DNA of 43,510 nt, from positions 1 through 43,510 of the forward strand of contig JAKSPN010000002.1 of assembly GCA_024404755.1 (NCBI GenBank), written 5' to 3'. Below the pieces are notes generated by a model. It saw only the letters and a list, made by a program, of their open reading frames with translations. It ran no database searches and had not been told where the DNA came from. Shown in pieces: positions 1-43,510 of this stretch. The translations under genes were made by a program, and so were the position numbers. This DNA comes from Clostridia bacterium (GTDB lineage: Bacteria; Bacillota; Clostridia; Oscillospirales; Acutalibacteraceae). Position 1 is the first letter of the stretch. Each line of letters begins with the position of its first letter.

Positions 1-4
1 AAAT

Positions 5-37
5 AAAAAACCCGCAGTCGTGAGACTGCGGGTTTTT
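5..37 (-). terminator. Intrinsic terminator after rplL
   Basis: A perfect 9-bp GC-rich stem (CCCGCAGTC / GACTGCGGG) with a 4-nt loop lies just past the rplL stop and runs into a T tract on the minus strand. A-rich and T-rich flanks on both sides mean it could also stop transcription from the other direction. Confidence 0.85.
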
Positions 38-56
38 CTTGTCGGATGAAAAACTC

Positions 57-434
57 TTATTTGAGTTCGGCTTTCGCGCCGGCTTCTTCGAGTTTCGCTT
101 TGAGGGCCTCGGCTTCCTCTTTCGGAGCGCCTTCTTTGATGGCTTTCGGGGCGGCCTCGACGATCTCTTTGGCCTCTTTCAGGCCAAGACCGGTCGCTTC
201 GCGAACCGCTTTGATAACAGCGATTTTGTTGGCGCCGGCGTCGGTCAGGACGACGTCGAACTCGGTTTTCTCAGCAGCAGCTTCGCCGCCGGCAGCAGCG
301 CCACCGGCCACAACGGCCACCGGAGCAGCGGCGGAAACGCCGAACTCCTCTTCGATCGCTTTGACGAGCTCGTTCAGCTCGAGGACAGTCATTTCTTTGA
401 TTTCGTCAATCATTTTGGTGATTTTCTCAGACAT
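57..434 (-). CDS. rplL: 50S ribosomal protein L7/L12
   Basis: This is the stalk protein of the large ribosomal subunit, which recruits translation factors. The 125-residue product has the usual order: an N-terminal dimerisation segment ([15 protein letters not shown]), an Ala/Gly/Val-rich hinge near residues 35-55, and the conserved C-terminal domain with [11 protein letters not shown]. An in-frame ATG 15 nt upstream overlaps the GGAGG ribosome-binding site, so the start at 434, eight bases after that site, is preferred. It is the last gene of the ribosomal operon, follows rplJ by about 45 nt and is followed by a strong terminator. It would share the autoregulation of the L10 leader upstream of rplJ. 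Confidence 0.97.
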
Positions 435-479
435 TGTACTTACCTCCATAAAGTAATTTTTAATAAATTTGTTGAAGCA

Positions 480-1004
480 TTACGCTTCGGCAGGGGCGGC
501 TTCTTCGCCACCACCCTGTTTTTCGGCAACGGCGTTGATCGCACGCGCCAAGCCGGCGATCGTGGCATTCAAGCCACCCGCCAACATCGCCAAAAGGGTC
601 TCTTTCGGCGGGATGCTTGCCAGTTCTTTCACCGTTTCCGGAGAAATCACTTTGCCTTCAAAGAAACCGGCTTTCACGGTGAAGTTTTCGTTCTTATCCG
701 CGAATTCGCACAGCACTTTGGCGGCGGCAAGTTCGTCACTTTCGCTGGTGGCGAGAGCAGTGGTACCTTCCAGAACGTCTTTCAGTTCGGACAGGCCCGC
801 CTCGTCCGCGGCACGACCGAGCATGGTGTTTTTGATAACCGAATACTCGACGCCCGCCTCACGCAAAGAGCGACGCAGCGCGGTGTCGTCCGCCACGGAA
901 ATACCTTTGTAGTCCACCACCACACCGGCGACGGCTTTCTGCAGTTTTTCCGAAAGAGCAGCGACGAGCGCTTGTTTTTCTTGCAGGACAGATTGGTTGG
1001 GCAT
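480..1004 (-). CDS. rplJ: 50S ribosomal protein L10
   Basis: L10 anchors the L7/L12 stalk on 23S rRNA and represses its own operon by binding its mRNA leader. The 174-residue product starts MPNQSVLQEKQ and has the conserved DYKGISV segment near residue 30 followed by the family's GTTALA motif. The open frame runs 32 codons further upstream through the leader. The start at 1004 is chosen because GGAGG sits eight bases before the ATG and the longer version has no family-like sequence. The C-terminal Ala/Glu-rich tail binds L12 dimers. A leader RNA and a promoter lie between it and rplA, so the rplJ-rplL pair can be transcribed on its own. Confidence 0.97.
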   Translation of the reverse strand: MPNQSVLQEKQALVAALSEKLQKAVAGVVVDYKGISVADDTALRRSLREAGVEYSVIKNTMLGRAADEAGLSELKDVLEGTTALATSESDELAAAKVLCEFADKNENFTVKAGFFEGKVISPETVKELASIPPKETLLAMLAGGLNATIAGLARAINAVAEKQGGGEEAAPAEA

Positions 1005-1056
1005 TTGTGTTTCACCTCCGACAAAAATGGGTTTTTGCCGTTTTTCCAAAAAGAAA

Positions 1057-1195
1057 GCCCTCTCCGCTTTCACAGAGAGGGCGCAATCATACCAAATCAA
1101 AACGCAAGGCGTTTTCGGTTGACGCTTTTCGACCTCGGCAGGCGGGAAATCCCATTATACGCGAAGCGCACCTGCTGTCTGTGGAAGAACAGCAA
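1057..1195 (-). ncRNA. L10 leader (rplJ-rplL autoregulatory leader)
   Basis: The rplA-rplJ gap, read on the minus strand, has the hallmarks of the Firmicutes L10 leader: a CCACAGACAGCAGGTGC strand (about 1167-1183) pairing with a CCCGCCTGCCGAGG strand (about 1133-1146). After them comes an 8-bp GCCCTCTC / GAGAGGGC hairpin (1057-1082) running into a T-rich stretch. Known leaders of this type bind L10(L12) complex and favour the terminator when free L10 is in excess. The upstream boundary is approximate. Confidence 0.82.
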
Positions 1196-1199
1196 TGAT

Positions 1200-1228
1200 A
1201 TCTTACCATATCCTTTCGGATATTGCAA
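1200..1228 (-). promoter_or_regulatory. Promoter for rplJ-rplL
   Basis: The minus strand shows TTGCAA, a 17-bp spacer and TAAGAT with a TGG extended -10, placed just upstream of the L10 leader so that transcription would begin at its 5' end. This allows L10/L12 expression independent of rplK-rplA. Confidence 0.7.
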
Positions 1229-1269
1229 GCGTTTTTTGCGACACGACGAAAATTTTTCGTCGGTCGGGA

Positions 1270-1962
1270 TCAGCCGCTGATTTTCAGCGGGTTGACGCGG
1301 ACACCCGGGCCCATGGTGGAAGACACCACGCAGGAGCGGATGTACTGGCCTTTGGAAGCGGCCGGTTTGGCGCGGACGATGGCGCCCAGAAGAGCGTCAA
1401 AGTTCTCTTGGAGTTTCTCGGCACCAAAGGACACTTTGCCGATCGGGCAGTGGATGATGTTGGTTTTGTCGAGACGATACTCGATTTTACCGGCTTTCGC
1501 ATCGTTGACGGCTTTCGCAACGTCCGGAGTGACCGTGCCGGCTTTCGGGTTCGGCATAAGACCGCGCGGGCCAAGCACTTTACCGAGACGGCCGACAACG
1601 CCCATCATATCCGGGGACGCGATAACCACGTCGAAATCCATCCAACCGCCGTTGATTTTGGCGACCAGATCGTCGGTACCGACGAAATCGGCGCCGGCAT
1701 CGAGGGCGGCTTGCTGTTTGTCCTCTTTGCAGAAGACGAGGACGCGAACGTCTTTACCGGTGCCGTTCGGCAGAACGACGGCGCCGCGGACCTGCTGGTC
1801 AGCGTGGCGGCTGTCAACACCGAGGCGGACGTGGACTTCGACGGTCTCGTCGAATTTCGCTTTACCGGTTTTCACCGTGAGATCCAGCGCTTCCGGAATA
1901 TCGTAAAGCGTCTGGCGATCGAACAGCTTTTGGCTGTCCGTATATTTTTTACCGTGTTTCAT
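1270..1962 (-). CDS. rplA: 50S ribosomal protein L1
   Basis: L1 forms the mobile stalk at the ribosomal E site and, in many bacteria, represses the L11-L1 operon by binding its mRNA. The 230-residue product has normal family length. It has the conserved N-terminal [11 protein letters not shown] region, the central [15 protein letters not shown] loop that is the family signature, and the C-terminal [11 protein letters not shown] segment. AGGAGG lies nine bases before the ATG at 1962. It follows rplK by 93 nt and is probably cotranscribed with it. A GACGAAAA/TTTTCGTC inverted repeat just after the stop lacks a good T tract, so read-through into rplJ is likely. Confidence 0.97.
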
Positions 1963-2055
1963 TTTAAGGTTCCTCCTAAATTACCTACCCACAAGGGGGT
2001 GGTTTGGTGGTATATCGGAATGCTGAGGTTTTCCTCCCACCCGAATCGGTCAATA

Positions 2056-2481
2056 TCAGTCGACGACGGTGATACCCATGCTGCGGGCGGTACCGGCGAT
2101 CATGCTCATCGCGGTATCGATATTGGCAGCGTTGAGGTCCGGCATCTTGGTTTCCGCGATTTTGCGGATTTGTTCTTTGGTGATTTGCGCCACTTTGTTT
2201 TTGTTCGGTTCACCGGACGCCTTGTCGATGTTGCAGGCCTTTTTAATCAGGACAGCCGCAGGCGGGGTTTTGGTGATGAACGTGAACGAGTGGTCGGCAT
2301 AGACCGTGATGACAACCGGGATAATCATACCGATGTCGTTTTTGGTGCGTTCGTTGAATTCTTTGGTGAACGCCATGATGTTGACGCCGTGCTGACCGAG
2401 AGCCGGGCCAACCGGGGGAGCCGGCGTTGCTTTGCCGGCGGGGATTTGAAGTTTAATGTAACCGATAACTTTCTGAGCCAT
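2056..2481 (-). CDS. rplK: 50S ribosomal protein L11
   Basis: L11 binds the GTPase-associated centre of 23S rRNA and is needed for RelA activation. The 141-residue product matches the family length. It has the N-terminal [20 protein letters not shown] motif with its proline-rich linker, and a C-terminal RNA-binding domain ending in [11 protein letters not shown] 5-codon longer reading starts inside the ribosome-binding site, so the ATG at 2481, preceded by GGAGG, is used. It sits between nusG and rplA, as is usual in bacteria. Its 5' leader has strong secondary structure. Confidence 0.97.
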
Positions 2482-2501
2482 TTTTAGCACCTCCAAAAAT
2501 C

Positions 2502-2549
2502 GTGGTGGATGACGGAACGCCGTCGCCGAAGGCGCGGTGCCCCTCCCAC
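2502..2549 (-). promoter_or_regulatory. Candidate L1-binding autoregulatory site upstream of rplK
   Basis: On the minus strand a GTGGGAGG strand can pair at its base with ATCCACCAC. It encloses two small hairpins, CGCC-TTCG-GCG and GACGG-CGTT-CCGTC. Feedback by L1 on an mRNA site mimicking its 23S rRNA site is well established for L11-L1 operons. The assignment here rests on position and a stem with an asymmetric GAGG/AUC loop, judged by eye. Confidence 0.4.
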
Positions 2550-2612
2550 AGCCGGAAGAGTGTCCGGCGCACAGTTACGCGCAGTCGGTTAACTGCGTTT
2601 TGCTTAAATGTT

Positions 2613-3134
2613 TTAGTCCATAAGTTCCGCTTGGTCGGGTTCGAGTTCGACGGGGGTTTCCCGACCGAACATGGACACGGTCACGCGGACTTTGCTTTTT
2701 TCCAGGTCGATTTCTTCCACCTTGCCGGTGAAGTTCTCGAGAGGACCGTCGATGATACGGACCATATCGCCGACAGCGTAGTTGATGACGACCTCGCGTT
2801 TTTCCACACCGAGGCGGGCAATTTCCTCTTCGGTCAGCGGAACGGGTTTACCGTTCGGGCCGACGAAGCCGGTGCAGCCGCGGGTGTTGCGCACGACGAA
2901 CCAAGAGTCGTCGGTCATCACCATTTTCACCAGAACGTAACCCGGGAAGAGTTTGCGTTCGGTTTCTTTTTTCTGGTTGTCTTTCATCTCGACGACCGTT
3001 TCGGTGGGGACGCGGACTTCGTGAATCCAGTCCTGCAACTTGCGGTTTTCGACGATGGTTTCCAGATTGGTGGCTACTTTGTTTTCATAGCCGGAGTAGG
3101 TATGCACGACATACCATTTTGCTTCTTCCGCCAT
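2613..3134 (-). CDS. nusG: Transcription termination/antitermination factor NusG
   Basis: NusG binds RNA polymerase, modulates pausing and termination, and couples transcription to translation. The 173-residue product has an N-terminal NGN domain (WYVVHTYSGYE near residue 7, RKLFPGYVLVKM near 60) and a C-terminal KOW domain (VGDMVRIIDGPLENFTGKV near residue 120). The length is standard and there is no extra inserted domain. AAGGAGG precedes the ATG by seven bases and overlaps the stop of secE, so the two genes are tightly linked. The next gene is rplK, after a 131-nt structured leader. Confidence 0.97.
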   Translation of the reverse strand: MAEEAKWYVVHTYSGYENKVATNLETIVENRKLQDWIHEVRVPTETVVEMKDNQKKETERKLFPGYVLVKMVMTDDSWFVVRNTRGCTGFVGPNGKPVPLTEEEIARLGVEKREVVINYAVGDMVRIIDGPLENFTGKVEEIDLEKSKVRVTVSMFGRETPVELEPDQAELMD

Positions 3135-3146
3135 CAGGCACCCTCC

Positions 3147-3386
3147 TTACAAGGAAAGCAGCAGGTTGATAAGAGCATCCAGGCCGAAGTCGATGATGCA
3201 AACAATCGCACCGACAATCGCGCACATGGCGATGGTCGCCCAGGTGTTGTTCCACAAGGAAGCCCAGGTCGGCCAGGTGATTTTTTTGAATTCGCCTTTC
3301 AACTCTTTCAGGTAGCGCTTAAAGCCGCTTTCTTTCTTGGCCTTTTTGGCCTTTGCGGGGGTGGCGGACGTTTTGTTTTCAGCCAC
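3147..3386 (-). CDS. secE: Preprotein translocase subunit SecE
   Basis: This is the small essential subunit of the SecYEG translocon in the cytoplasmic membrane. The 79-residue product starts with a GTG codon. It has a Lys/Ala-rich N-terminus, the conserved amphipathic segment ending KKITWPTW (about residues 33-41), and one C-terminal transmembrane helix, the single-spanning Firmicutes form. Its ribosome-binding site AAGGAGG overlaps the stop codon of rpmG, which implies coupled translation. The order rpmG-secE-nusG is the classic bacterial arrangement. Confidence 0.95.
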   Translation of the reverse strand: MAENKTSATPAKAKKAKKESGFKRYLKELKGEFKKITWPTWASLWNNTWATIAMCAIVGAIVCIIDFGLDALINLLLSL

Positions 3387-3398
3387 GCTAACGCCTCC

Positions 3399-3548
3399 TT
3401 ACTTCGTTTCCCTGTGAAGGGTGTGTTTGCGACAGAACCGGCAATATTTGTTCATTTCCAGTCTGTCCGGATCATTTTGCTTGTTTTTCATCGTGTTGTA
3501 GTTGCGCTGCTTGCATTCCGTGCAAGCCAAAGTGATTTTCACTCGCAT
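3399..3548 (-). CDS. rpmG: 50S ribosomal protein L33
   Basis: This short gene encodes a 49-residue protein beginning [19 protein letters not shown]. Two Cys pairs (C9/C12 and C36/C39, in ACTECK and YCRFCRK) mark the zinc-binding type of L33. GGAGG lies nine bases before the ATG at 3548. It is the first gene of the ribosomal/NusG operon, about 100 nt downstream of a near-consensus promoter. Its TAA stop lies inside the ribosome-binding site of secE. Confidence 0.95.
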
Positions 3549-3647
3549 TATAACGGCACCTCCTTATAAGCCTCCCTCGTAAAAACAACGCGGGGCGTAC
3601 GAAAAAATCGCACAAAAAATAAACCTCCGCAAAAACGAGGTAAAGTC

Positions 3648-3676
3648 ACTATACCACACCTTTTTCCATTCGTCAA
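3648..3676 (-). promoter_or_regulatory. Promoter of the rpmG-secE-nusG-rpl operon
   Basis: The minus strand has TTGACG, a 17-bp spacer and TATAGT, giving a leader of about 90 nt to rpmG. AT-rich sequence lies upstream. Confidence 0.8.
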
Positions 3677-3794
3677 CACTTTTTTCGCAAAAAGTGAAAA
3701 ATTTTTCTCTATATAATTACCTATTAGTAATACGCGCGCGCCCGCGTAAAATTTATATTTTTTCAAAAAAAAGTAAAAAATCTTAAAAAAATAG

Positions 3795-3823
3795 TGGAAA
3801 TCTGCAAAACCATCTGTTATACT
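3795..3823 (+). promoter_or_regulatory. Promoter of ppdK
   Basis: TGGAAA, a 17-bp spacer and TATACT with an extended -10 (TGT before the hexamer) lie 56 bp upstream of ppdK. The weak -35 is offset by the extended -10 and the AT-rich upstream tract. Confidence 0.6.
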
Positions 3824-3878
3824 GTACAATACATAAATTTGCGATTGAAAAAATTAACATATTTTAGGAGGAATTTTT

Positions 3879-6509
3879 ATGGCACACAAGTACGTTTACC
3901 TTTTCAGCGAAGGTAACGCCACTATGCGCGAACTGCTGGGTGGCAAAGGCGCCAACTTGGCGGAAATGACCAACATCGGTCTGCCGGTCCCGCAGGGTTT
4001 CACCATCTCGACCGAGGCCTGCACGAAATACTACGAAGACGGCCGCCAAATCAACGACGAGATTATGGCGCAGATTATGGAACACATCGGCAAGATGGAA
4101 GACATCACCGGCAAAAAATTCGGTGACAAAGAAAACCCGCTTCTCGTTTCGGTGCGCTCCGGCGCGCGCGCGTCGATGCCGGGTATGATGGATACCATTT
4201 TGAACCTCGGTCTGAACGAAGACGTGGTCAACGTCATTGCCGAGCGCTCGAACAATCCCCGCTGGGCGTGGGACTGCTATCGCCGCTTTATCCAAATGTA
4301 TTCCGACGTGGTGATGGAAGTCGGCAAAGAATATTTCGAGAAACTCATCGACGAGATGAAAAAGAAAAAAGGCGTGAAACTGGACGTCGAGTTGGATGCC
4401 AACGACCTGCAAGACCTCGCCAACCAGTTCAAAGCCGAGTATAAAGCCAAAATCGGCAGCGAATTCCCGACCGACCCGAAAGAGCAGTTGATGGGTGCAA
4501 TCAAAGCGGTGTTCCGTTCGTGGGACAACCCGCGTGCCAACGTCTATCGCCGCGACAACGATATCCCGTATTCGTGGGGTACCGCCGTCAACGTCCAGAT
4601 GATGGCGTTCGGCAATATGGGCGACGATTGCGGCACCGGTGTGGCGTTTACCCGCGACCCGGCGACCGGCGAAAAGAAACTGATGGGCGAGTTCTTGACC
4701 AACGCCCAGGGCGAAGACGTGGTCGCCGGCGTGCGCACCCCGATGCCCATTAAAGAAATGGCGGACAAATTCCCCGAGGCGTATGCCGAGTTCGTGAAGG
4801 TGTGCGCGCTTCTTGAAGACCACTACCGCGATATGCAGGATATGGAGTTCACCGTCGAGCACGGCAAACTGTTTATGCTGCAATGCCGCAACGGCAAACG
4901 TACCGCGCAGGCGGCGCTGAAAATCGCGTGCGACCTCGTGGACGAGAAGATGATTTCGAAAGAGCAAGCGGTCGCGATGATCGACCCGCGCAACCTCGAT
5001 ACGCTTCTCCACCCGCAGTTTGACCAAAAAATCCTCAAAGCCACCACGCCGATCGGCAAAGGTCTCGGCGCGTCGCCCGGTGCGGCGTGCGGCAAAGCGG
5101 TGTTCACCGCCGAGGATGCCGAAGCGTGGAACGAGCGCGGCGAAAACGTGCTGCTCGTCCGCCTCGAAACCTCGCCGGAAGATATTACCGGTATGAAAGC
5201 CGCGCAGGGCATTTTGACCGTCCGCGGCGGTATGACCTCCCACGCGGCGGTGGTTGCCCGCGGTATGGGCAAATGCTGTGTCTCCGGTTGCGGCGATATT
5301 GAGATGCACGAAGAAGAAAAATATTTCGTTCTCGGCGGCAAAACCTTCCGCGAGGGCGATTTCCTCTCGATTGACGGCTCGACCGGCAACATTTACGACG
5401 GCGTGATTCCCACGGTGGAAGCCACCATCGCCGGCGAATTCGAGCGCGTGATGAACTGGGCGGACGAATTCCGCCGCCTGAAAGTCCGCACCAACGCCGA
5501 CACCCCGACCGATGCGGCGAAAGCCGTCGAACTCGGTGCGGAGGGCATCGGCCTTTGCCGCACGGAGCATATGTTCTTCGAGGCGGACCGCATCAAATCC
5601 ATCCGCAAGATGATTGTCGCCAAAACCGCCGAGGCGCGCAAAGCCGCCCTTGACGAGATTTTGCCGCTGCAACAGGGCGACTTCGAAGAGATGTATCGCG
5701 TGTTGGAAGGCCGCCCGATGACCGTCCGCTTCCTCGACCCGCCGCTGCACGAATTCGTGCCGCAAAAAGAGGAAGACATGGCGGAACTCGCCGCGGAACT
5801 GCAAATCAGCGTGGACGACCTGCGCAACGTGGTTGCGGATTTGCACGAATTCAACCCGATGATGGGCCACCGCGGCTGCCGCTTGGCGGTCACCTATCCC
5901 GAAATCGCCGCGATGCAGACGACCGCCGTCATTAACGCGGCGCTCACCGTCAACAAAGAGCATCCGGAATGGAACGTCGTGCCGGAAATTATGATTCCGC
6001 TGGTCGGCGAGGTGAAAGAACTCAAATACGTCAAAGACGTGGTGGTGAAAACCGCCGACGACGTGATTAAAGCCGCCGGAAGCCAGATGACCTACAAAGT
6101 CGGTACGATGATTGAAATCCCGCGTGCGGCGCTGACCGCCGGCGAAATTGCCAAAGAAGCGGAGTTCTTCTCGTTCGGTACGAACGACCTGACCCAGATG
6201 ACCTTCGGTTTCAGCCGCGACGATGCGGGCAAATTCCTCAACGCCTACTATGAAGCGAAAATCTACGAGTCCGACCCGTTTGCGAAGTTGGACCAGACCG
6301 GTGTCGGCGCGCTTGTGAAAATGGCGTCCGAAGCCGGACGCGCCACCCGCCCCGACCTCAAACTCGGTGTGTGCGGCGAACACGGCGGCGACCCGTCCTC
6401 GGTCGAGTTCTGCCACAAAATCGGCCTCGACTACGTGTCCTGCTCGCCGTTCCGCGTGCCGCTGGCGCGCCTTGCCGCGGCGCAGGCCTCGCTCAAAGAC
6501 AAGAAATAA
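3879..6509 (+). CDS. ppdK: Pyruvate, phosphate dikinase
   Basis: This enzyme interconverts pyruvate + ATP + Pi and phosphoenolpyruvate + AMP + PPi. In fermentative Clostridia it often acts in glycolysis or pyruvate recycling. The 876-residue product has the full three-domain layout: an N-terminal ATP-grasp nucleotide-binding domain (GGKGANLAEM near residue 22), a central swivelling phosphohistidine domain with GGMTSHAAVVARGMG whose catalytic His is residue 455, and a C-terminal TIM-barrel with GVCGEHGGDP whose Cys (about 832) is the acid/base of the family. AGGAGG precedes the ATG. It is monocistronic, with its own promoter and a strong terminator. Codon use is strongly biased, as expected for high expression. 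No regulatory protein gene is adjacent. Confidence 0.98.
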   Translation: MAHKYVYLFSEGNATMRELLGGKGANLAEMTNIGLPVPQGFTISTEACTKYYEDGRQINDEIMAQIMEHIGKMEDITGKKFGDKENPLLVSVRSGARASMPGMMDTILNLGLNEDVVNVIAERSNNPRWAWDCYRRFIQMYSDVVMEVGKEYFEKLIDEMKKKKGVKLDVELDANDLQDLANQFKAEYKAKIGSEFPTDPKEQLMGAIKAVFRSWDNPRANVYRRDNDIPYSWGTAVNVQMMAFGNMGDDCGTGVAFTRDPATGEKKLMGEFLTNAQGEDVVAGVRTPMPIKEMADKFPEAYAEFVKVCALLEDHYRDMQDMEFTVEHGKLFMLQCRNGKRTAQAALKIACDLVDEKMISKEQAVAMIDPRNLDTLLHPQFDQKILKATTPIGKGLGASPGAACGKAVFTAEDAEAWNERGENVLLVRLETSPEDITGMKAAQGILTVRGGMTSHAAVVARGMGKCCVSGCGDIEMHEEEKYFVLGGKTFREGDFLSIDGSTGNIYDGVIPTVEATIAGEFERVMNWADEFRRLKVRTNADTPTDAAKAVELGAEGIGLCRTEHMFFEADRIKSIRKMIVAKTAEARKAALDEILPLQQGDFEEMYRVLEGRPMTVRFLDPPLHEFVPQKEEDMAELAAELQISVDDLRNVVADLHEFNPMMGHRGCRLAVTYPEIAAMQTTAVINAALTVNKEHPEWNVVPEIMIPLVGEVKELKYVKDVVVKTADDVIKAAGSQMTYKVGTMIEIPRAALTAGEIAKEAEFFSFGTNDLTQMTFGFSRDDAGKFLNAYYEAKIYESDPFAKLDQTGVGALVKMASEAGRATRPDLKLGVCGEHGGDPSSVEFCHKIGLDYVSCSPFRVPLARLAAAQASLKDKK

Positions 6510-6520
6510 GAACTGCAACA

Positions 6521-6548
6521 AAACCCCACTCGTCGAGTGGGGTTTTTG
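6521..6548 (+). terminator. Intrinsic terminator after ppdK
   Basis: An AAACCCCACT / AGTGGGGTTT stem with a 5-nt loop is followed by T-rich sequence. The -35 box of the luxS promoter begins at its end, so the two signals are directly adjacent. Confidence 0.85.
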
Positions 6549-6577
6549 TTGACTTTTTTGCAGAAAAACGATACAAT
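6549..6577 (+). promoter_or_regulatory. Promoter of luxS
   Basis: TTGACT, a 17-bp spacer and TACAAT lie 33 bp upstream of the GTG start. The short leader leaves no room for an S-box or similar riboswitch. Confidence 0.7.
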
Positions 6578-6609
6578 AAAAGGTAAGGTTTTGAAAAGAG
6601 GGCGAAATT

Positions 6610-7194
6610 GTGGAAAAAATCAAAAGTTTTACCGTGGACCATACGAAATTACTGCCCGGGGTGTATCTGAGCCGCGAGGATGCGGCAGGCGGGCAGCCGG
6701 TCACGACGTACGATATTCGCCTGACCCGCCCGAACTTTGAGCCGGTGATGGGAACCGGCGAAATCCACACCATCGAGCATATCGGCGCGACCTATCTGCG
6801 CAACCGTGCGGACGTGAAAGACCGCGTGATTTACTGGGGACCGATGGGTTGCCGCACGGGATTTTACCTCATTTTGGCGGGCGCACCCGCGCTTCCCGAG
6901 GTGGAACGGCTTATGCGCGATTTGTTCGCGTTTACCGCCGCGTTCGAGGGCGCGATTCCCGGCGCAACGCCGGTGGAATGCGGCAACTATTCGGATATGG
7001 ATTTGCCCGCCGCCAAAGCGCGCGCCGCAAAATACGGCGCGATTTTAGAGGCCGAGAAAGCCGCGGAAAAAGAAGCCCTCAACAAAGAGGTCGGCCAACT
7101 TTCCAACTCGAACGAATATCACCCCATTCAGGACGACTTGAAAGAGGAGCAACAAATCGAAGAAATGAAAATCAACCCGCAAGTCGGCCCGTAA
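6610..7194 (+). CDS. luxS: S-ribosylhomocysteine lyase LuxS, with C-terminal extension
   Basis: LuxS cleaves S-ribosylhomocysteine to homocysteine and DPD, the precursor of autoinducer-2, as part of the activated methyl cycle. Metal-site residues are intact: H53 and H57 in HTIEH, and C124 in ECGNYSD. Catalytic E56 and C81 (in GPMGCRTGFY) are also present. The start is GTG with a weak AGAGGG ribosome-binding site. At 194 residues it is about 35-40 longer than typical LuxS (about 150-160). The extra tail after about residue 150 is highly charged and Gln/Asn-rich, with no recognisable domain. It is monocistronic; no pfs/mtnN gene is adjacent. Confidence 0.96.
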   Translation: MEKIKSFTVDHTKLLPGVYLSREDAAGGQPVTTYDIRLTRPNFEPVMGTGEIHTIEHIGATYLRNRADVKDRVIYWGPMGCRTGFYLILAGAPALPEVERLMRDLFAFTAAFEGAIPGATPVECGNYSDMDLPAAKARAAKYGAILEAEKAAEKEALNKEVGQLSNSNEYHPIQDDLKEEQQIEEMKINPQVGP

Positions 7195-7205
7195 ATTTAA
7201 CGAAA

Positions 7206-7238
7206 AAACTCCCTGCAACGTTCGTTGCAGGGAGTTTT
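7206..7238. terminator. Bidirectional terminator between luxS and the flippase gene
   Basis: An AACTCCCTGCAACG / TTGCAGGGAGTT stem flanked by A and T runs lies between two convergent genes and can serve both. Confidence 0.85.
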
Positions 7239-7251
7239 GTTATTAAGTAAA

Positions 7252-8469
7252 TCAGTCGTCCGATTCGGACGGCTCGGGTTGCGGTTTGCTTGTGCGCAAG
7301 AAGAGCAGGAAAAATGCAAACGCGATACGCCCGACGGTGGTGGCGAGATAGGCGATGCAAAATCCCCACAAGCCCCACAGATAGGTGGCGGGGATACACA
7401 ATGCGGCAAACAGAATGGCGTAAAACGTGTTGACAAACAGTTGGTCGCGGCTTTTGCCGAAACGGAGAAGCAACACGTTGATCATATTGCCGACAAAATA
7501 CACGATTTGCGCCAAGTTGCCGAGCCACAAGAACGGTTTGACCGCTTCGTATTCAGCGGGGTAGAGCAGGGGAAGCAAAATAATCGAAGCGACGTAGCAC
7601 CCGACCATACCGACAAGCGACACCGCCGCCGCGCCGCCGACGAGGGCGGCAAACGCTTTCTTTTTGAGCGTTCCCTCGTACCGCATCAGGTAGCCGATAA
7701 GCACGCTATTGAGCGGGGTGGTGACAAGCGTGGCGGTTTTGCCGATGAGCGAGGCGAGGTAATACGCGGTAACGGCGGTACCGCCGATGAAGAATTTAAG
7801 GATAAGCCGGTCACCGTTAAAGATGAGGTTGGCGATGACGTTCGAGCCGAACAACGCCGCTACCGAGGTCATCACTTCCGAAAATTCCGCTTTTTCGGGC
7901 AGACCGTCCGGACGGAGGATTTTGCCTTTCCACAGCACGAACGCGACACCGAGGATTTCACCGCATAAGAGCGACGGTACCCATTGGTTGGTTTTGAGGA
8001 AAATCAGCGTACCGATGCCGTAGCCGATACTGATGAGCAGATAGTAGAGAAAATAGCCCTTGTAGTTGAGCGACAAGCGGAATTCCACGTCGGCGTAAAA
8101 CCGCCACATAGTAAACCCGATAAGCAGTGCAAATAAGCCGGCGGTTTGGAGATCCAGCCCCAAAAGCTCTTTACAGACGATTGCCGCCGCGCCGAACAAC
8201 ACCGCGCTGCCGCCCAAAATGAGCAGATACGAACGGTTTTTGACGGTTTTGTCCTTGTTGCACATCCGCGCGTAGTTGGTGGCGCTGCCGAGAGAAATCG
8301 CCACGATATTCATCAGCGAGAGCAAATACAGAATATTGCCGTATTCGTCGCTGCCTAAATATTTGTCCCACAAAGGATAGATGCAAAACTGCGCCACCGC
8401 GTTCATAAGAACGATACCGGCGATGCTCCACATCGAATCCTTCAAAATGGATTTACCGAGTTTTTTCAT
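7252..8469 (-). CDS. Wzx-like polysaccharide/teichoic acid flippase
   Basis: A 405-residue integral membrane protein with about 12 hydrophobic segments and the N-terminal pattern (KDSMWSIAGIVLMNAVAQF) of the MVF/MOP flippase superfamily. These proteins flip lipid-linked glycan units across the cytoplasmic membrane. The C-terminus is a short charged tail rich in Ser/Glu/Asp. The start at 8469 is preceded by AGGA and follows the licD-like stop by 13 nt, so the two genes form an operon from the promoter at 9350-9378. That pairing supports a role in export of a decorated surface glycan. The substrate cannot be told from sequence, and no glycosyltransferase or polymerase is adjacent. Confidence 0.8.
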   Translation of the reverse strand: MKKLGKSILKDSMWSIAGIVLMNAVAQFCIYPLWDKYLGSDEYGNILYLLSLMNIVAISLGSATNYARMCNKDKTVKNRSYLLILGGSAVLFGAAAIVCKELLGLDLQTAGLFALLIGFTMWRFYADVEFRLSLNYKGYFLYYLLISIGYGIGTLIFLKTNQWVPSLLCGEILGVAFVLWKGKILRPDGLPEKAEFSEVMTSVAALFGSNVIANLIFNGDRLILKFFIGGTAVTAYYLASLIGKTATLVTTPLNSVLIGYLMRYEGTLKKKAFAALVGGAAAVSLVGMVGCYVASIILLPLLYPAEYEAVKPFLWLGNLAQIVYFVGNMINVLLLRFGKSRDQLFVNTFYAILFAALCIPATYLWGLWGFCIAYLATTVGRIAFAFFLLFLRTSKPQPEPSESDD

Positions 8470-8482
8470 AACAGTTCCTGTC

Positions 8483-9310
8483 TCATTCTTCGGAATATTT
8501 GTCTTCTTCGTCTAAATGTTGGATATAGCGCGGGCCGCGTCTCGGGGTGCGCCAATCCGCGCCGTAATAGAGCGCCATCAGTTCTTCGTAGTCTTTTACG
8601 GTGGGGAATTCCCGCCCGCGGATAAAGCAGGGCGCCACGCCGCCGGTAAACACGTTGTTGGGATAGTAACGGAGAAATTGAAGCGGCACGTTGGTTTTTA
8701 GGCGGTATTCACTGTCAACGTTCGCGTATTTGAACGTCAGTTTTTTCATGCGTTTGCAAATAGATTCCGCCGAGAACAGTTTGCCGACGGTGGACAACAC
8801 CGCGACTTGCGCTTTTTGAAGCCCTTTGTATTTGTCCCACTCGATTTGGTGACGGTGCGCCATTCCCATACCGTAGAGGGCTTTGATGGAAAACAACATC
8901 CGCTTGCGTCCAAAAGCACTGTTCGGCGCTTTGGCAACGATGAACACGTCGGTGCCGATGCGGTTTTCGATGTTTTGATAAAAGCGGTCAGATTCGGTTT
9001 CTTCGCGGACAAGATAGCGGTCATCGTAAATGCGCACGACAAAATCGTAAAACGCGGGCGCCATATCCTGCGGCTCGGAAAAATGGATATGCTCCGGCAG
9101 GTTTTTAATCATTGCGGCTTTGAACGCCTCGTAATCCTCTGCCAGCACTTTGAGATCCATATCGTCGTCCCACGGAATGAAATCGCCTTCGCGGATAGCG
9201 CCGAGTTCCGTACCGCTATCAATAAAATAGCGGACGTTTTCTTTTTTGGCAATATCGTCGATGACACAAAGTAGGTCAAACAGACGGTCGTGCAGTTCCG
9301 GCAGTTTCAT
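8483..9310 (-). CDS. LicD-family phosphotransferase
   Basis: LicD-type enzymes (nucleotidyltransferase fold) transfer phosphocholine or other phospho-groups to teichoic acid or surface glycans. The 275-residue product has the diagnostic N-terminal block DSGTELGAIREGDFIPWDDD (residues 31-50), whose Asp triad binds metal. An ATG 33 bases upstream is open, but it falls at the expected transcription start of the promoter just upstream and has no ribosome-binding site. The ATG at 9310, preceded by AAGGAG, is therefore chosen. It is cotranscribed with the downstream flippase. The donor is unknown; no licA, licB or licC (choline uptake and activation) is in the window. Confidence 0.85.
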   Translation of the reverse strand: MKLPELHDRLFDLLCVIDDIAKKENVRYFIDSGTELGAIREGDFIPWDDDMDLKVLAEDYEAFKAAMIKNLPEHIHFSEPQDMAPAFYDFVVRIYDDRYLVREETESDRFYQNIENRIGTDVFIVAKAPNSAFGRKRMLFSIKALYGMGMAHRHQIEWDKYKGLQKAQVAVLSTVGKLFSAESICKRMKKLTFKYANVDSEYRLKTNVPLQFLRYYPNNVFTGGVAPCFIRGREFPTVKDYEELMALYYGADWRTPRRGPRYIQHLDEEDKYSEE

Positions 9311-9349
9311 AGAGGAGCAACTCCTTTTTCTAAACGGTTTCATCCGCTT

Positions 9350-9378
9350 ATTTTACCATACCCGTTGCGCTCTGTCAA
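9350..9378 (-). promoter_or_regulatory. Promoter of the licD-like/flippase operon
   Basis: The minus strand has a perfect TTGACA, a 17-bp spacer and TAAAAT with an extended -10 (TGG). The predicted transcript starts near 9343, which fixes the downstream ATG at 9310 as the likely start of the LicD-like protein. Confidence 0.82.
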
Positions 9379-9430
9379 GAAACGGGGTGTTCGGCGAGTG
9401 TAAATAAATATTAAACAAAGAGAAAAATGC

Positions 9431-9459
9431 TTGACGGGTGTTTTTTCGGTTGCTATAAT
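9431..9459 (+). promoter_or_regulatory. Promoter of the ATPase-FtsX exporter gene
   Basis: TTGACG, a 17-bp spacer and a perfect TATAAT with an extended TGC lie 50 bp upstream of the start codon. It is divergent from the licD-like operon promoter about 50 bp away. Confidence 0.82.
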
Positions 9460-9509
9460 AGGATATTATAGTAAAATAGGTTAGTATCGTCCGAAAGGAG
9501 CCACTTTTT

Positions 9510-12500
9510 ATGCTCGAACTCAAACAAATTACAAAAATCTATCCCGCCGGCGGCGAAAACGTCCAGGCGCTCAAAGGTATCGATATGCAATTCCGCAAAA
9601 GCGAATTCGTATCGGTGCTGGGGCCCTCCGGCTGCGGCAAAACGACCCTGCTCAACATCATCGGCGGTCTCGACCAATACACCGACGGCGATTTGCAGAT
9701 TAACAGCCGTTCCACCAAGGATTTCAAAGACCGCGACTGGGACACCTATCGCAACCACTCGATCGGTTTCGTGTTCCAAAGCTATAACCTTATCCCGCAC
9801 CAAACGGTGTTGCAAAACGTCGAGCTGGCGCTGACGCTGTCGGGTGTCAAAAAATCCGAGCGCAGAAAACGCGCGAAGGAAGCGCTCATTCGCGTGGGTC
9901 TTAAAGACCAAATGAAGAAAAAACCGGCAGAGATGTCCGGCGGTCAGATGCAGCGCGTTGCGATTGCCCGCGCTATCGTCAACAACCCCGACATCATCCT
10001 TGCGGACGAGCCGACCGGTGCGCTGGATACCGAGACGAGCAAGCAGGTTATGGATATTCTCAAAGAAATCGCCAAAGACCGCCTCGTCATTATGGTCACC
10101 CACAACCCGGATTTGGCGAACGAGTATTCCACCCGCATTATCCGGATGCTCGACGGTTTGGTGACCGACGATTCCGCCCCGCTGACGGCGGAGGAAATCG
10201 CCGCCGAGCAAGCGGCGCAGGCGGAAAAAACCGAGCCGAAAGGTCGCAAAAAGATGCCGTCCATGTCGTTCGGCACGTCGTTCGGTCTGTCGCTCAAAAA
10301 CCTGTTTACGAAAAAAGGCCGTACCGCACTCACCTCGTTTGCGGGTTCCATCGGCATTATCGGTATCGCGCTCATCTACGCGGTGTCGCAGGGCACGACC
10401 AACTATATCGATGCGGTGCAGGAAGACACCCTCGCTTCGTACCCGCTGACGCTCGAAGCGAAACACGTGGATATCGGCACGCTGCTTGAAACCTTTGTCG
10501 GAAAAGCGGAGTCGATGAAAACGCACGAAAAAGACGCGGTGTATCCCAAAGCGATGGTGCACGAACTGATGAACTCTATCAACACGATGGAGGAAAAAGA
10601 AAACGACCTCGCTTCCTTTAAGAAATACATCGAAAAAGAATGCAAGGACAAAGACTCCGAGAGTGGCTTGTATGAGGCGGTGTCCGGCGTTCAGTACACC
10701 TACGATTTGGATTTGCTCGTCTACACGGAAAACGTGGACGGCAACATCATTCGTTCCGACTCGCAAGAACTGCTGTCCGAGCTGATTTCCGAATATTTCG
10801 GTATGGATATGCAAGGGTTAATCAGCGCACGCAACACGATGTCGATGGGATCTTCCGCCTCTATGATGGACAGCGCTTCCAGACTGTGGCAGGAAATGCT
10901 CTGCGGGCAGGACGGCAGCCTGATAAGCCCGTTGCTCAAAAAGCAGTACGACGTGGTTTACGGCGAATGGCCTACCAAGTACAACGAGGTTGTTTTGGTG
11001 TTGGACGAAAACAACGAATTGGACGATATGGCGCTGTATGCGTTGGGACTGGAATCGGAAGAATATATCGATGAGATGATGGAGTCCACCTTGAACAAAG
11101 AGGAAATCCAATACAAGGATTCCAAATGGAGTTACAAAGACATTTGCAGTCGGGATTACCGCGTTATTTTGAACTCGGACTGCTACTCGCTCGATGAAAC
11201 CACCGGCCTCTATACCGATTTGAGAGACACCAAAACCGGACTTCGCTATCTGTACGACAACGGAATGACGCTGAAAGTCAGCGGCATTATCCGCCCGAAC
11301 GAAGATGCGGTTTCCACTATGATTACGGGCGCGATTGCGTATACCAAGGCCCTGACCGAAGAAATCATTTCCAGAGCGGAAAAAGCCCCGTCCATCAAAG
11401 CCCAAAAAGAAGATCCCACCAAGGACGTTTTCACGGGACTTTTGTTTGAGGATTCCGAAAAGACCAAAACTGTTTCCGATAAGGCTGCGGCGTTCAAGGA
11501 TTACGTAGACCGCGCCGACAAGAAAGAAAAAGCGGAAATTTACAAAAAGATGATGTCCACCCCCTCGAAAGAGGTCGTCGACCGGACGGTGGAGTCTACG
11601 CTCGCCGCAATGTCCCGCCAAGAGATGGAAGCGATGATGCTGCAAAATCTCGGCGCACAAATGAAAATGGATTCCGCCGCTATTGAGACCTACATCGCCA
11701 ATATGAGCGACGAGGAAATCAAAGATCTGTTTGCTTCCGCGATTGAGGAGCAGGTCAAGGAGTCCTATGCCGCCGAAGCGGAAAGCAAACTCGCGTTCCT
11801 TTCGGAAGAACAACTGATTGCCGGACTTAAGCAACTGCTTCCCACTTGTTCTGACGAAGACCTCGCCCATTATTACGAGGAGACCATCACCTTCTCCGAC
11901 TCCAACTATGAGGACAACCTGCTGAAATTGGGTGCTGTCGATTTGGATTCGCCGTCCTCCATCAACCTCTATGCCTCCACTTTCTCCGCCAAAGATGTGA
12001 TTGAGGACGCCATTGCCGACTATAACGAAACGGTGGAGGAGATGTCCCAAATCGAATATACCGACTATATCGGCATTTTGCTGTCGTCGGTGACGACCAT
12101 TATCGACGCGATCACCTACGTGCTGATTGCGTTCGTGTCGGTGTCGCTCATCGTGTCGTCCATTATGATCGGCGTTATCACGCTGATTTCGGTGCAGGAG
12201 CGCACGAAAGAAATCGGTATCCTGCGCGCTATCGGCGCTTCCAAGCGCAACGTGTCGAGTATGTTCAACGCCGAAACGGTGATTATCGGCTTTACGTCGG
12301 GTCTGCTCGGCGTGCTGATTACCTACCTCTTGTGTATCCCCATCAACCTCATCCTGCACAGTTTGACCGGTATCAACAACCTGTCGGCGGTGTTGCCGGT
12401 GCCGGTGGCGATTACCTTGGTGATTATCAGTATGCTCTTAACGCTGATCGCGGGTGTTATCCCGTCGCGCTCGGCGGCGAAAAAAGACCCGGTCGTGGCG

Positions 12501-12515
12501 TTGCGTACCGAGTAA
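9510..12515 (+). CDS. ABC transporter, fused ATPase and FtsX-type permease (MacB-like)
   Basis: A 1001-residue single-chain half-transporter. Residues 1-225 form a MacB/LolD-class ATPase: Walker A GPSGCGKTT (38-46), signature MSGGQMQRVAIARA, and Walker B ILADEPTGALD. A linker follows, then a first membrane helix near residues 270-290. Next is an unusually large extracytoplasmic region of about 550 residues (roughly 290-840), acidic and helix-rich. Three C-terminal helices follow, carrying the FtsX motif with EIGILRAIGASKRNV. AAAGGAG precedes the ATG. This class works as a mechanotransmitter or exporter rather than an importer; substrates include lipoproteins and antimicrobial peptides. It is followed by a Cys-rich membrane protein 37 bp downstream. 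The substrate is unknown. Confidence 0.88.
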   Translation: MLELKQITKIYPAGGENVQALKGIDMQFRKSEFVSVLGPSGCGKTTLLNIIGGLDQYTDGDLQINSRSTKDFKDRDWDTYRNHSIGFVFQSYNLIPHQTVLQNVELALTLSGVKKSERRKRAKEALIRVGLKDQMKKKPAEMSGGQMQRVAIARAIVNNPDIILADEPTGALDTETSKQVMDILKEIAKDRLVIMVTHNPDLANEYSTRIIRMLDGLVTDDSAPLTAEEIAAEQAAQAEKTEPKGRKKMPSMSFGTSFGLSLKNLFTKKGRTALTSFAGSIGIIGIALIYAVSQGTTNYIDAVQEDTLASYPLTLEAKHVDIGTLLETFVGKAESMKTHEKDAVYPKAMVHELMNSINTMEEKENDLASFKKYIEKECKDKDSESGLYEAVSGVQYTYDLDLLVYTENVDGNIIRSDSQELLSELISEYFGMDMQGLISARNTMSMGSSASMMDSASRLWQEMLCGQDGSLISPLLKKQYDVVYGEWPTKYNEVVLVLDENNELDDMALYALGLESEEYIDEMMESTLNKEEIQYKDSKWSYKDICSRDYRVILNSDCYSLDETTGLYTDLRDTKTGLRYLYDNGMTLKVSGIIRPNEDAVSTMITGAIAYTKALTEEIISRAEKAPSIKAQKEDPTKDVFTGLLFEDSEKTKTVSDKAAAFKDYVDRADKKEKAEIYKKMMSTPSKEVVDRTVESTLAAMSRQEMEAMMLQNLGAQMKMDSAAIETYIANMSDEEIKDLFASAIEEQVKESYAAEAESKLAFLSEEQLIAGLKQLLPTCSDEDLAHYYEETITFSDSNYEDNLLKLGAVDLDSPSSINLYASTFSAKDVIEDAIADYNETVEEMSQIEYTDYIGILLSSVTTIIDAITYVLIAFVSVSLIVSSIMIGVITLISVQERTKEIGILRAIGASKRNVSSMFNAETVIIGFTSGLLGVLITYLLCIPINLILHSLTGINNLSAVLPVPVAITLVIISMLLTLIAGVIPSRSAAKKDPVVALRTE

Positions 12516-12552
12516 ATTCTTTCGGCGAAAGCCGCAAGAGAAGAGGGTTTTT

Positions 12553-13371
12553 ATGGAAAAGAAACATCTTTCCAAAATCTCCGCCATCCATATTTTGAAA
12601 CTGGTGTATCGCGGGTTTCTGTTTTTGGCGGCGGTCGCCGTATACGTGGTGGCGCGGGTGCGCGGCGCGGAACTTTTGGATGCCGAAAGTCCGCTGATGC
12701 TCGTGCTGCTCGGCGCGATTTGGGTGGTGTTCGCGGCGGAAATGCTGTCGCGGATGTTCCCGTCGCCGCTGGAAAGTATGGGGTGCGAAAAGCAGTTCAA
12801 ACGAAACTATAAACCGGTCGAGGGCGCGACCCCGCACCTGCAGGAAGCGAAAGTCACCTTTGCGGTGGCGTTCGTGTGGATTGCCTTAAACGCGCTGTTC
12901 GGCGGGCTGTATGCGGCGGGCATTTTTGACCGCGGCATTCTGCTTCTTATCGCGCTCGCCTATTCGGTGTGCGATATGATTTGCATTTTGTTCTTCTGCC
13001 CGTTCCAAACGTGGTTTATGAAAAACAAATGCTGCACCACCTGCCGCATCTATAACTGGGACTACGCGATGATGTTTACGCCGCTTGTGTTTATCCCGTC
13101 GTTTTACACGTGGACGTTGCTCGGGCTTGCGCTGGTGCTTCTTGCGTTGTGGGAAGTGCGGGTGCATACCGTTCCCGAACGGTTTTGCGAGTGCTGTAAC
13201 GAGTCGCTCGCCTGCAAAAACTGCAAAGAAAAACTCTGTCACCACAAACGGCAGTTGCGCGCGTTTTGGAAAACCCAGACCGCTGCGCTGTCCGACCGCA
13301 AAGAAAAAATCGAGGAAAAAGTCGAGCAGTTGGAAGAAAAACTGAAAAACCGCCTGCCGAAAGACAAATAA
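12553..13371 (+). CDS. Multispanning membrane protein with Cys-rich cytoplasmic segments, unknown function
   Basis: I do not recognise a named family. The 272-residue product has about six hydrophobic segments. It has a Cys cluster between the fourth and fifth (NKCCTTCRIYNWD, C160, C161, C164) and a second Cys/His-rich stretch after the last helix (C212, C214, C215, C221, C224, C229, H230, H231). The tail is Lys/Glu-rich and predicted coiled-coil. The clusters resemble a zinc- or Fe-S-binding site at the membrane face. The open frame extends 33 codons further upstream, over the stop of the ABC gene. The ATG at 12553 is preferred because an AG-rich ribosome-binding site precedes it and sequence before it is Arg-rich and shadow-like. 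It shares an operon and terminator with the ABC exporter. Confidence 0.75.
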   Translation: MEKKHLSKISAIHILKLVYRGFLFLAAVAVYVVARVRGAELLDAESPLMLVLLGAIWVVFAAEMLSRMFPSPLESMGCEKQFKRNYKPVEGATPHLQEAKVTFAVAFVWIALNALFGGLYAAGIFDRGILLLIALAYSVCDMICILFFCPFQTWFMKNKCCTTCRIYNWDYAMMFTPLVFIPSFYTWTLLGLALVLLALWEVRVHTVPERFCECCNESLACKNCKEKLCHHKRQLRAFWKTQTAALSDRKEKIEEKVEQLEEKLKNRLPKDK

Positions 13372-13377
13372 CAGAAC

Positions 13378-13416
13378 AAAACCGCCTTGCAAGCATCGCT
13401 TGCAAGGCGGTTTTTT
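13378..13416. terminator. Bidirectional terminator
   Basis: A perfect 13-bp stem (ACCGCCTTGCAAG and its complement) with a 5-nt loop, flanked by A and T runs, lies between convergent operons. Confidence 0.9.
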
Positions 13417-13428
13417 CTTGTCCCGATT

Positions 13429-15120
13429 TTACGGGTTGTTCTTTTTCGAGGTTTCTTTGGCGGCTTTTTTCGAGGCGTTGTCGCTCTCGTCGCCGAGGGC
13501 GGCGAGCGTATTCAGTTGCGCCGTCAGTGTCTCCACGTCGGCGGCTTTCACAAGGAATTTTTCGCCGTCGTTCGCCACGCACAGATAGCGGTTGGCGGAG
13601 TAGGGGCGAAACGCGAACGCGGTGTCCGTTTCGCCCGAAAGCGGGAGCAGTTCGAGCGTGAGCGCACTCGTGTCGCTCGGCGTTTTTGCATCGGCGGCAA
13701 TCGCCACGCGCTTCACCGACATCATCGCCTCGTACAGCGAGCGCACGTTGCCTTCCGGCACGTCTTTGCCGTTGAGCGTGGCTTTCAGCGTGGCGGTTTC
13801 GCTGCCGTTTTCGTCTTTTTGCTTGCCGTGGGTGAATTTGAGGGCATAGGTGTCGCCGCCCACGGTGGCGTTAATGCCGGATAACTCGGTGATATACCGC
13901 AAAAAGAGCGATTTGTTGACCAACTCCTCGTAATCCGTTTCCGCCCACGGTACGGTGGCGGCGTTGACGGTGTAGACGATATCCACGCCGTCAAGTAGGG
14001 CGTAATACGTGTCGTCTTCGGTGCGGTTGCCGAGCGAAATCGTGTAGGACACCTCGTTATACCACGAGGGCTTGTCGAGCGCGTTGCCCTTTTCGTCGGT
14101 GGCAACGTACACGCCGAAGGTCATCGTGGTCACCGCGCGGGGCGCGGTCAAGCCGTATTTTTGAAGATCGGCATCGGTGGGGTGAATTGCTGCAATCGTC
14201 GCGCCGTACAGCCCGCACAACTCCGTATCCCATTCGCCGGTCACGTTGCTGTCCGTCGGGCGGAAATATGGCTTTTCGAGCACGTATTTGCCGCACAGTT
14301 TTATGGATTCTCCGTCGTCCGGCGAAACGTAGCGCATCGACACGTCTTCGGCGCGGTTGCCGCCCGAGAGGGTCATCGCTTTCAGCTTCGTTGTGCCGAC
14401 CGAGTCGCTGTCTTTGGGCGAGGGCGCGGTCATCAGCGTTTTGCCGACGTAGTAGGTTTTGTCGTTCATGGCGGCTTGGTAGTAGTCCTCGCGGAACAGC
14501 CACACCGTGTCGCCGCCCTGTTCCATACCGTAGTAGCCGGAACTGCCGCCGGTGGCGACGCGGCCGTATTGCATGGTCAGCGTTTTGCCGTCGGTGTATT
14601 TCGTGGTGACGGTAATGGCGGGTTTATCCAATCCGCAGGCGGCGAGTTGCTCGTCGGTGGGATTTTCGGCAATCACCAAATCGGGGGTCACCGCGGTGTA
14701 TTGCACAAGCAGGTTTTCCACCGCCGCCGCATCCCGCGGCAGGTCTTCGTAGCCCTCGACCACCATTTCGCCGTGTTCCCCCGCGACGAGGGAGTAGGTG
14801 CCGGTGTCGTTTTTCACGGTAATTTTTTCAATCGCGGAAATGCCGGTTGCGGAATAGTCGGCAAGCGACGGCAGCAACACTTCGGATTCCTCTTCGGACA
14901 CCTCGGAGGTTTCTTCTTCGTTAAACAGCCCGCCGAAATACGCCGCGGTCACGCCGCCGCCTAAAACGACCAGCACGCACAGCGTGATAATCAGCGGCAA
15001 CACGCGTTTTTTACCGGGTTTTTGCTTTTCGACTTTGGCGGGCGCGGAAAACAACGTCGATTCTTCTTTTGCGGCTTGTTCCTCGATTTCGGGGGTCACG
15101 TTTTCTTGTGTGTCGCTCAT
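13429..15120 (-). CDS. DUF4340 domain protein of a Gld-type ABC operon
   Basis: A 563-residue protein with an acidic cytoplasmic N-terminus, one transmembrane helix near residues 45-65 (VLPLIITLCVLVVLGG), and a long extracytoplasmic part. That part has repeated DUF4340-type beta units (IEKITVKNDTGTYSLV; LAACGLDKPAITVTTKY). The start at 15120 overlaps the stop of the GldG-like gene as ATGA, indicating translational coupling. Upstream in-frame sequence is Arg-rich shadow of that gene. DUF4340 proteins are commonly found at the end of GldA/F/G-type operons and presumably act with them at the cell surface. Function is unproven. A Ser/Glu-rich stretch follows the membrane helix. Confidence 0.85.
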   Translation of the reverse strand: MSDTQENVTPEIEEQAAKEESTLFSAPAKVEKQKPGKKRVLPLIITLCVLVVLGGGVTAAYFGGLFNEEETSEVSEEESEVLLPSLADYSATGISAIEKITVKNDTGTYSLVAGEHGEMVVEGYEDLPRDAAAVENLLVQYTAVTPDLVIAENPTDEQLAACGLDKPAITVTTKYTDGKTLTMQYGRVATGGSSGYYGMEQGGDTVWLFREDYYQAAMNDKTYYVGKTLMTAPSPKDSDSVGTTKLKAMTLSGGNRAEDVSMRYVSPDDGESIKLCGKYVLEKPYFRPTDSNVTGEWDTELCGLYGATIAAIHPTDADLQKYGLTAPRAVTTMTFGVYVATDEKGNALDKPSWYNEVSYTISLGNRTEDDTYYALLDGVDIVYTVNAATVPWAETDYEELVNKSLFLRYITELSGINATVGGDTYALKFTHGKQKDENGSETATLKATLNGKDVPEGNVRSLYEAMMSVKRVAIAADAKTPSDTSALTLELLPLSGETDTAFAFRPYSANRYLCVANDGEKFLVKAADVETLTAQLNTLAALGDESDNASKKAAKETSKKNNP

Positions 15121-16817
15121 AAATTCTTCCTCCGCAGGAACACCGAAAGTCCGCAAATGAGCATCGCCAGCGGCAACAACACGGTAAACACGCCGAGGCC
15201 GAGGAGTTTTTTCACGCCCTCCGACCCGAAGTCCACGGTGGAGTTCGACAAACTCTTGCCCGGCACGGACAACGTTTTCTGGATGCCGTTGATGCCGTTG
15301 AACACGGCGTTGAAGACGGCTTCGTTTTTGCTGGCGGTGTCGCCGAGATAGGTGGCGAGCATACCGGCGCTGCCGCACACCAGCGCCGACGTGGAGGATT
15401 CAATGCCGTCCACGGTGGCTTCGGTGCGGGCGTACGCCATACCGACAATCGGGTATTTTTCCGCCTGCGCGGTGTTTTCGGCAACGAGCGCGTCGATTTT
15501 TTGCTGTAACTCGCTCTTTTGGTTGTTCGTCAGGTCGTTCACGTCCACGTTTTCGAGCAGCGCCTTATAGCCGGCGGTGTACTTCGCGTAGTCGATGAGT
15601 TGCGCGGAGTTCGGGAAGGTGACGACCGCTTGGTTGTATTTCGCCAGCGTTTTGTCCTCGTCCCAAAGCAGTTTCAGCGCGATGGTCGCCGGCGCTTTTA
15701 CGGCTTTTTCCTGCTCGTCGGTGTAGTCGGTTTTTGCTACGTCACCGTAGGTGTAGGTAGAGCCGTTTGCGAAAATGCGGGCGTTGGTGGTTTCGCTCAC
15801 CCAGTAGGGGGTGACCTCGATGCCGTAGTTATCCGCAAAGAATTCGGACAGCGACGGCAGATAGACCGAGTAGTTGACAACGTAGGTCAGTTGGTGGTTC
15901 ATATAGCCGTTATTGGCCGCCCACGTGCGCAAAAGCGTCAATTCGTCGGCGGAATAGTCGGTGGACGGCGCGGGCAAAATCGCCATCGAGGATTTCTCGT
16001 CGAAGGTGTTTTCCATCGTGGAGATGTCGAGGGTCAGCACCTCGTAGCCGTTCTTTTTCAGCGCTTCGGTCAGCGAATTTACGACGTTTTGGTCCTCGCC
16101 GTGGCCGACCACCATCGTGACCGGCGCGAGCGATTCGTTCAGCACCGCTTGGATGCCGGACAAAATCGCCGGTTCCACGAGCGAGGTGAACGTATAGTCG
16201 CCGGTATAGGACATCCCGTACTGCTGATATTGCATATATTGGTTGTAGTTGCTGTCGTATTCCATCAGCGCGTCCAGACCGATGACGTTAGAGCGTTTGC
16301 CGCAGGTAAAGAGGATTTCGCCGTCCGACACGTCGTAGGACGAAAGCGCGGCGGCTTCGGTCACGTCTTTGGTCAAGTCCACGAACGCGTAAGAGATTTT
16401 CCCGTCCGAAAGCGAACTCAACTGCTTGACAACGGAATAAAACTGTGTCAGCACCGTGTCGATTTCTTTGTTGCCGGTGTTGGGAGCGGAGAAATATTCT
16501 TCGTTGATGCAAGCGGTAATGCGCACCGGTTCTTTGATCGAGCGGGCGAGGTCTTTGGTGGTGTCCGACAAGGTCAGCACTTTGTCGCCGGTGGTGTCGA
16601 ACGTCAGCGGGAACTTCACGTCCAGCGCGGAAACGAGCACGTTGAGAAGCACCACGGCGGCGACCACAACGGCGGTCAGCGCGGTGGCAAGAGCGCCGAA
16701 ACGGAAGCGGCGGCCGTCCGCTAATTTTTCTTTTTTGGCGTTTTTGCCGTCGGTTTCGGCGGCTTCGGCGGTTTCGATTTCCTCGAATTCAGGAGTCATA
16801 TACTCTTTGTTATCCAT
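15117..16817 (-). CDS. GldG-like ABC transporter auxiliary protein
   Basis: A 566-residue protein of the GldG / ABC-transporter auxiliary family. It has an acidic N-terminal tail, a transmembrane helix near residues 42-65, and a large extracytoplasmic region starting with the typical FPLTFDTTGDKVLTLSDTT element. The middle has a GHGEDQ-type segment (VVGHGEDQNVVNSLTEALKK), and a C-terminal helix (LLGLGVFTVLLPLAMLICGL) is followed by a basic tail. It sits 18 nt after the permease gene and is coupled by ATGA to the DUF4340 gene. In Bacteroidetes GldG is linked to gliding and type IX secretion. In Clostridia the family occurs without either, so the role here is open. Confidence 0.87.
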   Translation of the reverse strand: MDNKEYMTPEFEEIETAEAAETDGKNAKKEKLADGRRFRFGALATALTAVVVAAVVLLNVLVSALDVKFPLTFDTTGDKVLTLSDTTKDLARSIKEPVRITACINEEYFSAPNTGNKEIDTVLTQFYSVVKQLSSLSDGKISYAFVDLTKDVTEAAALSSYDVSDGEILFTCGKRSNVIGLDALMEYDSNYNQYMQYQQYGMSYTGDYTFTSLVEPAILSGIQAVLNESLAPVTMVVGHGEDQNVVNSLTEALKKNGYEVLTLDISTMENTFDEKSSMAILPAPSTDYSADELTLLRTWAANNGYMNHQLTYVVNYSVYLPSLSEFFADNYGIEVTPYWVSETTNARIFANGSTYTYGDVAKTDYTDEQEKAVKAPATIALKLLWDEDKTLAKYNQAVVTFPNSAQLIDYAKYTAGYKALLENVDVNDLTNNQKSELQQKIDALVAENTAQAEKYPIVGMAYARTEATVDGIESSTSALVCGSAGMLATYLGDTASKNEAVFNAVFNGINGIQKTLSVPGKSLSNSTVDFGSEGVKKLLGLGVFTVLLPLAMLICGLSVFLRRKNL

Positions 16818-16835
16818 TTCACAAGCACCCCTTTC

Positions 16836-17546
16836 TTACGCCCATCTCTTGCGGTCGAGCACGCGCACCGCAAGGAAAATAAACAGCGCCGTCATCGACA
16901 GGAAGAACACGATATCGCCGTAGTGAATGGCACCGGCGGTAAAGTGGCTGTATCGGTCGGAGACGGAGAGGAAGTTCACGACCGTTTCGACGAATTTGTT
17001 GTCGGCGAACACGGTGGTGAGGTAGTTGACGGAGGAGAGCACCAACTCGAACGCAAACGTGCAAAGGGCGGCGATGAGTTGGCTTTCGGTGAGGCAGGAG
17101 AAAAAGAGTCCCGCCGCGACGAGCATCCCGCCGTACAGCATAAGCCCGATATAGTTGCCGAACACCGACAACCAGCCGGGATTGGTCATAAACGCGATGA
17201 CGACCGCGAACACGAGCGTGATGGAGATGCCGATGAGGAACACGAGAAACGCGGCGAAGAATTTACCCATCACGATGCCGGTCAAACTGACCGGCGCGGT
17301 AAACAGCGCTTGGTCGGTTTTTTGGCGTTTTTCCTCCGAGAAAAGCCGCATCGTGAGGATGGGCAACACGAGGAAGCAGGCGTAACTGTATAAAGCGGAG
17401 AACACGTAGTTGAGCGAGCGATAGCCGAACTCCATATTGGCGAGGTAGAAGTAGTAGCCGGAAATGGCGAACAGCACCGCCAACACCAGATAGGCAAGCG
17501 GGGAGGAGAAGAGGGACCGCAGTTCCCGTTTGAAAATGGCACTCAC
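16836..17546 (-). CDS. GldF-like ABC transporter permease
   Basis: A 236-residue ABC-2-type permease with six membrane segments. The N-terminal FKRELRSLFSSPLAYLVLAV and central EEKRQKTDQALFTAPVS motifs are typical of the GldF/NosY class. The start is a GTG that overlaps the TGA stop of the ATPase gene by 4 nt, so the pair is coupled. Only one permease gene is present, so a homodimer is inferred. Its partners are the preceding ATPase and the following GldG-like and DUF4340 proteins. Confidence 0.88.
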   Translation of the reverse strand: MSAIFKRELRSLFSSPLAYLVLAVLFAISGYYFYLANMEFGYRSLNYVFSALYSYACFLVLPILTMRLFSEEKRQKTDQALFTAPVSLTGIVMGKFFAAFLVFLIGISITLVFAVVIAFMTNPGWLSVFGNYIGLMLYGGMLVAAGLFFSCLTESQLIAALCTFAFELVLSSVNYLTTVFADNKFVETVVNFLSVSDRYSHFTAGAIHYGDIVFFLSMTALFIFLAVRVLDRKRWA

Positions 17547-18502
17547 GCGTCCTCACCTTCTTTCTGCGCATTGTCGCCGTGGGTCAGCGAGATAAACAGT
17601 TCTTCGAGCGACGGCTCGTTCGAGCGGGAGGAGAGCAGCACCATTCCCGCTTCGGCAAGCCGCGTGAACAACGCGCGGCGAATGTCCGCGCCGGCGTTCG
17701 GCTGAATGCGGAACGCGTAAGCGCCCGCCTCTTTTTTGCCGAGCGCCACCACGGATTTGACCCCGGGCAGAGCGTTGAGCAGGGCGGAGATTTCGCTTTC
17801 GTCCCCTTCGATTTCCACCGTCAGGCGGGTATCGTTCGCCTGCGCTTTGGCGAGTTCGGCGGGGGTGCCGTCGGCCACGATTTGCCCGTCTGCCACGATA
17901 ATCAAGCGGTCGCACACCGCCTCCACCTCCGGCAAAATGTGGGAGGAGAGGATGACGGTATGGTGTTTGCCGAGGCTTTTAATCAGCGTGCGGATTTCGA
18001 TGATTTGGTTCGGGTCAAGACCGACGGTCGGCTCGTCCAAAATCAGCACCGGCGGGTTGCCGATGAGCGCTTGCGCCAAGCCGACACGCTGACGGTAACC
18101 TTTCGAGAGGTTTTTAATCAGCCGTTCCGCCACGTCCTCGATTTTCACGAGGTGGCAAATCTCCGCCAAGTGTTTTTGGCGGGGCAGTTGGCAGCGCTTT
18201 AAGTCGTACATAAAATTGAGGTATTCTTTCACCGTCATATCCGGATACAGCGGCGGCATTTCGGGCAGGTAGCCGATGCTCGCTTTCGCGGCGTTCGGCT
18301 CAGCCAGCACGTCAAATCCGTTGACCGTGATTTTGCCTGCGGTAGCGGACAAATAGCCGGTCAGCATATTCATCGTGGTGGATTTACCGGCGCCGTTCGG
18401 CCCCAAAAATCCGAGGATTTCGCCCTCTGCCACCGAAAAGGTCAGGTCGCGCACCGCCACGTGCTGACCGTAACTTTTGGACAGATGCTCCACTTCAATC
18501 AT
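17543..18502 (-). CDS. GldA-like ABC transporter ATPase
   Basis: A 319-residue ATPase with Walker A FLGPNGAGKSTT (about residues 35-46), a Q-loop in GYLPEMPPLYPDMTV, signature LSKGYRQRVGLAQAL, Walker B VLILDEPTVGLDP and the H-loop ILSSHILPEVE. The C-terminal 100 residues form the accessory domain seen in ABC-2 exporter ATPases. An in-frame extension of 23 codons exists, but AAGGAG directly precedes the ATG at 18502. It is the first gene of the four-gene Gld-type unit and lies 102 nt downstream of mnmE. A long inverted repeat sits in its leader. Confidence 0.9.
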   Translation of the reverse strand: MIEVEHLSKSYGQHVAVRDLTFSVAEGEILGFLGPNGAGKSTTMNMLTGYLSATAGKITVNGFDVLAEPNAAKASIGYLPEMPPLYPDMTVKEYLNFMYDLKRCQLPRQKHLAEICHLVKIEDVAERLIKNLSKGYRQRVGLAQALIGNPPVLILDEPTVGLDPNQIIEIRTLIKSLGKHHTVILSSHILPEVEAVCDRLIIVADGQIVADGTPAELAKAQANDTRLTVEIEGDESEISALLNALPGVKSVVALGKKEAGAYAFRIQPNAGADIRRALFTRLAEAGMVLLSSRSNEPSLEELFISLTHGDNAQKEGEDA

Positions 18503-18528
18503 ACTATCGCTCTCCTTATGAACATTTT

Positions 18529-18554
18529 TCGAAAACAGCATACCGCGTTTTCGA
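18529..18554. repeat. Inverted repeat in the leader of the Gld-type operon
   Basis: TCGAAAAC and GTTTTCGA form a perfect 8-bp inverted repeat around a 10-bp spacer, 26 bp upstream of the ATPase start. No T tract follows, so it is a better operator or mRNA stem-loop candidate than a terminator. Confidence 0.5.
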
Positions 18555-18604
18555 GAAAAAAGTGTAAACAAACTATAAAAAGCGGGGATTCTTGCAGTTT
18601 TGCC

Positions 18605-19972
18605 TTATTTTCCCACACAAAAGCGGGAGAACACTTCGTCCACCACCGCTTCGCTGACCTTTTCGCCGGTCAGCCGCGAGATAGCGGCAATCGCCTCGTC
18701 GATATCCGCGCCGATTAAGTCGGGGGTGAGCCCCGCGGTTACGGCTTCGGCGGCGCGGCGCACCGCTTCGAGGGCGGCGACCGCGGCGGCACGCTGACGT
18801 TCGGTGGAAAGCACCGCTTCGTCGCCGGTGAAGCCCGCCAGCCCCGTTACGCGGTTGACGGCGGCACACAGCGTGTCCACCCCGTCGCCGGTTTTGGCGG
18901 AAATGACCACCGTTTCGGCGAACAGCGAGCGCAAAAACGCCTCGTTTTCACACCCCACGTCGGATTTGTTGAGTACCGCGATGGCAAGCGGGTTTTGCGC
19001 CGCTTGTGCGGCAAGGGCGCGGTCGTCGTCCGACAGCGGCGCACCGCCGTCAAACACGGCGAGCACCAACGCGGCGCGGTTTAAGCGGTCTTTGGCGCGC
19101 TCAACGCCGATGAGTTCCGCGCGGTTGTCGGTTTCGCGGATACCGGCGGTGTCGGCAAGCCGCAAGGTGACGTTGCCGAGCCGCACCGTTTCTTCCACCA
19201 CGTCGCGGGTGGTGCCCGCTTCGTCGGTGACGATGCTGCGCTCATAGCCGGAAAGGCGGTTCATCAAGGTGGATTTGCCGACGTTCGGCGAGCCGACAAT
19301 CACCGTGTCCAGCCCCTCGCGCAAAATTTTGCCCGCGTCGAACGTGGAAAGCAGTTTTGTAAGCGCGTTGTCGGCGGCGGAGAGAGTTTCGGTCAGCGCT
19401 TCGGGGGTGAGTTCGGGGATATCCTCATATGGATAATCCACGTACGCCGCCGCCTGCGCCGCGACCGCGAGCAGGTCGGCTTTGACCGCTTCGAGTGCGC
19501 GGAAGGTCGCGCCCTCGCGCGCGGCGAGCGCGGTTTTGGCGGCAAGCTCGCCCTGTGCGCCGATTAAATCCATCACGGCATCCGCGCCGGTCAAATCCAT
19601 TTTGCCGTTTAAGAACGCGCGTTTTGTGAATTCGCCCGCTTCGGCGGGTCGCGCACCGGCGGCAATCGCGGCACGCACGGCGCGTTGCAGAATGTACAGA
19701 CCGCCGTGGCAGGAGATCTCCACGACGTTTTCGCCGGTGTAACTGTGAGGCGCGCGGAACACGAGCGCCACCGCATCGTCAAAGTCGCCCGTCTCGTCGA
19801 ACACGTGGCCGTACGCGGCGGTATAGCCGGAGAGGGCGGAGGGTTTGCGCGCGCCGTCGATAGGACGGAACAGCCGGTCAGCAACGGCAGGGGCGTTTTC
19901 GCCCGACAAGCGTACAACACCCAGTCCCGCGGGCGCGAGAGGGGTGGAGATGGCCACAATGACGTCACTCAC
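18605..19972 (-). CDS. mnmE: tRNA modification GTPase MnmE
   Basis: MnmE, with MnmG, makes the 5-carboxymethylaminomethyl-type modification of the wobble uridine in several tRNAs. The 455-residue product has the N-terminal folate-binding domain (GLGVVRLSGE near residue 17), a G domain with GSPNVGKST (about 228), DTAGIRE and NKSD, and the C-terminal FCVGK whose Cys is characteristic. It starts with GTG after AGGAAAGGA. In many Firmicutes mnmE lies in the rpmH-rnpA-yidC-mnmE-mnmG group near the origin; here it stands alone before the Gld-type operon. It has its own promoter at 20010-20038. No terminator was seen after its stop, so read-through is possible. Confidence 0.96.
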   Translation of the reverse strand: MSDVIVAISTPLAPAGLGVVRLSGENAPAVADRLFRPIDGARKPSALSGYTAAYGHVFDETGDFDDAVALVFRAPHSYTGENVVEISCHGGLYILQRAVRAAIAAGARPAEAGEFTKRAFLNGKMDLTGADAVMDLIGAQGELAAKTALAAREGATFRALEAVKADLLAVAAQAAAYVDYPYEDIPELTPEALTETLSAADNALTKLLSTFDAGKILREGLDTVIVGSPNVGKSTLMNRLSGYERSIVTDEAGTTRDVVEETVRLGNVTLRLADTAGIRETDNRAELIGVERAKDRLNRAALVLAVFDGGAPLSDDDRALAAQAAQNPLAIAVLNKSDVGCENEAFLRSLFAETVVISAKTGDGVDTLCAAVNRVTGLAGFTGDEAVLSTERQRAAAVAALEAVRRAAEAVTAGLTPDLIGADIDEAIAAISRLTGEKVSEAVVDEVFSRFCVGK

Positions 19973-20009
19973 GGCAAATCCCGTCCTTTCCTAAAATAAA
20001 TAACACCTT

Positions 20010-20038
20010 ATTATAGCACGCCGCACGGAAAAATACAA
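20010..20038 (-). promoter_or_regulatory. Promoter of mnmE
   Basis: The minus strand has TTGTAT, a 17-bp spacer and a perfect TATAAT with extended TGC, 38 bp before the GTG start. Confidence 0.75.
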
Positions 20039-20052
20039 GCAAAACAACGAGA

Positions 20053-20086
20053 AAAAGCCCCGATTCCAATGGAATCGGGGCTTTTT
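20053..20086 (-). terminator. Terminator after the 3D-domain gene
   Basis: A 13-bp AGCCCCGATTCCA-type stem with a minimal loop is followed by a T run on the minus strand. It separates the 3D-domain gene from mnmE. Confidence 0.87.
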
Positions 20087-20094
20087 GAAGCAAA

Positions 20095-21036
20095 TTATTC
20101 GAGGATATAGACGTTCATCGTGCGGCGGCCGAACTGGATGCACTCATCGTAGGTGTCGTAGAACAGGTCAACGAGCACTTCGCCGTTGTACATCGCACCG
20201 CCGGTATCGCCGGCAATCGCGTAGCCGTAGACCACGCTGCCGTCGGGGGAGGCGATATACAGTTTCGTGCCGAGAGGAATGATAGACGGGTCAACGGCGA
20301 CCACGCCCACCTGCGCGGGCAGGCCGCTGGCGGTTACCGTGCCGGCATTGCCGCGGTCGCTGGTATAGGCGGTGGCGACACCGGTCAGGCAGGACTTGTA
20401 GTTAGTCGGTTTGCCGGAAGCGTCGGTCACAACGCCGGCGGGTTTTTGGATGGGCGCGTTCTTTTTCGTGCCCACAAGCCAAATTTCGTCGGTGGGTTCG
20501 GTCACGACCGAGGAACGCAGTTCTTTACTGCTGACCACTTCGCCGTTCACGATTTTGTCGCAGAACACGCGCTCGCGGATGCCTTCGGCACCGGTTTGTT
20601 TTTTCTCTTTTTTGCCCTCGTTCAGCGACGTGGTGGATTCCTCTTTCTTCTCAAACGGAATGGATTCCAACTCCACACGCTCGGCAAATTCGATGCGGGT
20701 GACGGTAATCGCGAGCCCGTCTTTCAGCGCGGTTTTGGCGGCGGGTTCCACTTTATCGTCTTCGCCGAGGACGATGTGTGCGGCCTCGAGCGCATCCGCA
20801 ACCGTGCCGCTTTCGGGGGTGAGGGTAACGGTTTTGCCGTCCGCTGTCACCGTAACGGTGAGGGCGGCGGTGGCGGTCGCCTGCTCGGTGGGCGCGGCGG
20901 CGGCGGACAGTTCGCTCATCGCGGGGGTGGTGGACAGAACGCCGGTTAAAATCAGCGTTAAAACCGCCACGGAGCCGAGCGAAACGAGCCGATTGTTCAG
21001 CGCGCGCTTCACAAGCGTTTTCAGTTTTGTCATCAT
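20095..21036 (-). CDS. Secreted or membrane-anchored G5 and 3D domain cell-wall protein
   Basis: A 313-residue protein with an N-terminal basic stretch and a hydrophobic signal/anchor (SVAVLTLILTGVL, about residues 23-40). A DUF348-like beta segment follows (VTVTADGKTVTLTPESGTV), then a G5-like region around the ERVELESIPFEKK segment, and a C-terminal 3D domain. The 3D domain shows the three expected Asp motifs: AVDPSIIPLGTKLYI, AGDTGGA and VDLFYDT. The layout matches YabE/RpfB-like and MltA-like lytic proteins acting on peptidoglycan. The start at 21036 (ATGATG) is about 12 bases after AAAGGA. The upstream in-frame extension would begin in the promoter region. The 5' leader can fold into competing stems. 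Confidence 0.87.
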   Translation of the reverse strand: MMTKLKTLVKRALNNRLVSLGSVAVLTLILTGVLSTTPAMSELSAAAAPTEQATATAALTVTVTADGKTVTLTPESGTVADALEAAHIVLGEDDKVEPAAKTALKDGLAITVTRIEFAERVELESIPFEKKEESTTSLNEGKKEKKQTGAEGIRERVFCDKIVNGEVVSSKELRSSVVTEPTDEIWLVGTKKNAPIQKPAGVVTDASGKPTNYKSCLTGVATAYTSDRGNAGTVTASGLPAQVGVVAVDPSIIPLGTKLYIASPDGSVVYGYAIAGDTGGAMYNGEVLVDLFYDTYDECIQFGRRTMNVYILE

Positions 21037-21059
21037 AAAAGGGCCAAATCCTTTCTTTC

Positions 21060-21114
21060 CCCGTTGATGCAAATGGTTGTAAAAATAGAAAAGGGGCTGT
21101 CGCCCGTCAACGGG
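21060..21114 (-). promoter_or_regulatory. Structured 5' leader of the 3D-domain gene
   Basis: Between promoter and ribosome-binding site, the minus strand has CCCGTTGA (21107-21114) perfectly complementary to TCAACGGG (21060-21067). The second strand ends close to the ribosome-binding site. The first strand can instead pair locally as CCCG-TTGA-CGGG, and an inner GGGC-GACA-GCCC hairpin competes with that. The mutually exclusive pairings suggest a regulatory leader. It matches no riboswitch I know and is too short for the c-di-AMP class. Confidence 0.4.
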
Positions 21115-21136
21115 AATTTTTGGTGGCTTCGGGGGT

Positions 21137-21165
21137 AGTATACCGAGCATTTTTCGCTTTGTCAA
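21137..21165 (-). promoter_or_regulatory. Promoter of the 3D-domain gene
   Basis: The minus strand shows a perfect TTGACA, a 17-bp spacer and TATACT, about 100 bp before the start codon. Confidence 0.82.
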
Positions 21166-21430
21166 ACGAAATACGGTGGTCATTTTTGTAAAAGTTGCAC
21201 AAACGGCGTAAGGGCTTTTTGCCTTACAATTCCCGTCGCCTACCGCCGAAACGAGGTCGCCGAAACCCCCAAGCGGCGGGGGTTTGCGGAAAAATCAAGG
21301 CAAAAGCGGGGGAAAAGTCGGTCTTTGCCGCATTTTTGCCACAATTTGCAAAAACCCCCGATTTTTTGTGTATTGTGGCAAAAAATCCCCTCTCTTTCGG
21401 ACTTGACAAGCCGAAAAGCGCTGAAAATGC
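21166..21430. other. Non-coding stretch between divergent genes
   Basis: No convincing ORF was found. Two inverted repeats are visible: GTAAGG/CCTTAC around 21209-21228 and AAACCCCC/GGGGGTTT at about 21263-21285. Neither has a proper T tract. Open frames across it show no family-like protein and no ribosome-binding site. Confidence 0.5.
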
Positions 21431-21459
21431 TTGTATTTCGGGAAAAATCGTGGTAAAAT
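21431..21459 (+). promoter_or_regulatory. Promoter of the peptide-binding lipoprotein gene
   Basis: TTGTAT, a 17-bp spacer and TAAAAT with extended TGG lie 48 bp upstream of the GTG start. Confidence 0.65.
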
Positions 21460-21507
21460 ACGCATAGAAAATTCCGTGCGGCATATACCGAAAAGGAGGT
21501 GTTCGAC

Positions 21508-23022
21508 GTGAGAGGAAAACGGTTTGCGGCGCTTTTGTTGGCGCTCGTTTTGTGCGTGAGCGCAACGGCGTGTACCGCGCGCCAATCGAAATACGGCTCG
21601 GCGTTTCGGTTTCCGCTTTGCGCCGAGCCCGCCCAATTAGACCCGCAGATGGCGGACGATGCCGCTTCGGTGGAGATTTTGACCGCCACGATGGAGGGCT
21701 TGACCCGCCTGTCCGAAACGGGTGAGGTGTTGCCCGGCATCGCCGCCGAATGGCGCACGTCGGGAGACGGTAAAACCGTTACGTTTACGCTGCGCAAAGC
21801 GATGTGGAGCGACGGCACGCCCGTCACAGCGGACGATTTCGCCTTTGCGTTTGCCCGCGCGGTAGACCCCGCGACCCGTTCGCCGCTGAAATCGAAATTT
21901 GCGAATATCGTCTCGGCGGAGGCGACCGATAAAACCACGTTTAAGGTGACCTTGAACGCCGTGGACGAGGCGTTTCCCCGCAAAATGGCGAACACCGCGT
22001 TTTACCCCTGCAACCGCGCGTTTTTCGAGAACTCCGCCGGACACTACGGTATGGAAGCGGAGTATTTTCTGACCAACGGCGGGTTTACGCTGTCGTCGTG
22101 GAGTCACGGGGAATACCTTATTTTACGCAAAAACACCCAGTATTATGCACAAGAGGAAATTTTGCCCGATGCGGTGCGGTACGTGATCGGCGCGGATGAG
22201 AGCGACGTGGCGCACGCGCTGTCGTCCGAAGCGCTGTCGGCCTGCGCCGTGCCGAGCGGGCAGGAAGCCGCTGTAAAACGGGCGGGCTTTGCCACCGCCA
22301 CGGTGTACGACGGGGTGTACGGTTTGTGGCTGAACGCCGAAACCGAGGGATTGTCGAACGCCGCAACCCGCCGCGCGCTGTGTGCCGCGGTGGACCGCGA
22401 AACCATCGCGGAGACGTTGAAAAAAGAAGAAAAGCGCGCGGCAGTCGGCTTTGTGCCGCCGGATGCGACCTGCGGCGGGGCTTCGTACGTTGCGGAAACG
22501 GACACGTTCGGCGACGTGCAAAGCGAGAAAAAGAATTTGTCCGCGTTGCCGCAATTGACGTTGCTTTGCGGCGAAGACGAGTTGTCCGTGTCGCTGGCAC
22601 AGCGGATTTTGCAAAGTTGGCAAAAGCGGTTTTCGCTGTATTTCAAAATGGAGAAACTGCCGGAAAGTACGCTTTCCGCGCGCATCCAATCCGGCGACTA
22701 TCAGTTGGCGCTCGGCACGGTTGTCAGCACCGGCGGCACGGCGGGCGAGGCGCTTGCGGCGTTTTCAAGCGGCAACAGCGGCAACGTCACCGGGTTTTCC
22801 GACAAGACGTTTGACGGACTGCTGAAAGAAGCGCTGGCCGCCGACACCAAAGCCGCCTATCAAAAAGCGGAGGCGCGCCTGCTTGTCGGTTGCCCGTGCC
22901 TGCCGCTGTATTATCCCGCCCGCACCTTTGCGTTCGGCGACGGGGTGGAGGGGGTTACCGTTCACCCGTTCGGCGGCGGCGTTTACGGCGCGGTTTACGA
23001 TTTCCGCAAGGCGACGAAATAA
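21508..23022 (+). CDS. Oligopeptide-binding lipoprotein (SBP family 5, OppA-like)
   Basis: A 504-residue extracytoplasmic solute receptor. Signal peptide MRGKRFAALLLALVLCVSATAC ends at C22, the likely lipidated Cys (ATAC, a slightly atypical lipobox). The family-5 pattern follows: AQLDPQMADDAASVEILTA, then GLTRLSETGEVLPGIAAEW, then TFTLRKAMWSDGTPVTADDF. The chosen GTG start has AAGGAGG nine bases upstream. A GTG 9 bases earlier overlaps that site and is rejected. The gene is monocistronic: no oppBCDF permease or ATPase genes are adjacent, so it either uses a transporter encoded elsewhere or serves as a sensor or chaperone. Confidence 0.9.
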   Translation: MRGKRFAALLLALVLCVSATACTARQSKYGSAFRFPLCAEPAQLDPQMADDAASVEILTATMEGLTRLSETGEVLPGIAAEWRTSGDGKTVTFTLRKAMWSDGTPVTADDFAFAFARAVDPATRSPLKSKFANIVSAEATDKTTFKVTLNAVDEAFPRKMANTAFYPCNRAFFENSAGHYGMEAEYFLTNGGFTLSSWSHGEYLILRKNTQYYAQEEILPDAVRYVIGADESDVAHALSSEALSACAVPSGQEAAVKRAGFATATVYDGVYGLWLNAETEGLSNAATRRALCAAVDRETIAETLKKEEKRAAVGFVPPDATCGGASYVAETDTFGDVQSEKKNLSALPQLTLLCGEDELSVSLAQRILQSWQKRFSLYFKMEKLPESTLSARIQSGDYQLALGTVVSTGGTAGEALAAFSSGNSGNVTGFSDKTFDGLLKEALAADTKAAYQKAEARLLVGCPCLPLYYPARTFAFGDGVEGVTVHPFGGGVYGAVYDFRKATK

Positions 23023-23045
23023 AAGGATATATAGTATATAAAAAG

Positions 23046-23079
23046 AAAAGACCTGCTCACTCGGTGAGCAGGTCTTTTG
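23046..23079. terminator. Bidirectional terminator
   Basis: A GACCTGCTCAC / GTGAGCAGGTC stem with flanking A and T runs lies between the convergent lipoprotein and SPFH genes. Confidence 0.9.
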
Positions 23080-23089
23080 TGTGTGTTTC

Positions 23090-24046
23090 TTATTCGTCGT
23101 CTTTGAAGCGGTCACAGCACGGGTCCACTTCCGGCGCGGCGGGCGCTTTCGGCGCGGGCGCGGTGGTGTTTCCGATGCCGGTGGTTTCGTTCCACACGAC
23201 GTTTTTCGCAACGCCGGCGGCCACGTCGGTCGGGATGATGATTTTGGAGGCCTGACCGTCCGCCGCTTTAATCAGCGCTTCATAGCGTTTGAGTTCCAGC
23301 ACGGTGGCGTTGGGTTTGGCTTCCATCAAGGCGCGGATACCGGCGGCCTCGGCTTGTTTTTGAAGCAGAATGGCTTTCGCTTCACCTTCGGCGCGGGCGA
23401 TACGCGCATCGCGCTCACCTTCGGCGGCGAGGACGGCGGCGTGTTTTTCACCTTCGGCACGGGTGACGATGGCATCGCGGTGACCCTCGGCTTGAAGCAG
23501 GGTCTCGCGGCGTTCGCGTTCCGCTTTCATCTGTTTTTCCATCGCGTCGCGAATCTCTTTCGGCGGGATGATGTTTTTCAGTTCCACGCGGGTAACGCGG
23601 ATACCCCACTCGTCGGTCGCTTTGTCGATGATTTCGGTCATTTTCGCGTTGATGACGTCGCGGGAGGTCAGCGTGCCGTCGAGGTCGAGTTCGCCGACGA
23701 TGTTACGCAGGGTCGTCGCGGTGAGGTTTTCGAGGGCGCTGATGGGATTGACCGCGCCGTAGGCGTACAGTTTCGCATCAAAAATGCGGAAGTACACGAC
23801 CGAGTCAATCTGCATCGTGACGTTGTCCTCGGTGATAACCGGTTGGGGCGGCGCATCGAGCAACTGTTCCATCAGCGTGATACGTTTGGCAATCGTCTCG
23901 AAAAACGGGATGAGGAAGTGGATGCCCGCACCCCACGTTTTGCGGTATTTGCCGAGGAATTCAATGACGTATTCGTGCGCCTGCGGCACAACGCGGACGG
24001 ACAGCGCGAACAGGATAACAACAATGGCAAGAATGATGTAAGGCAT
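23090..24046 (-). CDS. SPFH/band 7 (stomatin-like) membrane protein
   Basis: A 318-residue stomatin/QmcA-type protein. One N-terminal transmembrane helix (residues 2-18) is followed by the SPFH domain (VPQAHEYVIEFLGKYRKTW; GIHFLIPFFETIAKRI). Then comes a long Ala/Glu/Arg coiled coil with EGE-type heptads (residues about 170-240), and a short Pro/Ala tail ending in a CC pair. Such proteins scaffold membrane microdomains and protease complexes. AAGGAG precedes the ATG. It is the last gene of a pduL-glyA-SPFH unit, 34 nt after glyA. No NfeD-type partner is adjacent, which is unusual since the two are often paired. Confidence 0.92.
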   Translation of the reverse strand: MPYIILAIVVILFALSVRVVPQAHEYVIEFLGKYRKTWGAGIHFLIPFFETIAKRITLMEQLLDAPPQPVITEDNVTMQIDSVVYFRIFDAKLYAYGAVNPISALENLTATTLRNIVGELDLDGTLTSRDVINAKMTEIIDKATDEWGIRVTRVELKNIIPPKEIRDAMEKQMKAERERRETLLQAEGHRDAIVTRAEGEKHAAVLAAEGERDARIARAEGEAKAILLQKQAEAAGIRALMEAKPNATVLELKRYEALIKAADGQASKIIIPTDVAAGVAKNVVWNETTGIGNTTAPAPKAPAAPEVDPCCDRFKDDE

Positions 24047-24080
24047 AAGTCAACTCTCCTTTTTGTAATCGGTTGTCGGT

Positions 24081-25322
24081 TTATTTCGTATAAATCGGGA
24101 AGCGCTCGCACAGCGCGATGACTTCTTCGGTGATGCGGTCTTTGGAAGCATCGAAGTCGAAGGTGGCTTCTTTAATGAAGCGGGCGATGTCTTTCATCTC
24201 GGGCTCTTTGAAGCCGCGGGAGGTGACCGCCGGGGTGCCGAGGCGCATACCACTCGTAATCGAGGACGGCTGCGGGTCGTTGAGGATGGCGTTTTTGTTG
24301 GCGGTGATATGCACTTCGTCGAGGCGGGCTTCGAGTTCCGCACCGGTGATACCCACCGAGCGCAGGTCGAGGAGCATCAGGTGGTTATCCGTGCCGCCCG
24401 ACACGAGGTCGAAGCCGGCGGATTTGAGTTCGTCCGCGAGGACAGCGGCGTTTTTGACGATTTGCTCTTGATACGCTTTGAATTCCGGTTTCAGCGCTTC
24501 GCCGAGCATGACCGCTTTGGCGGCGATGATGTGCATCAGCGGGCCGCCCTGCGTTCCCGGGAACACGGCTTTGTCCACTTGCTTCGCGTATTCCGCTTTG
24601 CAGAGAATCATACCGCCGCGCGGGCCGCGCATAGTTTTGTGGGTGGTGGTGGTCACCACGTCGGCATACGGCACGGGGGACGGATGCACACCCGCGGCAA
24701 CAAGGCCGGCGATGTGCGCCATATCCACCATCAGGTACGCGCCGACTTCGTCCGCAATCTCGCGGCAGCGTTTGAAGTCGATGATACGCGGATAGGCGGA
24801 AGCGCCCACGACGATCATCTGCGGTTTATGCTCTTTCGCGAGGCGGAGCAACTCGTCGTAGTCGATGAGTTGGGTCTCCTCGTTTAAGCCGTAGGCAACG
24901 GAGTTAAAGTGTTTGCCCGAAATGTTGAATTTCGTGCCGTGGGAGAGGTGGCCGCCGCTCGGCAGTCCCATGCCGAGCACCGTGTCGCCCGGCTTCATAA
25001 AGGCGCAGAACGCGGCGAGGTTCGCCGAAGCGCCGGAGTGGGGCTGGACGTTGGCGTGCTCCGCGCCGAACAGTTTTTTGGCGCGCTCACGGGCGAGGTC
25101 TTCCACGATATCCACGTATTGGCAGCCGCCGTAGTAGCGGTGGCCCGGATAGCCCTCGGCGTATTTGTTGGTCAGCACCGAGCCGGCGGCGTAAAGCACA
25201 CCCTCCGACACGATGTTTTCCGAGGCGATGAGTTCGATGTTGTGCTGCTGGCGGGCGAGTTCCGATGCGCACGCGTCATAGACCTCTTTATCCAACGGGG
25301 CAAGTTTGTCAAGAAATTCCAT
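24081..25322 (-). CDS. glyA: Serine hydroxymethyltransferase
   Basis: GlyA converts serine and tetrahydrofolate to glycine and 5,10-methylene-tetrahydrofolate, using PLP. The 413-residue product has the PLP-lysine motif [14 protein letters not shown] with K229, and the family blocks [15 protein letters not shown] (near residue 33) and [16 protein letters not shown] precedes the ATG. It lies 34 nt after pduL and 34 nt before the SPFH gene and probably shares the pduL promoter. No glycine riboswitch or other leader was seen in the short gap. Confidence 0.98.
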
Positions 25323-25356
25323 GGGACCGTCCTCCTATTTTTACGTCTTGGGGGGA

Positions 25357-25935
25357 TTATTTTTTGATGATGATGCCTTTAACCGAGGGGTTGAAACCGG
25401 CGGCGTTGGACTCGTCGGTGTCGATGTGCATGGCGAGGAAGAAGTTGTCGGACACGCGCACCACCACGTCGTCGAAGGTGAGCGCACGACCCTCGGTTTC
25501 GAGGCGGACGGACACGATTTCTTTGTCCTCGACGTTGTACGCTTTCGCATCGGCGGGGGTCATATGGATGTGGCGTTTCGCGGCGATAACGCCCTCGGAA
25601 ATCTCCACTTCACCTTTCGGGCCGACGATTTTGCAAGCGCCGGAACCGGCAATGTCACCGGACTCGCGCACCGGCGCGTTGACACCGATGGAACGCGCGT
25701 CGGTCAGCGACAGTTCGACTTGGGTCGCTTTGCGAATCGGGCCGAGGATGGACACGCCGGACAGCGTGCGTTTCGGGCCGACGATGTCCACGCGCTCTTC
25801 GCACGCGAACTGACCCGGCTGGGACAAATCTTTTTTGGAGGTGAGTTCATAGCCCTCACCGAACAGGATGTCGAGATGTTCCCGCGTAACGTGCAGGTGA
25901 CGTGCCGAAGTTTCGACCAAAATACCGTTTTCCAT
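25357..25935 (-). CDS. pduL: Phosphate propanoyltransferase (PduL-type phosphotransacylase)
   Basis: PduL interconverts acyl-CoA and acyl-phosphate and can replace Pta in acetate or propionate formation. The 192-residue product has the two PduL beta-barrel halves with His motifs ARHLHVT (near residue 12) and KRHIHMTP (near 125) that bind the metal pair, plus the C-terminal HIDTDESNAAG. There is no N-terminal encapsulation helix before ETSARHLHVT, and no microcompartment shell genes are nearby. This points to a free cytosolic, Pta-like enzyme. GGAG precedes the ATG by nine bases. It is first in the operon, with a strong promoter. Confidence 0.92.
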   Translation of the reverse strand: MENGILVETSARHLHVTREHLDILFGEGYELTSKKDLSQPGQFACEERVDIVGPKRTLSGVSILGPIRKATQVELSLTDARSIGVNAPVRESGDIAGSGACKIVGPKGEVEISEGVIAAKRHIHMTPADAKAYNVEDKEIVSVRLETEGRALTFDDVVVRVSDNFFLAMHIDTDESNAAGFNPSVKGIIIKK

Positions 25936-25978
25936 AATAGTATTCTCCGTTTCTTTATGTTTTTTGATACTATTCTAA

Positions 25979-26007
25979 ATTGTACCGCAAAAGTTCTTTC
26001 TTTTCAA
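25979..26007 (-). promoter_or_regulatory. Promoter of pduL-glyA-SPFH operon
   Basis: The minus strand has TTGAAA, a 17-bp spacer and TACAAT. Its -35 box lies just upstream of the -10 of the divergent glycosylase promoter, so the two polymerase sites overlap. Confidence 0.78.
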
Positions 26008-26016
26008 GAGCAAATG

Positions 26017-26025
26017 TGCTATAAT
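26017..26025 (+). promoter_or_regulatory. Extended -10 promoter of the uracil-DNA glycosylase gene
   Basis: TGC-TATAAT, a perfect extended -10, lies about 40 bp upstream of the ATG. The expected -35 position (TTTCTT) is poor. Confidence 0.65.
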
Positions 26026-26066
26026 ATGGAAAAAGTTAAAAATTTTTTGAAAGAGGACGGATTTGT

Positions 26067-26657
26067 ATGAGCGACATTCGGAAAATGGCCGATTTTGATA
26101 CGTTGACCGCACAGTGCCTTGCCTGCGAACGGTGCGGGCTGTGCAAAACCCGCCACAACGTGGTGGTCGGGGTCGGCAACAAGCAGGCGGAAGTGTTGTT
26201 TGTCGGCGAAGGTCCCGGCGAAAACGAGGATTTGCAGGGCGAGCCGTTTGTCGGGCGCGGCGGGAAACTGCTCGATTTGGCGCTCGAAGCGGTGGGACTG
26301 TCGCGCGAGAAGAATATTTATATCGCGAACATCGTCAAATGCCGCCCGCCGCAAAACCGCGACCCGCTGCCCGAGGAGCAGGAGGCGTGTATCGAGTGGC
26401 TGCGGGCGCAGGTGGCGCTCATTCGCCCGAAAATCATCGTTTGCCTCGGTCGTGTTGCCGCGTGCCAGATTATTAACAAAGATTTCAAGGTGACGAAAGA
26501 ACACGGTCAGTTTTTCGAGCGAAACGGCGTGCTTTTGATGGGCACGCTGCACCCTGCCGCCGTTTTGCGCGACCCGCGCAAAAAAGGCGAGTGGTTCGCC
26601 GATTTCGTGACCCTGCGCGATAAAATCCGCGAGGTGTGCGATCGGACGGACGTGTGA
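26067..26657 (+). CDS. Type-4 (Fe-S) uracil-DNA glycosylase
   Basis: Removes uracil from DNA to start base-excision repair. The 196-residue product has the family-4 uracil pocket motif [15 protein letters not shown] (residues 47-61) and the C-terminal HPAAVLRDP loop. Four cysteines in the order C20, C23, C92 and C108 fit the [4Fe-4S] cluster ligands; extra cysteines C17 and C26 flank the first pair. AAAGAGG precedes the ATG. It is monocistronic between its own promoter and a terminator. The closely related phage-type DNA polymerase homologues lack this full set, so the call is firm. Confidence 0.95.
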
Positions 26658-26666
26658 GAAATACGA

Positions 26667-26700
26667 AAAAACAGCGCATCCGAAGGGATGCGCTGTTTTT
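26667..26700. terminator. Bidirectional terminator
   Basis: An ACAGCGCATCC / GGATGCGCTGT stem with a GAAG-type loop and flanking A and T runs lies between convergent genes. Confidence 0.9.
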
Positions 26701-26710
26701 GTGTAAAGAA

Positions 26711-27373
26711 TCACTCTACTTTAAGAATTTCCTCGAACACGGCGGTGTGGCGGGAGCCGCAGGGGCGGTCCACGTGGAGACTGCCGAAATACCAATGGTC
26801 GAACGTCACGATGTCTTCCAGCCGATTGAGATAGACGTGCACGCCGCGCAGGCGCGCGTTGTCGCCGCTGCGGGAAAAATAGCCGTTGGTTTTGCCGGAG
26901 GGGGAGTGGGTCGCCATAATATCCACTTTGTTGTCCGCCGCCGCCAAATTTTCGTACCCGCGGGACATCTCGTCGCCGGAGGGCATTTCGCGCTCGGAGT
27001 GGGTGTCGGTGCGGAATTCCCATTCGTTTTCGGCATCGCCGCCGCCGAACGCGAACACGGTTTTGCCCTCGATTTCATAGATTTCACCGCGGTGCAGGTG
27101 GAAAATATTGTCGGCGAGTTTTCCGGCGGGCGCGCCGCCGAATTCCGCTTGTTCCACCGCGTCGAGCAGGGCGTAGTTTTCGTGAACGCCGTCCAAAAAC
27201 AGAACGGTATATTTGCGGCGTTTGAGCCAGTTTAAGAGTTTGTCGTCCCGCTTGTCGCCGTACCACAACACGCCGAAATCGCCGAGCACCAACAACGTGT
27301 CGCCTTTTTTCAGTTTGCGGGTGTGCGCGAGGCGGGACACGTCGCCGTGCAGGTCGCCGGTGAGATACAACAT
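26711..27373 (-). CDS. Metallophosphoesterase with altered GNHE motif
   Basis: A 220-residue calcineurin-like phosphoesterase. Metal-site motifs are seen in order: GDLHGD (D7, H9), LGDFG (D32), DGVHENY (H64) and MATHSPSG. The third motif is normally GNH(E/D); here the Asn that bridges the metals is Val (V63), while His and Glu are kept. The substrate is unknown. The chosen ATG at 27373 is preceded by AGGAGG; a longer frame starting nine codons earlier would begin within the divergent promoter. I saw no good promoter of its own. Confidence 0.82.
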   Translation of the reverse strand: MLYLTGDLHGDVSRLAHTRKLKKGDTLLVLGDFGVLWYGDKRDDKLLNWLKRRKYTVLFLDGVHENYALLDAVEQAEFGGAPAGKLADNIFHLHRGEIYEIEGKTVFAFGGGDAENEWEFRTDTHSEREMPSGDEMSRGYENLAAADNKVDIMATHSPSGKTNGYFSRSGDNARLRGVHVYLNRLEDIVTFDHWYFGSLHVDRPCGSRHTAVFEEILKVE

Positions 27374-27394
27374 AAAAATCCCTCCTAAAAAGGA

Positions 27395-27423
27395 TTGCAA
27401 TTTGACAAAGGATTTGGTATACT
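27395..27423 (+). promoter_or_regulatory. Promoter of the DacA-like/sortase operon
   Basis: TTGCAA, a 17-bp spacer and TATACT with extended TGG lie 54 bp upstream of the start codon. A TTGACA seven bases further in has no -10 at proper spacing. Confidence 0.62.
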
Positions 27424-27477
27424 ATATCCGTATACGTGTACTTTCCTCTATTATAGGCGAAAAAAGGTGGTTTGTCT

Positions 27478-28884
27478 ATGCGTAAATTGAAAAAAATCGT
27501 CGTTTCGGCGTGCATAGCGGCACTTTTGCTTTGTATGGCGCCGCTTTCGGCGTTGGCGGCGGGGTACGAACTGCCGTCCGACGTGGCGAAAGAGATGAAC
27601 GCCCGCGCCGCGATGACGGTGTATATGGAAGCCTCCGCCCCTGCCGCCGACGGTATCGCGGGCCGGGATTCGGTGTTATACGAAAAAGCGGCGGATACGC
27701 CGCTTGACCCCGCCGCAACGGTGCGCGTAATGGTGGGGTTGTACGCGAAAAAACTGATTGACGACAAAAAGTTAGATATCAACAAAGCCACCGGTATTTA
27801 TACCGAAATGCTCCGCGACAATTATATTTGGGGCACGGGGCTGACCCTCGCCAATATGGAAGCGGGCGAAACGTGGACGGTGAAAGACCTCCTCTCCCTC
27901 TCGATGATTCAAACCGCCGCCGATGCCGCCGTGACGCTTGCCGCGACAACGGCGGGAAGCGTGGATGCGTTTGTGCTCGGGATGAACGAGTATCTCAAAA
28001 CCATCGGCTGCACGAATACCACGCTTGTGAACGTGACGGGACTGGACGACCCGCGCCAAAAAACCACCGCCCGCGATTTGTATATCGCCATGCGGTACGC
28101 GCTGGACGATCCGGTGCTGGAAGAGGCGCTGTCCTCGGCGGAATATACCGTCACGCCGGTCAAGGGCGGCGAGCCGCGCTCGTGGGAGAGCAGTAACTAT
28201 ATGCTCCGCGAGTCGTCGGAATATTATTACGAGCCGATGATTGCCGGCAAAACCGGTGTGTCCGAGATTGACGGCAAGGCGCTGGTATCGCTTTGCGCGA
28301 TTGACAGTTACCGCTATATCACGGTGGTGCTCGGTTGCCCGCTTGAAGACGAGGACGGCGATACCGGCACGCACTATAACGCCACCGAAACGCTGCCGCG
28401 GTGGGCGATGAACAATTTCACCTACCAAACGCTCGTAAAGAAAAATCAGCCGATGACCCGCGCCGACGTCAAACTGTCTTGGACGGTGGATTCGGTCACG
28501 CTCGTCGCCAAGGATACGCTGACAAGCGTGGTGCCGGACGAACTCGATTTGGATACCGTCCGCACCGAAATCAAATTGGACAAAGAATGTTACGAAGCGC
28601 CGATTGACAAAGGGCAGGTGCTCGGTCACGCCACTTTGTATATCCGCGAAGACCAGTCGCTCGGCACGGTGGACCTTGTGGCGAGCGAATCGGTCAAACG
28701 CAGTCTGCTGTTGTTCGTGTGGAGCCGCATTTGCGCGGTGATTACGTCGCCGTGGCTGTGGGGTATGATTGTTATTCTGGTGGTGTTGCTCGTCGCGTAT
28801 ATCGGGCTGGCGATTGCCCACAACCGCGAGAAAAAACGCAACGCCCGCAACCGCTCGAATCGGCGGTATAAACCGATGAAATGA
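27478..28884 (+). CDS. D,D-carboxypeptidase-like protein (peptidase S11 fold) lacking catalytic residues
   Basis: A 468-residue DacA-type protein: signal peptide (MRKLKKIVVSACIAALLLC, cut near residue 25), S11 domain to about residue 290, a beta-rich C-terminal domain (about 320-405), then a transmembrane helix (WGMIVILVVLLVAYIGLAI) and a basic tail. The usual S-x-x-K site aligns with PAATVRVM, so the nucleophile Ser is A80 and the Lys is R83. The S-x-N motif aligns with QTAADAA (T146, A148). Only the third motif, KTG (258-260), is kept. Flanking family blocks such as GCTNTTLVNVTGL and TTARDLYIAMRYAL are well preserved, so it is folded but very likely catalytically dead. It is followed 32 nt later by a sortase B gene. 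Confidence 0.85.
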   Translation: MRKLKKIVVSACIAALLLCMAPLSALAAGYELPSDVAKEMNARAAMTVYMEASAPAADGIAGRDSVLYEKAADTPLDPAATVRVMVGLYAKKLIDDKKLDINKATGIYTEMLRDNYIWGTGLTLANMEAGETWTVKDLLSLSMIQTAADAAVTLAATTAGSVDAFVLGMNEYLKTIGCTNTTLVNVTGLDDPRQKTTARDLYIAMRYALDDPVLEEALSSAEYTVTPVKGGEPRSWESSNYMLRESSEYYYEPMIAGKTGVSEIDGKALVSLCAIDSYRYITVVLGCPLEDEDGDTGTHYNATETLPRWAMNNFTYQTLVKKNQPMTRADVKLSWTVDSVTLVAKDTLTSVVPDELDLDTVRTEIKLDKECYEAPIDKGQVLGHATLYIREDQSLGTVDLVASESVKRSLLLFVWSRICAVITSPWLWGMIVILVVLLVAYIGLAIAHNREKKRNARNRSNRRYKPMK

Positions 28885-28916
28885 TTTTTTGATAAAAAGC
28901 GAAAGGTCGTGGAAAA

Positions 28917-29735
28917 ATGGACGAATGGAACGCGTCTCCCGTGATGCCGACGGGCGGCTATACCAACAAACAACCGAAAAAACCGTGGTGGATTTTGATT
29001 GTCGCCGCGGTGGTCGTTGCGGCGATTGTGGCGGCGGCGCTCGTGCTCGCCAACACCCAAAAACCGGAAGAACCGGAGGTTTCGGTCGTTCCTACGCAGA
29101 AAACGACCATGCAGGTCGAGGACGTGACCCCCACCGTTGCCAAGGTGAAAAACCCCATCGACTTTGCCGCGCTGAAAGCCAAAAACTCCGATTTGTATGC
29201 GTGGATTAAGATGCCGAACACGGTCATCGACTACCCGATTGCCCAAAGCGCGCCCGACGAGGAGGAAGATTTTTATCTCCACCGCGGTGTGGATAAGGAA
29301 TATCTGTTTGAGGGCACGATTTACACCCAAAAATACAACGCCAAGGATTTCTCCGACCCGAACACCATCCTCTACGGGCATTGTATGAAAAACGGTACGA
29401 TGTTCCGCGCGCTGCACGATTTGAAAGTGCAGTCGATGTGGGATTCTACGCCGGAGTTTACGATTTATACCGAGGGGCATATCCTGACCTATCGGATTTT
29501 CTCCGCGTATACCCGCGACGATAAGCATATTTTGGTGCAAAACGGGTTCTTTAAGGACAAAAAGGTGTTTGCGGACTACCTGAAAGACGTGGCGCATCCG
29601 GCGTACGGAATGACCCGCGATTGCAAGCTCACCACCGACAGCCGCATCGTGACGCTCGAAACTTGCGTGACGGCGAACGGCAACACCCGCTTTGTGGTTT
29701 CGGGGGTTTTGGTGAAAGACCAACCGACTTACTGA
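28917..29735 (+). CDS. srtB: Class B sortase
   Basis: Sortases are membrane transpeptidases that anchor proteins to peptidoglycan or build pili. The 272-residue product has a cytoplasmic N-terminus, one transmembrane helix (residues 24-45), a linker, and a class B catalytic domain. Conserved features are the WIKMPNTVIDYPI segment, catalytic H155 in NTILYGHCM, C250 in TLETC, and R258. It follows the DacA-like gene in one operon. No protein with a sorting signal (NPQTN- or LPXTG-like) is in the window, so its substrate is encoded elsewhere. AAAGG precedes the ATG at a somewhat long distance. The promoter of the tRNA cluster follows directly. Confidence 0.94.
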   Translation: MDEWNASPVMPTGGYTNKQPKKPWWILIVAAVVVAAIVAAALVLANTQKPEEPEVSVVPTQKTTMQVEDVTPTVAKVKNPIDFAALKAKNSDLYAWIKMPNTVIDYPIAQSAPDEEEDFYLHRGVDKEYLFEGTIYTQKYNAKDFSDPNTILYGHCMKNGTMFRALHDLKVQSMWDSTPEFTIYTEGHILTYRIFSAYTRDDKHILVQNGFFKDKKVFADYLKDVAHPAYGMTRDCKLTTDSRIVTLETCVTANGNTRFVVSGVLVKDQPTY

Positions 29736-29765
29736 AAATGATTTGAAAAAAATCGAAAATTTTAC

Positions 29766-29794
29766 TTGACAAGTGAGAAACTATACTATATAAT
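29766..29794 (+). promoter_or_regulatory. Promoter of the tRNA-Met/Glu/Val cluster
   Basis: A perfect TTGACA, a 17-bp spacer and a perfect TATAAT lie 33 bp before the first tRNA, as expected for stable RNA. Confidence 0.9.
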
Positions 29795-29826
29795 AAAATG
29801 CGCTGTCCGCCTTGGATAGCGTTTAT

Positions 29827-29903
29827 GGCGGTATAGCTCAGATGGCTAGAGCATGCGGTTCATACCCGCAGTGTCGTTGGTTCGAATCCAATTGCCGCTA
29901 CCA
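29827..29903 (+). tRNA. tRNA-Met (CAT), elongator
   Basis: A complete cloverleaf with encoded CCA. The anticodon loop is TTCATAC on a TGCGG/CCGCA stem. The initiator features (unpaired 1-72, three G-C pairs in the anticodon stem) are absent, and the acceptor stem GGCGGTA/TGCCGCT with G1-U72 matches Firmicutes elongator tRNA-Met. Confidence 0.95.
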
Positions 29904-29907
29904 TTAC

Positions 29908-29983
29908 GGCCCGATGGTCAAGCGGTCTAAGACACCGCCCTTTCACGGCGGTAACACGGGTTCGATTCCCGTTCGGGTCACCA
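29908..29983 (+). tRNA. tRNA-Glu (TTC)
   Basis: A cloverleaf with anticodon loop CTTTCAC on a CCGCC/GGCGG stem, acceptor GGCCCGA/TCGGGTC, T-arm ACGGG-TTCGATT-CCCGT and encoded CCA. It starts 4 nt after tRNA-Met. Confidence 0.95.
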
Positions 29984-29988
29984 TTTTC

Positions 29989-30065
29989 GGGCGTATAGCT
30001 CAGCTGGTTAGAGCGCTTGCTTCACACGCAAGAGGTCAGCGGTTCGAGTCCGTTTACGCCCACCA
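29989..30065 (+). tRNA. tRNA-Val (CAC)
   Basis: A cloverleaf with perfect acceptor GGGCGTA/TACGCCC, anticodon loop TTCACAC on a CTTGC/GCAAG stem, and encoded CCA. It is the last tRNA of the cluster, before a terminator. Confidence 0.95.
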
Positions 30066-30069
30066 AAAA

Positions 30070-30100
30070 AAGAGAGAGGCAATCGCCTCTCTCTTTTTTT
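30070..30100 (+). terminator. Terminator of the tRNA cluster
   Basis: An AGAGAGAGGC / GCCTCTCTCT stem with AATC loop and seven T residues directly follows tRNA-Val. Confidence 0.9.
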
Positions 30101-30184
30101 CGATTGACACAGATGCAATCGCATCGTTCACCGTGGTTTTTAGATATCGTATCATATTTCCCCGCGACTTTCACCATAAAAAGG

Positions 30185-30213
30185 AAAAAAGCAAGCCGAA
30201 AGACTTGCTTTTT
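30185..30213 (-). terminator. Terminator of tRNA-Pro
   Basis: On the minus strand a short GCAAG / CTTGC stem is followed by six T residues directly after the tRNA 3' end. Confidence 0.75.
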
Positions 30214-30289
30214 TGGTCGGAGTGGCGAGACTCGAACTCGCGGCATCTTGCTCCCAAAGCAAGCGCGCTACCAACTGCGCTACACCCCG
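30214..30289 (-). tRNA. tRNA-Pro (TGG)
   Basis: A minus-strand cloverleaf with acceptor CGGGGTG/CACTCCG, anticodon loop TTTGGGA on a CTTGC/GCAAG stem, and encoded CCA. It has its own promoter and terminator and converges on the three-tRNA cluster. Confidence 0.95.
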
Positions 30290-30307
30290 TTTTCAGTTGC
30301 GACATTC

Positions 30308-30336
30308 AGTATAGCATACGCGCAAAAAATAATCAA
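30308..30336 (-). promoter_or_regulatory. Promoter of tRNA-Pro
   Basis: The minus strand has TTGATT, a 17-bp spacer and TATACT with extended TGC, about 18 bp before the tRNA. Confidence 0.8.
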
Positions 30337-30364
30337 CGGTTTTTTGTAATCCACGACAAGTGGA

Positions 30365-30393
30365 TTGACGGCCGACGCAATTGCGGGTATACT
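30365..30393 (+). promoter_or_regulatory. Promoter of the HTH-desulfoferrodoxin fusion gene
   Basis: TTGACG, a 17-bp spacer and TATACT lie 32 bp before the ATG. The spacer contains the palindrome GCAATTGC, a possible operator half. Confidence 0.75.
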
Positions 30394-30425
30394 GGACGTA
30401 ACGACCGAAGAAGCGAGGGAACGGT

Positions 30426-31007
30426 ATGCATAGGGAAATCGGCGACATCATTCGCAAAAAACGAGAAGAAAAGGGGTTGACCCAAGCGCAGTTGGCACAA
30501 ACGCTCGGCGTGACCGCCAAAGCGGTCTCCAAATGGGAGACGGGCGCGGGACTGCCCGACGTGGCGCTGTTTGAGCCGCTTGCGGCGGCGCTCGCGGTGT
30601 CGGTAACGGAGTTGTTTTCCGGCGATGCGGTCAAAAACAACAACCGCGCCGCCAATATGCTGAAAACCAAGTTTTACGTGTGTCCCGTGTGCGGCAATAT
30701 CGTGCACAGCGTGGGCGAAATCGCCGTTTCGTGTTGCGGCGTGACGTTGCCGCCGCTTGCGGCGAAAGAGGCGGACGAAGCGCACGCGCTTTCGGTGACA
30801 CCGGTGGAAGACGAGTGGTTTGTCGAAAGCAGACACCCGATGGAAAAAGACCATTTTTTGAGTTTTGCCGCGTTGGTACAAAGCGAGCGCGTCACGCTTG
30901 TCAAATGGTATCCCGAAGGCGCGGCGGGGGCGCGGTTTCCGCGGCGCGGACACGGGATTTTATACGCTTACTGTACAAAGCACGGGCTTATGAAACAAAA
31001 ACTGTAA
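30426..31007 (+). CDS. Xre-type HTH regulator fused to a desulfoferrodoxin (superoxide reductase-like) domain
   Basis: A 193-residue two-part protein. Residues 5-60 form an Xre/HTH_3 domain (LTQAQLAQTLGVTAKAVSKWE). After a linker, residues 83-105 match the desulforedoxin Fe(Cys)4 centre (VCPVCG and SCCG: C86, C89, C103, C104). Residues 118-193 match the superoxide reductase domain, with all five Fe(His4Cys) ligands aligned: H120, H137 in RHPM, H143 in KDHF, C183 and H186 in YCTKHG. The active-site Lys next to the first His in true superoxide reductases (E-K-H) is Ala here (E-A-H). It has its own promoter and terminator. It is likely a redox- or oxygen-responsive regulator; its target, perhaps itself, is unknown. 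Confidence 0.87.
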   Translation: MHREIGDIIRKKREEKGLTQAQLAQTLGVTAKAVSKWETGAGLPDVALFEPLAAALAVSVTELFSGDAVKNNNRAANMLKTKFYVCPVCGNIVHSVGEIAVSCCGVTLPPLAAKEADEAHALSVTPVEDEWFVESRHPMEKDHFLSFAALVQSERVTLVKWYPEGAAGARFPRRGHGILYAYCTKHGLMKQKL

Positions 31008-31019
31008 ATCGAGCGAAAA

Positions 31020-31042
31020 AAGAGGGCGTTGCCCTCTTTTTT
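31020..31042 (+). terminator. Terminator after the HTH-desulfoferrodoxin gene
   Basis: An AGAGGGC / GCCCTCT stem with a 3-nt loop and a run of seven T residues. Confidence 0.85.
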
Positions 31043-31044
31043 TA

Positions 31045-31073
31045 TTACAAAAACACCCAGCGTGATTTATAAT
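31045..31073 (+). promoter_or_regulatory. Promoter of the small ORF with structured leader
   Basis: TTACAA, a 17-bp spacer and a perfect TATAAT. The -35 starts within the T tract of the preceding terminator. Transcription would begin near 31080, leaving a leader of about 100 nt. Confidence 0.55.
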
Positions 31074-31105
31074 AAAGGTGTATAAGTAAAAAATTCCGTA
31101 ACGGA

Positions 31106-31164
31106 CGTAATCTTTTTCCGCGTTTCGGGGTATTACGGGTGAGACCCCTCTGTTCAAACAACAG
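31106..31164 (+). promoter_or_regulatory. Multi-hairpin leader before the small ORF
   Basis: Three pairings are visible in order: CGTAAT (31106-31111) with ATTACG (31132-31137), GGGT-GAG-ACCC (31137-31147), and CTGTT-CAAAC-AACAG (31150-31164), which ends just before the AAGAAGG ribosome-binding site. The first two share a base and could compete. I know no RNA family with this pattern. Confidence 0.4.
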
Positions 31165-31178
31165 AAAGAAGGATTTGT

Positions 31179-31409
31179 ATGAACTATCAACAACTGTATG
31201 CCTACTACATCTCGAGGTATTGGAGAGAAAAATATCCGACGCGCAACGAGTATATGAAAGCGATGCGCTCGAAGCGGCAGGACGTGCCGTCCACCACCGG
31301 AGACGATGGAAGCCATCTCGCTGACGCTCGACGATCCCTTTGTGCCGGACGAGGCGATGGACGTCAATCAGCCGAACCTGCTCGGTTAAGCGGCGAGCGA
31401 AGTCTGTGA
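31179..31409 (+). CDS. Small ORF, unknown; probable frameshift or recoding near codon 35
   Basis: AAGAAGG precedes the ATG by six bases. The first 34 or so residues (MNYQQLYAYYISRYWREKYP, then TRNEYMKAMRSKRQ) look like a genuine aromatic/basic small protein. After that the zero frame turns into Arg/Ser/Gly-rich shadow-like sequence up to a stop at 31409. The +1 frame from about 31297 reads PPETMEAISLTLDDPFVPDE and then AMDVNQPNLLG to a stop at 31389, which looks much more protein-like. A +1 shift would give about 69 residues. The alternatives are one inserted base (mutation or assembly error), programmed frameshifting, or a second ORF starting at the ATG at 31306. I do not recognise the family. 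Confidence 0.5.
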   Translation: MNYQQLYAYYISRYWREKYPTRNEYMKAMRSKRQDVPSTTGDDGSHLADARRSLCAGRGDGRQSAEPARLSGERSL

Positions 31410-31444
31410 CAACTTGCGGCTTCGCTTTCACACAAGAGCAATAA

Positions 31445-31478
31445 AAAATCCCGCAGTCGAACGACTGCGGGATTTTTG
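31445..31478. terminator. Bidirectional terminator between the small ORF and gdhA
   Basis: An ATCCCGCAGTCG / CGACTGCGGGAT stem flanked by A and T runs. Its core is the same sequence as the terminator after rplL at the window start. Confidence 0.9.
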
Positions 31479-31494
31479 TGTTTAAGAATTTCGA

Positions 31495-32844
31495 TTAGAA
31501 CGCGCCTTGCTCCATCATGGCTTGGGCAACCTTGTCGAAACCGGCGATGTTCGCACCGGCAACCAGGTCATAACCGAGGCCGTATTTCTCGGCAGCGGCG
31601 GCGGACATATCGTGGATGTTCTTCATAATCTTGTGAAGTTGGGCATCCACTTCTTCGGCGGTCCAGGACAGACGCTCGGAGTTCTGGCTCATTTCGAGAC
31701 CGGAGGTCGCGACACCGCCCGCGTTCACCGCTTTGGACGGGGCAACGATCATACCCGGCTGCTCGCGCAGGAAGTTAAGAGCATCGTTGGTGGTCGGCAT
31801 ATTGGCGACCTCGATGTAGTATTTCGTGCCATTGCCGGCGATTTGTTTCGCCTGCTCCATGTGCACGTCGTTCTGCATAGCAGACGGCATCACGATATCG
31901 ACTTTCTCGCCGTACGGTTTCTCGCCGGCAACGAATTTCACGCCGAATTTGTCGGCATAATCCTGCACGCGGTTGCGGCCGGAAGAACGCATCTCGAGGA
32001 GGTAGTTGATTTTCTCTTCGGTGACAACGCCGTCCGGATCGTAGATGTAACCGTCCGGGCCGGAGAGGGTGACGACTTTCGCGCCGAGCTCCGCGGCTTT
32101 TTTGCAGATACCCCAGGTCACGTTACCGAAACCGGCGCAGGCAATGGTTTTGCCTTCGATGGAATCGTTCTCGTGAGCGAGGACTTCGTTCAGGTAGTAC
32201 ACCGCGCCGTAGCCGGTGGCTTCCGGACGAATCAGCGAGCCGCCGTAGGAGAGACCTTTACCGGTGAGCACGCCGTTCTCGAAGGTGGCTTTCAGGCGGC
32301 GATACTGGCCGAACAGGAAGCCGATTTCGCGGCCGCCCACGCCCATGTCGCCCGCCGGAACGTCCACGTCCGGGCCGATGTAACGATAAAGAGCAGACAT
32401 AAACGCCTGGCAGAAACGCATGATTTCCGCGTCGGATTTACCGGCGGGATCAAAGTCGGAACCGCCTTTGCCGCCGCCCATGGGCAGGCCGGTCAGGCTG
32501 TTTTTGAAGGTCTGTTCAAAACCGAGGAATTTGATGATGCTGGGGCAGACGTTCTTCTGGAAACGAAGACCGCCTTTGTACGGGCCGATTGCGCCGTTGA
32601 ATTGGCAGCGATAACCGGTGTTGGTGTGCCAGTTGCCGTTGTCATCTTCCCACGTCACGCGGAAGGTGTACATACGTTCCGGCTCGACCATACGGCCAAG
32701 CAGGTCGACTTTCTCATACTCCGGATGCTGATCGATGACCGGCTCCAAGGAGGAGAGAACTTCTTCGACAGTCTGCACGAATTCCGGCTCGTTAGAGTGC
32801 TTCGTGCGGACGTCATCGAGAACACGATTGAGATAAGCGTTCAT
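31495..32844 (-). CDS. gdhA: NADP-type glutamate dehydrogenase
   Basis: GdhA aminates 2-oxoglutarate to glutamate and is the main ammonium-assimilating enzyme in many gut Clostridia. The 449-residue product has the hexameric small-subunit family blocks: KGGLRFQKNV, then the catalytic-Lys motif LPMGGGKGGSDFDP (near residue 120), then the Rossmann segment ACAGFGNVTWG. Its length is typical of the NADP-dependent class. In-frame sequence upstream of 32844 is not family-like, and GGAGG precedes the chosen ATG. It has its own promoter and is separated from the Bce permease gene by 127 bp. The pxp operon in this window also makes glutamate, from 5-oxoproline. Confidence 0.97.
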   Translation of the reverse strand: MNAYLNRVLDDVRTKHSNEPEFVQTVEEVLSSLEPVIDQHPEYEKVDLLGRMVEPERMYTFRVTWEDDNGNWHTNTGYRCQFNGAIGPYKGGLRFQKNVCPSIIKFLGFEQTFKNSLTGLPMGGGKGGSDFDPAGKSDAEIMRFCQAFMSALYRYIGPDVDVPAGDMGVGGREIGFLFGQYRRLKATFENGVLTGKGLSYGGSLIRPEATGYGAVYYLNEVLAHENDSIEGKTIACAGFGNVTWGICKKAAELGAKVVTLSGPDGYIYDPDGVVTEEKINYLLEMRSSGRNRVQDYADKFGVKFVAGEKPYGEKVDIVMPSAMQNDVHMEQAKQIAGNGTKYYIEVANMPTTNDALNFLREQPGMIVAPSKAVNAGGVATSGLEMSQNSERLSWTAEEVDAQLHKIMKNIHDMSAAAAEKYGLGYDLVAGANIAGFDKVAQAMMEQGAF

Positions 32845-32878
32845 TATGAAAACCTCCAATATAAAAACATTCGTACAT

Positions 32879-32907
32879 AGTCTACCACCGTGAAAAAACG
32901 CTGTCAA
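32879..32907 (-). promoter_or_regulatory. Promoter of gdhA
   Basis: The minus strand has a perfect TTGACA, a 17-bp spacer and TAGACT with TGG extension, 34 bp upstream of the start. Confidence 0.75.
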
Positions 32908-32928
32908 GCATTTTTCGCGTAAAAATGC
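32908..32928. repeat. Inverted repeat abutting the gdhA -35 box
   Basis: GCATTTTT-CGCGT-AAAAATGC is a perfect 8-bp inverted repeat lying directly upstream of the gdhA -35. It may be a weak terminator for the Bce permease gene or an operator for gdhA. The sequence alone does not decide. Confidence 0.45.
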
Positions 32929-32971
32929 GCGGAAATTTGCGAGGAGAGAATATTTTTTCGTAAAACGAGGT

Positions 32972-34996
32972 TTATTCCGCCACAATTTTGTAATACGCGC
33001 GGGCGGTGAGTTTGTAAATGAGCGCGTAAAATGCGGCGAACAAGAGAAACGCCGCAACGGTCACGCCGATGACGAACCAGAGGTTGGTAAGCGAGAACAT
33101 TTGCAGAATTTTCCAAACAAGCGGGAACGCGAACGCAAGGTGTAATCCCGCGAGCAGCAGCGGCGCAAAAAACACGGTCAGCACTTGGCTGTTGATGCTC
33201 TTTTTGATGTCCGCTTTGGTCATACCGACCTTTTGCATAATGCCGAAACGGGCTTGGTCTTCGTAACCCTCGGAAATCTGTTTGTAGTAGATAATCATCG
33301 CGGCGGCAAAGATAAACACCACCGACAAAATGATGCCGAGGAAAAAGAGCGAGCCGTACGCGCCGTAAAAATCTGCTCTGGCGGTGGCGACACAGCCGGA
33401 ATAACAGCCCCAGCCGTCAAAATCCGAACGGTTTTCGAACACGTTGTTCATCGCATCGTATTGGTCGGCGAAAATCTCCTCCGCTTCCTCGTCCGGAAGA
33501 CCGGTGTCGTAGGCATAGGCATAGCGGAAGGTCATCATCGCGAAGGCATAGGAATCTTCGGGTTTGTCAAACGGGGCGAGCACGTCGTAATCGGAAACGA
33601 CAAGCGCGAGGGTGGGGACGAAAAACGCCTCCGACTCGGTTTTGACGGGGTTTTCTTTCATCGTTCCCGTAATCGAAAGCGCCACGTCGCCGACGGTCAG
33701 CGTTTGGTAGTCGTAACGGCAGCGGTCGGTGTGAAGGAACGCTTCGTTCCCTTTAAGCGACACCGCCTCGCCGGTCAACGCTTCGTAATCGGCGGCGGAG
33801 ACAAACAACAGTTGGCGTACGTCGTCAAAGTTGATGGCGCCGACCGAGGAGGGATCGGGGTTAAACGTAGTGCCGTTTTGCGCCGCCGTGATATAGGCAT
33901 AGCGGGTTTCGTAGAGGTTTTTCGGCGTGAAACCGTTGTCGGCAAAGGATTTCTCGTACGCGGCGCGCAGTTCGGGGATGACGTCGTCGTTAAAATGCGC
34001 GAGCGTTTCCAAATCCACGTCGATTTCGCAGTCGCGCGGATAGGTCGAGCGAATGGACTGGTCTTTGCCGAAATACAGACTGGCCGAGGACGAAATCATC
34101 ACGAGCACCATCGTCGAGAGAATGCAAATCGAGGCAAGCCCCGCGCCGTTGCGTTTCATACGGTACGCCATCGACGAAACGGACACGAAATGTTGCTTTT
34201 TGTAATAGTAGTTTTTGCTCTTTTTCAGCAAGCGGCACAACGCGACCGAGCCGGAGATGAACAAGAGATAGGTGGCGAGAATGACCGCAAGCACCGCAAC
34301 GAAAAAGACGGTCAGCGCCGACAGCGGGGATTTGATCGACACCGCGGTGACGTAGGCGGCGATAAGAATCACCGCGCCGATCAGCCCGATAATCAGGTTG
34401 CCTTTCGGCGGCTTTTCGCCCGCGTTTTCCGAGCGGAGCAGTTCCAGCGGGTTTTGCCGCCGCACCTGCCACAGCGATTTTCCCATCAGCAGCAGGAAGA
34501 TAATCCCGTAAAGAAGCAGCGTGTCGGTAATCGCTTTCGGCGGAATGCGGAAGCGGTAGTCGATGTCAATCGAAGCGGCGTTGAGCAGTCCGAGTTCGGC
34601 GAATTTCGAGAACGCGATACCGAGCCCGAGGCCGACCGCCAGCGCGATAATCGCCACAAACAGCGATTCAAAAATGACCACGCGGCCGATTTTGCGCTTA
34701 TCCATGCCGAGGATGCTGTAAAGACCGAATTCCTTATAGCGGCGGCGGGTCAAAAACGAGTTGGTGTAAAAGAGAAACAGCACCGAAAACGCCGCAATGA
34801 CGTATTTGCCGAGACCGAGCGTGGTACCGACGGTGGCGGCGCCTTTGGCGTTTTTCAGCACTTCCGAGTAGGAGAGCGCGTGGAGGATGTAAAACATCAT
34901 CACCATGCCGATGCAACTGAGAATATACGGCAGATACAGTTTGCGGTTTTTGCGCATACCGGTCAGCGCCAAGCGGGGATAAAACAGGGTTTTCAT
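32972..34996 (-). CDS. bceB: BceB-type ABC transporter permease
   Basis: A 674-residue permease of the Bce/Vra peptide-antibiotic detoxification family. It has about ten membrane helices, two FtsX-like regions (TRRRYKEFGLYSILGMDKRK near residue 85; QARFGIMQKVGMTKADIKKS near the C-terminus), and a large extracytoplasmic domain between helices seven and eight (about residues 310-540). Such permeases bind the target of cell-wall antibiotics and also act as the sensor for the linked histidine kinase. The ATG overlaps the stop of the ATPase gene by 4 nt. The specific antibiotic cannot be predicted from sequence. Confidence 0.9.
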   Translation of the reverse strand: MKTLFYPRLALTGMRKNRKLYLPYILSCIGMVMMFYILHALSYSEVLKNAKGAATVGTTLGLGKYVIAAFSVLFLFYTNSFLTRRRYKEFGLYSILGMDKRKIGRVVIFESLFVAIIALAVGLGLGIAFSKFAELGLLNAASIDIDYRFRIPPKAITDTLLLYGIIFLLLMGKSLWQVRRQNPLELLRSENAGEKPPKGNLIIGLIGAVILIAAYVTAVSIKSPLSALTVFFVAVLAVILATYLLFISGSVALCRLLKKSKNYYYKKQHFVSVSSMAYRMKRNGAGLASICILSTMVLVMISSSASLYFGKDQSIRSTYPRDCEIDVDLETLAHFNDDVIPELRAAYEKSFADNGFTPKNLYETRYAYITAAQNGTTFNPDPSSVGAINFDDVRQLLFVSAADYEALTGEAVSLKGNEAFLHTDRCRYDYQTLTVGDVALSITGTMKENPVKTESEAFFVPTLALVVSDYDVLAPFDKPEDSYAFAMMTFRYAYAYDTGLPDEEAEEIFADQYDAMNNVFENRSDFDGWGCYSGCVATARADFYGAYGSLFFLGIILSVVFIFAAAMIIYYKQISEGYEDQARFGIMQKVGMTKADIKKSINSQVLTVFFAPLLLAGLHLAFAFPLVWKILQMFSLTNLWFVIGVTVAAFLLFAAFYALIYKLTARAYYKIVAE

Positions 34997-35757
34997 CCGC
35001 GGTCACCGCCCGTCTGAATCGCCGTCAGCGTGTCGGAAATTTTTTGGTAGAATTGCTCGCCGGATTCGTCGCCGCGATAGAGTTGGTGGAACACTTCGCC
35101 GTCTTTGATAAACAGCACGCGGGAGGCGACCGAAGCGGCTTTGACCGAGTGGGTGACCATCAAAACGGTTTGCCCCGCGCGGTTGACCTCGCCGAACAAA
35201 CGCAAAAGTTCGTCGGACGCTTTGGAATCGAGTGCGCCGGTCGGCTCGTCGGCGAGCAGAATTTTCGGCTCGGTGATGAGCGCGCGGGCGACGGCGGCGC
35301 GCTGTTTTTGACCGCCGGACACCTCGTAGGGATATTTGTCGAGCAGGTCGCCGATGCCGAGACGGTCGGCCAGCGGGAGCAGGCGGGTGCTCATTTCGTG
35401 GTAGGATTTGCCGGCGAGCACCAGCGGCAGATAGACGTTGTCCGCGATGGTGAAGGTGTCGAGCAGGTTGAATTCCTGGAACACGAAACCGAGATTATCG
35501 CGGCGGAACGCGGCGATTTTCGACTCTTTTACCGTGCTCAAATCCTCGCCGGTGAGAAGCACGCTTCCCGCCGTCGGGCGGTCGAGCGCCGCCAAAATGT
35601 TGAGCAGCGTGGTTTTGCCCGAGCCGGATTCGCCCATAATGGCGACGAATTCGCCCTCGTCCACCGTAAAGTTGACGTTTTTGAGGGCTTCGACCTTGTT
35701 GCCGCCGAAGCGGGTGGAGTAGACTTTTTTGAGATTTTTAACTTCGAGTAATGCCAT
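34993..35757 (-). CDS. bceA: BceA-type ABC transporter ATPase
   Basis: A 254-residue ATPase with Walker A GESGSGKTT (about residues 39-47), Q-loop FVFQEFNLLDTF, signature VSGGQKQRAAVARAL, Walker B ILLADEPTGALD and H-loop VTHS. The FNLLDTFT segment and the partner gene place it in the Bce/peptide-resistance class. GGAGG precedes the ATG. It is coupled by a 4-nt overlap to the permease. It lies 109 bp downstream of the kinase gene, with a separate inducible-type promoter and inverted repeat in the gap. Confidence 0.93.
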   Translation of the reverse strand: MALLEVKNLKKVYSTRFGGNKVEALKNVNFTVDEGEFVAIMGESGSGKTTLLNILAALDRPTAGSVLLTGEDLSTVKESKIAAFRRDNLGFVFQEFNLLDTFTIADNVYLPLVLAGKSYHEMSTRLLPLADRLGIGDLLDKYPYEVSGGQKQRAAVARALITEPKILLADEPTGALDSKASDELLRLFGEVNRAGQTVLMVTHSVKAASVASRVLFIKDGEVFHQLYRGDESGEQFYQKISDTLTAIQTGGDRG

Positions 35758-35789
35758 GTGAAAATCCTCCTTCGTTGGTTTGCAAGGTC

Positions 35790-35818
35790 AGTATACCGCG
35801 CTTTTTGCCGCGATTCCA
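35790..35818 (-). promoter_or_regulatory. Promoter of bceAB
   Basis: The minus strand has a weak TGGAAT -35, a 17-bp spacer and TATACT. A poor -35 is typical of a response-regulator-activated promoter. Confidence 0.6.
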
Positions 35819-35849
35819 TTGCATTTGCTTACAGTTTTGCCGAAAAATC

Positions 35850-35863
35850 TTACGCTTTCGTAA
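35850..35863. promoter_or_regulatory. Candidate BceR operator upstream of bceAB
   Basis: TTACG-CTTT-CGTAA is a perfect inverted repeat, 32 bp upstream of the bceAB -35. Bce-type response regulators are reported to bind TNACA-N4-TGTNA-like repeats, and this matches that layout with a compensating A/T to G/C change. It could also be a weak terminator for the kinase gene, since a T-rich stretch follows on the minus strand. Confidence 0.5.
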
Positions 35864-35866
35864 GAT

Positions 35867-36847
35867 TTACTCAAATTTCGTTTGATTTTGGTCGAACGTG
35901 AGCGTGACCGTTGTGCCGCTTCCGACTTCCGAGGTGAGCGCAATGCGAATATTCAGCGCGTCGCACACCCGCTTGCACAGATACAGCCCGAGCCCGCTGG
36001 CGGTTTTGTCTTCCCGCCCGTTGTAGCCGGTAAACCCCTTGTCGAACACGCGGGGCAGGTCGGCGGCGGCGATGCCGATACCGGTGTCGGCAATCGTCAG
36101 CACGTTATCGGTCGCCGTTACGGTAATGCCGCCCTCGCGGGTGTATTTGAGCGCGTTCGAGAGCAGTTGTTCAAAGAGAAATGCAAACCACTTTTCGTCG
36201 GTGATGACGGTGGAGGCGGTCGGCTCGTACGAGAGCGACAGTTTGCGCCCGATAAACTCCGGTGCGAACTTGCGCAGACTCTGTTTCAGCACGTCGTCCA
36301 ACCGGCAGGGGCGCAGTACGTAGTCGGTGCTGTCCGCGCCGAGCCGCAAAAACGCGAGCACCATATCGACGTACTGCTCGGTGCGGAAAAGGTCGGCGGA
36401 CAGTTGCCGCGCGAGGGCGCTGTCTTCGTTTTGCAGCGACAACTTCATCGCGGCCAGCGGGGTTTTAATCTGGTGCGCCCACACGGTGTAGTAATCCACC
36501 ATCTCCGCGTATTTCGCGGTGGCGGCGGCATCGCTTTCGGCAAGCGCGCGGTAAAGCGCGGCAACCGCGTCGGCGTAATCTTTCGCCTGCACCGAATCGG
36601 CGGCAAGCGGGGCGCTCGGCGGGGTCAGCGGGGAAAACGCCCGCCAAAAATCGTCGTGTTGCCGTTTCTGTCGAATATAGTCGAACACAAGAAACCCCGC
36701 GCCGAAAAGCAAACACAGTGCCGCGGGGTAGAGGAGTGCCGCGGCGGGCAGGTGGTAGAGCGCGAACGCCGTCGCAAACAGCGCCACACACACGGCGAGC
36801 GCCGCGAGCGTGCGCGTTTTGGTTTTTAAGTACGCGAAAAAGGTCAT
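35867..36847 (-). CDS. bceS: BceS-type intramembrane-sensing histidine kinase
   Basis: A 326-residue kinase with two N-terminal transmembrane helices (about residues 15-31 and 36-56) joined by a loop of only a few residues, so it has no sensory domain and relies on the BceAB transporter. The phospho-acceptor is H125 in WAHQIKTPLAAM, followed by the HATPase domain (EQLLSNALKYT, IADTGIGI, SGLGLYLCKRV). The start at 36847 lies 4 nt after the stop of the response-regulator gene, with GGGGTGA as ribosome-binding site. A GTG 15 bases earlier is possible. Confidence 0.93.
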   Translation of the reverse strand: MTFFAYLKTKTRTLAALAVCVALFATAFALYHLPAAALLYPAALCLLFGAGFLVFDYIRQKRQHDDFWRAFSPLTPPSAPLAADSVQAKDYADAVAALYRALAESDAAATAKYAEMVDYYTVWAHQIKTPLAAMKLSLQNEDSALARQLSADLFRTEQYVDMVLAFLRLGADSTDYVLRPCRLDDVLKQSLRKFAPEFIGRKLSLSYEPTASTVITDEKWFAFLFEQLLSNALKYTREGGITVTATDNVLTIADTGIGIAAADLPRVFDKGFTGYNGREDKTASGLGLYLCKRVCDALNIRIALTSEVGSGTTVTLTFDQNQTKFE

Positions 36848-36851
36848 CTTG

Positions 36852-37523
36852 TCACCCCACACAATAGCCCTCGCCGAATTTGGTGGCGATAAAGTCGGAT
36901 AATCCCGCCGCCGAAAGTTTTTTGCGCAGGCGGTTGACGTTGACGGTCAGCGTGTTTTCGTCCACAAAACTGTCGGTTGCCCACAGTTCGGTCATCAGTT
37001 TTTCGCGGCTGACGGTTTTGCCCTTGTTGCTCAAAAGGCAAAACAGAATGCGCGCCTCGTTTTTGGACAACTCGATTTTTTGCCCCTCAAACGTGAGCGA
37101 GCCGTCGCCCACGTTGAACATCGCGCCTTTGTGCGACAAAAGCGGCGACGACGGCGCAAAGTCGTAACTGCGGCGTAAAAGCGCCTGCACCTTCGCCATC
37201 AGCACGTTGCCGTCAAAGGGCTTCGGAATAAAGTCGTCCGCGCCCTCGTTCATCGCCATCACCATATTGAGGTTGTCCGAAGCGGACGAGATGAAAAGAA
37301 TCGGCACGCTGGACAGTTTGCGGATTTCGCGGCACCAATGGAACCCGCCCGCAAACGGCAACCCGATATCAAGCAACACAAGATGCGGTGCGCAGGCGGC
37401 GAACTCGTCGGTCACCGCGCGAAAATCGCGGCAGCACACGACCTCGTATCCCCACGCACTTGCCAACGTAACGATGCCGTCGGTAATGCCTTTATCGTCT
37501 TCGACCAAAAACAGTTTGTACAT
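36852..37523 (-). CDS. bceR: BceR-type response regulator (OmpR family)
   Basis: A 223-residue regulator. The receiver domain has D9 and D10, phospho-acceptor D52 in LLDIGLP, and K near 101 in FIPKPFDG. A winged-helix DNA-binding domain follows (LSKNEARILFCLLSNKGKTV; VDENTLTVNVNRLRKKL). GGGAGG precedes the ATG at 37523; the 14-codon upstream extension lies in the promoter leader. It is the first gene of bceRS. An inverted repeat with the same CGTAA/TTACG half-sites as the bceAB operator sits in its leader, suggesting autoregulation. Confidence 0.93.
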   Translation of the reverse strand: MYKLFLVEDDKGITDGIVTLASAWGYEVVCCRDFRAVTDEFAACAPHLVLLDIGLPFAGGFHWCREIRKLSSVPILFISSASDNLNMVMAMNEGADDFIPKPFDGNVLMAKVQALLRRSYDFAPSSPLLSHKGAMFNVGDGSLTFEGQKIELSKNEARILFCLLSNKGKTVSREKLMTELWATDSFVDENTLTVNVNRLRKKLSAAGLSDFIATKFGEGYCVG

Positions 37524-37535
37524 ACGGTGTCCTCC

Positions 37536-37557
37536 CGTAAACGGATTGGAATTTACG
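37536..37557. repeat. Inverted repeat in the bceR leader
   Basis: CGTAAA and TTTACG form a perfect 6-bp inverted repeat with a 10-bp spacer between the bceR promoter and ribosome-binding site. The half-sites resemble those upstream of bceAB but in the opposite arrangement. Confidence 0.4.
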
Positions 37558-37563
37558 AAAGAC

Positions 37564-37593
37564 ATTATACACGCCGCGCCGCTGCTCTGTCAA
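37564..37593 (-). promoter_or_regulatory. Promoter of bceRS
   Basis: The minus strand has a perfect TTGACA, an 18-bp spacer and a perfect TATAAT. It diverges from the promoter of the phosphopantetheinyl transferase unit. Confidence 0.78.
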
Positions 37594-37615
37594 CCGCGTT
37601 TCGCGCGGGTTTTTG

Positions 37616-37644
37616 TTGCTATTTTTACGCGCGTGTGGTATATT
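37616..37644 (+). promoter_or_regulatory. Promoter of the small ORF/phosphopantetheinyl transferase unit
   Basis: TTGCTA, a 17-bp spacer and TATATT with extended TGG lie 57 bp upstream of the small ORF. Confidence 0.62.
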
Positions 37645-37701
37645 ACCCATATATAGGCAATTTTTCACCCGATTCTTTTCTCACGAAAGGAGAAGAATGG
37701 T

Positions 37702-37866
37702 ATGAACCGTTCGGTTTTTGAAAACGTCCCCGCTGTCACGCCGCTTTGCGCTTCGCAAGAAGGCGTGTATTTGGAGTGTGCGAACAACCCCGCTTTGGTG
37801 CGGTATAATCTGCCGTTTCGCTTTGCCATCGACGAGATTATGGGCGCGGCGGAGGCGGACGAATGA
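37702..37866 (+). CDS. Small protein (54 residues) coupled to the phosphopantetheinyl transferase gene
   Basis: An ATG about ten bases after AAGGAG opens a 54-residue frame beginning MNRSVFENVPAVTPL and ending with an acidic AEADE tail. Its TGA stop overlaps the ATG of the next gene as ATGA, so the two are translationally coupled. No transmembrane segment, signal peptide or known motif is seen; two Cys are present. It may be a real small protein or a leader ORF that sets expression of the transferase. I do not recognise it. Confidence 0.6.
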   Translation: MNRSVFENVPAVTPLCASQEGVYLECANNPALVRYNLPFRFAIDEIMGAAEADE

Positions 37867-38543
37867 GCGTGAAAACGGCGATGTATGCGGTGAACGTCAC
37901 GCCGCTTGTGACGGACGACGGCTTGTTCGAGAAAGCGACCGCCGCCGTCACCCCCGCACGGCGGGAAAAAGCCGCCCGCTACCGCAAACGCGAGGATGCG
38001 GCGTTGTCGCTTGGCGCGGAACTGCTTTTGCGCTTTGCCTTTTTGCAGGCGGGGGAGCCGTTTCCGACGGCATTTTTGACATCGCCCAACGGCAAACCCT
38101 TCGCGCCGGACGGTTCGCTTCGTTTTAACCTTTCCCATTCGGGAACGTGGGCAGTGTGCGCTGTGTCGGAGAGCGACATCGGGTGCGACGTGGAAAAAAT
38201 CGACCCTGCCCACACGAACGTGGCGAAACGGTTTTTTACCGCCGCCGAAAACGCCCAACTGGACGAAGCCGCAACCGAAACCGAGCGCGTGCGCCGCTTT
38301 TTCCGCCTGTGGACACTCAAAGAGAGTTTCCAAAAAGCCACGGGGCAGGGAATGCACCTGCCGCTGTCGGATTTTTCGGTAACTTTGGGCGAGCCGAGCC
38401 GCATAGAAGGGGAGTCGGCGACCTTTGCGGAGTATACCGACTTTGCCGGTTATGCCTGCGCCGTGTGCGCGTTTAGCGAAAAACGCCCGCCGCTTGTGAC
38501 GGTGGACGTACAAGACCTTTTACAAAACGAGGTGAGAGGATGA
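37863..38543 (+). CDS. 4'-phosphopantetheinyl transferase (Sfp type)
   Basis: Transfers phosphopantetheine from CoA to a Ser of carrier proteins. The 226-residue product has the Sfp/AcpS superfamily motifs in order: FNLSHSGTWAVCA (near residue 83), the metal-binding GCDVEKID, and WTLKESFQKATGQGM (near residue 142). Its length is that of the monomeric Sfp type rather than trimeric AcpS. No NRPS, PKS or carrier protein is nearby, so the client is elsewhere. A clear ribosome-binding site of its own is absent. Translation probably depends on the overlapping 54-residue ORF. Confidence 0.9.
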   Translation: MSVKTAMYAVNVTPLVTDDGLFEKATAAVTPARREKAARYRKREDAALSLGAELLLRFAFLQAGEPFPTAFLTSPNGKPFAPDGSLRFNLSHSGTWAVCAVSESDIGCDVEKIDPAHTNVAKRFFTAAENAQLDEAATETERVRRFFRLWTLKESFQKATGQGMHLPLSDFSVTLGEPSRIEGESATFAEYTDFAGYACAVCAFSEKRPPLVTVDVQDLLQNEVRG

Positions 38544-38614
38544 AAAAGAAGCGTTCGGTGGCGCGCAATTCGGTCATGAAAGAAACCCGCAACTTCTCGT
38601 TTTTATGTATTTGA
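38540..38614 (+). CDS. Very short ORF (24 residues) after the phosphopantetheinyl transferase
   Basis: An ATG overlapping the transferase stop (ATGA), preceded by GAGG, opens a 24-codon basic frame (MKKKRSVARNSVMKE...). It ends at the start of the next promoter region. It may be a small peptide, the remnant of a truncated gene, or chance. Confidence 0.25.
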   Translation: MKKKRSVARNSVMKETRNFSFLCI

Positions 38615-38624
38615 CAAATTTTTC

Positions 38625-38653
38625 TTGTATTTTTGTATAGGAAATGGTATAAT
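38625..38653 (+). promoter_or_regulatory. Promoter of the Nramp-like/pxp operon
   Basis: TTGTAT, a 17-bp spacer and a perfect TATAAT with extended TGG lie 36 bp upstream of the start. A TTGACA 14 bases earlier has only a poor -10 (TGTATA). Confidence 0.7.
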
Positions 38654-38688
38654 AACCTAACACTATGCGAAACTTAGGAGGTTTCACT

Positions 38689-39963
38689 ATGAAAAAATCG
38701 TTTTGGCAACGACTGAAAGAGGTCGGCCCCGGCGCGGTGGTTGCCGCCGCGTTCATCGGACCGGGTACGGTCACTTCTTGCTCGCTTTCCGGCGCGAACT
38801 ACGGTTACACGCTGTTGTGGGCAATCCTCTTCTCGACCATTTCCGTTATCATCATGCAGAGCATGGCGTCCCGTCTCGGCATCGTGACGGGCAAAGGTCT
38901 CGGCGAAGCGCTTCGTGACAAATACACGAGCAAAGGCAGCCGCACCTTCCTCGCCATTCTCGTTATCGCCGCCGTGTTTATCGGCAACGTCGCGTACGAA
39001 ACCGGCAACGTGTCCGGCTCGGTGCTCGGTGTGCAGGCGATCAACCCGGCGCTCGACGGCTCGACTCTCAAACTCATCTTCGCGCTGGTGATCGGTATCG
39101 TGGCGTTTGTGCTGTTGTTCAGCGGCAGTTACAAATACATCGAAAAAGTGCTGACCGGTCTTGTGGTCGCGATGGGCGTGCTGTTCCTCATCTGCGCGAT
39201 TGCGGTCGGTCCCGACTGGCTCGCGGTGCTGAAAGGTCTGTTCGTTCCCTCCGCCCCGAAAGAGGACGGCGGCAAAGCGTGGATGACCATCGCCGCGCTT
39301 ATGGGTACCACCGTCGTGCCGTACAACATCTATCTGCACGCTTCGTCTTCGGCGAAAAAATGGAGCAACCCGGAAGAGGATATTAAAACTTCCAACCTCG
39401 ACTCCATTCTCGCCATCGGTCTCGGCGGTATCATCTCGCTCGCGGTTATCGTGTGCGCCGCCGCCGCGAAGAGCCGTATTCCGGACTTCGCCATCGCCAA
39501 CGGCGGCGATATGGCGAAATCGCTCGAGCCGCTGCTCGGTTCTTGGGCGACCACCATTTTCGGTATCGGCTTGTTTGCCGCCGGTTTCAGTTCGGCGATT
39601 ACCGCGCCGCTGTCCGCCGCGTTTGCTTCTTCCGGCATTCTCGGTTGGGGCGAGGATATGAAAAAATGGCGCTTCCGCGTTATTTGGCTCATCGTGCTCG
39701 CGTTCGGTATTACCGCGACTTGCACCCTCGGCGCTTCGCCGCAAGAAATCATCCTCTTTGCCCAAGCCGCCAACGCGTTCTTACTGCCCATTACCGCGAT
39801 TTTGCTGCTGCTTGCCTGCAACGATAAGAAACTGATGGGTCAGTACAAAAACGGCGTGGTCATCAACGTGCTTGCGATTCTCGTTATCGGCGTGTTCCTG
39901 TTTATCGCCGCGCGCAATATGACCGCGTTCGTCACCAGCGCGAAAGCGTTGTTCGGCGCGTAA
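38689..39963 (+). CDS. Nramp/SLC11-fold transporter (YcsG-like) with altered substrate site
   Basis: A 424-residue protein with about 11 membrane helices and the SLC11 fold pattern. The helix 1 metal motif, normally DPGN, reads GPGT here (G24, T27, in FIGPGTVTS). The helix 6 motif, normally MPHN, reads VPYN (V210, Y212, in TTVVPYNIYLHA). Thus the Asp, Asn and Met that bind transition metals are all replaced. It heads the operon with pxpABC and a YcsI homologue, matching the ycsG gene of the Bacillus subtilis ycsF-ycsG-ycsI-kipI-kipA cluster. Annotation as a Mn/Fe transporter would be unsafe; 5-oxoproline or a related solute is a reasonable hypothesis. AGGAGG precedes the ATG. Confidence 0.85.
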   Translation: MKKSFWQRLKEVGPGAVVAAAFIGPGTVTSCSLSGANYGYTLLWAILFSTISVIIMQSMASRLGIVTGKGLGEALRDKYTSKGSRTFLAILVIAAVFIGNVAYETGNVSGSVLGVQAINPALDGSTLKLIFALVIGIVAFVLLFSGSYKYIEKVLTGLVVAMGVLFLICAIAVGPDWLAVLKGLFVPSAPKEDGGKAWMTIAALMGTTVVPYNIYLHASSSAKKWSNPEEDIKTSNLDSILAIGLGGIISLAVIVCAAAAKSRIPDFAIANGGDMAKSLEPLLGSWATTIFGIGLFAAGFSSAITAPLSAAFASSGILGWGEDMKKWRFRVIWLIVLAFGITATCTLGASPQEIILFAQAANAFLLPITAILLLLACNDKKLMGQYKNGVVINVLAILVIGVFLFIAARNMTAFVTSAKALFGA

Positions 39964-39992
39964 TCCACGCGACAACTTGATTTAAACAAACG

Positions 39993-40020
39993 GCAAGCCG
40001 GTGCTTTTGCACCGGCTTGC
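39993..40020 (+). terminator. Strong hairpin between the Nramp-like gene and pxpA
   Basis: A perfect 12-bp stem (GCAAGCCGGTGC and its complement, loop TTTT) is followed only by a broken T-rich stretch. No promoter was found between it and pxpA, so it is probably a partial terminator or mRNA-processing/stability element that lowers pxpABC relative to the transporter. Confidence 0.5.
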
Positions 40021-40051
40021 TTGTGACTTTTTCCGAAAAGGAGACTCCACG

Positions 40052-40822
40052 ATGGCAAAAGTAGACTTAAACGCCGACCTCGGCGAAAGCTTCGGCGCAT
40101 ATACGATTGGAATGGACAGCGAGGTGCTGCGCTATATTACCTCGGCGAACGTCGCCTGCGGGTTTCACGCGGGCGATCCGGTGGTGATGAAAAAGACCCT
40201 CGCGCTCGCGAAAGAGCGCAACACCGCTGTCGGCGCGCACCCGGGTTTTCCGGATTTGCAGGGCTTCGGCCGCCGCAATATGGTGATTTCCCCCGACGAG
40301 GCGTATGCTTACACCGTCTATCAGGTGGGCGCGCTTGCCGCGTTCGCGAAAGCGGCGGGACTGTCGCTTCAACACGTCAAACCCCACGGCGCGTTTTACA
40401 ATATGGCGGCGAAAGATGCGGCGCTTGCGGAAGCGATTTGCCAAGGCGTTAAAGACGTGGACGCGAATCTCATCCTGCTCGGGCTCGCGGGCAGCGAGCA
40501 TATCCGCGCCGCCGAAAAAGTGGGCTTAAAAGCCGCAAGCGAAGTGTTCGCCGACCGCGGTTATATGGAAGACGGCACGCTTGTTCCCCGCAAAATGGAG
40601 GGCGCTGTTATCCACGACCGCGCCTTTGCGATTGAACGGACGGTGCGGATGGTGAAGGAAGGCGTTGTCGAAACGCTGTCCGGCAAACTCATCCCCATTA
40701 AAGCCGACTCCATTTGTGTTCACGGCGACAACCCCGATGCTATCGGGTTTGTCAAAGACATCCGCGAGGCGCTCGAACAGGGCGGCGTGACCGTTACGAA
40801 CATTGCCGACGTGGTCGGCTGA
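40052..40822 (+). CDS. pxpA: 5-oxoprolinase subunit PxpA (LamB/YcsF family)
   Basis: PxpABC hydrolyses 5-oxo-L-proline, a damage product of glutamine and glutamate, to glutamate at the cost of ATP. The 256-residue product has the family motifs [16 protein letters not shown] (residues 4-19), [12 protein letters not shown] and [15 protein letters not shown], and the [11 protein letters not shown] segment. AAAAGGAG precedes the ATG at 40052; the upstream in-frame extension runs through a hairpin and is rejected. pxpB begins 24 nt after its stop. Confidence 0.96.
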
Positions 40823-40846
40823 AATTCAGTTTAAGGAAGAATCCCT

Positions 40847-41578
40847 ATGAGTTATCCCCAAATCAAAATCACCGGCGACACGTCGGTAGCGGTGGTATTC
40901 GGCAACGAAATCAGCACCGACATCAACACGAAAATCCGCGCGTTCGACGAGGCGCTCGCCGAGGAGCAGATTGACGGTGTGTATGAAACGGTGCCGACCT
41001 ATTGTTCGCTGACCATCCACTATGCGCCGGAGAAAATTCGCTATGAAGCGCTGCAAGAGCGTTTGGAAGCGCTTTTGGCGGTGTCGCACAAGGCGCAAAA
41101 ACTGAATACGATTGTGATGGAAATTCCGGTGGTGTACGGCGGAGAATACGGCCCCGATTTGGAGACGGTTGCCGCCCACAACGGCATGAGCACCGAGGAC
41201 GTCATTCGCATCCATTCCGGCGCGGAATATCTTATCTATATGCTCGGGTTTACCCCCGGATTTTCCTATATGGGCGGTATGGACGAGTCGATTGCCACCC
41301 CGCGGCTTAAAACCCCGCGCGTGCTCATTCCCGCCGGCTCGGTGGGTATCGCCGGCAAGCAGACCGGCATTTATCCCATCGACTCGCCCGGCGGCTGGCA
41401 ACTTATCGGCCGCACGCCGGTGAAGCTCTACGATGCCCGCCGCGACACCCCGATTTTGCTGGACGCGGGGCTTCACGTGAAATTTATTCCTATCGACGAA
41501 GCGGAGTACAAGCGCATTGAAACCCGCATTGAACAAGGGCGCTATCATTGCCACTCCTACGTAAAGGAGGAAGAGTAA
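40847..41578 (+). CDS. pxpB: 5-oxoprolinase subunit PxpB (KipI family)
   Basis: A 243-residue protein of the allophanate hydrolase subunit 1 / KipI family. Its cyclophilin-like C-terminal half has GFTPGFSYMGGMDE (near residue 140), PAGSVGIAGKQTGIYP and SPGGWQLIGRTP. It works with PxpC in the ATP-dependent ring opening. In Bacillus the KipI homologue also inhibits the sporulation kinase KinA, but the enzymatic role is the general one. AAGGAAG precedes the ATG; its stop overlaps the start of pxpC by 1 nt (TAATG). Confidence 0.95.
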   Translation: MSYPQIKITGDTSVAVVFGNEISTDINTKIRAFDEALAEEQIDGVYETVPTYCSLTIHYAPEKIRYEALQERLEALLAVSHKAQKLNTIVMEIPVVYGGEYGPDLETVAAHNGMSTEDVIRIHSGAEYLIYMLGFTPGFSYMGGMDESIATPRLKTPRVLIPAGSVGIAGKQTGIYPIDSPGGWQLIGRTPVKLYDARRDTPILLDAGLHVKFIPIDEAEYKRIETRIEQGRYHCHSYVKEEE

Positions 41579-42600
41579 TGGGACTGTTGTTTCAAAACGG
41601 CGGACTTCTGACCACCGTGCAGGATGCCGGTCGCCGCGGTTATCAGCGCTACGGTATGGGCGTGTCGGGCGCGGTGGACGTGCAGTCGTATATCTACGCG
41701 AATATTCTCGTCGGCAACAAGTATAACGAGGCGGTGCTGGAAGTTACGCTTTTAGGCCCGACGATGGAATTTACGTCGCCCGCGGTGATTGCCGTGACCG
41801 GCGGTGATTTGTCCCCGCTGATTGACGGTGTGCCCTGCCCGATGTACCGTGCGGTGAAAGTGAAAAAAGGCGCGGTGATGTCGTTCGGCGCGCCGAAAAC
41901 CGGTTGCCGCGCGTATATCGCGTTTGCGGGCGGTTTGGCGATTACGCCCATTATGGGCAGTCGCTCGACCTACATCAAAGCAAACCTCGGCGGCTACGAG
42001 GGACGAAAATTACAGCGCGGCGACGAAATCGCGTTCCGCAAACCGTTTATCGAGGTGAAAAACCTCTCCCGCCGCGTGATTAAAGCGCCGGCGTTCACCG
42101 GTGACTGCACCGTGCGGGTGCTGATGGGGCCGCAGGAAGAACGCTTTACCGACGAGGGCATTCACACGTTCCTCTCGGAGGGGTATACCGTCACGAACGA
42201 GTTTGACCGGATGGGCTACCGCCTGACCGGCCCGAAAATCACCCACGTGACCGACGGCAACATCATTACCGACGGTATCACCTTCGGCGCCATCCAAGTG
42301 CCGGACGGCGGCGAGCCGATTATTATGCTGTCCGACCGTCAGACGACCGGCGGCTACGCGAAAATTGCGAGCGTTATCAACGTGGATATGCCGTTTATCG
42401 CCCAATGCAAAGCGGGGGACACGGTGCGGTTTGTCAAAACCGATATCAAAACCGCGCAGGATGCGTTTATCGCGCAAAAAGACGAATATATCCGCCTGCG
42501 TGAACTGTTCGACAGCGATATTCCGGAAAGCCGTTTCTCCCGCTATACGGTCAAAAGCGGCAACGAGGAATTTAACGTCACCGTCGAGCGTGTGGAGTAA
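41578..42600 (+). CDS. pxpC: 5-oxoprolinase subunit PxpC (KipA, biotin-dependent carboxyltransferase-like fold)
   Basis: A 340-residue protein of the allophanate hydrolase subunit 2 / KipA family. It opens with the conserved TTVQDAGRRGYQRYGMGVSG (residues 12-31), has the AVTGGDLSP and AFAGGLAI blocks, and shows the C-terminal LSDRQTTGGYAKIASV. The database label 'biotin-dependent carboxyltransferase' reflects fold only. The start at 41578 is preceded by AAAGGAGG and shares one base with the pxpB stop, so the two are coupled. Confidence 0.95.
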   Translation: MGLLFQNGGLLTTVQDAGRRGYQRYGMGVSGAVDVQSYIYANILVGNKYNEAVLEVTLLGPTMEFTSPAVIAVTGGDLSPLIDGVPCPMYRAVKVKKGAVMSFGAPKTGCRAYIAFAGGLAITPIMGSRSTYIKANLGGYEGRKLQRGDEIAFRKPFIEVKNLSRRVIKAPAFTGDCTVRVLMGPQEERFTDEGIHTFLSEGYTVTNEFDRMGYRLTGPKITHVTDGNIITDGITFGAIQVPDGGEPIIMLSDRQTTGGYAKIASVINVDMPFIAQCKAGDTVRFVKTDIKTAQDAFIAQKDEYIRLRELFDSDIPESRFSRYTVKSGNEEFNVTVERVE

Positions 42601-42612
42601 GGAGTGTGCTGT

Positions 42613-43437
42613 ATGGCGAAATTTGATATTACCCCGTATAAGACTATGCACCCGCGCGAGGTGCGCGAGCGCATCCGCAGTCAGGAAATCACTTTCCCGA
42701 CCGCGGGGATGGCGGCGGGCTATGCGCAGGCGAATCTTGTCATTCTGCCCGGCAAATGGGCGGCGGATTTCGAGGAATTTTGCCGCTTAAATCCGTTTCC
42801 CTGCCCCGTTTTGGAAATCATCAAAGGCGAGCCGCTGACCCACGCGATGGGCGAGGGCGGCAACATCGTCACCGACATTCCCGAATATTACATCTACCGC
42901 GACGGCGTGCTGTGCGAAACGGTGCGCGACGCGTCGGACTATTGGCAGGACGATTTCGTCGGCTTTTTAATCGGGTGCAGCTTCTCGTTTGAGGAAGCGC
43001 TGATGAAAGCGGGCATCGAAGTGCGGCATATCGCGCAGGGGCGCAACGTGCCGATGTATAAAACGAGTGTCCAAACGAAAAAAGCCGGCCCGTTTTTCGG
43101 CCCGACCGTGTGTTCGATGCGCCCGATGACGCCGGAAAACGCGCAAAAAGCGAAAGAAATCACCGAAAAAATGCCCAACGTCCACGGTGCGCCGCTGCAT
43201 ATCGGCGATCCGGCAGAGATTGGTATTGCGGACGTGATGCAGCCCGATTACGGCGATGCGGTGGATATTTACGAGGGCGAAGTGCCGGTGTTTTGGCCGT
43301 GCGGTGTGACCCCGCAGGCGGCGGTGGAAAACGCCAAACCGCCGATTGTGATTACCCATTCCCCGGGACATATGTTCATCACCGACATCGAAAACGCCAA
43401 GCTCAACGACTACTTGGAAGAAATGAAACAGAAATAA
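42613..43437 (+). CDS. YcsI-type putative hydro-lyase (DUF1445, D-glutamate cyclase-like)
   Basis: A 274-residue protein of the DUF1445/YcsI family. Conserved blocks include AGYAQANLVILPG (near residue 36), FLIGCSFSFEEAL, NVPMYKT, FFGPTVCSMRPM and the C-terminal ITHSPGHMFITD. Relatives are annotated as hydro-lyases, and the mammalian relative DGLUCY converts D-glutamate to 5-oxo-D-proline. That fits this operon well: it could connect D-glutamate or D-5-oxoproline with the Pxp enzyme. GGAG lies eight bases before the ATG at 42613; a GTG nine bases earlier overlaps that site. It is the last complete gene in the window. Confidence 0.9.
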   Translation: MAKFDITPYKTMHPREVRERIRSQEITFPTAGMAAGYAQANLVILPGKWAADFEEFCRLNPFPCPVLEIIKGEPLTHAMGEGGNIVTDIPEYYIYRDGVLCETVRDASDYWQDDFVGFLIGCSFSFEEALMKAGIEVRHIAQGRNVPMYKTSVQTKKAGPFFGPTVCSMRPMTPENAQKAKEITEKMPNVHGAPLHIGDPAEIGIADVMQPDYGDAVDIYEGEVPVFWPCGVTPQAAVENAKPPIVITHSPGHMFITDIENAKLNDYLEEMKQK

Positions 43438-43510
43438 AAAAATCCCGCAACCGACTCTTTCGGATGGATAAGGAAGTATTTTCGGATGATGGATTTTGTA
43501 CGGCAAAATC
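43438..43510. other. Window end after the pxp operon
   Basis: An A-rich run and ATCCCGCAACCG start what resembles the left arm of a terminator like those at 5-37 and 31445-31478, but no matching right arm is seen before the window ends. No gene start could be supported. Confidence 0.3.

Follow-up and report, generated by a model that had tools for sequence, protein, structure and literature searches.

The 43,510-nucleotide stretch of DNA analysed here (the window) encodes, at positions 27478 to 28884 of the forward strand, a 468-residue S11/PBP5-like protein which is probably a pseudo-carboxypeptidase, that is, an ancestral, membrane-anchored S11 D,D-carboxypeptidase that has been kept at its original locus and binds without cutting. 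From the N to the C terminus the protein is laid out as a signal peptide, an S11 domain, a PBP5_C domain, a C-terminal membrane helix and a basic tail, an assignment that draws on translation, Pfam, alignment, AlphaFold2 and Foldseek. Pfam places Peptidase_S11 (PF00768) with an E value of 1.9e-31 and PBP5_C (PF07943, 43.6 bits, E 3.4e-11) at 28417 to 28701, and the membrane helix is predicted at residues 425–463 (28750 to 28866), with the basic tail following it. An AlphaFold2 model built with 27 orthologues has a mean pLDDT of 90 and a pTM of 0.77, and its top Foldseek match is Escherichia coli PBP6 (3itb, E 3.4e-29, TM-score 0.79 on the target), followed by PBP5. By descent and by fold, therefore, the window protein belongs to peptidase family S11, and its PBP5_C domain and predicted anchor are those of a PBP5-type low-mass PBP. 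A preliminary description of this DNA had stated that the fold-defining blocks and the anchor are kept, and in this regard it is borne out.

Against this background of retained architecture, the features that define a catalytic D-Ala-D-Ala carboxypeptidase are largely missing. Translation and alignment to PBP6 and PBP5 confirm the earlier reading of the motifs, in which the first has become A80-T-V-R83 instead of S-x-x-K (27715 to 27726), the second T146-A-A148 instead of S-x-N (27913 to 27921), and only the third, K258-T-G, is left (28249 to 28257). In other words, the sequence and the model together confirm a predicted S11/PBP5 fold that lacks the catalytic serine, the lysine and the S-x-N residues. 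E. coli PBP5/DacA and PBP6/DacC and Streptococcus pneumoniae PBP3 have in common with it the fold, the domain order, the C-terminal anchor, KTG and PBP5_C, but in the window protein the nucleophile, the general base and SxN are replaced, such that an acyl-serine mechanism is impossible; with Ser and Lys gone, the acyl-enzyme cannot form. The anchor also differs in kind, since that of E. coli PBP5/6 is amphipathic whereas the window protein has a single membrane-spanning helix with a basic tail. Two further S11 copies in the same genome have SxxK intact, and the trimming reaction itself is therefore probably covered.

The loss is not confined to the window. A profile made from four same-genus orthologues was searched against 300 genomes of the window's family, one of gut-type Clostridia, and gave two score groups, one of 27 genomes above 346 bits and one, containing all others, below 288; in the top group the catalytic residues are lost in every member with a readable motif. 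Across these 27 sequences, which come from 12 genera and form the main clade used for the tree, position 80 is most often A (16 sequences), otherwise S (5), G (4) or P (2), and position 83 is R in 26, with the SxxK lysine present in one. The SxxK serine and lysine never occur together (0/27), the SxN asparagine is absent from all (0/27), its motif reading T/S-A-A/S, and the first residue of the third motif is K in 12 and R, giving an R-T-G type, in 15; no member (0/27) has all five catalytic residues. The near-fixation of R83 and the uniform T/S-A-A/S indicate that the motif change is not due to chance. One genus of the clade reads S-M-M-R at the first motif, and members that keep the serine might conceivably have retained some unusual chemistry. 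A scan of named genomes yielded 25 similar MAG loci, some of them on contigs already among the 27, from chicken gut, ruminant gut and other sources, Candidatus Avimonas among them.

In a quick-method tree of 130 rows, from which the motif columns had been left out, all 27 main-clade rows fall together on a single branch with an SH-aLRT of 100 and a stem of 0.70. As judged from alignment and tree, the motif loss is thus old within the main clade and shared by its 12 genera. The small size of the genome from which the window comes (1.3 Mb) could invite the view that the gene is a product of neutral decay, of sequencing error or of mutation in one strain. This can be practically dismissed, and is already refuted for the main clade, because 27 orthologues from 12 genera share the loss and have full-length frames, a retained anchor and low dN/dS. 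The preliminary description had held that homologues of the same locus keeping SxxK would reduce this copy to a mutated allele; such orthologues do exist in other genera, but the age and breadth of the loss take away the conclusion that would have been drawn from them.

The dead-clade genes retain all domains and the membrane anchor in full-length frames, and are under purifying selection. Close pairs within the clade mostly have dN/dS values of 0.10–0.17, the highest values, 0.25 and 0.37, coming from two pairs in a single genus, as compared with 0.065–0.13 for pairs of catalytic orthologues. Moreover, about two dozen residues are fixed specifically in the clade (R83, T105-G106, Y108, W133, R199, R206, G257, Y316 and others) at positions where the catalytic relatives either vary or have another residue. 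Conservation is highest in the S11 domain, which also holds most of these clade-specific residues, while PBP5_C, the membrane helix and the tail are conserved too. Taken as a pattern in sequence, this conservation is what one sees in a protein whose function has changed but is still under constraint. Indeed, since catalysis was lost long ago and the protein was nevertheless kept, it must have a job other than cutting, and the earlier proposal that catalytic loss without decay elsewhere reflects a kept non-enzymatic role gains support from the 27 orthologues, their single clade and their low dN/dS.

The same data bear on two other readings of the protein. The first is that the C-terminal half alone matters, PBP5_C and the membrane helix being a protein–protein or membrane module that the S11 domain accompanies as a passive passenger; this would agree with the conservation of PBP5_C, helix and tail, but a passenger would be expected to drift, and the S11 domain is where conservation is strongest, so that we regard this reading as unlikely. 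The second, which is more improbable still, is an altered enzyme whose cleft continues to catalyse some reaction without an acyl-serine. The near invariance of R83 (26/27) and the continued conservation of KTG/RTG and of a T-A-[AS]-D motif might be taken to favour it; against it, no consistent nucleophile is evident at position 80, the SxN asparagine is lost throughout, and the KTG lysine is itself replaced by arginine in more than half of the clade.

The surroundings of the gene connect it to catalytic relatives. Upstream, on the reverse strand at 26711 to 27373, lies a divergent calcineurin-like phosphoesterase; the window copy itself is too diverged to give a Pfam match, and the assignment comes from the orthologue in L049, which matches PF00149 (33.2 bits), and from synteny across the family, in which this gene is a widely shared neighbour of the S11 orthologue. 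A consensus scan places back-to-back sigma-70-like putative promoters of the divergent pair at 27395 to 27478, on both strands (TTGCAA-17-TATACT forward, TAGACA-17-TATAAT reverse). Two sister genomes show no copy of the dead gene, an apparent absence that may come from assembly: in G004 the contig ends at the phosphoesterase, right where the S11 gene would start, and from G005, which is 84% complete, the entire stretch is missing. The back-to-back arrangement of S11 gene and phosphoesterase is found in 16 of the 27 rows inside the main clade and in 76 of 101 outside it, and most of the syntenic S11 genes outside the clade retain S-x-x-K, S-x-N and K-T-G. Of 107 non-clade rows, 88 retain the SxxK serine and lysine and the KTG lysine, many of them with the same divergent phosphoesterase. 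Syntenic catalytic orthologues such as L073, L108 and L110 have the same length and architecture as the window protein, and usually the same phosphoesterase, but keep all three motifs where the window protein keeps KTG only. Since catalytic S11 genes occupy the same place beside the same neighbour, the dead gene is the orthologue of the catalytic gene and not a foreign acquisition.

Of the 101 family orthologues sampled outside the main clade, 17 have lost the SxxK serine or lysine, and the replacements vary (A-L-T-N, S-I-T-V, S-L-N-Y, G-L-L-N, A-F-N-K and others). These losers are scattered over the tree: L120, L124, L128, L157, L166, L172, L187, L198 and L203, together with L075, L078, L112, L143, L167, L171, L168 and L180. 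Several of the scattered losses consist of one MAG each, and the S-to-T change in one row may still leave an active protein. Parsimony on the quick-method tree, which does not distinguish loss from regain, counts at least 13 changes of state, at least six of which are required by branches with strong support; the paralogues that serve as outgroup are catalytic, which favours loss over regain. A single origin of the dead state is rejected, at a cost of 584 log-likelihood units and a p-AU of 1e-45 on a 48-row subset. In the sampled S11 paralogues (DacF-like and a second type), by comparison, the motifs are kept in 34 of 34; for one of these, truncated ahead of the first motif, the verdict refers to the second and third. 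The loss is therefore a property of one orthologue and not of the S11 proteins of these genomes as a whole. It appears from these comparisons that the catalytic machinery has been lost separately in several related lineages too, and, taken together, the scattered losses, the number of changes, the rejection of a single origin and the intact paralogues show that catalysis is dispensable specifically for this orthologue.

Loss of the same kind occurs in other families of the order, in 3 of 26 best-matching S11 genes, where orthology is by best match and not by tree. The three out-of-family losers (L259, L262 and L269) all have the phosphoesterase, which is present in one of the 23 out-of-family genes keeping SxxK. 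Within the family, outside the main clade, phosphoesterase and catalytic loss show no association (Fisher p = 1), and a link between the two inside the family was accordingly rejected.

The role that we favour for the pseudo-carboxypeptidase is that of a protein retained at its ancestral locus after the acyl-serine machinery was lost. Its C-terminal helix would tether it to the outer face of the membrane, where it would bind without cleaving. The likeliest ligands would be pentapeptide stems or lipid II, bound in the former substrate cleft, or else a partner in wall synthesis, contacted via the PBP5_C domain. By such binding it would influence the site or the extent of action of the active carboxypeptidases and synthases. 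The locus has no conserved operon partner that would point to a ligand or partner. Since this orthologue has shed catalysis repeatedly, while the sampled paralogues have all kept their motifs, the catalytic ancestor probably had the binding role already. A wider and more tentative proposition, to which we give somewhat less than even weight, is that in the S11 orthologue of most genomes of the order this old non-catalytic function is the selected one, the carboxypeptidase activity being an option that has been discarded some ten or more times.

Laboratory mutants offer a partial parallel. In E. coli PBP4 S62G and S62A and in Acinetobacter baumannii PBP5/6a S121A the nucleophile has likewise been removed, and the Ser-to-Ala forms of both PBP4 (PMC9166362) and PBP5/6a (PMC13059705) are inactive. 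Inactive PBP4 S62G still reaches midcell, through peptidoglycan binding or protein contacts (PMC9166362), which by analogy may be the same kind of role as we propose for the dead S11 protein. The mutants are artificial and affect a single residue, whereas the loss in the window clade is natural, fixed and spread over several residues. A different use for such a protein would be as a decoy that soaks up beta-lactams or glycopeptides, and low-mass PBPs are reported to be able to serve as decoy targets (PMC10269149); without the serine, though, beta-lactams cannot be trapped covalently, and the genes nearby gave no sign of a resistance context, which makes a decoy very improbable.

Pseudoenzymes are a known kind of protein, and many peptidase families contain non-peptidase homologues. 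Searches of the open-licence literature yielded no description of a PBP5 orthologue that is inactivated in nature, repeatedly and across a whole clade, nor any of natural S11 or PBP pseudoenzymes or of links between S11 proteins and sortases. Low-mass PBPs are usually treated as trimming enzymes with hard-to-explain phenotypes, and a PBP5-like orthologue that is repeatedly free of catalysis and yet constrained is evidence for a second, non-enzymatic role, for the finding of which natural pairs of active and dead orthologues provide the material. Were the wider proposition of an old, selected non-catalytic function true, these genes would amount to a set of separation-of-function mutants, made by nature, in a PBP5-like protein. 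Annotation pipelines will label many of them D-Ala-D-Ala carboxypeptidase, and counts of penicillin-binding proteins taken from genome annotation will be too high relative to the true PBPs of these bacteria.

The gene downstream of the pseudo-carboxypeptidase encodes a class B sortase (28917 to 29735, forward strand). Between the S11 stop codon, whose last base is 28884, and the srtB start codon, an ATG at 28917, lie the 32 nt given in the preliminary description, and the sortase is, as described there, intact: it is full length, PF04203 scores above its cut-off, and the YGH, TLxTC and R catalytic residues are visible, although the full-length TIGR03064 match, at 147.3 bits, lies under the curated cut-off of 153.75. 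The idea originally attached to this adjacency, that the dead protein presents bound pentapeptide or lipid II to the sortase or else protects it, does not fare as well. Sortase profiles run over all fetched loci place a sortase beside the S11 gene in three species only, that of the window and two sisters in its genus, both of which also turn up among the named loci; the class B enzyme is confined to the window species. In the sisters, the interval between the dead gene and a tRNA-Met, tRNA-Glu, tRNA-Val array, which closes the locus in all three (29827 to 30065, forward strand, in the window), carries genes for a small secreted protein, for a class D sortase and for a membrane protein. The interval thus behaves as an exchangeable slot (window 28885–29826; L047 9360–11797; L048 3282–5613).

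In the remaining 11 dead-clade genera no sortase lies in the fetched flanks of the S11 locus, and a PF04203 search finds the sortases of the clade's other genomes on different contigs. Where srtB was sampled elsewhere, it adjoins proteins with SPSTG or SPKTD tails (in several other genera) or other genes, not S11. The downstream flanks fetched for catalytic orthologues measure some 0.4–1.5 kb, so that this adjacency test, strong within the dead clade, has less force outside it. Because the sortase class differs within one genus at one slot, and sortases elsewhere do not sit at the locus, the adjacency is young and exchangeable, whereas the inactivation is far older. The sortase is, in other words, a local neighbour and not the usual partner of the dead S11 protein, which is not a dedicated sortase accessory; a partnership as a general feature is rejected. 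That two sortase classes should have entered one slot in one genus is odd, and a slim chance is therefore left for a link at the level of the genus.

The dead S11 protein was also considered as a sortase substrate and rejected, since inspection by eye reveals no sorting-type motif before the membrane helix and orthologues that lack a sortase end in the same tail. Elsewhere, small secreted proteins with SPSTG or SPKTD tails and a hydrophobic end directly adjoin class B sortases (L205 5984–6511; L207 4339–5028), and are likely to be non-LPxTG sortase substrates. Small secreted proteins of a DINADEQR type, which give no significant Pfam or NCBIfam match, have a C-terminal hydrophobic helix and lie upstream of class D sortases (L005 2988–3584; L004 770–1357).
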